Position numbers and translations under genes: made by a program
The notes under the pieces: model-generated
The model's database searches: none
The model's input: the letters and a program-made list of their open reading frames with translations, nothing else
What the model was told of the DNA's origin: nothing
From: Ophioderma brevispina
Taxonomy: Eukaryota > Echinodermata > Ophiuroidea > Amphilepidida > Ophiodermatidae
Assembly (NCBI GenBank): GCA_023653785.1
Contig: JAMKCH010078985.1
Location: 1-64,000 of the forward strand
DNA: 64,000 bases
Reading direction: 5' to 3'
Shown here: positions 1 through 64,000 of the stretch, in pieces
Position numbering within the stretch: position 1 is the stretch's first letter
How the letters are laid out: the number at the start of each line of letters is the position of its first letter

Positions 1-3000
1 GTCCCCCCTTTCAGCTACAAACATTCTCTCGTCCTTTTCCCCCCCCACCGGTCGGATATGGCCTAATTTCAATAAGTTTTTAACTCTTTCGAACTCTGGC
101 CAATTTTGTTTACGTTGCTTGTAGGTTAATTTCTTTCGGTTGGTCTCATCCTGTAATTTCCTACCCACAATTCAATAAACAATCTGAATAGGCCTATACG
201 TTGAAACAACAAATGATCAGGGGCTTTAGAAGTGGCTTCCTAATATTTGCATGTGCACTTGTGGGAAAAGACATCTATCAAACACCAACAAAGTCTAGCT
301 TGTTTCTACTAATGTTAAATGTGTATTTTATTATGCTGTTTTTGAAGCTTATAGAAATAAGTTTGACCGTTTTTTAAACCATAATGGACAGTAACGGCGA
401 CTCTATACCGCGTTTGTCTCAAGAGGATTAAGGGATATGTCCATACCCAACCACTAATTTCACTTTAGGCGTTAACATTTTTAGCGGCAATGATATTTGG
501 AAATTTCAACTATCGGCGTTTGTTTACGAACATTGAAATGCTGTTTCACTACACTGTTACAAAATCTGTAAATTTTACAGTGAATCCTGGCAAAGCATTC
601 TGCCACAAATTACCGTACATTACAGTATAACTGTAGAAGCTAATTTAATCTAAACGCTTAAAAACATATTTTGTGAGTTTATTACAAGAGAATTTTTGAA
701 TTTTGGTGGAGATAAAAAAGCACTGACGAACCCTAACGTAGTAGGGCCTATCCACAATTTTTTTCAGAGTGATATACTGTAAAATTGTACAGTGTTGTAA
801 AAAGTTATTAATCAAACTGTAAACTATGCGGTAAATCTTGAATGAGAATCTGTAAAGCTATTTTTACGGAGTTTTTTTGGCAAAAGTGCTGCAGATTTGC
901 TGTTAAAATGTTACAGTTTTTCCCTGTATATTTTATGTAATTCATAGTAGTGTTATACATGATGTTGTTGTTACTCATTACATTTCAAAAGTCATCACTG
1001 GTTGTCGATTTTGTCACAACAGCTTAAATGGACAATAAATTAACCTTATTTTCCTGTATTTCCAAATTACAGCCACAATCACTGTCAAGTTTTTTTTATG
1101 ACAGTATTTTCCTGAATTGCCCTGTATTTTGTGATCTTACCAAATTCTTTAAGACCCTATATCCGAGACCGGAGGTGGTGCGGTTGTGTATAATTTCCTT
1201 CCGCAAATCCATCAATGCACTTTCACTAATCTGAAAGACATGTAAAATTACGACAAGACCTAATTTGGAAGAAAATTGACAACCTATTTGCTTGAATAGC
1301 AAATGGTCGAAAAGATCCTTCACTCATTCATGGCCACTTCTCGCAAAATCATAGCATATAACGGGCTTCTCATTGTTAAATAGGCCTATCCAATTTCACC
1401 TCAAGAATAGTTGAAGGGTTTATGGGATATTCTTCACCTATATAGGCCTAATATAGGTTACATTCGAAACATTTTAGTATAATCCTTTGAATTTTGAATT
1501 ATGCTCTATGCCCCTATACCGACGGTGTGCCCTCCGCTTATGCCCTCATAAAGGTGGTGTACCTTTATATCCGTTTGAAATTGGCATGTCATGTTACAGC
1601 AATAACACATGTTTTCATGTTCTTTTTTATCCCCGAAGCATCCCTTTGTGTGAGTGTTCTCATATAGAGCCCTGCCCAGGCATTTTATTTGGCATGTTGA
1701 GTTTTTTAATGTTGATTATAATTTATTTTATGGATGCCCTGTCCAAATAACGAGTTCAAGATCAGAGCGGTATCAGAGGCGGCTGGTGAGATAGCGCATA
1801 TGTCCAGCCCGATGCCAAGGCATGAAACGTTTCGCAAGGCAAAATGTCTACCGGTTTAGGTTCATTTCACATTGAAGTCTTTCAGGTAGGCAAGTATATA
1901 GATAAGATCTTACTTTGTGACTTTGTGTCCAATATCGAAATGGGCGGCCTCACGTTTTAAAATGGGACCTACTTTTGTTTTTTGAAAAATTTGTCAAGAT
2001 CACCATTTTTCTTTCTTCTGAATATCACGTGTCACAAAACAACAGGATTTCACTTTGAAATCGTTCTTAAATTATTATTTTTTAATATGAAGTAAAATTC
2101 AGAGTGTTTTGCACAAGAATATTCTAAGCCTAAAATAAAAATGAGTCTGATAATTCTATTCCGACTAGAATGCGAGGGTTTGGAATGCGCGCAATGCGCG
2201 TCTTTCCCTTATCTTCCCTTAATGTCAAAGGTCATATACCGGCAAACGGCTTTCCTGCTGGGCGCGATTCAAATAAACCTGGAGTTCACAGCACTTGGGG
2301 GGTCATCAAAGAGGTCATGCCTAACGTGGAGTTTTGTGGTAGTGCCTACTGTCCCCCGCTACTAAGATCCATCTCCGCTGGTTGGTCGCTGGTTTATTGT
2401 GTTTGTTCAAAACCCCTTAGACCATGACATACGCGCGCGTGGAAGCATCTTGCGTGACTGCATCTTACATGCATGCAGACGCGGTCGTATTTGCGGGAAA
2501 GCAATAGTTTACATGTCCAAGGTGATTTTGCCAAATTCCTATAGTGCAGTCTAACCATAAGTTCTACCTTGTCGTATTAACAGCACAAGCGGACCCGATT
2601 GGTTTCAAGACGCGGCACATGACCATGTATGAAACACCTGTTTTGTGCATGGCTGCCAAGAGCAACGCCGAAAGTATAAAAACTCATGCAATTTCAGACT
2701 GATTTGATTTTTAAATGAGTTAATTTTGTAAGTAATAGTACGACAAATATGGTATAAGTCATGAATTGGTTTCATTCATAGTATTGGTGGTAATGAGCTC
2801 ATTTATACCCTCGGGCATTTACAAACAAGCGTTCATAAAACCCCAAAATACTAGAATGAACCTCTAAATTTCTAGGGTTAGTACCGCTATTATTTTTTTT
2901 TTCACACGGATGGGTCATTCTCGGAAAGATGACAATGTTCTGTCATTTCCATCACGGTATTAAAATTGCCTTTTGAAATGTTTATACTACCTATCACAAA

Positions 3001-3010
3001 TAGAAATAAC
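1..3010. other. AT-rich intergenic DNA
   Basis: No exon, RNA gene or recognisable transposon coding sequence is seen on either strand. Open frames are short and lack codon structure. A possible MITE lies near 548-935 (listed separately). The segment around 2160-2680 is somewhat richer in CpG (GCGCGC words) but shows no readable protein. Confidence 0.6.
548..935. mobile_element. possible non-autonomous DNA element with CTGTAAA(A/T)TTTACAG motifs
   Basis: The left side carries ACACTGTTACAAAATCTGTAA followed by a short palindrome AAATTTTACAG. The right side carries a related inverted set of words (TTACAG, CTGTAAA, TTACGG) ending near CTGTATA. Small elements starting with ACACTGTAAAAA are common in animal genomes. 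The ends are degenerate and no clean target duplication is visible, so the borders are approximate. Confidence 0.3.
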
Positions 3011-3014
3011 TTAA

Positions 3015-3391
3015 GACCCTATAGTGATTTGAAAACAATTGAAATTTGCAGGAATAGGCTTCAAGTGAAGGATAAGTCTGTAGAGTCTAGAGGTGAAGTT
3101 ACCTTTTCCAACAGGGGTTGAAAATGACCAGAAAATGAAGAAACAGCAGTGTTCCAGATACGATTCCCCATTCAATTACGTGTTTGTAGTAAGTGTCCGA
3201 CTGACATTAATGGACTAAAATTTTCCGATCTGCTGTCCTTATTAGGTTGCTTCTGGTCTTAGATCATTTGCAAGGGTATGTTAGATACCTGTACTTCCTT
3301 GTTACAAATACTGCAAAAATCGTGATTGTTTTGAATGATTTTTTTTTTTTTTTTTCGATTTTCTTGATTTAGCAAATCACTGATATGTCCC
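3015..3391. mobile_element. MITE family M3, copy 1 (TTAA target)
   Basis: A 377-bp element without coding capacity. Its ends form an imperfect inverted repeat: GACCCTATAGTGATTTG at the left, and at the right GGGACATATCAGTGATTTG when read from the other strand. It is flanked on both sides by TTAA (3011-3014 and 3392-3395). A diverged direct copy lies at 27568-27924, sharing the internal words TTAGGTTGCTTCTG and CAATTACGTG. TTAA duplication is typical of piggyBac-type transposition. Confidence 0.65.
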
Positions 3392-3395
3392 TTAA

Positions 3396-4985
3396 GTTAG
3401 GACGCCCAAACCTTTAGCATGTTTTACAAGAAATAACACTAGATTTGCCATTTTTCTTAAATATAGTCTGTCCTATACCCTTATAATTTCCAGGAGGGCG
3501 GCCAAGAAATCCCATTTCAGACGTCGCCATGGGTTTAAACACGTCAAAGCGAAATCTTGACTAAAATTCTGATTTTTGAGTATGTTTGTCAGGAATATTT
3601 TCTTATTCCATTCCAAAACTGTTGGAGATGAAGAATAATCATCTCCACTGGAAGGGATATATGTTCTTATTTTGGTGTAGTTCTAATAACGGAACGAGGA
3701 CCGAGGTCGTATGGTGGGTTCATGGAACACCAGATCGACCCACATCAAGCACCCAAATAGGTTGTGGTTGTGCATCCGTATTGCTTAATTTCTTATGACA
3801 TTTGTGGTGAGTGCTATAATGAAGGAGGCTTGGTTGCCACCCCGATATTCCTAACATTTTTTGTGGCTATGTAGTTTTGTACAACGGTATTTTCACTCAT
3901 TTTCCGTCACTGCATTTTGTAAAGAATGTGAGGAGATGACGCCTGCTATAACTATTGTGACATTTACCGTAACCCCATCAGTCTATAACCTAATGCACAG
4001 TCGATAAAATGATTAACTACCACCAAACTGCTCAAAGAACCGTTAGAAACCTGAAAGACTCATATGGGGTGGGTGCAGATGACCCGAATGACCTTATGAC
4101 AATTTCACCAATCTATAAACTTGTTCTCTCTTCTGCGAAAGTGCTATGATCACACAACGTGATTGAAACACCAGTGTTGATTACCCACACATGATATCTT
4201 CATGTCTAGTGTTGGAAACATTAAATACCTACAGTTCGTTACAGATGACTTCCTGCCTGTTACAACTTACGAAATTGTGGTTTTATGACTGGTGGGACAC
4301 ATCTTGCTGTTAAAAAAAACTGTTTCGGTTGAAATGCGGCGAGATTGTATTCCGTTTTGAGGCGGTGGTGGGCATTTCGACAATATGAATTGCAGTTTTC
4401 CTGCATTCACGCCATATCAGAGGTGGGAACGTATTGACCACGCACATGTTGGTGTGCATGCCTCTTGGCAAATACTTTTATGGTGAAATGGCTGATGGTA
4501 CCCTGCTTTACCACTTAAGTGATCAAGGGGGGGGGTTCCCTATGGACCCCCAAACTTTGTTTTTGTGCCGGCGCCGCTTTACTTGTGTATTTTTTTCGTA
4601 GAAAGCTTTGTGTATTGTTTGACTTCCTTCGGCATGGTGGTTTCCTTGGGAACCCCTTGGCACTGGCCGGGGGCACTTGAGTAAAAGCTAATAAAAAAAC
4701 CCCTTGATTTTTTTTTTTTAAGTTTTGTGTTGTGTATAACCTTTTTTTACAGTATCTTTGATTGCTCATTACATGATATCACATCATATACTGCTGAGTA
4801 ACCAATCAAGAATAGAATACCTTCTATATATCTGGTGAAAAAATGGTTCAAGCTGTTCTTACAATGTTTCTGATTGTGGTTAAATCCATCACATAACTGC
4901 CAACATATAACTAATAAAACTAAAATCGGCTGGTAGACTTAGGGGGTCAAATTGTGAGATGCCCCACCACTATGGGATAGGCCCT
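3396..4985. other. intergenic DNA
   Basis: Nothing is recognised here. Short unconserved open frames only. Confidence 0.5.
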
Positions 4986-4990
4986 TCACG

Positions 4991-5029
<39 letters not shown>
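4991..5029. repeat. poly-G homopolymer of about 38 bases
   Basis: An uninterrupted guanine run follows CACGC and precedes TGGTCGCACCCC. It could form intermolecular or intramolecular G-quadruplex. Its length makes a base-calling or assembly artefact a real possibility. It sits at the edge of a degenerate repeat (to about 5280) with fragments such as CACCCTGG that also occur near 36.4 kb. Confidence 0.85.
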
Positions 5030-5030
<1 letters not shown>

Positions 5031-7128
5031 GGTCGCACCCCCCAAGATTCCCAAAAGGGGAGGGGCAAAGGTCCGCTCTTTTGCAGATTTTTTGCATAAA
5101 AAGGGTCCAAATGTTCAAAGAAGTTTTGACAGAAAGTCCACTTTTTTAAGTATAGATGTTCCAAAGTCTAAAAGGCCATTTTAAAAGGGGTTCAGATCCA
5201 CTTTTATTCTAACCAAAAGATCCCCTTTTTTGAGGTTCCTGCATCCACCATAATATAGAAGCGTGCGTACACCCTGGTGGTCTGCTAGGATGATTCACCT
5301 TTGGTCCCAGTTCTGAGACACTATCAGCGATTCAGACCAGAAAGAGTCAAACTCTTTAAGAGCGCCCCCACTTTTCTTCCAAAACATTTGAGATTTTTGC
5401 ACAGTTTCATTGGTAATTGACTATGTAAACGTCCTGTAGAGCTCGACAATAGTTTTGTGTAATTAGAATCAACATTAGGAGATCCTACGATAATAATTCA
5501 ATTTCTTTTAATATGAAATAAGCCGGGAAATTGTTCCATGTACGTTATCTACGCCCTTCCTGTTAGTGTGGTCCACTCATTTCAGGCAAGTTATGTTAGA
5601 GGTCATTTTCAATGGGCCGCCACGTATTCATCATGAACGGACATAAAATTTGGCGGTTTCATAGCTTTCCGCCGCTAAATTAAAATCTTGAGCTTGAGCC
5701 CGATTGCTAATTACACAATCGTTTTCTTGTTATACAAATACACATTTTTTTTAGCATTGGTCGTTTGCAGGTATAAGTTTAACTAGACAACTCCTTAACT
5801 CTTACTTCGGACCACAACTGTGGCAAAATCTTCAATTTTGAAAATTGGTGGTGCTCTTGCAAAAATGTTCCATTATTGTTTTAAACTAGAAGTTCTAGCT
5901 CTCTCCATGGTTCCTTTGGAATTGGGCAAAGTAACCCATCAAAGGATCTCTCATCCTTCTGAGGGGAGTTAAGAAAGCTGTTTTTCCATATGTTTAGAGC
6001 AGTGGCGTAGGCAGCTTTTTCTTCATGGGTAGAATTTAGACACAGAAGTAGCCGCTTGAGTCCAATATGGACTCTCGCAATACAGTTTTTGCACAGAAGG
6101 AAAAAAAGAGTCCCATGGCTCGTCCCGTTAGTGATGTGAGGTTGTGATTATCAATGCATGTCCGTGTTCTAACGCGAGTCCACATAGGACTCGCGCTGTA
6201 GCAGATTCTTTGCGGCGAGTCCTCTGCGTGAGTCGACTCAGGGGAGGCAAAGGGGGGAAATTCTCCACAGGGGCGGTGCAGAGCTGGCCCCCAACCCCCC
6301 CTTTGATTGGGCTTAAATCGGCCAAACCGGATTTTTTAAGTCCCTCGGCAGAAATGGCGTAATTTTTACTTTTTCCTCCAAAGTCCAAACGACCGGAACA
6401 ATAAAAAACGTTTTCCGCGAAGCCTATTTTACTTATTTTTTTTTATTCTGACGTAGGGTTTTTCTTTTTAACTCACACCTGTATATCAGCAGTCAGTTTC
6501 AAGGAAGATAAGTTGGTAAAACTCCAGTATTTTTTCCCAATTAGCCATCCTGGTCATTTTCAAGGGATACCCTAGTAGAGTGGTTACCCACTGTTGGGTA
6601 AAATTAAGATTGTGAATAAAATCTTAAGCTTCAGATTGAAATTTAATCCAAATTCTATTTTACATTCTCAATCGAAATATAGATCTTTCCCTCATCCCAA
6701 TCTTTCCAATCTTTGGTTTTAAGAGAGTATGTGATTTGAGGATTTTCACTCAAGGCTGTATTTAAAAATGCCAATACTGTAAAAATAAATTTGTCAATCT
6801 CCTAGGAATTAGTCTTTTAGACATTGTTTTGACTACTTTTACTCAAAAGGTGATGGCTTAAATAGGACGTTGGGGGGGGTGAAAAAAGGATTGGACTAAT
6901 TATAGTTTGGTTACATGGGGTCTATAAATACTAAACCAAGGCGACAGGTTCTTGAGGGAAAAAGGGGGAGGAAACAGTAGGATAGAGGGCTCTGTACTTA
7001 AAAAAACAAAAAAAATTTCATTGTGCCGTATATAAGCAGGTTAAAAAATAAATGTAGATTGTTACCAGGGGGGGGGAAAAAAAAACTCGAAAGTGCAATG
7101 GAAGAATGGCAATTCTATTCAAGTACCA
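5030..7128. other. intergenic DNA with degenerate repeat fragments
   Basis: No gene is supported. Pieces such as GCAGTGGCGTAGGCAGC (about 6000) and GGGGCGGTGCAGAGCTGGCC (about 6270) resemble end fragments of interspersed elements, but no paired terminal repeat was found. Confidence 0.45.
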
Positions 7129-7131
7129 TTA

Positions 7132-8107
7132 TAGTCTAGCTAGCAGATTTCATGGGTTCCCATGCACCCCCTTAAAACTAAATTTTAACATAATTTATTA
7201 TAAATTATCTGTTGACAAGTCGTCCTTAAAAAGTTTTGAGTATTACCAAAAACAAAATTTGGTCCCCACGGGGCGCCGGTTTGGTGGCCATTTTGGATCC
7301 AAAGAGATCCGTCCTATAAAATGGTTTGATGGAGTTGAAAAGTATCTCAAATGATTGGTCTTATCATAAGGAATCAGAAAATATAAACTTCACCATATTT
7401 GTGATATTCAGTTGCAGAGATATGGATGAAAATGTGATAAAGGTCATTGCACTTTTGATTCGTCATTGTACAGGGGCCTAACTTTATGCATGCATCTTGA
7501 CAAATTTGGTATCAAATTGTAGCTATGAGCACGAGAAATCCAGAAAAGTATAGTTTGCACTATCTAGGATGTTTAGTTAGGTGGTAAAATTTGGTGTAAA
7601 GTTATCTTTTATCAAATTTGTATTGTTTTGTATATGGGAATTAGGGACTGCTTATCTCTTTCCTAACTGATAAACCAAAATGGAAGATCTAAAATCATGG
7701 AACTGTACATTTCCAGATTGCCCATGCTCATACAAACAATTTGACACCAATTTTGTCATGATTGAAGCATTTTGAAAATTTGGCCCCCTGTACAATGACC
7801 AATCAAAAGTTCAATGACCTTTATTGCATTTTCACCCATATCTCTGTAACTGATCATCACAGGCTATATATTTTCTGATTCCTTATGATGAGACGAATCA
7901 TTTGAGATACTTTTCATTACGATTAATCCCTCTTCATACGATTAATCCCTCTTAATCCAAGATGGCCGCCAAACAGACCCTGTGGGACAATATTTGATTT
8001 TTGTAACATCAAAATTCTTTAAGTAGATGTCGTAGAGATTCTAAAAAAACATGTTAGAATTTAGTTTTAAGGGGGGTGCATGGGAACCTATATAATCTGC
8101 CAGACTA
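7132..8107. mobile_element. foldback DNA element with arms of about 420 bp
   Basis: The first and last roughly 420 bp are imperfect reverse complements. TAGTCTAGC.AGATT and GGTTCCCATGCACCCCCTTA at the left reappear inverted at the right end. The inner arms pair ATTCCTTATGATGAGACGAATC with its complement, and AAAGGTCATTGCACTTTTGAT with ATCAAAAGTTCAATGACCTTT. The direct flanks are TTA/TTA (7129-7131, 8108-8110), which would fit a 3-bp TWA target as in PIF/Harbinger, although a TA target is also possible. The spacer of about 130 bp has no open frame, so the element is non-autonomous. Confidence 0.7.
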
Positions 8108-8640
8108 TTAAGTCTGCTTTTGGACTTACCGGGGTTTTGTGCAGGCAAGAGGGAGTATTTCAAACCAATGGGGAACTCAGTTTCTAGGCCATTCTCATGC
8201 AGCTGAGTTAGAATCAATACCTTCAGATTTATTGTTATAACCACATTAGGTTTCACTTTCTGCCTGGGCTATAGCTAGTTTTCAAAGTAGCTTCCTTTCA
8301 GATAAAATCTTTCAAGAATGTTAAGAAAAGCTAAGAAAGATGTATAAAATGTACTGATACTAGGAAGACATCGACAAACCTCATGCCCGGGGGGCCACTT
8401 ACATACATTCCCGTGTTGTCATCCTCAAGCAGACCTTTCAAATCGACCCTAAACGCGGATAATCTTATCGCTGTACAAATACCATAATTTATAGTTTCAA
8501 CAAGCTGACAATTAGAAAGGGTAATTCAAACACAATTAGGAGCATCAGACCTCAGCAAATTGTCCAATCTGGGTGAATTTTTCCAAGACAGAGCGCTCTA
8601 ATTTTTTTCCAAAACAAAGAATAAGCCATGGGTCAGCATG
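8108..8640. other. intergenic DNA with a partial CCCGGGG-family repeat end
   Basis: Around 8383-8470 the words CATGCCCGGGGGGCCACTTACATACA resemble the end of an element family also seen near 16.9 and 50.9 kb. The partner end is absent. The rest may include the non-coding 3' part of the LINE that starts at 11476 on the minus strand, but no motif confirms it. Confidence 0.35.
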
Positions 8641-11476
8641 AGTTTAAAACCCAAATAAATTTTTGTGCCTGAGAAAAAAGGAGATCAAACATCCTCAACC
8701 CACCATGTTCATACTCATGTACAATACAATGTCCATCTTGACTCTATCATTCCCCCATTCCAATGAATTTATAAAAACGTGGTTCATTTTTTGAAAAAAG
8801 TATTGGGGAATATTAATGTCAAATAACAGACAAAGATAGAGCAGCTGAGGTAACCTCAAGATTAATACCGTGACTTTTCCTCCCCATGATAGACAAATTC
8901 CTGCGTTTCCAACAATTAAGATTCTGCTCATTTGATTCCAGTTTAGGAATAAAATTAAGTTCATAAAGGGGGTTAACATTGAGAGAAAATTAATACCCAT
9001 AGTCTAAAAGTATTTGCACCATCCATTTAAGACTTTAATCCCTGAAAGGGAAGGAAAATTAGACCCCTTTAAAACTACCATGTGAATAGCTTCAACTTAG
9101 AACAAATAATTTTGCAACCCCTAATATGAGTCAAACTTATCAAGAGTAATTGAAAAAAAGCGTGAAAGGATCCTAATCCCCTGTACAAAACATGTGGTAT
9201 CATCAGCCAGTACGGTAATCTTTTTGTTTCTTCCACATCCCCACCCTACACCTTTAATGTCATCATTACAAACTAGGCTTGAAATAGCAAAAATCTCGAT
9301 CGCAAAAAGGAACAAAAAGGGAGAAATAGGGCAGCCTTGAAAAATGGCCCCGAGACATAGCAATAAGTTACTAAGAAAACCATTATTAATAACGTAGCTT
9401 TTCCGACATATAAAAGTCCTATCCACTGAATAAAATTATCTCTCTTCCCTATTTTGCCGCATTGTGTCCCTCCTTCTTAATCTAGAAAGAACCTCAAAAA
9501 AACATGTTCACAAAACTGCAAATGCTTTTTTTCGATATAATAAAAAAAATTGCCCCAGGAAATAATCAGATATCACATACTCAATGAATCAAAATATTAG
9601 AGTCGTCTCAGTCGCCTTTACGGTCACAGCCAAGATTCAGTCCTAGACAGGGCTTGTCCGGATGGGCGCCGACTGCCCTTGTGCGCCTTCCCTTGTCTCC
9701 CTCCTGAGTCTAACGACCTTATGGCGTGGTGATCGTACTTGCCCACCTACTCCATCCCGCTTCCATGACATGTAGATTGTTGTCTAGAGCTGGTTTAAGG
9801 AAGCGACTGGCCATAGTGTTGGCATATAGTTTTAATCCGTAGTCAAATAAGGAATAGGAAGATAATTTTTAACGCAATTAGGATCTCGATCTTTTTTATG
9901 AAGCCAAAGTGATGATCCCATTTCTCCTGGGATGGAGCCAAAACACACCTGTGTCAAGTATAAATTAAGAGAGGCTAAAATAAGTCAGCAATATCTTGAA
10001 AAAATACAATGTAGAATTCAGCTGGTAGGCCATCCAGACCAGCGACTTATTATGCTGCATGGCTTTAATATTTGACAATAGCTCTGCTTTCCTAAATGGG
10101 CCTATTTAAAAGGTGTCCTTTCGAAGTGCTCCGAAAGTTGAGTGATAGTAGAGCTGATCCAAAAGGAGCAAGCGCCCCCTCTGAATCACGCAGTAAAATC
10201 AGAAGAATACTGTTTACCATAAAAAGGCTGCCAGTTCCCTCCCTCAAAATTAAATATCCGGATCATTCTGAAGAGTACCTCAATCCATAACAAGACTACG
10301 AATAATTTTCTTTTCGCAGGACCGCTTTTCTAATTGTCAAAAGTACCAATGGAGCTCTTCTCACCATTGTTCAGCCCATTTAATTCTAATCTTACAAAAC
10401 GAACCACTGTTTCCCTCCTGACTTAAAATATAATTTACTTTATTTTCCAAGAGTGAATTGATCCCAGGTATTCTCAAGATTGGGATTAGAGTCCTATTCC
10501 CATCGATGTCAGAGATGTCTTTCTTCACAACCTTTTTCAGATTTTGACCAACCGATCGATTTAGTCTTAGTCCTTTCCTTTTCTTCCTGCTAGTATATTC
10601 CTATGAAACCAGTAAAAAACATTTCAAACTTAGCCCAAAGAATATTAGGATTGGCAAGGGAATGACTATGTATTGTTTTAAACCGCAAATTTGTGGATTG
10701 GATGAAAATTAATAAATTCAGCATCATGTCTTAAAAATTGCAATTAAGCTTCTAATAGCCTTTACCTCTCCAGGGATATCATTTGAAATTTTTGCAGTGA
10801 CCATAGATTGGTCAGAACTAATACCAGAAATAATATTGGAAGCTTCACATTATTGTACCAATTAAGTGGTGATGCAAAATATAATCAAGTCTAGATAAGG
10901 CAACCGATGTTTTTGAGGTCAGATTTCTCATCTCCAGATATCAACCCGTTGAATTCATCCTAAGTTTCTCAAAAATGTCTCCCTGGAATTATATTGAAAT
11001 GACGTGCGAGAGAACCATTATAGTCTAGAGGGGCCTAAGGCAAAATTGCAATCCCCTGCAACAATCAGCCGAGAGGAATCCATATTATCCAAACTGACAA
11101 AGAGATCAGAAAAAAATCAGGGTTCAATCATTATTTGGTGCTAAACATTAACTAAAATTAAATGGAACACCATTAACTAAAGCATCCACTATAATAATCT
11201 ACCTTCAGGGTCCAAAATAGCTTATTAATAGCAACAACAATGGAGGACTTGATAAGGATCCCAACACCCCCCCGACTGTTAGATGCATAAACTAGAGAGC
11301 CACATATGACCACCCCATTGAGTAGACCACCATTTCTTTCTCATCTGTCAATGAAGAGTGGGTTTCCTGAGAAAATATATATCTTTGCGTTGACTGAGGA
11401 AAGTAATTAAAAATTTTCTTCCTCTTAAATTGTCTTGTAAACCCCTGCCTTGAACGTGGTAAATTTTAAAGCCATA
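8640..11476 (-). pseudogene. decayed L1/Tx1-like non-LTR retrotransposon ORF2 (endonuclease plus reverse transcriptase)
   Basis: Read on the minus strand, motifs of an L1-group ORF2 occur in the right order but in shifting frames. They are an apurinic-endonuclease QETHSS (11353-11370), SRGVGILIK (about 11250-11280), AGDCN in place of the usual GDFN (about 11045), RLDYIL (about 10885) and SDQS in place of SDH (about 10810). Next come reverse transcriptase GLDGLPAEFY (about 10014-10041), KKDRDPNCVKNY (about 9870-9898), QGCPISPFLFLFAIE (about 9300) and LADDTT (about 9200), where most families have YADD. A carboxy-terminal LWGKVTV-like block and DRVKMD to GGLRMFD follow (about 8990-8660). The protein would copy the element's RNA at a nicked chromosomal target. 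At least ten frame breaks or stops make it inactive as read. A GC-richer stretch at 9605-9765 interrupts the reverse transcriptase. No ORF1 protein is recognised upstream. Confidence 0.85.
9605..9765. other. GC-rich insertion within the L1-like reverse transcriptase
   Basis: Between the KNY block and the QGCP block, about 160 bp of clearly higher GC does not translate into reverse transcriptase sequence in any frame. It contains CGACTGAGACGACTC and GGCGCCCATCCGGACAAGCC. It looks like a fragment of another repeat inserted into, or replacing, part of the LINE. No clear target duplication is visible. Confidence 0.45.
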
Positions 11477-13998
11477 AGAAAGAATAAAAAAATAAAGAAA
11501 AATAAAACAACTATTTCAAATAGAGGTGCCACACCATACAACATTCAAGACCATCAGCACACTAAACCACCCAACACACCACCGCAACCTGCAAAACAAG
11601 ACAGAACAAGAAACACAAACAAACACACAACAAACACAACACAACAAACAAGGAACACACAAAGTCATTTGGACAAAAAAGATTAGGACAACCATAATGC
11701 CAAAAAAGATGAAACCAGGCCCTCAAATCACAAAACGGACCCAGCAAAAGGCAGCCAAACCAAAGAAGCCCGCCAAAGACACACATTTGTACTTTTACAT
11801 GTACGTTTGACTATTTTGTACAAGAAAACATTTTAAACCTTGCATGAAAACATCACCAAGTCATGATGACTTGTCTTAAAATTTCAATGAAAAACATCTC
11901 CAGTAATCTACCGCAGTCCAGTTGCAGCCAAATGTCTGACAGTTCTATGCAAGAATCAGCCTACCGTCAGAACTCCATCTGTAATTCAGCTTTTTGATTT
12001 CCAAACTGGAGCTCTTCTGGCTTAAAACGACGACAACAGGTATCAAGCTCCTGTGGCAACCAAATTTAATAATCCTGCATCATGTGGATTGCATTAGCGA
12101 AAAAATTAAAAATACTATGTCTGGAATCGAATTCGTGACACGCCTTTAACATGCTGTGCGTTGACTGTGAATGCACCGCTGTACTTTAGCTAGAACAAGG
12201 CACCTAGAGACGCAACACGCTAGCGAGAAGAGCGCGATTGGAACATGCCAGCAAAGTGCGCCAAATTTGTAAGCTATTTGAGGCCTACTTCTGAGGGCCT
12301 GCTTTGAATGCGTACTATACATTAGTGCAAATACTCAATGCAATGGGCGCAGAGCGACGCATCCCAGACTAGATTCCAGCACTATAAAAAAAAAAAAAAA
12401 TCTCATACCCGACCATAAAAGTAAGTCATTGCCAATAATTGCAGAAGAACATGCAACACACCAGTCATGCAAGAGAGAAGACTATCGGCAAATGTTTCAT
12501 AAATTTTAAACTGTCATGAAGTTCACACACATTCATCCATATGAAAAACTTGAAAATCGCAGTAAAAAGTAATGAAAAACAGTTAGCATCTGGCCAGACC
12601 TCTTTTGCGAAGTGCCATAAAGAATAATTCCTCAAACAAATAGCTGAAGAAACAAATAAACTGTTCCAGACAGATGTAGATGAAAAATCTGAAGGTCTCC
12701 TTATTCGGCTTTACAAGATGACGATTTAGCATCCCGGTATTGATGATGTCTGGATAAATGAAAAGGCTTCTTTTCCATCTTTCTGTAGTTTTTAAAAGTC
12801 TCCATCTTGCTCTTACTACAGTTTCAAGATAATCTTCTTGAAATAAACTTTGTTTGAATATGGGGATCTTTCATCTGCTGTATAAACATATAAATAATGT
12901 GCTTAAAATTACCAAATAACCTTGAGAGACATAGGTAACAACCATTTCGGATGTCAGAATTCTCAATGGGGGGGCGCCAACACCATTCGCCTTTAAAAAT
13001 AGACCCCTTTTTTTTTTTTTTTTTTTTTCGAATTCGGTTAGAAATTCTGAAGAGCGGGGGGGGGGTGGGGTTGTGTGGGGGTTTGTGGTTGGGGGGGGGG
13101 TGGTCGGGGGGGGGGTGGTGTTTTGTGTGTGTTTTTTTTTTGTTGTGGTGTTGTGCTGATTTCCCTATACTGTTTTTTTTAAACACCAGAACCACAAACA
13201 ACAACTAACAAAGAGTACCAACCCCCGCTTCTTAAGAATTTCAAACCGAATTAAAAAAACAAATTGGGTATAAATTTTACAAATTGCTGGCAATAAACAA
13301 CAATATTTACTTGTAGTTTACTATTCAACCAAACCCGTTACTGAAAGACCCTGAATTTTTTTTATCTTTTCTTAAAACCTGGATGCCATAAATTTGGGAA
13401 ATGATTTTGGCAAACCCACCTATTTAAGGAATCCCCGGTTGGACTGGGGCATGGAATGTTTTTATGATAAAAAATTACACTTCACACCCCTATAAGAACA
13501 AAAATGAAATTCACCTACCCACCTCCATAAAGTAAAAAAAAATATAAAGTTTATCAAACAGAAGAGATGCCCTTACTAAACCCCATGTCAAAAGTTCCAA
13601 AAAAAATGACATCGATGAGTACACCATCATACGTCGGCTTGCAATGTATCCTTGTAACCTGTCATAGAATAATCCTAAGAGTTTATTTTCTGGTTGGTTT
13701 CAACACTTTTTGTTTCAAACCTCTTGTACAACAAGGAAATGAAAAATAGCTGTGTGAGTTGTGCAAATACTTTGTCATATGGAACTTGGTTATCGTAAAG
13801 ACAACATGGCATATTTGTTTAAGAGTCACCCTCAATTTTTGTTTTCAAACCTATCTTTTTGCATGGTTCTTTTTAATGCATTTGTTTAACTCTCACCTGA
13901 AAACAGGAGCCAATCAACACCTTTATGTGAAACACAGTATATAAAACCCCTCGCTCTTTGTGTTTTATTCAATACCCTAAGTTCACATGCAGTGTTAA
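11477..13998. other. non-coding DNA with A/C-rich and G/T-rich low-complexity tracts
   Basis: An A/C-rich stretch (about 11480-11790) consists of AAACACAAC-type words and gives spurious open frames on both strands. It could be the 5' region of the adjacent minus-strand LINE. At 13008-13140 there is a T20 run and then GGGGGG-TGGTC and GTGTTTT tracts. Nothing else is recognised. Confidence 0.5.
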
Positions 13999-14349
13999 AG
14001 GGGCAACAAGAAGATTTTTTCATCAGGGTGCCCCTTAACAATCGCAAGTACTGATATTTTGCCCTGCTGAAAGCTTTCTGTCAACTATCACATCTTAAAA
14101 GATTAACTGAGAAAGTTGGTTCTTTGGTACAAAAATTGTGAAATTTCTATTTTGTGTAGGAGCAAATACGCACTTCAGCCTATTAAATTTTTTATATTGA
14201 AATAAAGCCATCAAATCGCCTCTTTTCTCTCTTTAAAGACATTTTCTGTGCCAAATACAAGTAAGAAAATCTCATTGATGTCTATCTATTGAAAGAACTA
14301 CTATGACACAATATTTGGTTGGGTGGCCTCAAAATCCCTCGTTGCACCT
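13999..14349 (+). mobile_element. MITE family M2, copy 1 (TTAA target)
   Basis: A 351-bp element with terminal inverted repeats of the form AGGTGCAACGAGAGATTTT (left AGGGGCAACAAGAAGATTTT). It has exact TTAA on both sides (13995-13998 and 14350-14353). Internal words TTGGTACAAAAATTGTGAAAT and GGAGCAAATACGCA are shared with the copies at 30128 (inverted) and 54741. It has no coding capacity. Confidence 0.75.
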
Positions 14350-14353
14350 TTAA

Positions 14354-15590
14354 AACCACAAGAAAATACAATGTTAAGGCTTATAAAAATTGTTTTGTTT
14401 ACCATAATGGAGGAAAAATATTAGGGTTGGTCTCATATTTTTTTTGGTTCTTTTTTAAGAGGACTTCCACCATGTTACTTTAAAATGAATACACTGCTAC
14501 TATACTCGATCATCTCTGATATGTGACCCTGTACCATTCTGCGGAGGTGAAAATTTAATGAGGCGCAGGGACTTTCTGTTAATCATGTTATGTGAGCAAT
14601 GGTTAAGACCTGAAAATACACCTATAGTGCGTTTTTCCATACATGAATGAAATTGTATTACATGACAGGTGAGTGAATTAAATGACCAGAGTGTCCTCCA
14701 AGTATAATCTAGTGTGGCCGTGCAATTTGAATCTTTCATTTCCTGGTAGTGCTAGCTTGACCCCTCGCCGACTTACTTTGCATAGGTTCCAAAACCTCCA
14801 GGGGGACTAACATATCAACGCGAATCTACGTATAGGTTTTTTTTTTTCATTTCACTGAAACTGTTTTGTGGTGGGGGGGGGGGGGACTCACTTTGGTTTG
14901 GGTTTGGGTAGGGACTTGAGAACTGAAATTTTAACTTAATTATATAATATTTAAAAATATTTTTAAAATAATTTTATAGAAGTGAAAACTGAATTTTGGA
15001 CCATTAGAGGGTTATGGACTTAAGAACTGCAAATTCCCAAATTTTACGTGAAGACTGGCAAAATTTCAACCAAATTTTTTTAGCCATTATGCTAAAGTTG
15101 GTGAGTGGCAATGGTACTTTTAAAATGTCTTTTTCACACATAAGGGTAATATATTTGTTTATTATGTCCATTCAAAATCAAGTTGACATCAAATGTGTAA
15201 ATAAATGACTGATGTTGGAAAATAACTAGTGTGTCACAAATTTTGTCTATCTGGGATTGACAAAATTGTTTGGATTGTAACCCACATTATAGTTTGCATA
15301 ATTGCACGTATACCATGTAACTTCGAAAGATTATATCTACAATTGTTTGAGGAATGATACAGAAAAGTACAATACCCACACTTTTGGTTTGCCATTGAAA
15401 TTTGGAAGACCTTTTCAACAATACATTCATACATTTTGTGTAAGCAATGTGAGCGTCAGGGAATGGCACCGGATAGTACCTGTTGTATGTAGGTATATCA
15501 TCAAAGTTCAAGGAGCCCCGCCCACATAATTATCAAATTCATACCTGTGAATGGACATTATTAAGGCAAAAGTATATGTGTTTGCATATC
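14354..15590. other. AT-rich intergenic DNA
   Basis: No gene signal. It contains a G11 run near 14873 and an A/T-rich stretch at 14940-14990. Confidence 0.5.
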
Positions 15591-15594
15591 TAGG

Positions 15595-16232
15595 CCATTT
15601 TTCTTCTTTCTTTCTTCCTTTCTTTCTCTCTTTCTCGTTTCTCTCTCTCTTTCCCCTTTTCTTCTCTCTCTCAAAATTCTCACCAACTGTCCTCTCTCTC
15701 TCTCTTTCTTTCTTTCTCTCCTCTCCTCTATTCTCCTCTCTTACTTCTTTCTCTCTTTCTTTCGTCCGCCTGTTTTCTCTCTTTCTTTCTTTCTCTCCCT
15801 CTCCTTTCTTTTCTTTTCTTCTTTCGGTTCTTCATCTTCTGGGGTTTTTCTTTCTTCTTTCTTATCCTTTCTTTTCTGCTCTCATCATCCTTCGCTCTCC
15901 TCTTTCTCTTCTCTCTCTTCGCTCTCTTTCGTATCTTTCTTTCTGTCCTCTCTTTCTTTAATTTTCGCTCTTTATTTATTTCTTTCGCTCTTTCTTTCGT
16001 CTCATTGTCGCTATTCTTCTTTTTGCTCTTTCTTTTGCCTCTTTCTTTCTTTTGCTCTTTCGCTCTTTCTTTCTTTTGCTCCTTCTTTCGCTCTTTCACT
16101 TTCTCTTTTCCTCTCCTTCTTTTTGTCTTCTTTTTTTATTATAACTTTCTTTCTGTCATTTCTTTCCTTTGTCTGTCTTTCTTTCTGTCTTGTTGTTCTG
16201 TCTTTCTGGTCTTTTCTTTCCTTCTTTCCTAA
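15595..16232. repeat. polypyrimidine tract of about 640 bp
   Basis: Nearly pure C/T on the plus strand, made of irregular TTTC, CTCT and TTTCTTT words. Apparent reading frames on both strands (Ser/Phe/Leu-rich one way, Lys/Glu/Arg-rich the other) are artefacts of this composition. Such mirror-like tracts can adopt triplex (H-DNA) structures. Confidence 0.95.
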
Positions 16233-16846
16233 ATACACTTTTGTTAAAAAAAATGTTTAGATTTGTCCAGCAAAATGACACCAATCTTTTTAATAATGTA
16301 AAATTTTGTAACATTTTCATACATTGGCTGCCATTTTTGATTGGCCCTAAAATTAAGATCATGAATAAATATAGCTGTCCTGAAAGAATAACCAAGAAAG
16401 AAACAATCAACCCTTTTCAGTTCTTCATGTTCAAGATTCATCCACCATTTTTTTAACGGGGCCATTTGGTTGATCCTCAGTCACTTGTCTCCCTCCCTCA
16501 TTTTCCCAAAAAGTTGAGATTTTCATATCATTTGACACTGTATATAGGAGGGCCAAAGTATAGTGTGTGGGTGTGTGTGTAAACAATCGTATGTGTGTAT
16601 AATCTTATATGAAGATTCAATCCACACTGGAACAAATTTGCAATTTTGTATATTCTGTCCATGAATGGACCAAAATAACACGTAGCCTATGGTCCACTAT
16701 GAAAGAACATTTTGCTCATATCATGAAATGCAACATCAGAATCAACTGAAAGTTATGGAAATAAACCTTTTCAGTAAACAAATATTGAATGCTTATGAGA
16801 GTAAAAAATATATATAAATTATTATGAGGTCAGATTTGGGCATATT
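16233..16846. other. intergenic DNA
   Basis: Nothing recognised beyond a short TGTGTGGGTGTGTG tract near 16565. Confidence 0.5.
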
Positions 16847-17531
16847 CATCAAAATTGTGACCGAATGATTCACTATGGCACAAATATAGGCAGTCAATAT
16901 TTGTTTTATATCATGATATCACCCCGGGGGCAGTCCCATTTTGGAGGTGATGCATATGTATTAAGGCTGTGAAAGACCCCCATTTTCAGGATCATTGTCA
17001 CCCAAAGACCCTCATATTTTTTTTGAAAATTTCCCCCAAAGATCCCATATGTTTGGGAAATTTTACCACAATCACCCAAAGACCCCCTATTTGGGAGAGA
17101 AATTTTGAAAAATTTTCACCCAAAGACCTCTCTGTTTTAGAAAATTTGGCAAAAAGTTTACCCAGAGACCCCATTTTTGGGAAAAAGACCCCCTATTTTT
17201 TTAGTCTTCTGTCACCAAATGCCCCTGGGTTTGAAAGCACCAGCCGTACACATTATCCATATGTGAGTGCATGCTGGGGGATAGTATCATCTGGTTTCTT
17301 TTCAAGCCATGTAATAGTATGTAACAGTAAAAATTATCTATGGCTCAAATCAATGTAAATCATAATGTAACTGGAATATATCATGATTACAGTGATTTGA
17401 GCCATGACGGTGATAGTGTTTAATGTCATGGCATGAAAAGAAAACCAGTGATATCATGATATAAAACAAATATTGACTGCTTATATTCGTGCAATAGTAA
17501 AAATATATAATTCGGTCAAATTTTGACTGTT
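16847..17531. mobile_element. foldback element, interrupted by a nested repeat
   Basis: A 32-bp segment at 16891-16922 (starts CAGTCAATATTTG, ends GATATCAC) is the exact reverse complement of 17448-17479. Homology continues outward on both sides (TGACCGAAT and CGAATTATAT blocks). Inward, the left arm resumes at about 17286 (CTGGTTTCTTTTCAAGCCATG) and pairs with 17390-17447. The left arm is therefore split by about 360 bp that has no counterpart in the right arm. Confidence 0.8.
16923..17285. mobile_element. nested CCCGGGG-type element with internal CACCCAAAGACCCC repeats
   Basis: The insert in the left arm of the foldback begins CCCCGGGGGCAG and ends near GCATGCTGGGGGAT. Inside are five or six irregular copies of a roughly 33-bp unit around (T)CACCCAAAGACCCC(C)ATTTTTGGGAAAATT. 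The flanks GATATCAC and AGTATCAT may be an 8-bp target duplication with two mismatches. Architecture resembles the element at about 50.87-51.30 kb. Confidence 0.55.
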
Positions 17532-20100
17532 CCATTTCAATTGGTTTTCACCTCGTTAGGCATAAAGCATTTTGTGCTTATAGGGTCAATTGAGCATGAT
17601 ATTGTTATCACTTATTTCACCCACTTAGAACATTTGAATTGCACTGGTTTTCCTAACCAAACACATAAAAAGTCCAAAAAAAGGTCAGGAATTGGGGAGT
17701 ACAGCAGCCTCTATTTTATGAAATGTAAACCTTGGCTGAAGTATAGAAAAGGGAAAATCCCCTTCTCAGTTTCCCTGCAAATATTTGTGGATTATTTTTT
17801 CACAGCATTGGTGACAAACCAGAATTACTACAGTGAATGACAGCTTTGAACATGAATGTTGAGTCACTAGTCTTTACTACTTATCAATTCTGATTTGTAT
17901 TTATGTTAGAACTTATATCCTATTCGAAAAAATCCAATTATATTAGAATTGGTTAAATTACAATCCTTTTATTTTGAGACATGACCAAGTTATTTGGCTA
18001 GGTCACAAAGTCACTAGAGTGTGTACAAACTACACATTACACAACACTGCCTCCAATTGGTTGTTAATGGTTGTTTGAAGGTCCCGTGTGGCGATTTCAA
18101 CAGGATGATGATACTATGATGTGTGCGTGTGGCATCGGGATACATCGCTTCGTCATTTAAACCTTGTTGCAAAAGTTACAGGCCAGAAGGTGAGCCTTAT
18201 TTTTCAAGGCGGAGCTTGAAAAGCTTAGTCTTTTTGACCAGGGTTTTTAGTAATTTACATATGTATGGTTCAGCTGAATGCTTTATTTCAGTTTCCGTAA
18301 TGTTTGGAATTTAGCTAACAGCTATGTGGTCCGAGTTCTTTTCTGCAGTATATATTTACAACCATGCAAAACAATGAACCTTTTCTCATTCAGGCACTAT
18401 CAGTGATCCTGTGAAAGCTTGGGAAACTCTGACGGATCCTTAAAGGGGGATATGGCCCGATTAATTCCTATCAATTGTTCATCGTGAAGATAGTCTTTGC
18501 CCAAAACCCCATCTATAGGCCTAAGTTTTCGCGCTAATATTTCAATCCGTTTTGAGAAGATCTGGGTCCCTGGGGGCGAGGCAATTAGCGATCGACCATG
18601 GAAAAAAAAACTTTAAAGCGCACTGGCACTTTTTCACAAATATAAATTTCTTCATATTGTTCACAATGCTAAGCTACGGTCCCTAGTCTAGTCCCTAGGC
18701 CATTGGAAGAAACATATAGTTTACACATAAAATAACATTATACCCAAAACAGATAGGGGCATTCATAAGAGGCTAAACACATCTAAATAATTTGTAGGCT
18801 AACCTTATGTTTTTAAAGTTGATAAGTAGTGTTTGCTGATCTGAATTTGTATTTTAGTATTTTTTGTTACTGCATTTTAAGCACTAACATACCTGCAATT
18901 GGTAGGCTTGAAATCCAAGTTTTAAATACAACAGTACTTTTTATATGATTCGGTAATTTTTATATATGACATGGTTTCAATTCGACCTAGGTTTTACTGC
19001 CAAAAGTGTAAAATGTGAAGGTGCTTTAAAGTGAAACAAAACATTTTTTCTAGTTAAAAATTAGGTGTAGAATCAAATCTGAAGTCCAAAATGCAAAATG
19101 TTTGATGCTTTCCGAATATCGCATTTTGGGTATTGCGCATGCCAAGTCCCATATAAACCTAGGTATTTTGCTGGATATTGCACTTGGCTTTTGATAAAAA
19201 AAAAAAAAAAATATTTTGCAGTTGAGCAAAAATTAATTCTATATTCGTGTGGGATATGTCTTTGTCATAATCGCTAACTTTTCAACGATGTCCACCCTTT
19301 CGTTTATTTTTCACGGGTTCTTGAAGTGCCGATTTTTAGGTTAAAATTTGGATCCCCAAATTGATAAAAAAAAAAATTCTCAATTAAGACAAGGTAAAAC
19401 AAAGTTAATAACATAAACTCTGTAGGGACTTGTTGGGCATAATCGATTAAATATTCACGCTAGAGCTCTTATAGTTTCTCGTAGTTCGAATTTTATTGAA
19501 CAACGATATTTTTTTCACGCACTGGAAAAATCAGGCGTAGGGCAAACATGTTGTATTTTGGAATTATTCCTATACTTGAAATGAACCAAGTTAGGTATCA
19601 ATTGAAGCTTATAATTCTGCTAAAATGCAGGTAACCCTCACTGTCGACCCTTCCTTTCCAGAGATGTGATTGGCAAAGCAACATTTTTGTTCGAAGTGCT
19701 AATTTTAATGTCGTTGTCAGGGACATGTCAAATTGAATGGTTCTGTGTGCAAATATTAAAATAATTGTAACAAACAAATATTTGAATCCATAAGTTAGTA
19801 CCTGTAATTATATATGAACACTATAAAGGGTCATATAGATGTATATTGGAGACCTCTGTAAGTATTCAAAGTTGGTAGGTGAAAATTTTTGTCACGCGAA
19901 AGTGCGATTCGGACAAAATGGCCCCAAATCAATATTTTGTAGCAAAATGTGTATGATACAGGGTTTTCATAATCTACGAACAATATTACCCTAGAAAGAA
20001 CATCTTAAAAATTAAACATGGTTATTTTTGCCTCAGATATGAATTTTTTCACACTTTGGCACTAAAACCTAGTTCAATTCTGAAACCATGTTCATATGCG
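17532..20100. other. AT-rich intergenic DNA
   Basis: No exon or RNA gene seen. Near 18442, TTAAAGGGGGATATGG resembles the left end of a TTAA-type MITE without a recognised partner end. Confidence 0.5.
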
Positions 20101-20121
20101 TATCAAAATTCCGATTGTGCA

Positions 20122-20129
20122 TATAAAAG
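20122..20129 (+). promoter_or_regulatory. TATA-like box
   Basis: TATAAAAG lies about 80 bp before an ATG in a good context. If used, transcription would start near 20150. It matches the TATA consensus, but such words are frequent in AT-rich DNA. Confidence 0.3.
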
Positions 20130-20207
20130 CCTTTCCCGTGAATACGTATCGTTACAGCGCCCGGGGCGTGCAGTTTTCAAAAGGGGAGGCGTTGTTACAG
20201 TCAGAAA

Positions 20208-20333
20208 ATGGAAAGCAAGAAACCGCAAAAAATCACCGTACACACGCTTATGTCGCTGATTAACAATAATACAAAAGGGAACAAGCAGGGGGACGCTGTT
20301 TTCGCACTTGCCGAGGTCAAAGTTCCACACTAA
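20208..20333 (+). CDS. small ORF, possible first exon of the adaptor-like gene
   Basis: A 41-codon frame starts at an ATG in a favourable context (GAAAATGG) downstream of the TATA-like box. It is basic at the front (MESKKPQK) and ends AEVKVPH followed by TAA. Composition is protein-like in an otherwise AT-rich region. It matches no family I recognise. It could be a short stand-alone peptide, or the 5' exon of the gene whose Tyr-rich pieces lie at 20350 and 23428; joining them needs a frame change of one base. Chance remains a serious alternative. Confidence 0.25.
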   Translation: MESKKPQKITVHTLMSLINNNTKGNKQGDAVFALAEVKVPH

Positions 20334-20337
20334 TTAA

Positions 20338-20411
20338 ATTATTACAACTGTGCACAACAGCGATTATGATACTGATTACGACAGTCCTGGCCATTAAATC
20401 ATGTGATTTAG
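20338..20411 (+). CDS. possible exon with Tyr/Asp-rich peptide and strong splice donor
   Basis: The frame reads VHNSDYDTDYDSPGH (20350-20394), an acidic tyrosine cluster like those phosphorylated in immune-type adaptor proteins. It is followed by two in-frame stops, then TTTAG|GTAAGC, a near-consensus 5' splice site at 20411/20412. The phase after the donor (two bases) fits the one base before the open frame at 23429, so the exons could be joined in the Tyr-motif frame if the stops come from compensating indels. No family is assigned. Confidence 0.3.
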
Positions 20412-20413
20412 GT

Positions 20414-22450
20414 AAGCTTAACTCGTTTTCTTGAATTGTTTTTATCCAAAAATCGTAGGGGGGGGGGCATTTATTAGAGCAGGGGCGTTTATTAGGAACA
20501 ACATGGTATCCCAGATAATATTGTGCACCATAACCTGTACAGTTTGACCTCAAACACAAACATTATAGATTTTTTTTTCTGTAGTGCTGTAAACCACAAT
20601 CAGTTGTTTAGTGGAGATTTTGAGACATCATCACTGTATGTCTATTTACGGGAGACTGTATGTCTGACAAATTTCTTCCAATACTTCATTTTTGCACTAT
20701 TTGGTGTTTTTGTATATAGAATTGTACATACTTATCTTGGATTTATAAGCTACTTAAATGCATTTTCACATTTTTTAAAATTCTGTAGCATCGTTGCTTA
20801 TCCCTTTAAAGAGACGTGAGGACATTTCTAGAGAGAAGCAGCTGCTCGGGCGGCTAAAGCCGCTCTCGCGGGATAAAAATACACGGATGCATGGATGCAG
20901 AGTTGTTATAGTAGATTCAACCCATCGTGTCACCGGAGGAAAAGTTTTGGACAGCGTCGATTAGTTGGGAGAGGAGGCATAAAAAGAAAATATGTGGCCC
21001 GATTCACCTGTTTCATGAAAGAACTAAGATAATCTGGCCTTTCATGTTTACATATTATCCAAAACACGGGCGCTCAAAGGTCAGTAGCATTCGACTCACT
21101 TGATGTTGCATTGAACATGTTGAATACCACTGAAGCAAATACGATTAGTCAGAATGTTTTCATGTAGCTATAATGCGCTTACGTTGACTTGAATGTTTTT
21201 ATTAAGTATGGAATTGATTTTTCTCAGAATCCTATCGGACTACATGTTCCAATAGATTTAGCTTGGAATTTTAATTTCCACCCAACCTGCAACACATTGG
21301 CTTAGGAGATTTTCAGGATTGGGGGGCCCACCGCGAGGCGCCAAGTGGGGGAGGCTCGTGGCGGCACCAGTAAAGGGGGGGGGCCAATTTTTTCTCCTTT
21401 TGCCCCAATACTATCACTCTACTACCCCCCAGAATTTCATTTTTCCCCAAAAAGAGAAGTCTGGTTCTACCCATCGGGGGAGGGGAAGGCTTTGAATTTG
21501 ATGTTGTGTTAAAAATGATATAATTATTGGGGGGGCTCAAGGGGTATTGAGCCCCTCCACCAAAATTATTGGGGGTTTCCCAGCCCCCCCAAGCCCCCCC
21601 GCTTCCTAAGCTATGGTCCCATGCCCCTCATTCAAAGCCCATACCTTCGGGAAAGTACTCGAGGTGACCGATGTTGATCTACTAGTAATTTGTGATGAAC
21701 CACCTGTAACATGTTTGAATCCCTAAGTGAATAACACTTGCGAGGAGAAATATCCTGATGTTTTTGTGTCACTCTCATTTCTGTTTTCCTGCTTGTTTTG
21801 CCTCTGTGTGGATATTAAAGTTACAAAATTTGTGAAAGTTGTAGTGACATTCAAAAAATTTAAAACCAATAGATCTGACTTGGGTCATGGATGAAATATA
21901 CAAACCTTCATATGTTAAGCGTCACAGGTCACAGTCTTAATTCAAGGTCATCCAGATCAGTGACCTATAATACTATACATAAAAGGCAACATTAGAAATT
22001 TTGGCAGACTCTTGTGAACAAATCAAGTTGAATTGTGTATAAAAATAGGACATTGAATAGTGTTTATTTTGTTGTTGAACTTTGAGTGTGTAATCAACAT
22101 GGTTGCTAATTATACCAGTTTTTTTTTGTTTTGATTAATAAGGTCATGAAAGGTCAAACATTTCAACATGTTGCATACAGCAGAGCAATATATCAAGATT
22201 ATTATTATTATTAGTTACAAATGAGAATGGAGACCCTGAATGAACTTACCATTTGTAAACTTCTGTGAGCTTGAATTTTTTAAAACATACAAAAAGTTTT
22301 TAAAAATACAGGTTTGGGACCTTTTTGGCAGTAATAGAATATTGGATGTGTGCCAATATTGAAAAATGTATGGTAACATCCCCAATGTTGAGTAATTTTA
22401 TGGAGATTGTTGTTTTCTCCCCAAAGGACAAATCTTGATTTCTTAATTTG
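20414..22450. other. putative intron or intergenic DNA with low-complexity G/C runs
   Basis: No exon is recognised. Around 21315-21610 there is a strongly G-skewed then C-skewed stretch (GGGGGGGCTCAAGGGGTATTGAGCCCC hairpin; CAGCCCCCCCAAGCCCCCCC), likely a repeat end. ATT triplets occur near 22200. Confidence 0.4.
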
Positions 22451-22454
22451 GAAG

Positions 22455-23350
22455 GTGACTTGCCATTTGGTCTAATCCCAATTGGTCTAATGGCCATTTT
22501 ATCTAACTCCAATTGGTCTAATACCATTTAGTCTAATAACCATTTAGGCTATTAACCATTTAGTCTAATAGCCGTGTAGTCTAATATTCATCTGGTCTAA
22601 AACTCATGTTGTCTAATATACATATCGTCTATAACCGAATTGGTTTAATGCCAATTGGTCTAATACCCATCTGGTCTAATACTCCATTTGGTTTAATATC
22701 CATCTGGTCTAATATTCATTTGGTCTAATAACCTTTTGGTCTAATATCCATTTGGTCTAACATCCATCCTGGTCCATATCCTTTGTCTAATATCCTTGGT
22801 CTAATATTCATCTAGTCTAATATTCATTTTGGCTAATACCCATTTGGGCTAATGCCCATTTTGGTCTAATATCCATTTGGTCTACGTCCATCGGTCTAAT
22901 ATCCATTTGTCTAATCAATTTATCAATGGTTAGGATCAATTATTTTTGGGTTCACATCCAAATGGAGATTAAGACCAAATGAATTATTATTTAGAACAAT
23001 TGGATATTAGACCTGGTGCCCTTAAACCAAATGGCTATTAGACTCAGTGAATATGAGAACGGATGGCTTATTAGACCATTGGTTATTAACCAATGGATAT
23101 TAGACAAATGGAATTTAGACTAGATAGATATTAGACCAAATGGTGTTTGTTCTATTAGACCAAATGGGCCTTAGACTAGATGGGCATTAGACCAAATGGA
23201 TATTAGACATTCTGGTTGTTAGAAAAATTGGATTTAGACTAAATGGGTTATAACAAATTGGTATTAGGGACTATATGGGTTTAGACAATTGAAGTTAGAC
23301 CCAAATGGCTATTAGACCAAACTGGGAGTAACAAATGGCAATAAACCATT
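22455..23350. repeat. inverted minisatellite: CATTTGGTCTAATATC array and its mirror
   Basis: From about 22455 to 22925 the plus strand repeats a degenerate unit of about 16 bp, (C/T)ATTTGGTCTAATA(T)C, roughly 25 times. From about 22985 to 23350 the array runs as the reverse complement (ATTAGACCAAATGGATATTAGAC). The two arrays face each other across about 60 bp, so the region can fold into one long imperfect hairpin. It ends about 80 bp before the splice acceptor at 23427. Confidence 0.9.
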
Positions 23351-23427
23351 TGGAAAGTCCCATGTTTGATAAATAATTATATTGTGTGATCTCACCTTTA
23401 ATAACGTTATTATGTTTTTAATCTCAG

Positions 23428-23967
23428 GTTTCTCAAAGCAGCAGAATCAGATTCTGACGAAGAGGCCGATGATAATTATGAAATAGTGGAATCCAATGAA
23501 TTATTGAACTGGAGTACACGGCAACCCATGCCACTACCGAATGCTCGCATGATCCTGCCGGGAAAAACCTTCCATTACCCAAGAACAAGAAGAAGAAAGT
23601 TTGCTGCCTCCGGTAGTGCCTGTCAAACCACCACCACCAGAACCCCAGAGAAGTATATGAAGTAATGGACACAGAGATGATGATCAACTAGGGATAGGCC
23701 TCGAATGCCTACTCCGGGAGAAGAAGAACAGGAGGTGTATGAAGCTGTAGACCCTAGTGATCAGTACCAGGAGAGGTGTAAGAAGTTACAGAAGTGGGAA
23801 CGGGTGCGCCCCCTACAACCGGGTTTCCGGTTTGGAGGAAGACGATATCTATCAGAACGCACCTGCTGTTAAACACGGAGTCAATCCGGAAGTATCGCAA
23901 TTTGCCGGCAGATCGTGGACAGCAACCAATTAAGGAGGGTGGGTATGCTAAATGGCAGCTCAAATGA
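23428..23967 (+). CDS. exon(s) of a tyrosine-motif, proline-rich adaptor-like protein (frameshifted)
   Basis: An acceptor (TTTTTAATCTCAG) precedes an acidic, clearly protein-like frame. It begins FLKAAESDSDEEADDNYEIV (Tyr codon at 23477), then NWSTRQPMPLPNARM and LPGK. In shifted frames follow LPLPKNKKKK, LPPVVPVKPPPPEP (about 23604-23645), EVYEVMDTE (23650), MPTPGEEEQEVYEAVDPSD (Tyr 23738), DQYQE (23765), a V-stop-EV copy (23776) and EEDDIYQNAP (Tyr 23850). YxNx is the Grb2 SH2-docking pattern. PxxP stretches are SH3 ligands. The repeated (E/D)xYE(V/I/A) words suggest kinase substrates, as in LAT- or SLP-76/BLNK-type scaffolds. No SH2 domain is seen; a frame ends GGYAKWQLK-stop at 23967. At least four single-base indels are needed, so this is a pseudogene or error-laden sequence. 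The family is inferred only from motif style. Confidence 0.5.
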
Positions 23968-24365
23968 CCTGCATCCTTCAAGAACAATGATTGACTCAAT
24001 CACAAACTGTGAATTGTTTCGATTCATTTTGGTGGATACCTTTGAAACTTTCTGACAGTAAAATGTTAGGTATGGAATTCATTGATGATCATGTTGATGA
24101 AATCAATTACTACAGGTGCAAAGTGAGAACCCGATTTGTAGGAATAAGTCCTAGTGTAGGACAGACATGATAAAAATGTTATTGTTAAATAATTGTTCGT
24201 ACCGTGTGTGGTATTGGTGTGTTTGTGTAATGTTTTGGTGTGTGTGTGTCGCGTTCGTGTTTACCTCCAACCGAGGACACACACCTGACTTTTCACTATC
24301 TAAATGAGGACTTCGTTACAACCGAGGACGGTCCTCGCTTTTTGTAACGATTTAAATAATCTAAA

Positions 24366-24412
24366 TATGCAGTTTATTCCGTAATTTACTTTATAACGGA
24401 ATAACTGCATAT
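24366..24412. repeat. short palindrome
   Basis: ATGCAGTTTATTCCGTAAT pairs with ATAACGGAATAACTGCAT across a few bases of loop. It lies just before the satellite block and may be its border or a small foldback remnant. Confidence 0.7.
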
Positions 24413-24419
24413 AATTGGC

Positions 24420-26600
24420 AGTTTTATTGCAGTGATCTACTTGCCCCCATTGACTTAGGGTTAGGGCGAATGTCGAGTGATCTACTCGCCGCAGTGACTT
24501 AGGGTTAGTGCGCAAGCCGAGTTGATCTACTGCCCCATGACTTAGGGTTGGGTTAATTAGTGTTAGAGTTAGTAACCCTAACCTCTAACAATAACCCTAA
24601 CCCTATCACTGAAGCGAGTAGATAACTGGCTTTCCCCCCGCCCTAACCCTAAGTTCACTGGAGCAAATAGATCACTCGGCTTTCGCCCTAACCCTACGTC
24701 ACTGGTGCTAGTAGATCACTCGACTTTCCCCCGAACCCTAGTCACTGGGGCGAGTGATCACTCGACTTCGCCCTAACCCTAATACGGGGCAAGTAGATCA
24801 CGGGCTTTCGCTCTAACCCTAAGGCCTAAACAGTTAGCTAAGCGACTTTTACAGGCCCGGCGGCGCAACTAGTTTTAACCTTTTACCCCATATTTCCCTC
24901 ATTCTTCAGCCCCTGCCCTCTTTAAGGGGCTATCGGTCGGCGACGCTAAAGGCCAGTTATAATAGATAAATATTAATAGTAAATTGTATAGGCCTGCGGC
25001 GCAATCTAGTTGGCTAAGCGTTCTTTAATCTGCTGTGGCGCATCGAGTTGGCTAGCGATCTTTGGCCTGCGGCGCAATCTATTGGCTAAGCGTCTTTATA
25101 GGACTGCGTCGCAATTTAGTTGGCTAAGCGATCTTGATAGGCCTGCGGCGCAATCTATTTTGGCTAATTACCCTAACTCTAACAATAACCCTAACCCTAA
25201 GTCCACTGAAGCGAGTGATGATTCCTCGGCTTTCGCCCTAACCTACGTCACTGGGGCAAGTAGACCACTCGGCTTTCGCCCGAACCCTAAGTCACAACTG
25301 GGCAAGTGATGATCACTCGCTTTCGCCCTAACCCGAGTCACTGGGGCAGTAAGATCACTCGACTTTCGCCCTAACCTAAGTCACTGGGGCGAGTAGATCA
25401 CTGCTTTCGCCCAACCCTGAAATCACTGGGGGCAAGAGATACTGTGCTTCGCTCTAGCCCTAAGTCCCTAAACAAGTTATGTAAGCGACTTTACAGGCCT
25501 GCGGCGCAAGCTAGTTACCTTTTTAACCCCATAATTTTCCCCATTCTTCAAGCCCTGCCCTCTTTAAGGGGCTATCGTCTGCGACGCTAGCCAGTTATAT
25601 AGATAAATATTAATTAGTAATTTATATGCCTGCGGCGCAACTAGTTGGCTAAGCGTTTTTTATAGGCCTGCGGCGCAATCGATTTGGCTAAGCGATCTTA
25701 TAGGCCTGCGGCGCAATCTAGTTGGCTAAGCGATCTTTATAGGCCCTGCGGGCGCAATCTAGTTGGCTAATTAACCCTACTCTTAACAATAACCACTAAC
25801 CATAAGTCACTGAAGCGAGTAGATCACTCGGCTTTCGCCCTAACCCTAAGTCACTGGGGCAAGTATATCACTCGGCTTTCCGCCCTAACCCTAAGTCACT
25901 GGGGCAAGTAGTCACTCGGCTTCAGCCCTACCTAACCCTAAGTCATTAGGGCGAGTAGATCACTCGACTTTACAGCCCTAACCCTAAGTCACTGGGGCGA
26001 GTAGATCACTCGCTTTTTCGCCCTCACCCTAAATCACTGGGGCAAGTAGATCACGGGGCTTCGTCTAACCCTAATCACTAAAACAGTTAGCTAAGCGTTC
26101 TTTATAGGACTGCCGGCGCAAGCTAGTTAACACTTTTACCCCATAATTTCCCTCATTCTTCAAGCCCTTCCCTCTTTAAGGGGCTATCGGTCTGCGAGCT
26201 AGCGAGTTATATAGATAAAAATATTAGATTCGTACATTTTTATAGGCCTGCGGCGCAATCTAGTTTGGTAGCGTTTCTTTCTAAGGCTGCGGCGCAATCT
26301 AAGTTGGCTAGCTATCTTTTATAGGCCTGCGGAGCATTCTAGTTGGCTAAGCGTTCTTATATAGGCCTGCGGCGCAAGCTAGGTAGCTAATGCGACTTTA
26401 TAGCCTGCGGCGCACCTTTTTAAAACAACTTTATAACCCCAACATATTTCCCCTCCTTCTTTAAGCCCCTTCCCTCTTAAGGGGCTATGGTCTGCGACGC
26501 AACCGGTATATAATATAAAAAAATATTAGATTAGTAAAATATTGATTATAAATTTATTGCCTGCGGCGCTACGAACAGTTTTACTATCAAATAAAAACAA
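24420..26600. repeat. higher-order satellite of telomere-word (44 bp) and GGCCTGCGGCGCAA (39 bp) repeats
   Basis: Two interleaved tandem families. One is about 44 bp: GTCACTGGGGCAAGTAGATC, then ACTCGGCTTTCGCCCTAACCCTAA. It ends in two copies of CCCTAA, complement of the animal telomere TTAGGG. The other is about 39 bp: ATAGGCCTGCGGCGCAATCT, then AGTTGGCTAAGCGATCTTT. A unique segment of about 120 bp with CCCTCTTTAAGGGGCTATCGG occurs near 24885, 25525, 26135 and 26437. The order [segment, 39-bp block, 44-bp block] recurs with a period of about 600-640 bp, the last copy being shortened. The monomers contain small inverted repeats (CGAGTAGATCACTCG). Confidence 0.92.
24440..24600. repeat. head-to-head inversion of the telomere-word array
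   Basis: Up to about 24560 the array reads in the TTAGGG sense (GACTTAGGGTTAGGGCGAA). After GTTAGAGTTAGTAACCCTAACC it reads in the CCCTAA sense for the rest of the block. The junction is palindromic. Confidence 0.85.
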
Positions 26601-27560
26601 CGATTATATAGAAAAAAATATTAAGATTAGTAAATATTGATTAGTAACATATTAGATTAGTAAATTTATTGGCTTGCGGCGCTAGACAGTTAACTAATCA
26701 CAATAAAAATGGAGCGCCTTAACCCTCCCCACCCCAACCCCCCAACCCCCACGGCGATTACGCTTATCAATTTTTCACTTTTAAAAGGTCATCCGAGGTT
26801 CAAATCCATTAATATTTATGAAATTACCTCAGAAATATCAAAAAATCTCATAAATATTCCATAGGCCTAAATTTTCTAAAGACGTTTTTTCTGTTAAATT
26901 GTGTGTCCCTCGTTTTGGCGGTCACACAAGAGGGTTTGTGTGTGCGTGGTGTGGGCGTGTGGTGTGTGTGTGTGTGGTGGGGTGGTGGGAGTGGTGTGTG
27001 TGTGTGTGTGACAGACTTATATATAGATGTATTATGTCAGTACTTATTACACAGCTTTTTTTTACAGTTATATGCAAGGGCGGAAACTCAGAAATCAGGG
27101 ATGTAAATGTTTTAAATTAAAACAAACAATTTGCACTGTCATATATTTATCTAAATTGTGTCTAAAGTGTAATTTCTATAATGCAACATAATAGCTACAT
27201 TTAGGGACTATGGCTATTCTACTTTTATATTTCAGTTGTCGATTACACCATATACTAATTCTAATCTAATCTTAATACATACCAATTTATTAAATTTGAA
27301 CTGTCCTTTCATAATTCTTATTTATCAAATCCATATGTAGAGTTTCGTGGTGGGCCCTCTATACTTCATTGGCAGATGCTACCTTTTGACCTGCTTCCAC
27401 TCATCGCATAGGTGCTGCATCTATGCACACAGCATGTGTGAAAGACTACCATCGTCATAGACTATAATAGCCCACCATGTCAGTGATTCAATGATCTTTT
27501 TCTGTAACATGCAATGGCATGCTTCTGGTTATGGCATGGCATGGACTTTAATGACCAGAT
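26601..27560. other. intergenic DNA with a GT microsatellite
   Basis: The plus strand at 26930-27010 is GTGTG/GTGGGG-rich. A word GAGGTTCAAATCC near 26795 resembles a tRNA B box, but no cloverleaf surrounds it. Nothing else is recognised. Confidence 0.5.
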
Positions 27561-27567
27561 TCACTAA

Positions 27568-27924
27568 GACACTTCAGTGATTTATCTGACAGAGTCAAAA
27601 TATTTGAAACTTTGCAGGAATAGCTTAAAAAGTCCAAGGATAACTGTATCAGTTTCATAAGCTACATTTCCAACTGACAATTCACAGAAAAGGGATGAAA
27701 ACGGCAATGTTCAAAGATATGAATCCCCAATCAATTACGTGCTTTATTTATTGTCCGTACGGACAGTAATGACTAAAATTTCCGATTTTGTCCTTATTAG
27801 GTTGCTTCTGTTCCTATCATTTGCAGGGTATGTAAGAATACCTGTACTTGTTACAAACACGCAAACATCTGAATTTTGATGATTTTTTTCGATGTTCTGA
27901 TTTAGCAAATCACTGATAGTGCCT
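27568..27924. mobile_element. MITE family M3, copy 2
   Basis: Direct diverged copy of the element at 3015-3391, sharing CAGTGATTT ends, CAATTACGTG, CCTTATTAGGTTGCTTCTG and TTAGCAAATCACTGAT. Its right-hand TTAA (27925-27928) is also the left-hand target of the adjacent M1 element, so one TTAA MITE inserted in the target duplication of another. Confidence 0.65.
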
Positions 27925-27929
27925 TTAAA

Positions 27930-28290
27930 AGGCTGACTCAGAGATTTCCCATGAGGACGCACTCAATTTTCAAACAAATCATGTTTTTTGCATGTACATA
28001 ATGCTTGTCCATAATACTTATCATTGTGTGAAATTACAAAGCTCAAATCGAAGTCCTTCATATAGAAAATCACAACTTTGTTATAAAATTCCGCATCTGG
28101 AATTTTTGTTATAAACGGTATCCTATGGCACTGTTATACTGTGCATAATGCATGAAAACGGAATATCTGATTCATCTCTAACTTTGAAATTGGAATTGAG
28201 CATTATAGTTGACAATCTTTAGTTCTTGATGACTATTTTTAATTACGGAACTAACCAAAAAATTATATTTCAAAATCTCTGAGTCAGCCT
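27930..28290. mobile_element. MITE family M1, copy 1 (TTAA target)
   Basis: Terminal inverted repeats AGGCTGACTCAGAGATTT match exactly at both ends. TTAA flanks occur at 27925-27928 (one extra A before the end) and 28291-28294. It is about 360 bp and non-coding. The related copy at 31822 shares GCATGTACATAAT.GCTTGTC and TCACTGTGTGAAAT-like interior words. Confidence 0.75.
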
Positions 28291-28424
28291 TTAACTTTAC
28301 CTTACTCTAACCCAATACTAACCCTGCATAGTCATACTTAGCAAATACCAGCTTTGCATACTCAGATGGTATGTGACACAACTATCAAAAGGATGAACAC
28401 ACTGAGGTAGATTTTTCAGACTTC

Positions 28425-28850
28425 CATTTCATAATCATAATCATAATCAATGAGATTTTTTAAGTGCCTCTTATTTAGGCAAAGTGCTATATAGAAGAAA
28501 AAGAAAGAAAAAACTATAAATTAAGGAAACGGTGAGATTTCGGTTGGCGTCTAAAAGTGGTTATGTTGTCTTGGTTACGGAGCTCAAAGGGTAAGGCATT
28601 CCAAAGGCGGGGAGCAGCGATGGAAAGTGCCCGATCACCTGCCATCTTCCTGGAACGAGGAACATCAAAACTGACAGCAGTGCTGGAGCGAAGAGAATAA
28701 AGGAGTCTGGCGGACATGAAAATAAGATGACATAGGCCAGGACGAATGAACGAAAAGCTTTATGGGTTAAAAGAAGAAATTTGAAATGGATCCTTTGGGC
28801 AATGGGCAACCAATGAAGAGACTCTCAAAACGCAGGATGACAATTCACTT
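28425..28850 (-). pseudogene. 3' end of an L2/CR1-type non-LTR retrotransposon
   Basis: The minus-strand frame from about 28717 reads LRSSTAVSFDVPR, GDRALSIAAPRLWNALP and LRNQDNITTFRR. This is the characteristic carboxy-terminal block of CR1/L2/Rex-like reverse transcriptases, ending at a stop near 28514. A shifted frame upstream (28809 down to about 28720) reads PIAQRIHFKFLLLTHKAF, the segment that normally precedes it. The 3' tail is a short tandem (ATTATG)n at about 28429-28459, as expected for this clade. Everything upstream of about 28850 is missing, so this is a typical 5'-truncated insertion. Confidence 0.85.
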
Positions 28851-28860
28851 AAAGCCAGGA

Positions 28861-30120
28861 TCAGTCATTTTTTCCTAATTCAAAATGCCTATTTTGTCTC
28901 TAAATTGCTAGTGTTAGGTCATATCAACAACTTATGTTACTGTTCTTTGTGAAAACAGACAGCTAGTTAAGCATTTAAAACAATCTTGTAGATGCCATTT
29001 ACGACTGTTTCTAGATGTAAAAAAAAGTTGGATCCCGACTTTTATTAGTAAACAAAGCATAAAATCATCATTACTTGACAAATACGGCGTGTTACACTTA
29101 ACCACTTACAGGAATCTTTTCTGCACCAATTTCCACTACTATTACTCAGCAGTACCTCATAATTTCTTTATTCAGTGTGTAAATATTTTATTTTGGCGAA
29201 AAAATACTGCTAAGGTGACAAAAAAACTCGGGTGAGCGGACTTTTCAAGTAGAGTTGGTCGGTCAGTCGAATTTTTCTTTTTTCTTTTCTGGAGGTCAAA
29301 ATTGGCCTAAAATAGCCCAAAAATCTGAAAAATCTGGAGAAAAAAGGAAAAATTTCTCCTACAAAATTAGCCAAAATTTATAAATTTGGTCTAAAAACAG
29401 GCTGATTTTTTACATGATTTTTGGAAAAACTAAAAAAAAAAAAATCTGCAAAACTGGGTTGGGCCCATAAAACATGGGGTTTTTATTCACCTAATGGCCA
29501 AAAATGCGACTACATTGATGTAAAGCTTGAAAAATCATAGCGATGCATATGTTATTGCAAATGGAATTTGTATGGAAATTTTAGTGTACCAGTACTACTT
29601 GTCTGAGCAACCTCAAGCTACACGAGCTCTCGATATTGCACAAGTCAAAGACAAGTGCAATATTGTTATAGCAAGTGCAATATATTTTTGTATCACCCAA
29701 AAAATCAATTGTTTTATAATAATATGAAGGTGACTTAAGTAATTAGCATTCAAATAATATATCGGTAACAAACAATTTTTAAAATTTATTATGGTAAGTC
29801 CTAAGCTGTCTATAATTACAGTTATTCAGGTTCAGGTCTACTTCCAAGCAGCTTGAAAGTCTTATGGCATTTTAAGGTGCAAACTTAAAATATTGACCAT
29901 TTTTAGTGTTATGGGTGATTTAACAATATGTATTTTGTAAGCCTACTTTTCATTCATCCTTGTGTATATAGCAAACCACACAGTGTTGTCATTGTCTGTG
30001 TGGAAGCCATCTTAGATGGTTAGGTTTTCTTGCAATAATGTGCTGGCCAGCACCAATGAAGCAAGCTTGGTCTAATCAATTTAATATTATTGTATGCTAC
30101 AAGTTTCTGTATACTACCAT
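28861..30120. other. AT-rich intergenic DNA
   Basis: No gene signal. Around 29290-29460 there are irregular AAATCTGGAAAAA words (an A-rich degenerate repeat). Confidence 0.5.
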
Positions 30121-30127
30121 TACTTAA

Positions 30128-30476
30128 AAAGTGCAACAAGAGATTTTGAGGCACCCAAATTTTGTGTCATAGTAATTTTATATAGACTAGACACTCAAAA
30201 GCTTTCTTACCTTGTATTTGGCTACAGAAATGTCTTAAAAGAGAGAAAAGGGTGATTATGATTTGCTTATATTTCAATATAAAACAGAGCTGAATTTCGT
30301 ATTTGGCTCCAATACAAACGCAATTACACTTTTCAAATTTTTTGGACCAAAGGAGCATTTCTCAGCTTAATCCTTTCAGATGGGGATGTTTTTGATGGAA
30401 AGCTTTACATCTGGGCAAAATCAGTACTTTTAATTTTTGTAGGGACACCTGATATGTGAAATCTCTCGTTGCACCT
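30128..30476 (-). mobile_element. MITE family M2, copy 2 (inverted)
   Basis: Ends are GTGCAACAAGAGATTTT at the left and AGGTGCAACGAGAGATTTC read from the right. TTAA lies at 30124-30127 and 30477-30480. The interior is the reverse complement of the copies at 13999 and 54741 (for example GCGTATTTG-type words appear as CAAATACGAAATT / GTATTTGGCTCC). Confidence 0.72.
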
Positions 30477-30913
30477 TTAATAATAAGCTACCCACCATAA
30501 ACCAAATAAGAATTAAGTACAGTGCTAAAAATCACGCAGTACAAATGGAAGCTCTTGTGGAAGCTCCATTTTATCTTTAGCACTGATATGGGAATTGATG
30601 TGTGCCCATGGGAGTACTCCAGCATTTTGGGGCAGATTTTCAAACACTACCAGCTACAGAACTGCTTTGGAGACATTTTGGTCTCACAGGCTGGAACAGA
30701 GGGGTTAGTTACTTAATTGTCACAAACAAAAGCTTTGGAACTGACGACGACTTTTCATTCATTTTGAGGTATTTGAAACAAAATTTGGCAATAACAGCTT
30801 CTTACATAAAAGGTGGGCTCTCAGGGACTTAACAACTAATAGGCCTATAGCCTAAAATGGGAGTCTGTGGAAATTAAAATCCGTCCTGAAAAAAATGAGG
30901 GTTTAATGGGTGA

Positions 30914-31313
30914 CACATAGAGGGCCTTCCCTAGAAGGGGGGGTGTGACACCCCCATTTACAGAATTCTGTCGGCAAAATGTTGTCTTGTTGGTATACTG
31001 TAAAATAAGATGCAAGTGGAATATTGTAATAAATAACTATTGGTACTGATGTTACTACTTCCCATTGCTATATGCAGTAATATAAAAATAGTATAATTTG
31101 AAAAAATTGTGTACGGATAATTGGTCTCTCTCCCTTCCCACACCTCTGATTTTTTCACTTTTATTTTGCCGCCATGTAACAATTGCAAAAAAAATGTTAT
31201 GGGGCGAGCGAGCAAGCGGAACATTTTTTGAAATTGTGTCCGGCAAATGGACAGTTTTGTCGCCAAGACGACACAACACCCCCCCTTAAAGATGGTCTGG
31301 GAATGCCCCTGGA
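30914..31313. mobile_element. possible DNA element with CCAGGGGCATTCCC ends
   Basis: Left ACACATAGAGGGCCTTCCCTAG and AGGGGGGGTGT pair imperfectly with the right end read inverted (GTGTCCAGGGGCATTCCCAG and AAGGGGGGGTGTTGTG). The interior frames show no transposase motif. Ends are degenerate. Confidence 0.4.
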
Positions 31314-31821
31314 CACATACCCATACCATCTTTTGATGTGAATAACCACCCAGAAACTTATTTGTGCTGTTTGGTTGAGCCGTGTTTAAATATTGTTTTT
31401 TTCTGGTATAATTTAAATAATACAAATCATAATATACACATTACCGTGTTGAGTGTGACTCTACACATCACATTCTGTAAAAAATCAGTACAAAACTAGT
31501 TTATGCAAAAAGAAATCAACTTGTAAAATATATTTTCAAGTTTTTATAAATATTTTCACAATAAAACACTGCCGATACAAATGAAATGGTTAATTATATT
31601 TAATGCATATAATTAGTTTGAAAATAGTGCTGTTACATTGGTATAAAAAATATAAACTTAAAAAAAGAGACCAAAAAAACTGTGGCCTGGGGGAAAGGCC
31701 AACTGTGGCAATTTCCAATTTCCACTGCAACATCAACTATCTACTGCAATTTTTAATTAACTAGTAATGTTAAGAGTTATTTATTTATGAAAAAGGACCT
31801 GTAGTTGTTCAAATTCATTAA

Positions 31822-32171
31822 AGGCAGCCTCAGAGATTTCCAGATGAGGGGTCCTCAATTTTCTAACAAATCACATTTTCTTTGCATGTACATAATAGCT
31901 TGTCTACATACTAATCACTGTGTGAAATGGCCAAGTTCAATTGATGTCCTTCATGTAGAAAAATCACAACTTTGTAACAAAATCCCTGATAATTGTTGTT
32001 ATGCACAGATGCTAATGGTCTGTTCTACGATACCTAAATGTTTTCTACATCAAAACGAAAAACTGTGAAAAACTACGAAATCAAGCCCATGGAGGTGAGA
32101 CTTTAGTTCTACAAGCTAACGTTTAACGTTTTAATTAATCACTAAAATATTCAAAATCTCTGAGTCAGCCT
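31822..32171. mobile_element. MITE family M1, copy 2
   Basis: Left end AGGCAGCCTCAGAGATTT, right end AGGCTGACTCAGAGATTT (read inverted). TTAA at 31818-31821 and a mutated TTTG at the other side. The interior aligns with the copy at 27930 (TTTTGCATGTACATAATA, CACTGTGTGAAAT, TCCTTCATGTAGAAAAATCACA). Confidence 0.72.
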
Positions 32172-32371
32172 TTTGGTATTATTTTTATTATAAATAATCA
32201 ATCAATTTTCTGAAATGAAGTAAAAAATACTTTATTGTAACAATAAAGTTTTATGAAACCCAGAGTAAACTTGAAGATAGATTTCAAGGAAATTCTATTG
32301 GTTTCTCTTTGCATAATCTTCTCTCTTGAAATACAAGTTGGATACATTTTATTCTTTTTTCCCTCAAGACA

Positions 32372-33340
32372 GTCAAGATGGAAAAAATCAAATATTTTAT
32401 ATACAAAACCAGTCTACTAGATAAGTAATCAAGTATTTGGTTTTTTTATAACTTTTAAGGGTTTGACTTTTCGTGTCATGTTTTCATTGTAATTAGTTTA
32501 TTATTCAGTTGGAGAAATATACTCGTTTATGAAGAGAACGAAGAAGTTGATTCAGATTTCAAAATTGGTTATTGTTTCAAAATGTTTATTTGATGGTACT
32601 TAATTGTTAATGCTCCTCTGTTAAAAGATTGGGATAATATTCAATATCTTAGAAACCTTCATGTTCTGCCAAAATACAAGGAATTGGCTAAGAAGTGGCA
32701 AAATAGAAAATAAGCCAAAATGGATCCAATCGAAGAGCATAGCAAATAGCCTTAATTATGACTAGATGTTTCCGGTCAATAACCTGGGTGCCGTCAATGG
32801 AAAGCATTTTTTTTAAATAGAATTTTAACATTTGGAGTACACATAGTTCAGATTTCTTTGAGGTCTTGACGTAGCATACAATTAAGGACTGCACAGAATG
32901 ATGGAAACTTTTTTTTTTTTTTTTTTTTAGTCAAGAGGGAAAAAATAAAATAATTTTATATACAAAACCAGTCTAATAGATAAGTAATCAAGTATTTGTT
33001 TATAACTTTTCAAGGTTTTGACTTTTCGTGTCATGTTTTCATTGTAATTAGTTTTATTCAGTTGTAAGAAATATACTCAGTTTATGAAGAGAACGAAGAA
33101 GTTGATTCAGATTTCAAAATTGGTTATTGTTTCAAAATGTTTATTTGATGGTACTTAATTGTTAATGCTCCTCTGTTAAAAGATTGGGATAATATTCAAT
33201 ATCTTAGAAACCTTCATGTTCTGCCAAAATACAAGGAATTGGCTAAGAAGTGGCAAAATAGAAAATAAGCCAAAATGGATCCAATCGAAGAGCATAGCAA
33301 ATAGCCTTAATTATGACTAGATGTTTCCGGTCAATAACCT
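32372..33340. repeat. direct duplication of a roughly 415-bp block (A) around block B and poly-T
   Basis: Block A (32372-32790) recurs at 32930-33340 with few differences, both ending GATGTTTCCGGTCAATAACC. Block B (32785-32909, starts TGGGTGCCGTCAATGG) is joined directly to A in the first copy. A run of about 18 T separates the copies (32911-32928). No open frame is shared. Confidence 0.92.
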
Positions 33341-33662
33341 TTTGACAAGATGTTTCTATGGCAAAACTGAGTTTGAGACTTCAATTATTTTTCTAGGTGA
33401 CGTCCTAAGAGATTTAGCCGGTGTCACGAAATACAGTGTCTGTGTGTGAGTTTCCTACCACCCATTTTAATAGCCAAATTGTGCTCTTCATTGAGTGCTG
33501 TATATGCATCACTTGTTTCAGCACTGTATCCAAATCCTCATATGCAAGGTAACAGTTTGACCATTTTGACATGGTAGCTATGGCACTCTCATGGGGAAAC
33601 TTGAGAATCTTTTCACCGGAATATACAAAAGGGACAGTGACTCAGCTAAGTGCTAACACCCC

Positions 33663-33787
33663 TGGGTGCCGTCAATGGAAAGCATTTTTTTTAAATAGAA
33701 TTTTAACATTTGGAGTACACATAGTTCAGATTTCTTTGAGGTCTTGACGTAGCATACAATTAAGGACTGCACAGAATGATGGAAACT
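33663..33787. repeat. second copy of block B, separated from A by 322 bp
   Basis: This is the same 125-bp block as 32785-32909. In this copy A and B are separated by 33341-33662, which is absent from the first copy. The junction bases CC are shared, so the first copy is most simply a 322-bp deletion with microhomology. Confidence 0.88.
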
Positions 33788-34099
33788 TCCAAGCTCAAGA
33801 CTCTGCAATGCTATCTGTGATGTTGTTGGCATGGCATAGTGGGTTTCTGGGTTGTGAGCAGCATGCTGAGGCCTAGGTTGTTATGTCCCTGCTTTGTTGA
33901 ACCTTTTTGATATTCGTAACCACGTAAGCTCTAAACAGAGTGATGGACAAACATGGAAATTGCTTACAGGAATCAGCAGACTGTCACCGTCAGAGGCCTG
34001 GTACTTGTCTGATGCAATCCACTAGGAATGCAATGAACACTTTGAACCTAAGGTTTACAAGTTAATTTTGTCTTATATGGCTGACATTGACTCAAAAGG

Positions 34100-34470
34100 A
34101 TGAGTCTGCGATGGATGAGATATTGTCTCAGATGGATGCGATATTGTCTGAGATGGAAGAGATCGTCTCAGATGGATGAGATATTGTCTCAGATGGATGA
34201 GTTATTGTCTCGTTTGGATCGATATTGCTGAGATGGATGAATAGTCTCAGATTGATGAATATTGTCTGAGATGGATGAGATATTGTCTGAGATGGAAGAG
34301 ATTGTCCTCAGATGGATGAGATATATTGGTCTGAGATGGAGGAGATATTGTCTCAGATGGAGGAGATATTGTCTCAGATGGATGAGATATGTCTCAATGG
34401 ATGCGATTTGGTCTCAGATGGATTATGATATTGTCTTCATATGTAATGAGATATTGTCTCAGGATGAATG
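34100..34470. repeat. minisatellite GATGGATGAGATATTGTCTCA
   Basis: About 17 copies of a 20-21-bp unit, (GA)GATGGATGAGATATTGTCT(C/G)A, with point changes and single-base indels. The apparent plus-strand open frame (Glu/Met/Arg/Tyr-rich) is produced by the repeat. The unit holds a short dyad (TGAGATATTGTCTCA). Confidence 0.95.
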
Positions 34471-35990
34471 TAGTTCGAGTGGGACACATGTTTCCCCCTC
34501 GGATGGAGATTTACCCCATTATATAGACTTTTCTCTTATAAAATGGTCTTTGCTCTTTTGGATGATCACTCCATTACATATACAGTGGACTTTAAGCCTG
34601 TGGGACCGATAGAATGCCCGAGCATTTCTTACAAATAACGAAATACTTGAAAATACATTCAGATAATATTTTGGTATCTCAAGTATGGAACAATCCAAAA
34701 AATGAAGTTTAGTACCATTTTGAAGCTTATAATGTCCTTTTCAACTTTAGGCAAGGAGTTTTGACATAGAGAATGAATAGTAATTGTTATGTTGGGAGAT
34801 GTAGATATGTCTTTAGGTGACAGTTCAATAATGAAACCCTTAAAGTAATTTGGGTCTGAAAGGGTTAATCAACTGAGAGGCAATATAGAAACCTCTAATA
34901 TAAACAGTACTGTTTCGATTTGCATGTATCATAAATTAATTTAATAATTTGATTGTAGTTGTTAAAATTATATTTTGATTGTATAAATAATGTATGTGAT
35001 TTGTGTACTTACCGACCAATGCTTTAAAATTTAGTTTTTTTCTATAGTAGCAGCAATGATTATATTTTTGCAATAAATTAACTCCCAAGTGCCACCACTT
35101 CTTTCAAATTGTGAATTTGTATTTTTTACATGTAAATATTTTTGTAGAGTGTATAGCAATATATATACAAAGGAATAGGTTTTCTGAGAAAAAAAAAACA
35201 ACACCGGTCAAACCACAGCTGTTTGAAAGTCTTATTTATTATGACAAAACCAAAATAAAACAAAATATATCAACGGCGACACACTTTTAACAACAAATTT
35301 GGAGTATTTATGCCGCTAACTACATCCTGTGTAAATTTGATGAAATTTCATTGCGGGCAAATATTATTTTTCATAAAAATATAGTTTAACATGTCTTCCT
35401 ATATGGAGAATGGGCATATAGAGGGCGCTATAACATACAAATCATTACCTTTGTAGACCTATTATGGCAAGATTCCCGCAATGGATTTTTCTGATTTTTT
35501 CAGAGGCAATAGCTCTGGCAAGTCTCTACTTACATCAGTTATCAAAATTGTGTCACCAGTGCTTAAAATTGCTCTAAAATAAGAGAGCTGCGAAACCACA
35601 CCAAGACATATCAGTAATGTTTACCAGTGGCTACCATAGTGTGATTTTTTATTAGTGTCACTTCATTAAAAGTTTTAGACGATTCTATTCGTTCTGAGAG
35701 GTAAGCTTTATCCAGCAAAATCATATGACTTTTACTTGGTGTGAATTGAGGCCAACATTTTTGCAACGCCTCACCTGAAGATTGCCATTCATAAGATTTA
35801 ATCCGTTCTCTGATGTGAACCAATAAAATCATACCCTCAACAATATGCATGAAGTGACAGGAATAAAAAATCAGACTCTATAATAGTTCACACCCTAGGA
35901 TGTTTTAGGGCCAATTCCACAATTTGATCAGCTTGACAGGGGGACACAAATTCCACAAAAAGGGGCAAAAAGTTCACTTTTTGCATTTTT
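34471..35990. other. AT-rich intergenic DNA
   Basis: No gene is recognised. A 79-codon open frame on the minus strand (35850 to 35611) has mixed polar composition but matches nothing I know, so it is not annotated as a gene. Confidence 0.5.
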
Positions 35991-35991
35991 A

Positions 35992-36272
35992 TCCCCCTGG
36001 CTTGAAAAGCAGAAGGGGATATTGCGAGGGTGCGAATGTCCGTATGTATGTGTATGTATGTGTGTGTGTATGTATGTGTGTGTTCCAGTTTGGTTAGGTT
36101 TGGTTAGGTTTTCGTTTTCGCGTCTCCTTCGAAAAATTTAAGTCCGATTTAAACCAGACTTGGGGTTAAGGTGCAATAGGGGTTCCTTCATGTGTGGATG
36201 ATGTCATAGGTCATGGACCAAGGTCAAAGGTCATCTGAGATCATGTTCCAGACTGCAATCTTGCCAGGGGGT
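35992..36272. mobile_element. small element with CCCCCTGGC ends and an internal DR1 site
   Basis: TCCCCCTGGCTTGA at the left and TTGCCAGGGGGTGA at the right form a short terminal inverted repeat. Inside lie a TGTA/TGTG microsatellite (36030-36085), TTGGTTAGGTTTGGTTAGG, and AGGTCAAAGGTCA at 36221, a perfect direct repeat spaced by one base (nuclear-receptor-type DR1). Confidence 0.55.
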
Positions 36273-36412
36273 GACGCAAGTTTACTTGCTGTATTTTTTT
36301 AATTAAAAGTTCCAAAATTTAGAGAAAATTTGACAGGAAAATTCCCCCAAAAGACCATTTTTTTAACTGGGGGTTAGGTCCGCTTTTTACATTTTTTTTT
36401 GAAATCCCGTAC

Positions 36413-39400
36413 CCCCATGCAAATAAAACCTGCATACGTCCCTGGTCTGGGCTGGGGTCAATAAAAATAGTACAGGATTGCCCACTGTAAAACCCTCTCA
36501 GTGTTTAATAGACCTAATGGACTACAAAAAAAAAAACAACATAGAAGTATCATTATTAGTATGCAATAATAAAGACGAGCAATAAAGAATTAACATATAA
36601 AATAAGTAATTACATGGATGTAAAGATTGTAAACATAGTGCTAGGAAGTAATGGTATCTCCGATACTGTAAAACAGCTACTGGTAGTAAGACATGTAACT
36701 TGTACAAAGGTATTTTATGTGTATATAATTATCTGCAGCTGATAGCTGTTTTACAATGGATTTAAGAAATCCTCAAACAAAATTTTGTACATTAATTATG
36801 TGCATGTATACTCTGAGCTGGTGCCAATAATAAATCTGAAAGAATTTAATGAGTTAATTCTGTTGATGGAAGTGCTTTTTTAAAAGGTGGGTGACCCAAC
36901 ATGGTCCTATCTTTCATGTTGTTTCACCCCCATGGTATGATAGCATATCACCAAAAACCTCTGATTACAAGTTTTGAAGTTAAATCAATTCAGCAGTATG
37001 GATAGTAGAAGCAAAAATGTGAAGTAGATTGGTCTGCAGGACAGTGTGTGTTAATTATTGTGGTCGACCACATTTGGAGACATTTTTGTTCATTTCTTAG
37101 GCCTTGTATTTCACTAGGATAATGAGAAAATATAGCCTTTCTTCTGATACCATGATCTCAATTTTGATGGAATAAAGTGAGGGGGACAAGTCTAGGTGTT
37201 TGTACATGATTAACAGTAAAACATGTTAAAACGGTATTGATGTTAACAATTATTAATTATGGTGTTAATATCATTGTCCTTTTTGGGGGTAGATTTGCTT
37301 TACACAAAGTACCAATTATTCGAAGTCTTGTGCCCCCATGCAAATAAATCCTGCATACATCCCTGGTCTGGGGCTTAATACAAATAATACAGGATTGCCC
37401 AATGTAAAACCCTCTCAGTGTTTAATAGACCCAATGGACTACAAACCAAAAACATAGAAGTTACATTATTACAAATAGCAATATTAAAGAAAGCAATATG
37501 GGAATTGATAAACCTACATATAAAATTAGTAGGTACATGGATGTAAAGATTGTAAACATAGTGCTAGGAAGTAATGGTATCTCCGATACTGTAAAACAGC
37601 TACTGGTAGTAAGACATGTAACTTGTACAAAGGTATTTTATGTGTATATAATTAGCTGCAGCTGATAGCTGTTTTACAATGGATTTAAGAAATCCTCAAA
37701 CAAAATTTTGTACATTAATTATGTGCATGTATACTCTGAGCTGGTGCCAATAATAAATCTGAAAGAATTTAATGAGTTAATTCTGTTGATGGAAGTGCTT
37801 TTTTAAAAGGTGGGTGACCCGATCATGGTCCTATCTTTCATGTTGTTTCACCCCCATGGTATGATAGCATATCACCAAAAACCTCTGATTACAAGTTTTG
37901 AAGTTAAATCAATTCAGCAGTATGGATAGTAGAAGCAAAAATGTGAAGTAGATTGGTCTGCAGGACAGTGTGTGTTAATTATTGTGGTCGACCACATGTG
38001 GAGACATTTTTGTTCATTTCTTAGGCCTTGTATTTCACTAGGATAATGAGAAAATATAGCCTTTCTTCTGATACCATGATTTCAATTTTGATGAAATAAA
38101 GTGAGGGGAACAAGTCTAGGTGTTGTACATGATTAACAGTAAAACATGTTAAAACGGTATTGATGTTAACAATTATTAATTATGGTGTTAATATCATTGT
38201 CCTTTTTGGGGGTAGATTTGCTTTACACAAAGTACCAATTATTCGAAGTCTTGTGCCCCCATGCAAATAAATCCTGCATACATCCCTGGTCTGGGGCTTA
38301 ATACAAATAATACAGGATTGCCCAATGTAAAACCTCTCAGTGTTTAATAGACCCAATGGACTACAAACCAAAAACATAGAAGTTACATTATTACAAATAG
38401 CAATATTAAAAAAAAACATATAGAATGATAAACTACATATAAAATTTAGGTACATGGATGTTAAAGATTGTAAACTGCATTGTACTCACTGGAAGCAATG
38501 ATATCTCCTATACCGTAAAACAGCTACCGGTAGTAAGACATGAAACTTGTACAAAGGTATTTTATGTGTATATAATTAGCTGCAGCTGATAGCTGTTTTA
38601 CAATGGATTTAAGAAATATTTTTGTACATTATAATTATGTGTATGTATACTCTGAGCTGGTGCCAATAATAAATCTGAAAGAATTTAATGACGAGTTATT
38701 TCTGTTGATGGAAATGCTTTTATTACTAGTAATAATTAAAGGTGGGTGACCCGATCATGGTCCTATCTTTCATGTTGTTTCACCGGCCCCATGGTATGAT
38801 AGCATATCACCAAAAACATCTGATTACAAATTGAAGTTAAATCAATTCAGCAATATGGATTGTGGAAGCAAAAATATGTAGTCTGCAGGACAGTATGTGT
38901 TAATTATTGTGGTCGACCACATGTGGAGACATTTTTGTTCATTTCTTAGGCCTTGTATTTCACTAGGATAATGAGAAAATATAGCCTTTCTTCTGATACC
39001 ATGATTTCAATTTTGATGAAATAAAGTGAGGGGAACAAGTCTAGGTGTTTGTACATGATTAACAGTAAAACATGTTAAAACGGTATTGATGTTAACAATT
39101 ATTAATTATGGTGTTAATATCATTGTCCTTTTTGGGGGTAGATTTGCTTTACACAAAGTACCAATTATTCGAAGTCTTGTGCCCCCATGCAAATAAATCC
39201 TGCATACATCCCTGGTCTGGGGCTTAATACAAATAATACAGGATTGCCCAATGTAAAACCCTCTCAGTGTTTAATAGACCCAATGGACTACAAACCAAAA
39301 ACATAGAAGTTACATTATTACAAATAGCAATATTAAAAAAAACAATATTAGAAGATAAACCTACATATAAAATTAGTAGGTACATGGATGTAAAGATTGT

Positions 39401-40040
39401 AAACTGCATTGTACTCACTGGAAGCAATGATATCTCCTATACCGTAAAACAGCTACCGGTAGTAAGACATGAAACTTGTACAAAGGTATTTTATGTGTAT
39501 ATAATTAGCTGCAGCTGATAGCTGTTTTACAATGGATTTAAGAAATATTTTTGTACATTATAATTATGTGTATGTATACTCTGAGCTGGTGCCAATAATA
39601 AATCTGAAAGAATTTAATGACGAGTTATTTCTGTTGATGGAAATGCTTTTATTACTAGTAATAATTAAAGGTGGGTGACCCGATCATGGTCCTATCTTTC
39701 ATGTTGTTTCACCGGCCCCATGGTATGATAGCATATCACCAAAAACATCTGATTACAAATTGAAGTTAAATCAATTCAGCAATATGGATTGTGGAAGCAA
39801 AAATATGTAGTCTGCAGGACAGTATGTGTTAATTATTGTGGTCGACCACATGTGGAGACATTTTTGTTCATTTCGTAAGCCTTAATATATTTCACCAGGT
39901 TAATGAGAAAATAAGGCCTTTCTTCTGATACCATGATTTCAATTTTGATGAAATAAAGTGAGGGGAACAAGTCTAGGTGTCGCACATGATTAACAGTAAA
40001 ACATGTAAAAACGGTACTGATGTTAACGATTATTAATTAT
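36413..40040. repeat. tandem array, four copies of a roughly 920-bp unit
   Basis: The landmark CCCCCATGCAAATAAATCCTGC occurs at about 36413, 37336, 38258 and 39180. Copies 1 and 2 share GTGCTAGGAAGTAATGGTAT. Copies 3 and 4 share a different version (TGTACTCACTGGAAGCAATG) plus TTTATTACTAGTAATAATTAAA, so the array is of AABB type. Each unit contains the perfect palindrome GTGGTCGACCAC. No conserved open frame spans a unit. Confidence 0.95.
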
Positions 40041-40326
40041 TCTATTACCTCTGCTGCCCATTATTGAAAATGCTGCATTCTGATTGGTCAGTTTACGGCC
40101 CATTATTCTGCAATAATGGGTCGCGAATGCATTTTCTCATTATATCACGCTGTTTTCGGTAATAGAATAGAAATAAAGGGTTTGCAGTATTATTTATGGG
40201 CTCATAATGTATCCTCGGCCGGAAAAAAATAAAATAATGGACTCGGCTGCGCCTCGTCCATTATTTATTTCTTCCCGACCTCGGACACATTCGCCCATAA
40301 AGGATACTGCATCACCCTTTATTTCT
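40041..40326. mobile_element. double-hairpin foldback element inserted in the array
   Basis: It interrupts the unit between ATTAATTAT and TAAATTATGG. The first half has TATTCTATTACC paired with GGTAATAGAATA, with an inner GCCCATTATT hairpin. The second half is a long palindrome: AAATAAAGGG...GCAGTAT pairs with ATACTGCATCACCCTTTATTT, meeting at AATGGACTCGGCTGCGCCTCGTCCATT. The other array copies supply the empty site. Confidence 0.85.
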
Positions 40327-41099
40327 TAAATTATGGTGTTAATAATTGTCCCTTTTTTTTTGGGGGGGGGAGGTGTGCTTTACAAAAGTACCAATTTTTC
40401 GAAGTCCAGTCCTGTACCCCATGCAAATAAATCCTACACCCGTCCCTGGTCTGGGGCTTGATAAAAGTAATACAGGATTGCCCACTGTAAAACCCTGTGT
40501 TTAATAGACCTAATGGACTACAAACCAAACCCTAGAAACTACACTATTATTACAAATGACAACAAAGACAAGCAATGTAGAATTGATAAACCTACATATA
40601 AAATAAGTACATGCAATGGATGTAAAGATTGTTAACATCATAGTGCTAGGAAGCAATAACACCTCTCCTATATCTATACAGTAAAATGGCTACCAGTAGT
40701 CAGGGGCATTACAGGAGTCACTTGTCAGAATTCCCAGATTTGAGGCACATTTTCCCAGCTGGAAGTGAAAATTTCCAGGTTGAGCAGGCAAAAAAGGGCT
40801 GGTTTAGCATGATTTTTAAGCTTTTCCCATTCAAAGCTCTCTGAGGGTAACCTTCCCTCAGTCCCCCCCCCCCGCCTGTTAAGCTACTGTCATTAGTAAG
40901 ACATGCAACTAGAATAAAGGTGTTTTATGTGTATATACTAATTATCTGCATCTGATAAGCTGTTTTACAATGGATTTAAGAAATGCCTGAACAAAATTTT
41001 GTACATATAATTATGTGTATGTATACTTGTATACTCTTAAGCTGGTGCCAATAATAAATCTGAAGGAATTTAATGTTAAAGAGTTATTTTTGTTGATGG
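40327..41099. repeat. fifth, diverged and truncated copy of the roughly 920-bp unit
   Basis: CCCCATGCAAATAAATCCTACA, ACAGGATTGCCCACTGTAAAACC and GCTGGTGCCAATAATAAATC align with the array. A roughly 200-bp segment absent from other copies lies at 40700-40895 (CCCAGCTGGAAGTGAAAATTTCC and a C10 run). The unit ends abruptly at about 41099, where a LINE fragment begins. Confidence 0.8.
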
Positions 41100-42100
41100 T
41101 GATATCTGGTCTCTTAGCTGTCTCAGTGATTTCTGAAGGGATACTGTTTGTTCCTCATCCATCAGGAATATCCAGTCATTGGCCTTCTTCAGAATGTTGG
41201 TTGGCTCTGTCTTAGGCATTGGTAAGACTGGATTTCGATAGGTTGTACCATCTGCTGTGCGAAAGGCTATTGTAGAGATGGAGTTCAGATTCTCAGGTGT
41301 GATGTTTTTTTTTTTCTGATTTGCCTCTACGACGTACGGTGCCAGACCTGTAGAGATTGCTCTCAGTGTTTGGTCATGGCGCCAGTTGTATCTTCCGCTT
41401 TATAATGAGTAGCTACAACCATTGAGGATGTGGAACTGTGTACTATGACGATGATGACACAATTGGCAGAGTCCAAGATTGGTCTTGCCCCACAGCTTCA
41501 GATTGGCAGGGGATGGAAGTTCATCATGAAATGCGTTGATGTGAAAAGACAGCAGCTCTGGTATCCAGATATACCAGGTTTTCTTCCAGAGGTGTCGACC
41601 TCATGACGACTCCCCATTCATCACTGCCTTGTTTCACACATCGTAAAGGTAGACCAACATGTCTTCCTCACCTAATCTTTATTAGTCCGTGAAGGCATTT
41701 CCTTTGTTCCTGATGACTCAATTCTTGATCCGCTTTTTGGTTCTTTTTGTACCAAGACCGGCTCTGGTCGTCTGACCTCTAGCCATTTCACAAATAGATG
41801 GCGTTCTTTCTGTTCTAGTCTTTTAATAATATAACCATTCCAGCTGGCTTTCATACAAGTCATTCATCTTTTTACTTCCAGGTAGACTGGTAGAGTGTCC
41901 TGGCAAGTTGTACTTCCATCTTTATCTTTAGATTTACTTACTTGTTAATGGTACTGAGTTACCTCAACATTTAATGTGGTTAGCCTTTTCATTGCAGACC
42001 ATGGTGTTTCCTGCTCCTGTAAAAGCAACTGTGGTGCCGTGCATCTGCTTAACCTGCCCATTGTCTTCAGGTATTTGTGTATGCTTTCCTCTTTAGAAGA
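41100..42100 (-). pseudogene. non-LTR retrotransposon fragment with zinc-knuckle-like C-terminal region
   Basis: The minus strand reads, with frame changes: KRLTTLN (about 41990), KERHLFVKWLEV (about 41790), then LPSPANLKLWGK (about 41500), CQLC (41465), HILNGCS (41425), SGRYNWRHDQTL (about 41390), IAFRTADGTTYR (about 41240) and PSEITETAKRPDIT (41101-41145). The CxxC-H-C block and the RPDI segment are typical of the carboxy-terminal part of some LINE reverse transcriptases of marine invertebrates. The reading stops at the border of the adjacent tandem unit, so the 3' end is lost. Several stops and shifts make it inactive. Confidence 0.7.
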
Positions 42101-42829
42101 AAGCAGAACAAATAATAATAAGGAAATTGGGAAAGTTACGTATGCGAATCCACTCGTCGGTTAATGTACAAAGCATTAAAGTTTAATATTATTTTATTGA
42201 TTTTTTAGTTTTTTTCTTTTTTTGAATTGGTTGTTTGAATCATTTCTGTCACTTTTGTGCTTACCATGTCTCTGATGTTTGTTGTCCTTCAGGTCGTGGT
42301 AGATATCTTCCCGAGAAAGTAACCGCATGATTGACTTATGGATAAGCAAGGTCTGCTCATGACTGCTTCACTTGAGCCACCATCACCACCTGTCATATGC
42401 TTTACCCGACCTCCATCCTGCAAACTGGCCATAGGGGTCAAATGTAAATTGTTCATCGTTGCAAACAACTTGACCTCTACACATGGATAGCGAGCTTGCG
42501 CAACGTGAAATTGGTGCCGAAGTGAATTGATCTGAGTATAAAATTTAACGACAACTCAACAAAACAATTGTGTTAAATATTCGTGTCATTACGTTTTATC
42601 CATTATATTACGTTTAAAAACATCAACCTTAAAACATCACAATAAATAACACTCACAACCTTTTTTAAAAATTAAAAATATTTATTCAAGCGGCCTCCCT
42701 CAGGAAATTTATAACCTGAATAGGCCTAATATCTTGAAATAATGTTTTTCAAATCTTGGACACTATAATATTTTCTACGAATAAGCGCATAATCAACGCA
42801 CTAAAGTAATACATTTTTCAGTTTCCCAG
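42101..42829. other. intergenic DNA between two LINE fragments
   Basis: No motif is recognised. It could contain spacer or untranslated parts of the flanking LINEs. Confidence 0.4.
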
Positions 42830-43520
42830 TACAGACACAATCACACAGGAATACACCGAGGGACTGGCTCACCTTCTAAGCAAATACTATGGTCTATAAA
42901 GGTATGACCCAATTTTATACATCGTGCTAATACAATCACGTCCCTTCGTCCCTAATCAACCTAACTACCTCAGCTCCAACATTTGTTGAAAAGCATGCAT
43001 TTTATTATTAGGAAATGGAATTCCCACCAGCATTTGCCACCTATTTCTGATATAGCTTTTAACTGAAGCCTTAAAAAAATCTGTAAGGAATCTCAATTGT
43101 TTTTGTTTATATTCGTATTAGGGCTTCTTTCTTTAGCAATACCCACCTTTTCAATAATATCATTGCCTTGAATACCAATGTGACTCGGAATCCAGCTAAA
43201 ACAACGGATTTATTCAATGGAGACAAATTGAAGAATCTTCCAACAACATCAGTAATATAGGGATGGACCTTCTCTGCCTTTCAAAGCCATAAACTACTAG
43301 ATAGTGGAAATCAGTTAAATTATAATGAATGACTCCTCATTTGATTTTCCAGCTAATTCTAAGCCAACTTAAGGTGCCTCCAATTCAGGCAGTGAAACAT
43401 AGAAGCATTAATCAGTAACCTAATCGAACGATTATCACGTCCGACTTAAAACGCTGCATACAGCCTTTTTGCCAAACCTTATACCCCATCTGTATAAATA
43501 GCTCGATGATGATGGTATTT
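42830..43520 (-). pseudogene. non-LTR retrotransposon 3' fragment with RNase H domain
   Basis: Minus-strand motifs in order are AIYTDG (about 43490, first catalytic Asp of RNase H), a LTDFHYLVVYG-like helix corresponding to the usual TDS (about 43290), and WIPSHIGIQGNDIIEKV (about 43190-43150), the typical RNase H end. Then follow YTDFFKASVKSYIRNRWQ (about 43090-43040), NNKMHAFQ (about 42990) and EGEPVPRCIPV (about 42860), matching the EPPPxCxxC region before the element end. An RNase H after the reverse transcriptase is found in the I-group of LINEs and relatives. It removes RNA from the RNA:DNA hybrid. Several frameshifts and stops are present; upstream domains are absent. Confidence 0.82.
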
Positions 43521-44214
43521 TATGCCTAAGATCATCAAATTTAGCTTGAAAAACAAGATCATCAGTTAGACCCTTCTATATTGACATAAAGTTAGGTCAA
43601 TATACAAGTTCAACATTTGTCAAAGGAGGGACTAATAGGAAAAATCAAGTGAAGCAATGTTATCAGCATGGACATACCTGTGAAACACGTATACACCTGT
43701 GGTTAGTAAATATTCCGCCACATGATGTTATATGTTATACAAAATTCCTTTATAAAGGTGTATGTATTGTTTCCCCCCATAGTGCTAAGGAGAAGAAAAG
43801 CAAAGTTCCTGTTGTGTCAATCGGCGACTCATACACCCGCTATCCATGTGTAGAGGTCAGGGTGACAAAAACAGGGTCTTGGGTTGTCCACAGATTTGGG
43901 GTCAAAGGTCATAAGGGTCACTTCGGTCAAAAACAAAAACTATTTAAAATATTCAAATGTTTTTTATCTCAAAATTAAAAAACATAGTTAGAGTAACATA
44001 AATGCAGATATGCATGTATGTTACCGTGATTGCACGGTATTTTCTTTGGGGGGGTTGTCAAAGTCATTTCAGTTATTCCAATTTTAAGCCTACAGATGTG
44101 TTTAATGTTTATATCCAGAATAACCATAGCAGTTTTTTTTTTTTTTTTTTAGTTTTTATTCTAAACATCTTGCAAAATGTTGCGAGATCAAGGTATGAAA
44201 GTCCTTATGGGGGG
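43521..44214. other. intergenic DNA
   Basis: A 109-codon plus-strand frame (43649-43978) is not supported by any recognised domain. GGGTCAAAGGTCA (DR1 spacing) occurs at 43899. A T18 run lies at 44133-44150. Confidence 0.45.
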
Positions 44215-44780
44215 CATTAAGGGGTCACTTCCGGGTCTCAGTCGAAAATAACTTCAAAATCATAATTACAAATGCAAGATAGTCATGATGATGGAACCTT
44301 GCAACCGATGCGTTTTGAAAAGTCCCATACAATTCAGTTGAAGTAGATTAAGGGGGTCATTCAAGGTCATTAAGGGCGTCAAATGCCCCTATAAGCTGGC
44401 AATTGCCAGGCAGAAATGATCTCTTTATGACATTTAAACATGTTGATCATGTTTTCGAGATCATTAGGTCGTAAGGGTTTTCATTAAGCGGTCGTCATTC
44501 CGGTTGTTGATGTGGAAAATATCTTTAAAAAATCATATTTGCTATATGCAAGGTAGCATGGTTCACATGAATCATGCATATGGCGCAGCTTGAGATCCTC
44601 ACAAAGATGTGTTGGGAATGGGGTTGTAAAAAGGTTATTAAGGAGAACTTCCGGTCTTAATGTGAAAATCTTACCAAAATTCTATAGGTTGTACGATATG
44701 CTATATGCAAGGTTGCATGGTCACGTGAATAATGCATAACCTAAATGCCATTTTGTTACTTTTCAAAAAATCACGGTGCG
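44215..44780. repeat. degenerate tandem repeat around TTAAGGGGTCACTTCCGG
   Basis: Three diverged copies start near 44217, 44483 and 44640. Each has a (T)TAAG(G)x(G)TCxxTTCCGG word, a GTGAAAAT/GTCGAAAAT word, ATGCTATATGCAAGGT and CAC(G/A)TGAAT.ATGCATA. Copy length is about 160-260 bp. Confidence 0.65.
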
Positions 44781-47037
44781 GACCCTTTTTGTTTTTTTAA
44801 AAAAGTGGGGGGGGGGGACATTGTCTCAGATCTAAATAAATAACGCTCACAATTACTCCTTTTTGTGGTGATTGTCAGGGAAGGAATGATTGGAATATAC
44901 TGCGAATTTTGAAGCTATTTTGACCTACGGGGTTTACATTTTTATTTAATTAACTCAGCGTCACTTCAATAATGAAATTAAGGGTTCACCTTCAATAATG
45001 AAAATACAGGTCACATTCAAGGGTACTGCAGAGGGTAATACAAAGGTTCAAGTACAAAAAACATTTAATTGGCCAAAGCTCTACTCTACACATCCGCGCA
45101 TTCCACGACTCTAGGGTTATTTGTATCGCTGAAGATGCAGGGTCAATGAATGAGTGCCCTATTTAAAAACTAATCCCGTTTTAGCTCCATGGTTGACTAT
45201 ATTCACAACTTGCAAACATAACAAATGGTCATTTTGGTTACAAGCAACTTTCCATGATTCCAAATAAATCGTCCACACCTCGTTTGATAATGGATAATAA
45301 AAGAAAGAAATAGGCATACGACGAATATAACAACCGCTTTCGTCTTCAAAATCAGATGAGTGGGCATCAATGTTTACAAACACAAGTCAGCACCTTGCCC
45401 TCTACTGACATGTTAATGTAGCCCTTAATCAGGAAGGTGAATGTTCAGGATGTGGACCGATATCGATTCTCCGAGAAAATAACCTCTAACTTGGGTTGCC
45501 TGAACGATAAAACAACGAAGGATGAGGTAGACATACATGGCGCTTATTTCCCGGCTATTTCCTTGGAAGGCCGGTTACAGCAGCCGTTGTATTATTATGG
45601 GGATCTCCGATAATAATGATTCTAGTACAAAATTCCTTCGTTTGTGACAATAGACCTTTCGAAGGCTTAACCATTTCACAGTTATAGTTACTAGGCCAGT
45701 TACCAATGCATCGTGTAAAAAATCTACAAATTTTGAAAAAATTGGGGCGCTCTTCAAAAAAAATGTGCTAATATGCTTTAAGGACGGTGTCAACCTTGAG
45801 TTTCCGAGATCTATTTGTTTGAACTTGCAAATATTTGATATTGTATCATAAAAAGTATACATTTCTAGAAAGAAAATTGACAGATGACCGATATGGCATC
45901 AGATTAATGTAAAAACTATGCCCGTATTTGGAAAATACTAAAAAAACATTGATTTTGCCCCAAAATTCAGACAGCATTAACAAAACAATTTGAATTTCAT
46001 GATTTCTTATGTTATTTTTTCGAAACAGTGCAAATTGTCTAGGGGGGCGGTTTTTTCATTTTTTAAAATAGAGGTTACTTTTCGAAATATAAGGAAAAAT
46101 GTTCAAAAAAAGTGTGATTTTTATCTTTCTTTTCCAAAATTTGAGTATATATTGGAGAATATCTTAGTTAGAAAACCGAAAAAGGAAAATTGAGAAAACC
46201 GTCCCTAGAGAAGCACCGATTGCTATCGTAGGAAAGTTAAACCTTACCTTTACTCGGTATTTTTGGAGTTATCTTGTCTGAAAATTTGCCAATTTTGCTG
46301 GAAAAGAAACTTGAGAAAATTCTGTGTTTTAGTAAAAAAAGTGACTTTTCACGCCATTTCAAGCTGTCTCTTTCTCAAATAAACTTTACCTTTTAACTTC
46401 AAATTGAGTATGCTGTGCCAGTGATGAAAATCATCTTTATGCACTATTGAATCAAACCGTCTTTGTCGTTCAACTCCAAACTCAGAAGAAACTGAAATTT
46501 ATCTGGTCTAAAATTAGCGCTTTGTTTACAGTTTCAATATATTTTTATTTTTCGTTTTTCCAAGATGCGTTCGCGCAAAAGGACATTAAAACACTGGCGA
46601 ACGCTTCAGTACGCAGCACACAATTCACGCGCGCACGCGATGATGCTGCGCCTTTTTGACGCATGACGGCTGTTATAATGTGCTTTAAATTCCCGCCGTT
46701 ATGAGCATGTGGTTTTTTTTGTGACTTTAAATGGTTCACATAGCTGTTTTAAATCGGCAAAAAAATACAACTCCGGATTGTCTGCATGGGATAACCTTGT
46801 TGGTAACGATTAGAACACATGTTGTGTTTAAAATGGTGCAAAAAAATCAGAAATTCGTTGTAAAAAACAAAAGCATAGGGTTCACACTGACCTAAGGATG
46901 CCTCCAGAACAATGGGGAAGATTTTGAAGAAGTTCGTTGATGTCACATGTCACCTCATCTTGTTCTGCCCACATCTGTTTATCCTCAAGAGCCGTCCAAA
47001 ATGGACCCAAGTAAGAGTTGGCAAGCAACACGCTGTT
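44781..47037. other. intergenic DNA
   Basis: No exon is supported. A CpG-richer stretch at 46560-46650 (GCGCGCACGCGATGATGCTGCG) has no readable conserved peptide. Confidence 0.45.
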
Positions 47038-47350
47038 TTCGTTAATTACCCAGAGGGGTGTGGAATCAATCCCATGATGAATAGCAATGTTCCTATACTT
47101 GTAATGACTAAATTCATGTCACTACTTAGGCATTAAAAAGGTCCAAAGTTTACGGAACCACAAGATATTGCATAATCATGCGAAAAATGCCTTAAGACTA
47201 TCACTTGTTGGCAAAAATGAGAGCATTAAAAGTCAGGGTTATGTGTAAGAAGGATTTTTATGTGATCAAAGGACCGCGCGGATTGAGGTGAAAGTTCCCA
47301 AAAACTGAGTGCATTGTGGGATTGACTCAAAACACCCTCTGGTAATACCT
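47038..47350. mobile_element. possible MITE with CCAGAGGG(T)GT ends
   Basis: AATTACCCAGAGGGGTGTGG and AATCAATCCCATGATG at the left match, inverted, CATTGTGGGATTGACTCA and AACACCCTCTGGTAATACC at the right (about 37 bp with mismatches). No coding capacity. Confidence 0.5.
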
Positions 47351-48071
47351 AAGCTTATTCTAATCAATAACTGGACACAAGACGATTCTAGATCCACAAA
47401 ACCTTTGACACCAATGCTGAGCATAATTATCTATTGCAGTATGGTGTATGTAGTTTTGTTGAAGTTTTCATAATCTGAGCAAAGAAGTAGACCATTATCA
47501 AATTATTCAATTGGGATAACGTTCTAACCACCTCTACAAAGAAACAGTGTGGTGATATTTTTTTGAATAGGAGTACATTAATAAAGATTTTATAGTTCAT
47601 TTACATTCCGCCGTATTAATATATCTATTGTGTTAAACCATTTTGGGGTTCTCATGAAAGCGATTTCCTTCGTCCCAAACGATTCCATTCAAATATTCCA
47701 AAACACCAAAGACCAGAATCCTTTAGGATTTACCAGTATTACCACATGATCTACTGGAATGTGATGTCTTGCAACTTTGAAATCTAGCTCATGCTGTATG
47801 GAGGGACAGCCCTAGTTGCCATCGGTCTATGGTCAGCCCCAATGCGAAGACGACAGAACGGATTCATTGTTTCTTTAGAACTACATGAAAGGAGTTCATC
47901 ATTCATTTTATTTCGATTAACTCTGGTTGTGATCAAGAATCAGAATATAAAAGGGTTGCCTATACGGAACATCATATCAGAATGCACAAGCAATGAAAAC
48001 TTGGTTGGAAGACTGAAAATACATAACAGATTTTTCACCGCGCTTCATTATATATTATCAACATGATCTAT
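47351..48071. other. intergenic DNA downstream of the methyltransferase-like gene
   Basis: It would include the 3' untranslated region and polyadenylation signal of the minus-strand gene, but no unambiguous AATAAA is placed close to its stop. A plus-strand frame at 47791-48066 shows no domain. Confidence 0.4.
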
Positions 48072-48869
48072 CTAATGTGAAAATTCGTCCTTCTCTTCCA
48101 TTGCTCTCTCCATCTCTTGCACATGAGCATACAAGTCCGGTGTCACTTTTAGAGTGTACTTCAGGTTCTGCCGCGCCGGGATAAGGTACGCTGGCAGACG
48201 ATCCACACCGTTGAATGCTAGGATAAACCACAATTGACAAATGGATGCGTTGCTGTGACAAAAAGCAGGACGATTCATAGAATTCCACCATTTCTCCCTG
48301 ATACTTCAACATTCCTTCAGTGAGTTCTCTGATCCAGTTGCACTTGGATGGTACTGATGAATCTCCATTGATGAGGAAAGTTTTCGCTTGCGCATTGCGA
48401 GCCATTTTGTCTTGGATAACGATTGGAAAGCGTTTACTACATTCCAATGGACATCTCAACTTTGATCCTGCCTGTAAGTCTGCTGATTTTATGACGGTTC
48501 ATCGGTGTCTTCGTCGCCTAAATCGGTCTAGTCGCTTCTGAGAGAATGGTAATGTTGCATGGACCGGGCCGAGGCTGATGAGAATCCGTCCTTGTTTTGA
48601 TTAATAAAGATTTCATTAGATGTGAAAATGTTGCAGCGGGTGAGTAAATGATCGATGCAATGTTCGGATGATCTTGTCAAATGGTGGATTTTGTTTTCGC
48701 CGAGACGTCGGCGCGAGTGCTTGAAATACTCTTCTGCTCGACATGGACAAATTTTGAAGGGTAGATGATGTTCATTTGGTTTGTCTCCTCGTAGTGAATA
48801 AGCCAGGAAATATATTACCATAGGGGCTGAAGAAGGCAGAACTTTGTCTTGATCTGCTTGCTAAAGTAC
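48072..48869 (-). pseudogene. exon 2 of a methyltransferase-like gene (frameshifted as read)
   Basis: The exon starts after an acceptor GCTTTTGCAG. The first bases complete a Gly codon with exon 1 (KG|TLA), and a one-base shift then gives KQIKTKFCLLQPLW. After further shifts come IHYEETNQMNII, AEEYFKH, NPPFDKII (about 48670-48690), KQGRILISLGPVHATLPF (about 48545-48595), KTKWLAM (about 48405), then ELTEGMLKYQGEMVEF (48279-48327) and TATHPF-like words, ending at stop 48072. The order (glycine-rich loop, acidic-F-D strand, G-R-I-L-I strand, LP turn) fits a class I S-adenosylmethionine-dependent methyltransferase fold. The pieces in all three frames are mutually consistent, so single-base indels, not chance, explain them. 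Substrate unknown. It could be a living gene with sequencing errors or a recent pseudogene. Confidence 0.55.
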
Positions 48870-49857
48870 CTGCAAAAGCATAAAACAAAATAACTTAGGT
48901 TAATGTATAGGATAAGAACACTGTTATAACGCGTCACGTGTACATGGTGTCTTTCCTTGGTCATGTTGGTTAGAATGTAGAAAAGGTTGACATATTGCAT
49001 TAGTGATGCTCTTCTTTAAGGACGAAAACGAAATTTTACAATGGATATAAAATTGTCATTGGACTTAGATAATCAGATCAAGTAATAGAGAGAAATGATT
49101 GCAGAATGCAGAACGACGACAATACGGGTCACATAATCATTACTTACGCTAACGTCAAACACCGTGACAATTCGGCGTGAAATGTATTTAAAAGCATAGT
49201 CCTATTTCTTGACTTATTTATCGTCACAGATTGGTTCTCTCATAAGAAAGTCCGAATTAGGATTTATACCTAGTGTTTCAAGCACTTTAAAATGATGCCT
49301 GTACTGATATACCTTATGATCTTATGGTATAAATCGAGATTCAGACTTAATTTCAACATCACGAGAAAACTTGCCGTCTCTGCAGGAGACCTCGCCCAGG
49401 ATGATTAAAATCAAAATTTTCTTCTTTAAAAATATAAGATAACAGAGTAAATTATGCTTGATTAAAAAAAAGTGAAGGAATATCACGGTTTATGAGATTT
49501 TATTCAAGTATGAGAAGTTTTATCCCAAAATAACACACGGATTCCTGAGATTATTTCTTGTTAAAGAAATAGATATTTTTTTATATTTCTTACACCAATA
49601 TTAACAAGTTGTGACAAACATTTAATGTACTTCAGAAGATATAAGCGAACTGTCACGAAAACAGCCAGTCTTCCCGTCATTGTTGTTGAAAATACGCGGA
49701 GGTTAACAATTTATATCACTTTGATGCTCGGGCTTGCAATAGCCTTTAAAACATGCCTAATTTTACGAATTTACCTACAACGTGTGTCCTTTCGACGTAC
49801 GGGTGCACCTACAAATTAAAACACATTTACATTTTGAATTGAAATAAAAAGACATAC
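48870..49857 (-). other. intron of the methyltransferase-like gene
   Basis: 988 bp bounded by AAAG|GTATGTC (donor) and TTTTATGCTTTTGCAG|GTAC (acceptor with pyrimidine tract), both close to consensus on the minus strand. It is AT-rich with no coding signal. A 64-codon plus-strand frame inside it is not supported. Confidence 0.6.
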
Positions 49858-50101
49858 CTTTACTTGCGCCCACGTAAGCAAATCTGTCGTGAGTGTCCAA
49901 TTCCAGATGATTGTGGATGAGCTTATAGAGCGCCTCTTCATACACCTCACCAAAGCTGCAAAGATCATTGTCTTCTCCAGATTCTGGAATATGCAGCTTG
50001 TCCTGCCAATGCTCTGTGATCACGCTGAAAGGTTGAGGACTCTCCGGTAGATGTCGCGGTGTTGATAAAAGCTGAGTGTTCGACGTCATTTTGGGAGTCA
50101 A
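49858..50101 (-). CDS. exon 1 of a methyltransferase-like gene
   Basis: An open 81-codon exon starts at ATG in context CCAAAATGACG and ends at a strong donor (AAAG|GTATGT), leaving one base for the next codon. It reads without break: an N-terminal Ser/Pro-rich part, then FSVITEHWQDKL, SFGEVYEEALYKLIHNHLEL and DRFAYVGASKG, where the last is the probable glycine-containing SAM-binding loop (motif I) of a Rossmann-type methyltransferase. The total protein with exon 2 would be about 345 residues. I do not recognise a named gene. A good TATA word and donor upstream (about 50737-50770) could belong to a non-coding first exon. Confidence 0.6.
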
Positions 50102-50736
50102 AGAGTATCCTCAGAATGAAGTCTAGTATACTGTGTTAAATAAGTTGGTTACTGAGCTTTCTTAGCTTATACAAGGTTGACATTAAATGGCAAACTCTTC
50201 AATCAAGAGTTGGTAGTGTAGTTGATCAACATCTGTTCCTCATAGCAGTGAATAATGCTGTATAGATACAATATAAAGAAAAGACATCAATCATATATGT
50301 ACCATGCGCGCTATGCTTGTATCTTACTGATGTCTGCAAAAATATTTTTTTTCTGTGTGTTTTTTTATTCAATTTCAATCAAAACTGCGAATATCGCCTT
50401 GTTGATCGTTTTGATCTTTGTGTTAAACAAAATGTAGTTATGGCAACACAATGTCAATATTATATTTGTTCAAATGACAAATTATTGTGCAGTCGTGTTT
50501 TGTGTTTAGCTAATTCATAAATCCGAGCTATATTAATTTGTATATGTCAAATGGTCAATGCAGACATGTGTTTGCTTAACGGTGGTAACCTGGATCCGGA
50601 TATGATAACAATGGCGACGAACAAAGGTCCTTTCTTAAAGGGGAAATGTAAGACGGCGTAAAGTCAATCGTGTCATTGGCAGTGACAGTATTGAAACCAT
50701 GCCACTGAACTTAATTCAATGAAATCGGGTGAAAAA

Positions 50737-50770
50737 CTCACCTGTGTTCAGCCAGTGCATATCTTATATA
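50737..50770 (-). promoter_or_regulatory. possible TATA box and 5' non-coding exon donor
   Basis: On the minus strand CTATATAAG (about 50763-50771) precedes AACACAG|GTGAGT, a near-perfect splice donor. The spacing of about 25 nt leaves room for only a very short exon, so at most one of the two is used as such. Confidence 0.25.
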
Positions 50771-50869
50771 GACAAATAAAAACAAAATATATGAAATAAA
50801 TTATCAATTTAATAATTCGATTTGCAGTGTGTTTGAAAACTATGGATTTGATTGAATCTGCATACTCAT

Positions 50870-51302
50870 ACACCCGGGGGGGGGGGGGGGGGTTTTTTTT
50901 TTTTTTTTTTTTCAAATTGTACAAAAATATGACCCATTTATATAGTTGGTTCCGAAATTTCGACCCATTTATATAGTTGGCTTTGAAAATTCGCACCATT
51001 TTCATAGTAATCTTAGCAAAATCGGCCCATTTTCATAGTAACTTTTTCAAAAAATCAGAAAATCAACGATTTTCATTGTGATTTTAGCGAAAATCGGAAA
51101 AAATCGACCCATTTTCATAGTAAAATGCGACCAAAAATTGAAAAATGGACCCATTTATATAGTAGCAATGACCTAAAAAAGTGACCCATCTTTAGTAGCC
51201 TGGTGGGAAAAATGACCCATTGTTATAGTAAGGCATGAAAATGTGACCCATATCGGCGGCATATATGTACCTACCCTTTTCCACTGAGTACCCCCCGGGT
51301 CA
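50870..51302 (-). mobile_element. CCCGGGGGG-ended element with internal GACCCATTTATATAGT repeats
   Basis: CATACACCCGGGGGG at the left and CCCCCCGGGTCATATAC at the right are inverted ends; the left is expanded to G17 followed by T21. Inside are about a dozen irregular GACCCATTT(T)(A/C)ATAGTA words. The right end read inverted begins ACCCGGGGGGTACTCAGTGG. No coding frame. Confidence 0.65.
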
Positions 51303-51325
51303 TATACATAGAGGCGTTTTCTTAA

Positions 51326-51654
51326 AGGTACATTTCGCGATTCCAACACATTCTGTTTTATTCACGGTTCACTAAATATATTTGAGAAAAGCTTATTCAC
51401 AAAATTTGAGTTTATTCCGATCGCGGTTTTGTGTTATGAGCAATTGTATCTCCCCACTGTCCCATATGCCACTGTGCTGTAATTTCTGTTAATTTACGGA
51501 CATTACAAAATTACGAATCTCTTACAGACACGACTGAATTTGCACGTAAAGGTACACATGGATTACTAAGGCTAACGGTTCAGATGATGAAAGTCCCAAC
51601 TTTTTTTAGCTTAATTAAGTCGTGGGGACGAGGTTGTGGATCACAAAATGCCCC
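51326..51654. mobile_element. MITE family M4 (TTAA target)
   Basis: A 329-bp element with ends AGGTACATTTCGCGATTCC and, inverted, GGGGCATTTTGTGATCC. TTAA flanks both sides (51322-51325, 51655-51658). Non-coding. Confidence 0.68.
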
Positions 51655-51787
51655 TTAAACGGCCTCTTTTAATTAAAGAATGTGTTTTATATATTTTGTT
51701 ACAGAATTGGAAAATGCATTTATTGCTCTTCATGTTCTGTAAAAGTTGGGTTGTTCAATTTAACCCTTGGAAATAGCGATGTTTATA

Positions 51788-52665
51788 TACTACGTGAATC
51801 AAACAAAATGTGCAATGATTAAAGATGATCTTGACCTTAATGCAATTACTATATCATAGATTTGTTGTTGTTTTTATAAACCACATCTAATATACTTTCA
51901 AATGTTGAAAAAATGAAAGAAATCGATTAAAAAATAAGCCAGCTATGACCAATTTGGTAAGCACACCCCTTTTTTCTCCATTCCTATGGGATTTACACAC
52001 ATTAAACTTGGGTTTGTGAGACTGTACAATATCATGCCTATGTCAACTTAATGCTACATTTGCTTATTTCAACTACGGATTAATCGTTGAATTTATTTAT
52101 ACCAATGTGCCAACAGATATGACGAATCCACACACCAATTCACCTGTTGCAGAGCAAGAAATAAGATCTTTCCATTGTTTAGGATTGCAAAGAGTTTTTC
52201 CTTATTGGCATAGCTTGTATCTATACGTGGATTACAGTAGTAGTGCTGAACTTGAAACCCTTTTCATTTACACATCAGGATTAATTGGATGATATTTTGT
52301 GTGAACATTAAATTCTTTTTGAAGATCAATAAACATGATAAAGGAAATTATGGCTATTCATAGATCATTTAAACAAAATAGCACGGGTCATCATTACTTT
52401 CATCATGTTCATAATGCTATGCCCCGTATATCGTACATCAACGTAATATCTTGCTTAACTGTATAAATCCCATTGGGAAAAAGGGGTGTTCTTACAAAAT
52501 TGGTCATATCTGGCTTATTTTTTAATCGATTTCTTTCATTTTTTCAACATTTGGAAGTATATTAAATTTGTTTTATTAAAACAACAACAAATCTATGATT
52601 CAGTGATTTTATCAAGGTAAATGTCATCTGCCATCCTTGCACATTTTTTTTTTATTCACGTAGTA
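51788..52665. mobile_element. foldback element with arms of about 220 bp
   Basis: TACTACGTGAATC at the left end matches GATTCACGTAGTA-like sequence at the right. The arms pair over AAATGTGCAATGATTAAAGATG, ATAGATTTGTTGTTGTTTT, GAAAGAAATCGATTAAAAAA and AAGCCAGCTATGACCAATTT with their complements at 52480-52650. TA flanks both ends. The 400-bp middle has no transposase motif. Confidence 0.8.
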
Positions 52666-52667
52666 TA

Positions 52668-53505
52668 CGCATACATGTACGTTGCTGACCATAAATATTG
52701 TCCATATCGAGTCCTGACAGTATTTTCTAAATTGTGCAATATATTTAACTGATTTCATATGTTACTTGTACGTTACCTAAGCTCGACTTGATTTTCAACA
52801 TCTAATGAATTCTAAATTTGTTTTTCTTCATCTGAGTTTGGTTGTTTGCTTTAATCAGTTATGTGACCGAAAGTTGGCAAATTACAATCTTTATCACTGC
52901 AAGCGCTGCGTTATGAAAACATATGCAGAAACATACAGATATGTCGCCGTTCTTTGAAGATTAGAACAAAAAAAATCAAATTAAAAGAGTTGCGTCCCGG
53001 CTTCCCAGCAGCTCAAAAACCCTAAAAGTCAAAAGCTATGCGCTACGGCGGACAAATATAATTTTTGATTGGATATTTAGAAGACTTTTTCCGAGGCCAA
53101 ATTTGCTTTTTTTTTTCTTTGACCAGCATTTAAAAAAATGATAAAATATCTCTCTTGAAACCTTAAAAAAAGAAATGCGGTAATATGATTTGTTTACACT
53201 TATGCTAGCGGGAAGTAAAGCTGAGACGAACTTCTTTCTCCTTTGCCTATATGTTCATGTCCCCTTAGTCAAGATTTTTCACTTTGAACGGGTCAATGTT
53301 TCCCTAAAATGTAGACCTTTTGCCAGGGGGATTGGCAAAAGGGGCCTTTTTACCAAAAATTGACTTTTAAAAAAACAAAACAACAAAAAGCACCACTAGA
53401 CTTAGTGCTCTTTGCAAGCGCACGTATAAGTTAGGCGGGGATGACCCCCTGCTGACTCTCTCTCATTACTTTGTAAATTCCTCAAGTCAATTAAAGCATA
53501 AGTCA
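52668..53505. other. AT-rich intergenic DNA
   Basis: Nothing recognised. Confidence 0.5.
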
Positions 53506-53509
53506 CACG

Positions 53510-54670
53510 ATCATGTTACATCGGTAGGAGTGGTGATTTGAAATTTAACATAATTTGAAGTATTTTGACCTTTGACCCCTTAACCATGGGTCAAGTGATA
53601 AAGTCATAATTGACTTTTATTGACCTCTCATCAAGTTCTATAAGATGGGCTAAACAGATTTTCTATTTGACCTAATTTTAAATTTTACACACAGTAAATA
53701 TGTTTGACCCCTGTGACCTCACATGAACCCCGTATGACCTCTTGACCATACTTTTGTTAAGGGGGTCAAGCTATAGTTCATAGCCATGACTCACACGATT
53801 CAGGTTGGGCGTAATGGTTGTAGAGGAGTAGGCGATTTGAAGTGTAAAACGTATTGGGGAGTATTATTTTGACTTTGGACCCCTAAACCATGGGTCAAGT
53901 GATGAAGTCATAATTGACTTTCATGACCTCTCATCAGGTTCCTATGAGATGAGCTAAAACAGATTTTCTATTTGACCGTGTTGTAAATTTTACACACAGT
54001 AAATATGTTTGGACCCCTGTGACCTCAGATGGACCACATATGGACCTCTTGAACCCATATTTTGTAAAAGGGTCTCAAGCAAATTAATAATATACATGAC
54101 TCCACACGATCAGGTTACCATAATCTGTAGGAGGAGTAGCGATGTGAAGGTACGTAATTGGGGAGTATTTTGACCCCTTTGACCCTAAACCCTGGGTGTC
54201 AAGTGATCTGATGAAGTCATAATCTGAACTGTGATTGGACCCTCTTCATCAGGTCCTAGGAGAGAGGAAAACAGGGATTTTCTATTGACCTGTTTTAAAT
54301 TTTACACACTATAAATATGTTTGACCCCTGTGACCCCTCAGATGACTCCCCATATTGACTTCTTGACCCATAACTTTTGTTTAAAGGGTTCTCAAGCTAA
54401 TTCATATGCATTGCTCACACGATAGGTACATAATCGATAGGAGGAGTAAATAGGTAGTGATTTGGAAGTGTAACGTAATTTGAAGAGTATTTGGACCTTT
54501 GACCCCTAAAACAAGGGTACAAGTGATACGTTCATGATTGACTTTTATCTCTCATCAGGTCCTATATGATGAAGCTAAACAGATTTTTCTATTTGACCTG
54601 TTATTACTCAAATTTTACACTCACAGTAAATAACTGTTGACCCCTGTGACCCCTTCGTGACCCTACTTGA
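53510..54670. repeat. satellite of about 300 bp, four copies, rich in TGACC half-sites
   Basis: Copies start at (A/T)GGAGTxGxGATTTGAA near 53530, 53828, 54136 and 54457, with spacing of about 297, 308 and 321 bp. Shared landmarks are TTGACC(C)TTTGACCCCTAAACC, GGGTCAAGTGAT.AAGTCATAA, CTCATCAGGTCCTA, CAGATTTTCTATTTGACC, AATTTTACACACAGTAAATA and GACCCCTGTGACC. Each unit carries about eight TGACC words. Confidence 0.93.
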
Positions 54671-54740
54671 CCCCCAAAAAAAGCATAACTTTTGAAAACC
54701 GTTTCAACAAAACCATGCTTGTGACCAATTGTGGTTTTAA

Positions 54741-55112
54741 AGGTTTGCAACGAGAGATTTCACATATTCAGGTGTCCCTAAAAAATCCGAAAGTTTTAAT
54801 TTTTTTCCCTGATGTAAAGCTTCCCATCAAAAAATTTCCCCATCTGAAAGGATTATGCTGAGGAATGAAATGTTTCTTTGGTACAAAAAATGTGAAATTC
54901 TCTAATTTCGAATAGGAGCAAATACGCAATTCTGCCTATGTTATACATTGAATTATAAGCAAATCAAAAATTACCTTTTTTTTCTCTTTTTTAAAGAAAT
55001 TATGTAGTTATTAATACAAGGTAAGAAAATTCGATGGGAGTGTCTAATATATATGAAATTACTATTTATGACCATAATATTTGGGTTTTGCCTCACATCT
55101 CTCGTTGCACCT
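54741..55112 (+). mobile_element. MITE family M2, copy 3
   Basis: Left end AGGTTTGCAACGAGAGATTT, right end (inverted) AGGTGCAACGAGAGATGTG. TTAA directly precedes it (54737-54740); on the right TTAA is four bases beyond the end. The interior aligns with 13999-14349 (TTTCTTTGGTACAAAAAATGTG, GGAGCAAATACGCA, ACAAGGTAAGAAAATT). Confidence 0.72.
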
Positions 55113-55755
55113 TTCTTTAAATCCGAGCAAAGTATGTGGAAGAGAAGAAGCAAAATTGTCAGAAAAGACCAAGACAAGAAGAGAAGCAAGTAAGCGAAGA
55201 AAGAAACGGTAAGGAAAGAAACCGGTTAAGGAACAAACGAGTAAAAGTAAGTTAGGCTGGATACCGACCCTCTAACTTAATACAAAAATAAAAATGTACT
55301 GATTATAGATGGAAGATACCAACTGAATTGATTTAACACGTAGCCTAAACTCGAATACTTGCTATAACGAAAAATCCTGAATTGGATATGTATCAAAGGA
55401 ATGTTTTCTCTTATTCCAAAATCGTGAAGACGAAGAAGAATCAATTCACTGCAAGGGGTGACTCTTTAATTTTGATATATTGACTTTCAGGGGACATTAT
55501 TAAAAGTTAATACTTAGGATTGTAGTTAGGGAGGCGATCAAAGATAGGGTATCAATCTCTAATTTCTCTTTACATAAATCAAGATTGAATTCAAGTATGA
55601 TTAATATGATTTATGAGTTTTTTAGAGTTGTAATAATATGGTCAAGGGAACATCACCATGTGCATTGCATGCTTTAAATCCAAATATATATAGTATCATT
55701 TCATGTGAACTGTTATATAATTCAACCAGGGAAAAATTTCATTCCTTCCTTTTGT
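55113..55755. other. intergenic DNA
   Basis: Purine-rich at 55130-55250 (AAGAAGAGAAGCAAG words). No gene recognised. Confidence 0.5.
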
Positions 55756-55998
55756 AACTCTAAGAAAAAAGGGTGCGAAAGGAGAAAGATGTTCTAACTT
55801 GTCTTCTATATGGAACCCTTGTAAGGGTCTTCAACGAACCAAAATATGTTTGCCGCTGTGTGTATATCCTTTTATGGTTCTGTTAGGAACCTTTTTGGGT
55901 TTTCAGATTCTTTAAAGAACCATTTGAGGGTTCCATTCTGAAGGTTCCATTTATAGGAGGGACAAATAAGGTTCTAAAAGCCATTTTTTCTTAGAGTG
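55756..55998. mobile_element. small MITE with ACTCTAAGAAAAAA ends and GGTTCC words
   Basis: AACTCTAAGAAAAAAGGGT at the left pairs with GCCATTTTTTCTTAGAGTGT at the right. The interior has many GGTTC(C/T) and GAACC words (GTTAGGAACCTTTTTGGG, AAAGAACCATTTGAGGGTTCC). Similar elements are widespread in fishes and marine invertebrates. Confidence 0.65.
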
Positions 55999-57304
55999 TA
56001 TAGCAACTACAGACTCCCTGCGAGAAATCACACTCGTAACATTTACCGGAAGTAAGTATAAGGCCTTCTTACTGGTGTCCTCTATTGTTGAAATTGTTCT
56101 GTCATTTGTACAAAATAAGATTTAAAAAACTTTTGCACTTTACACTAAACTGATGGCAGGTAACTGCTACTCAATGTTGTTGAGAAACAGGAATGTTTTA
56201 AGGAGGGTTGTTCGATTTATGTCTATTGTGTTCTCTCCTGATATGAGAGACTGGCACAAAACTCACTTATCAAGTACCGTTGGAAACCAAAACTTGCCCG
56301 ATTGTTGATTGGTAGAAGCAATCTAAATTGCAATTGCAAAGCCCTATTCAATACTGTGCTAATATTGAAGGTGATTTTTTTGTTTATGTCTTGGGAATGA
56401 ATGGATTTGCAGGGCTCCAAATTTCAGGACGACAATGAGAAAAATACTGGCCTCATGAGTATCAAAATCGACCACTATTTCCGGGGAAATCAGGGGGTCA
56501 CAAAAGACGATCGGACCACACACCTTTTAAGGGTGACTTCGGGATATCTTTAAACGAGTGAAAGAGTATTTCACTCTAGACATGGGGTGAGTGAAATTCC
56601 TTGCAGGTTCTGTAGGGTCTATAAATACGGAGCACATTAACCATTATGTTTATCTCTGTTATACAGTCTCAGCTATCATTTAATAAAATAGAAAACCGAG
56701 GCTTGGTTATTTAAACATAACTGCTATTTTTCCCCACCGCGTCCGTAGTCTTCAGTTTTTGAAAGTTGATGCCGTTCCGGAAGGGGAAAGGAAATACTGC
56801 AACCATGATAATTATTTCAGTACTTAATGTGGCCCTTCGAAAAAAAATCAGATTTTTGGCATTTCATAGTATCATGAATATAAAATAAAGGAAAGAAATA
56901 TCCAATGTTGGGAGGAAATGGATCCATGGGCGATGCACAAATATGAAGATGAAGAGAGTGACCCCAAGTTTTGAAAGAGATTTTGTGGTGAAGATGCGAG
57001 AAGGGAGGATGGAGGGATGGTGACAGGAGGAAAAAGGGTGTGATGAGGTGAATCGGTGAGGAGTTCATAGGCATACCTAGGGGACAGGATTAGTGGGGGT
57101 GGTGGAGGCGAGGCCGGCTACACTGCAAAAAACTCCGGTGTTGAATATGCAACCAGGTCGGTGTTAAGCTTGTCAGTTGTTAATTTCTGGTGTTAAAGTT
57201 TAGCATTTAAACACTTGGTTGTTGCTGAAAAATTTTGAGTTATGCATTTGGTGGGTCTGCTTATGTAATGCTAGAAGTAAGAGCTAATAATCTATATATC
57301 TATC
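55999..57304. other. intergenic DNA
   Basis: A GA-rich stretch at 56880-57060 gives a spurious minus-strand frame. Near 57120, ACACTGCAAAAAACTCCGGTGTTG resembles the end of a hAT-like small element with no partner found. Confidence 0.4.
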
Positions 57305-58205
57305 TTAACCCCGGCCCGCAGCCGAGATGCTGTTCCCAGGTAAGCGCCAAAGTCCCTGTTTGTCATTAGGTTGGGGGGACGTCAGATGGATCCTGCTGGA
57401 TGTCTCGAGCAATTCACCATCAAGTAGTTTTAAAGGGGGGCGACCGACCCCCTGTTTGGGCATGGTAACTTCCAACATGTGAGTATGAGAATACTTGGCA
57501 ATCGCACATTGACAGTGACCGGCAAAATGGCACGGCGTTGGGCAACAGAAGATGAAATGGACGGGATATCTTCCATATATCTGTGACTTTGGTCTTGGTG
57601 CTACGCGCAAGGATCCAGGATATGTTTTGTACTAGCAAAAGAAGCTTGGTGTTGTAGGTGCCATCCAATTTATCCTGTAGCTCTTTCTCATGGTCCAGGT
57701 CTCAGGTCCATATAACAGGATACTCTCTACACAGGGACTCTAAAGATTTCAGCTTGGTTGAAATTGGAGATAGATACAGATTGCCATAAGTGGTTTCTTG
57801 TAGTTTATTGCAGGCATTCCACGCTTGTCCTATGCATGACAGGAAGTCTCTTTCTTGCTGCGGCAACATAGGACCCTAGATACTGAAAGTCCTGACCTCT
57901 TGAGGTTGTGGCTACATCTGCTGTGCAGATAGGTTGATGATCCGGTCTTCCTCATTGACAGTCATATATTCAGGTCTTCTTGGCATTTAGAAGTAGGCTG
58001 ACTTTGTCTGAGGCATTCTCAAGTGATGTTAGTACATCTTGTGCACCACAATCTCAGATCAGCTGTTAGAGCTAGGTTATCTGCGTAGTCAAGGTCTGTG
58101 AAGATGCTTGACCCATGTGACGTCTGTAACGCTTGGGTTTGATGGTGAGACCTTTGTCGTTTGTGATGTCAAGACTCTGTCTGAGGATGGAATCAACCAC
58201 GAGTT
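57305..58205 (-). pseudogene. C-terminal half of a non-LTR retrotransposon reverse transcriptase, 5'-truncated
   Basis: The minus strand reads, with shifts, SILRQSLDITNDKGLTIKP (about 58185), IFTDLDYADN (about 58070-58107; the usual catalytic YADD has N for the last D), LLLNAKKTEYM (about 57985), RDFLSCIGQAWNACNKLQ (about 57850-57800), ESLCREYPVIW (about 57730), DKLDGTYNTKLLLLVQNISW (about 57670-57615), then FAGHCQ (57513-57530), GRPPLK and GLWRL before a stop near 57305. The order is that of the palm, thumb and C-terminal region of RTE/CR1-like elements. Homology stops at about 58205, a typical 5' truncation. Confidence 0.82.
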
Positions 58206-58650
58206 TTTGTGCAGTGTATGACACTAGAATGAGGTATGCATGGGTACCGGGTGAGGTGAATGGTGAAGTTTAGGAATGGTGGGGGAGTTGCTTTATCAGG
58301 GAAAGGATATTCTTTGAGTTGTGTGAGATCAGTGATGCTGTAATGGGGCGAGACATACGAGGGGAGGATTCGAGGAGGGACAGAAGAGACCAATGATGAG
58401 AAGCGAGGTGTTGTTGTTTTTTGTGAAGTTGAGGATAGGATGAAGATGAAGGATGGATGCAGATGGTGGGTTGAAAGGAAGAAGCGGGGTGGATCGGTTG
58501 GCGAAGGCGAATGTGTTGCGTTGGTATGGGCACGTACTGAGGAGGGTGACAAAGCATGTTGAAGAAGGTTTTGAGTTCGAGAGGGCGGTTTGAAGAGGGG
58601 ACGTCCAAAGAAGAAATGGAACAGCAGCAAGTGTGCTGAGGTATAGGGGG
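58206..58650 (+). pseudogene. LINE C-terminal fragment in opposite orientation
   Basis: The plus-strand frame at about 58490-58575 reads DRLAKANVLRWYGHVLRRVT, followed after a one-base shift by GRPKKKW (about 58598-58618). This is the conserved tail of another reverse-transcriptase family (usual form RLxWxGHVxR...GRPxxxW). It overlaps a long minus-strand frame (58193-58906) whose Pro/Ser/His-rich translation is an artefact of this G-rich strand. Only about 45 residues are firmly recognised. Confidence 0.55.
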
Positions 58651-59082
58651 GACGGGTTGGGGTGAGGATGGGGGTGCATTGAATCGGGCAAGTGGAAGGG
58701 AGTAAGGGAGTGATTTGTCCCCCTTTTATAGTGTGAGGTGAATCCGGGCCACCCCCGTTTTTTCTGGGAAAAAAAAACAACGCGGATTTAAAATCTTTGG
58801 ATTTACGACTACTAGTAATACAGTACTGTTTGTTGCTCATAGAGTTGGAATAAAATACATTTTTACCACTTTTTATGGAATGAGTCTTAGGAGATGAGTT
58901 TATCATGATACTGCTATAGGGTGTTATAGCGCCACACTACTTTGATTGCATCAGTCTCGTCACGAAACATATACAACAGGAAATTAGAGCAAGCCACCAT
59001 AATTAACCCTTACGAACTGTGTCCTTAGCCTGAAAGGGAAAAGGATATTGGAACAACAGATTTAAGGATTTGTTACAATTTC

Positions 59083-59990
59083 TCACAAATCAGTCAGTTT
59101 TACAAGATAACCCTTTTTGGAAATTTCATCGAAATGTTCAATAGATGTTTTAAAGTCAATCAGTCCACTAATACGGACGTACGGCCACCCCTGGCATGAA
59201 GCAGTTGCGGTCCAGAGGGCCGTCGCGGCATACTGTCCACAAGGTTGTTTAGGGGTCAATGGGCATGCAGAGAGTCCCACTCACGGTCAGAGGCTGAGCT
59301 AGCTCCTGTATAGAGTTTGATGAATGAAGATTTTCCCTGTAATTGATGGTCGGCCTAGATCCAGGCATGCTCGATAGGGTTCATATCAGGATTGCAGGCA
59401 GGCCAATGTATTATGCTACCCTCTGACCTCAAACAACTGTCGCCTATCGACAGCGGCCCTGTGCGGCGTGGCGGTGTGGTCTTGCAGCCGAAAATTGTTT
59501 TGCATAAAACCTTCTGATGTGGCAGGCAGTGAGTGGTTTTCCAGAATGTACAGGTACACGACGGCGCTGGCGTTCATGTTTCATTCTGGCACCCACCAGT
59601 GCACCGTTTTTCCTCCATAATGAATATCGGCGCATACCATTACTGAGCCGCCACCACCTTGAGTCGATTCCTGAATACACTACCACGTAATCGACGAACC
59701 CTTTGTCTTCCATCTTGACGGTCAAGGATGTAGCGGATCTCGTCCATAAAGACAACATTTCGCCAGTGTCCGAGCTGTAATCTTCGGTGCTCCTTAGCCC
59801 AGCGAAGTCGAGCAACTGTGATGGTGAACGCTTAGGGGTGGACATTTTGGTTATTCGTCTTGCTCGGTAACCATGTTGAAGCAATTTCCGATTTACAGTT
59901 TCGCGGGAAACGTTGATCAAATTGTTGTCTTCTCCACAAACGAATAAGACGGCTTGTTGGAATCCCATCTGAAACCTATGTGTCATGCAG
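59083..59990 (-). pseudogene. Tc1-type transposase relic
   Basis: The minus strand reads VSRETVNRKLLQHGYRAR and KMSTPKR (about 59915-59825; helix-turn-helix and GRPR-like linker region), then LDFAGLRST-like (about 59800), GMRRYSLWRKNGALV (about 59630-59590), FRLQDHTATPHRAA (about 59490-59450, corresponding to the usual LQHDNARPH with the second catalytic Asp) and a shifted copy of the WPAxSPDLNPIEHxW block (LACLQS-YEPYRACLD, about 59400-59350). It would cut and paste the element at TA sites. The first catalytic Asp region is disrupted, and several frameshifts and a stop make it inactive. Confidence 0.85.
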
Positions 59991-60080
59991 TTTTTGTTGT
60001 GAAGGTAACAACCAACAACAACAACAAAAATGGGCTACCTGCACTTGGAGCAGGGAAAAGGGACAAACAACAGACGTCTA

Positions 60081-60544
60081 TCGTTAGCCATTAGGGTCAT
60101 TACGTCTCTATTTTGACGTGTTACGAACATTTTGACGTGTTACTTTCTAAAGTAACATGTTACTTTCTGAAATGACACGTCGATTTATTAACCATTAACC
60201 AATCAAATTTATTCTTTTTTTTCAAATATACCAATTATATCTTCGGATATTATAACATATTAAGTTGGAAATGACATGTCTATTTGGAAAAAAACATGAT
60301 TGATTTCATTATTTGACATGTTAATTTAAAATTTCATGTAAATTGTTGATACAAATACGTGTTTCTGGCCAGTAGGGTCATAAGGCATTCCATTTTACTT
60401 GTAAATTTCTTATTTTACGTGCAAGTTTGTCAACATGTTACTTTTTGAAATGACATGACATTGCACAAAGTAACATGTAATTTAGGAAGTTACACTGTTC
60501 GTAACACGTTAAAATAGAGACGTAATGACCCTAATGGCTAACGA
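60081..60544. mobile_element. palindromic MITE nested in the Tc1 element
   Basis: The ends TCGTTAGCCATTAGGGTCAT and ACGTCTCTATTTTGACGTGT TACGAACA are nearly exact inverted repeats of about 55 bp. TA lies on both sides (60079-60080, 60545-60546). Inside are AGTAACATGTTACTTT and GTAACATG-type short palindromes. Non-coding, 464 bp. TA target and terminal TIRs suggest a Tc1/mariner-type MITE, of a family different from its host element. Confidence 0.85.
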
Positions 60545-60748
60545 TACACGTCCGGCATTTTATAGCTCCCAACAAAAGGCATTGTTACGTAATTCAAAAT
60601 TATGCATGGATTCAGTTCACCTGGGTATTATAGTGGGGACTCATTATGCAATCATTCACCTACTCTAATGTGAATACTGAGCGTTCAAATAGAACGTTTT
60701 AAAGATTGGGTCTGAAAAATGTATTCCAACTTTATGAGCAACAGTGTA

Positions 60749-62544
60749 TATCCACATACAGATACAGCTTCATAAAATTAGAATTCATGAACCTAACCAT
60801 ATAGAAAAAGGAACAAATTAATACGGCCTCGTTTCCACCACAATGTAGAGAAGTTGTTCATGTGTGTTCTAAAAAGGTTCCAACCTACCAATATTGAACA
60901 CTGCACAATATATTTTTAATATGTCATATTTTGGTATGGAGGTGCCTTTTTGCCGTGTACTTTCGCCTTTGGGTTTGGGCAGTGGCGGGATGGAATAGAG
61001 CAAAAGCATAGTGATCACTATCAACACATAAAGGGTTTTTTCAAGTTTTATATATTATTTAATTACACGGATATATAAACTTTACTTAAACTGAAAATAT
61101 TCTAATTACTTGATTTAAATTAATAGTTACTTATACTCCATGGCACGGGGGGGGTTTGGGGGGGGTAACGGATGGGCAATGGCTTTTAAAATATTTTTGT
61201 TCCTGTAAAGATGGCTCCAAAAGTGACACAAATACAAAAAATATGAGTGGGAGAAGAAGGAATCGTTAGTCGTAAAACTGGCAAAATACAATTTGCTGGA
61301 GTCCCAAGGAAGGGGGGGGGGTTAGCAAGGGAAACCATGAAGGATTTTGACCTCCACTTTTAAATTAGTTGTAATACGCAGTAGAGGGATGTCTAGTCGG
61401 TAATACTTGCTTTGGTATCAATCATCAATAGAAAGAGGACCATAGCTATAGGATATACACGTTAATACAAAATTTATTAGGCCTATAGCACACAACACAA
61501 ACACACACAAACACACACACATTACCCACACACATACCTACCTGTATTATAGCACTAAATGTGATCAACAAGTGAGCTCCTATGTCGCATAAAAGTTTAA
61601 AGTTTTAAATCGTACTTTCAACAATTAGTACAGCATGGAGTATTATAGTAACAAAACTCCATGGTACAGGCGTAGAAACGCATAACATGATAACACTAAT
61701 AACACAAGACAAAGGCATGGGCACTTTTTGTATTTAAAACTTAAAAATGTTTTTTTTTTTTTTTTAATTTTTCTTTTTTTATAAGTTTTAAATCTTACCT
61801 CTTTCACCAACTATAGTATAGCTAAAGCTTATCCGTATACAATAGTGAACATGAGTGGGAAAAATGTTAGAGCAAGAAAACTGTCTTTTACCCCGCTATA
61901 GACGACGTTTATGGTTCACACGTGCCCGTGCATGTATATTCTACTACTCCTCCTCAAAAGGCACTCAATTTAAAAGAGGGTGTTTTTTTGGGTGTATTTT
62001 TTTGGAACAAGTGAAACCACATAAGCCCAACTTGAAGGAAAAGCTAGGAAATAATTTTTTTCAAAAGATCGATTTCGTACCTATCCAAAAGCTCAATACT
62101 CACAGCCCAATTGGGGCAAAATAATACACTTTTTGAGCTCACAACATGCGGTCAACGCACGGCACGGTAACAATAGGCAACAACCTCGTTGCTAAGGAAC
62201 TGTAAACAAAAGTATCAACAACGGGGAATTGGAATAAGGCGTATGAATGGGGAATGCAAGGTTAAAACATGTTATCGATAAGATCACTAACTCAGTCAAA
62301 TGTAACCAGTGAAGCCAACTCGACATGTTTTATCCAGTGATTGTAAATGTAAAAAAAACAGTTGCAAATTCCATCTATATAAATCATTTCACACCAACAC
62401 TCGTTGTGTATTGTTTTTTTTTCAGTTAAAATCTTGAGGGTCTACTCATACAACCGTTGCGTGTCCCATTCTTTATAGCAAACCCTAAATTGTAGTTGCA
62501 TTATTCTAACAGCTATATAACTGTCATGTGATTTGGGAAATTAT
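60749..62544. other. AT-rich intergenic DNA
   Basis: (CA)n at 61495-61545, poly-T runs at 61749-61765, G runs near 61147 and 61311. No gene recognised. Confidence 0.5.
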
Positions 62545-62615
62545 ACTAACGAGCATGAGCATGAGCATTTATTAGCATAACATCGGGCTCAAAAGCCGAA
62601 TTATTATTATCTGTC
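62545..62615 (-). mobile_element. probable LINE 3' tail with (TGCTCA)n
   Basis: On the minus strand, TTCGGCTTTTGAGCCCGATG, TTATGCTAATAAATGCTCAT and GCTCATGCTC form a short unique segment followed by a hexamer tandem, as at the 3' end of several RTE/CR1-type LINEs. No coding part is present. Confidence 0.4.
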
Positions 62616-62811
62616 TTATTTTGTATCTGCTTTATTTTTACTATGTTCAAAATGTATTAATTGTAATTTTTGGTATAAGCCCACCTTATTTTCTACATGT
62701 GCTTGTAATTTATTATTCTATTTTGTATGCCTTCTCAAAACAAGTTTTCAATTTTTTGTTGGTAAAACTGCAAGTCCGTGTGTCGTGTTACAATTCTTAT
62801 ATATATACTAT

Positions 62812-62870
62812 ATAATATGATATATATATATATATATATATATATTTCTATATATATATATATATATATT
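62812..62870. repeat. (TA)n microsatellite
   Basis: Nearly pure TA/ATATAT over about 55 bp with a TTTC interruption. Confidence 0.95.
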
Positions 62871-63107
62871 GTATGACGTCCTCGTAGCGTAAAAGGTCAG
62901 AAAATACCTTTAAAACACAAACAAATGCGCATTGTGCACAAGTGTCTGACATTTTATATAGATTTTAATGATTTGGAATTGGTCAAAAATTTGATATGTC
63001 CAAACAACATAAATATTAGTTAAAATACACACAATTATATGATTTACACTTTAATTGTAAACAAGAATGTCCAGTAATGTCCACAAGAAGCGTTGCAGTT
63101 TTCAGCG

Positions 63108-63985
63108 TTGATGTCCTCACAGCGAAGACCCAAAATGACAGCGCATAAGTTCATATCACTATATATATAAGTTATATATATATCTTATATAGATATATAT
63201 ATATATATATATATATCTATATATATATATATTGTTGAATATTATACGCCTGGCACAAAAAGTATCTTCGGCAGGTGTTTTGATCAAGTACTGTGCAAAG
63301 TCAGACCATTTTGAACGTTTTTGAAATCTACATTTTGTTGCTAGGTCTTCTTTTTCATTTAATACCTGGCTTGTAAAAAAACGTGCAGAAATGGCTGCGA
63401 TAGAACGCCCTGAAAGCCGCAAACTCCCAAAACCAAAAGTTGCAGTGTGGGAGTTTTCAATGGGCATTCCAACGTAGTACAGGGACGACGAACACGCGGA
63501 CCACACTCAATATGGCAAGTATAGGCTTTCTCGCTCGTTCAGTAGGAAAACCTCTTTGTGTAACAATCAATACACAGTCTTATTGCGTTGTAGTGGTGTA
63601 CACACAGTGACCATTGAAATTATCCAAAACACGCAAACCTTTTGGTTTGGGGGGTTTGCGTACTTTTCGGACACTCCATCGCAGCCATTTTTGCACCGCT
63701 CTTTTTTACAGGGAGAGGTGTAATAGGAAAGAGCAAGACCTAGGCAACAAAAGGTTATATTCGAAAAATTTTTAAAATGGTCCGACTTTGACAGCGTACT
63801 GATAGAAAAACATGCCGAGATACTTTTTGTGTCCAGGTGTTATATATATAACTTTATATATATCTATATCTCGACTATATCTATCTAGTATATAATATAT
63901 ATTATATAATCTATATAATATATAGATATATACTATATTAACTTATGCGCTGTCATTTTGGAGCTTCGCTGTGAGGACATATCGG
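63108..63985. repeat. large palindrome (foldback) with arms of about 370 bp
   Basis: GATGTCCTCACAGCGAAG and CCAAAATGACAGCGCATAAG at 63110-63150 reappear inverted at 63940-63985. The pairing continues through a (TA)n tract in each arm (63165-63235 and 63840-63935), CACAAAAAGTATCTTCGGCA, AAAGTCAGACCATTTTGAAC, TTTTGTTGCTAGGTCTT and GTGCAGAAATGGCTGCGAT, to about 63475/63590. The loop is about 110 bp. Both arms encode similar peptides when read outward (KWSDFAQYLI in one, KWSDFDSVLI in the other), so the source may have been coding. The right end may run past the window. Confidence 0.88.
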
Positions 63986-64000
63986 TGTGGGGTTGAACTG

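What the first reader, a model, noticed from the sequence alone, without database searches (positions are those of the whole stretch)
20122..23967. Candidate undescribed tyrosine-phosphorylation adaptor gene split across 3.8 kb
Seen: an acceptor followed by an acidic frame with DNYEIV, then EVYEVMD, EVYEAVD, DQYQE, a V-stop-EV copy and DIYQNAP, plus a Pro-rich VPVKPPPPEP stretch, all within about 430 bp on one strand. Upstream, SDYDTDYDSPGH ends at a strong GTAAGC donor in compatible phase, and a TATA-ATG unit precedes that. Known: YxNx binds Grb2-type SH2 domains, PxxP binds SH3, and repeated acidic Tyr motifs occur in LAT and SLP-76/BLNK scaffolds. Inferred: a docking protein for an invertebrate immune-type tyrosine kinase pathway, apparently without an SH2 domain.
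Basis: partly seen in the sequence, partly recalled or inferred. Interest (0 to 1): 0.75.

Follow-up and report, generated by a model that had tools for sequence, protein, structure and literature searches.

The report
Orphan tyrosine-motif exon beside a repeat
A short piece of an animal genome probably encodes part of a signalling scaffold protein, but the supposed first half of the gene is only a common repeat, so this is one unassigned exon rather than a new two-part immune gene.

Summary
The finding joins two unrelated things. The upstream half (window 20157-20430, with the TATA box, ATG, SDYDTDYDSPGH and GTAAGC) is a high-copy interspersed repeat: 2907 first-look candidates, of which 40 were scored and all 40 match (one is the window itself, 39 are 87-90% identical). 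In six fetched copies the peptide recurs, unchanged in 4 and with one change in 2, each time followed by the same stop. Two in-frame stops separate it from the donor, so the 20411/23428 splice has no support. The downstream block (23428-23967) is different: single copy in a 2.51-Gb assembly and strongly coding-like (codon score 24.5 against at most 12.2 in 40 random 64-kb sequences). It is split over three frames by about five shifts. All quoted motifs are there: YEVM, YQNA, two YE[IA]V and a proline run. I found no homologue, no SH2 or hSH3 on its 157-kb contig, and no similarity to SLP-76 above shuffled sequence. A likely SLP-76/BLNK-type gene of this animal lies on two other, overlapping contigs. 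Best reading: one real exon of a fast-evolving docking-type protein, its frame broken mostly by assembly indels. A decaying pseudogene remains possible.

The parts
   Evidence: 2907 first-look candidates, 40 scored and all 40 match (1 is the window itself; 39 others at 87-90%); in 6 of 6 fetched copies the peptide (4 unchanged, 2 with one change) is followed by the same stop
20356..20397 (+). NSDYDTDYDSPGH followed by in-frame TAA (20395-20397); a further in-frame TGA precedes the donor-like GTAAGC at 20412
   Evidence: 11123 first-look candidates, 40 scored, 50 matches; apart from the window itself, the matches of 260 bp or more are 78-95% identical
22463..23340 (.). 16-bp minisatellite, first half in one orientation and second half in the other, just upstream of the block (end approximate)
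   Evidence: a second such array at contig 90572-91431
23428..23967 (+). single-copy coding-like block (probable exon) with tyrosine and proline motifs, read in three frames with about five shifts, ending at a stop (23965-23967)
23429..23570 (+). frame f2 piece: FLKAAESDSDEEADDNYEIVESNELLNW...NARMILPG (all piece boundaries approximate)
   Evidence: at low shift penalty the codon path reads about 23502-23561 in f1 instead
23571..23645 (+). frame f3 piece: ITQEQEEESLLPPVVPVKPPPPEP (K..P..P run, SH3-ligand-like)
23646..23688 (+). frame f1 piece: REVYEVMDTEMM (YEVM = YxxM)
23690..23830 (+). frame f2 piece: RDRPRMPTPGEEEQEVYEAVDPSDQYQERCKKLQKWERV...
23831..23905 (+). frame f3 piece: EEDDIYQNAPAVKHGVNPEVSQF (YQNA = YxNx)
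23906..23967 (+). frame f1 piece: ADRGQQPIKEGGYAKWQLK then stop; a weak donor-like AGG|GTGGGT lies at 23939

Best explanation
Window 23428-23967 is a genuine single-copy coding exon (internal or last) of an animal protein with a disordered, acidic, tyrosine- and proline-rich stretch. It most likely works as a docking segment: tyrosine kinases phosphorylate the acidic Tyr sites, which then bind SH2 proteins (YQNA for Grb2-type, YEVM for PI3K p85-type, YE[IA]V for Src/PLCgamma-type SH2 domains; these assignments are recalled rules), while the K-P-P-P-P-E-P run binds an SH3 domain. The broken frame is mostly an assembly artefact (local indel errors). The block is not shown to be SLP-76/BLNK; a likely gene of that type lies elsewhere in this genome. 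Shown: motifs, frames, single copy, coding-like composition, repeat nature of the upstream half. Inferred: exon status, docking function, cause of the frame breaks.
For: Frameshift-tolerant codon score 24.5 (30.8 with a lower shift penalty) against at most 12.2 in 40 random 64-kb sequences; 6 of 1150 other 543-bp blocks of the contig score as high or higher, all windows over three low-complexity places. GC 0.483 against a contig 95th percentile of 0.46. Good acceptor before it. Single copy in DNA and protein searches of the assembly. 5 of 6 Tyr in a hand-made read-through have an acidic residue at -2; 32 of 20,000 composition shuffles reach that (post hoc). Assembly-error reading: the window copy of the nearby repeat carries an indel-heavy private branch (about 8 gaps to 14 substitutions in 274 bp, against a mean of 0.8 to 5.4 on the branches of 6 other copies; P about 0.002; post hoc).
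Against: No homologue at E up to 10 in two searches of 5.8 billion proteins, a database that does hold animal proteins. No Pfam or PDB match. About five frame breaks in 540 bp (3 to 6 in the codon paths), against 1 in about 1260 coding bp, counted by eye, of the SLP-76/BLNK-type exons in the same assembly, which would fit a pseudogene. The motif cluster alone is reached in 16 of 100 random windows. No canonical polyA signal in the 2 kb after the stop and only a weak donor. The second repeat, compared with two copies, gave no clear indel excess.
Confidence: 0.5

Rival explanations
1. The block is a decaying pseudogene exon: once a docking-type exon, now disabled by real frameshifts.
For: About five shifts in 540 bp, more than in other genes of the assembly (1 in about 1260 bp of the SLP-76/BLNK-type exons; none in a 640-aa HSP70 frame or a 491-aa SH2 frame that looks SOCS-like by eye; these two were picked because they are open). 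Broken HSP70 loci exist in this genome (6 of 7 examined), with substitutions that look neutral.
Against: The five-shift read-through used has no in-frame stop over 177 codons (it was chosen by hand to avoid stops); codon usage and 5 of 6 acidic Tyr sites look intact. The neighbouring repeat copy has an indel-heavy branch typical of consensus error.
Confidence: 0.27
2. The block is the acidic-tyrosine exon of this animal's SLP-76/BLNK-type gene, and contig C61170 is wrongly joined just downstream of it.
For: The genome has a likely SLP-76/BLNK-type gene whose 5' part was not found on its contigs. The block's make-up resembles the middle of SLP-76/BLNK, and satellite arrays begin about 460 bp downstream, a plausible place for a misjoin.
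Against: That gene's proline-rich and SH2 exons lie on overlapping contigs C65055 and C53223; in the parts compared, these share only repeat-like matches with C61170 and none to the block. C61170 continues 133 kb past the block with no convincing SH2. No similarity to 120 LCP2 proteins above shuffles.
Confidence: 0.1
3. The block is the cytoplasmic tail of an unrecognised membrane receptor rather than a soluble adaptor.
For: Tyr/Pro motifs of this kind also occur in receptor tails (recalled), and no globular domain was found in the block.
Against: No upstream exon with a transmembrane segment was identified; this was not searched for.
Confidence: 0.1
4. The two-exon docking gene exactly as the first reader proposed (20411 spliced to 23428).
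For: The arithmetic phases of the two sites fit (2+1 bases) and the sites look like splice sites.
Against: The first 'exon' is a high-copy repeat; the stop after the SDYDTDYDSPGH peptide recurs in 6 of 6 fetched copies; two in-frame stops precede the donor.
Confidence: 0.01

Closest known systems
SLP-76 (LCP2) / BLNK adaptor family
   Same: acidic Tyr motifs and a proline-rich SH3-ligand-like run in a disordered stretch
   Different: no SH2 detected on the 157-kb contig, no sequence similarity above shuffles; a likely member in this genome lies on C65055/C53223
ADAP/FYB1 (SLP-76-associated scaffold)
   Same: EVY..VD-type repeats followed by a charged KK/E stretch (recalled comparison)
   Different: no convincing hSH3 domain on the contig
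LAT and other Tyr-rich docking proteins without SH2
   Same: several Tyr sites, one of YxN type, no SH2 found
   Different: no transmembrane exon identified; not tested

Membership tests
SLP-76/BLNK | C-terminal SH2 domain in the same gene | tested here: not met
   none of 29 SH2 places of the genome is on C61170.: frameshift-tolerant scan of all 157,326 bp, both strands; best score 38.5, 40 kb from the block; the maximum of 24 random 64-kb controls is 36.8, so on 157 kb this is not outstanding. Positive control: 20 of 20 fetched SH2 loci score 48.7-88.7. Scans with single SLP-76 or BLNK profiles gave flat lists up to 64, with no random control; the C53223 gene scores 105 and 93 with them. Short exons with several indels could be missed.
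SLP-76/BLNK | N-terminal SAM domain upstream | tested here: inconclusive
   no outstanding SAM hit upstream on the + strand; only 23.4 kb of upstream contig is available and no random control was run for SAM
SLP-76/BLNK | acidic Tyr motifs and proline-rich SH3 ligands | tested here: met
SLP-76/BLNK | sequence similarity to known members | tested here: not met
   best of 120 LCP2 proteins scores 0.4 bits; 8 of 20 shuffled queries reach 0.4 or more. The 120 are the best listed of 553; the named ones are mammals, birds and reptiles
ADAP/FYB1 | hSH3 domain | tested here: not met
   full profile best 46.0, in the E/K-rich stretch at 155.9 kb, against 38.5-45.0 in 6 random controls; core profile best 38.0 against 36.0-39.0
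LAT-type transmembrane adaptors | N-terminal transmembrane helix | not tested
   no upstream exon could be assigned
tyrosine-phosphorylated docking proteins (what it works like) | phosphorylation of the Tyr sites and SH2 binding | not testable with these tools
   needs protein and kinase assays

The most novel reading that the evidence does not exclude
An expressed tyrosine docking protein without SH2, specific to one animal lineage and distinct from that animal's SLP-76/BLNK, with PI3K-type, Grb2-type and Src-type sites on one exon.
Probability: 0.25. Interest if true: 0.45.

Novelty: new member of a known kind. Interest (0 to 1): 0.2.

Why it matters
If the block is expressed, it is an unassigned signalling scaffold in an animal that also seems to keep a SLP-76/BLNK-type gene, so one could ask how scaffolds were added to tyrosine-kinase pathways outside vertebrate lymphocytes. 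As it stands it mainly shows that a plausible two-exon model can arise from a common repeat next to a single error-ridden exon.

Tried and rejected
SH2 continuing after the block: the end of the block (SW..NQLRR..) and LGMEFIDDHVDEINYY (about 24070-24110) look SH2-like by eye. The profile scan of 23301-24700 scored only 24.0 there, below the random 64-kb maxima of 27.2-36.8. Rejected.

SH2-like hit at 63514-63651 (38.5): it lies in what looks by eye like an inverted-repeat element (not tested), and the score is at the edge of the random controls. Rejected.

ADAP/FYB1 relation: no convincing hSH3 domain. Rejected.

Block spliced directly to the small proline-rich exon of C53223 (phases fit in one reading): dropped after the overlapping contig C65055 showed a 720-bp proline-rich exon preceding it.

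HSP70 as a test of assembly error: 8 of the 64 matches were aligned; L033 (divergent type) and L047 (short piece) were dropped and L032 (intact) added. 6 of those 7 loci have 12-39 shifts, but pairwise codon differences among five of them (L034, L035, L036, L045, L046) are nonsynonymous-rich (2.3-4.1 to 1), as in pseudogenes, so the test is ambiguous. RPB2-type matches: 8 of 12 without a stop, 3 with one, one (C4333) with ten; one apparent frame break at C46398, read from the coordinates.

Taxonomy of the animal: not determined; a COX1 search did not complete.

Full report
What is in the sequence. The window is bases 1-64000 of a 157,326-bp contig (C61170) in an unnamed 2.51-Gb assembly of 65,844 contigs. 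It starts after a good acceptor and has only a weak donor at 23939. The codon paths need 3 to 6 shifts, depending on the penalty; my own reading has five.

Is the block more than chance? The motif cluster alone is weak evidence: 4 acidic-Tyr hits in 540 bp (one of them in a frame I do not use), and 16 of 100 random 64-kb sequences hold a cluster as large; against the block's own composition the count is rare (P 0.001, 2000 resamples). Coding-like composition is strong evidence. With codon usage trained on 1755 codons from this genome's own SH2 and HSP70 loci, the block scores 24.5 or 30.8 (two shift penalties), against at most 12.2 in 40 random 64-kb sequences. Of 1150 other blocks of the contig (both strands), 6 score as high or higher, all windows over three low-complexity places. 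The block is unique in the genome by DNA and by protein search (the best other protein match has E 1.08).

The upstream half is a repeat. A search of the assembly with 20100-20430 gave 2907 first-look candidates; 40 were scored and all 40 match, one being the window itself and 39 at 87-90% identity, most from about 20157 to 20430. In six fetched copies the SDYDTDYDSPGH peptide with the same following stop is read without change in 4 (L065, L066, L067, L070) and with one residue changed in 2 (L068, L069). In the window two in-frame stops separate the peptide from the GTAAGC donor, and the ATG frame is a different frame that stops at 20331-20333. A second repeat fills 20907-21292. The 20411/23428 splice therefore has no support.

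What the block is not shown to be. Pfam and PDB searches gave nothing. Two searches of 5.8 billion proteins gave no match at E up to 10 (308 and 411 candidates), although that database holds many animal SLP-76 proteins. Only relatives sharing exact 5-residue words can be found that way, so this does not exclude distant homologues. None of 29 SH2 places in the genome is on this contig. A frameshift-tolerant scan of the whole contig found no convincing SH2 (random controls; 20 of 20 true SH2 loci score 48.7-88.7) and no convincing hSH3. A comparison with 120 LCP2 sequences was no better than with shuffled queries.

A likely SLP-76/BLNK-type gene lies elsewhere. A search with the SLP-76 SH2 found C53223:2920-3051 (E 0.78). 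That contig holds a proline-rich exon of about 200 bp (AKPIPQPELP...), the SH2 start (NELEGYPWYQGSLKRDKAFAAVKENGQ), middle (DGAFLVRNSEKGGEDAPYSLTLWYNNKV..., with one frame break; Pfam SH2, E 5e-6) and end (AHDSASQMIQYYQQEPVILAKDEGKVILKIAVPIY, stop). The joined SH2 is 35% identical to pangolin LCP2 over 91 residues with one gap. In the PDB it matches PLCgamma1 slightly better (E 1.6e-14) than BLNK (2.2e-13), but BLNK over residues 2-101 of 113. No SAM exon was found. The assignment to this family is therefore likely, not proven. Contig C65055 overlaps C53223 by 770 identical bases and adds a clean 720-bp proline-rich exon upstream. The block was found on neither contig. In print, a sea star (Patiria miniata) has a BLNK-like protein with SAM and SH2 (PMC11593052, passages seen). 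Other literature searches: (listings) and passages of PMC6562523.

Assembly error or pseudogene? For error: the window copy of the repeat has a private branch with about 8 gaps to 14 substitutions in 274 bp. The six other copies average 0.8 to 5.4, so the excess of gaps has P about 0.002 (one repeat copy, post hoc). A second repeat, compared with two copies, shows no clear excess. For a pseudogene: other genes of the assembly are cleaner, with one break in about 1260 bp of the SLP-76/BLNK-type exons (counted by eye) and 8 of 12 RPB2-type matches without a stop. HSP70 loci are ambiguous. I lean to assembly error, about 2 to 1.

Likely mechanism (inferred). The acidic stretch with YEIV, YEVM, YEAV, YQER and YQNA and a K-P-P-P-P-E-P run reads like a docking segment: phosphotyrosines recruit SH2 proteins and the proline run an SH3 protein. 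The motif rules are recalled, not tested. Nothing here ties the block to immunity, and its gene, start and end are unknown.

Noticed in passing
L062-L064 (C53223) and L071-L072 (C65055), minus strand: A likely SLP-76/BLNK-type gene: proline-rich exons of 720 bp and about 200 bp, then an SH2 in three exons, over two contigs that overlap by 770 identical bases.
   Followed up: partly
20157-20430 (copies L065-L070): High-copy interspersed repeat (2907 first-look candidates) of unknown type with a TATA-like start; the six fetched copies differ from each other by 8-15 substitutions and 0-3 gaps.
   Followed up: partly
22463 to about 23340, and contig 90572-91431: 16-bp minisatellite that flips orientation midway; a second array lies about 67 kb away on the same contig.
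   Followed up: no
24431-26414: Alternating satellite arrays of about 44 bp and about 38 bp units just downstream of the block.
   Followed up: no
L034-L037, L045, L046: HSP70 loci with 12-39 frameshifts each beside one intact 640-aa frame (L032): pseudogenes or poor consensus.
   Followed up: partly
9124-9435 (-), 59447-60034 (-): Fragments with sub-threshold matches to reverse transcriptase and to a Tc3-type transposase.
   Followed up: no
4992-5029: A run of 38 G, possibly an assembly artefact.
   Followed up: no
G000:C20659:9587-11128: An intronless 1226-aa RNA polymerase beta-type frame, perhaps a bacterial contaminant contig.
   Followed up: no
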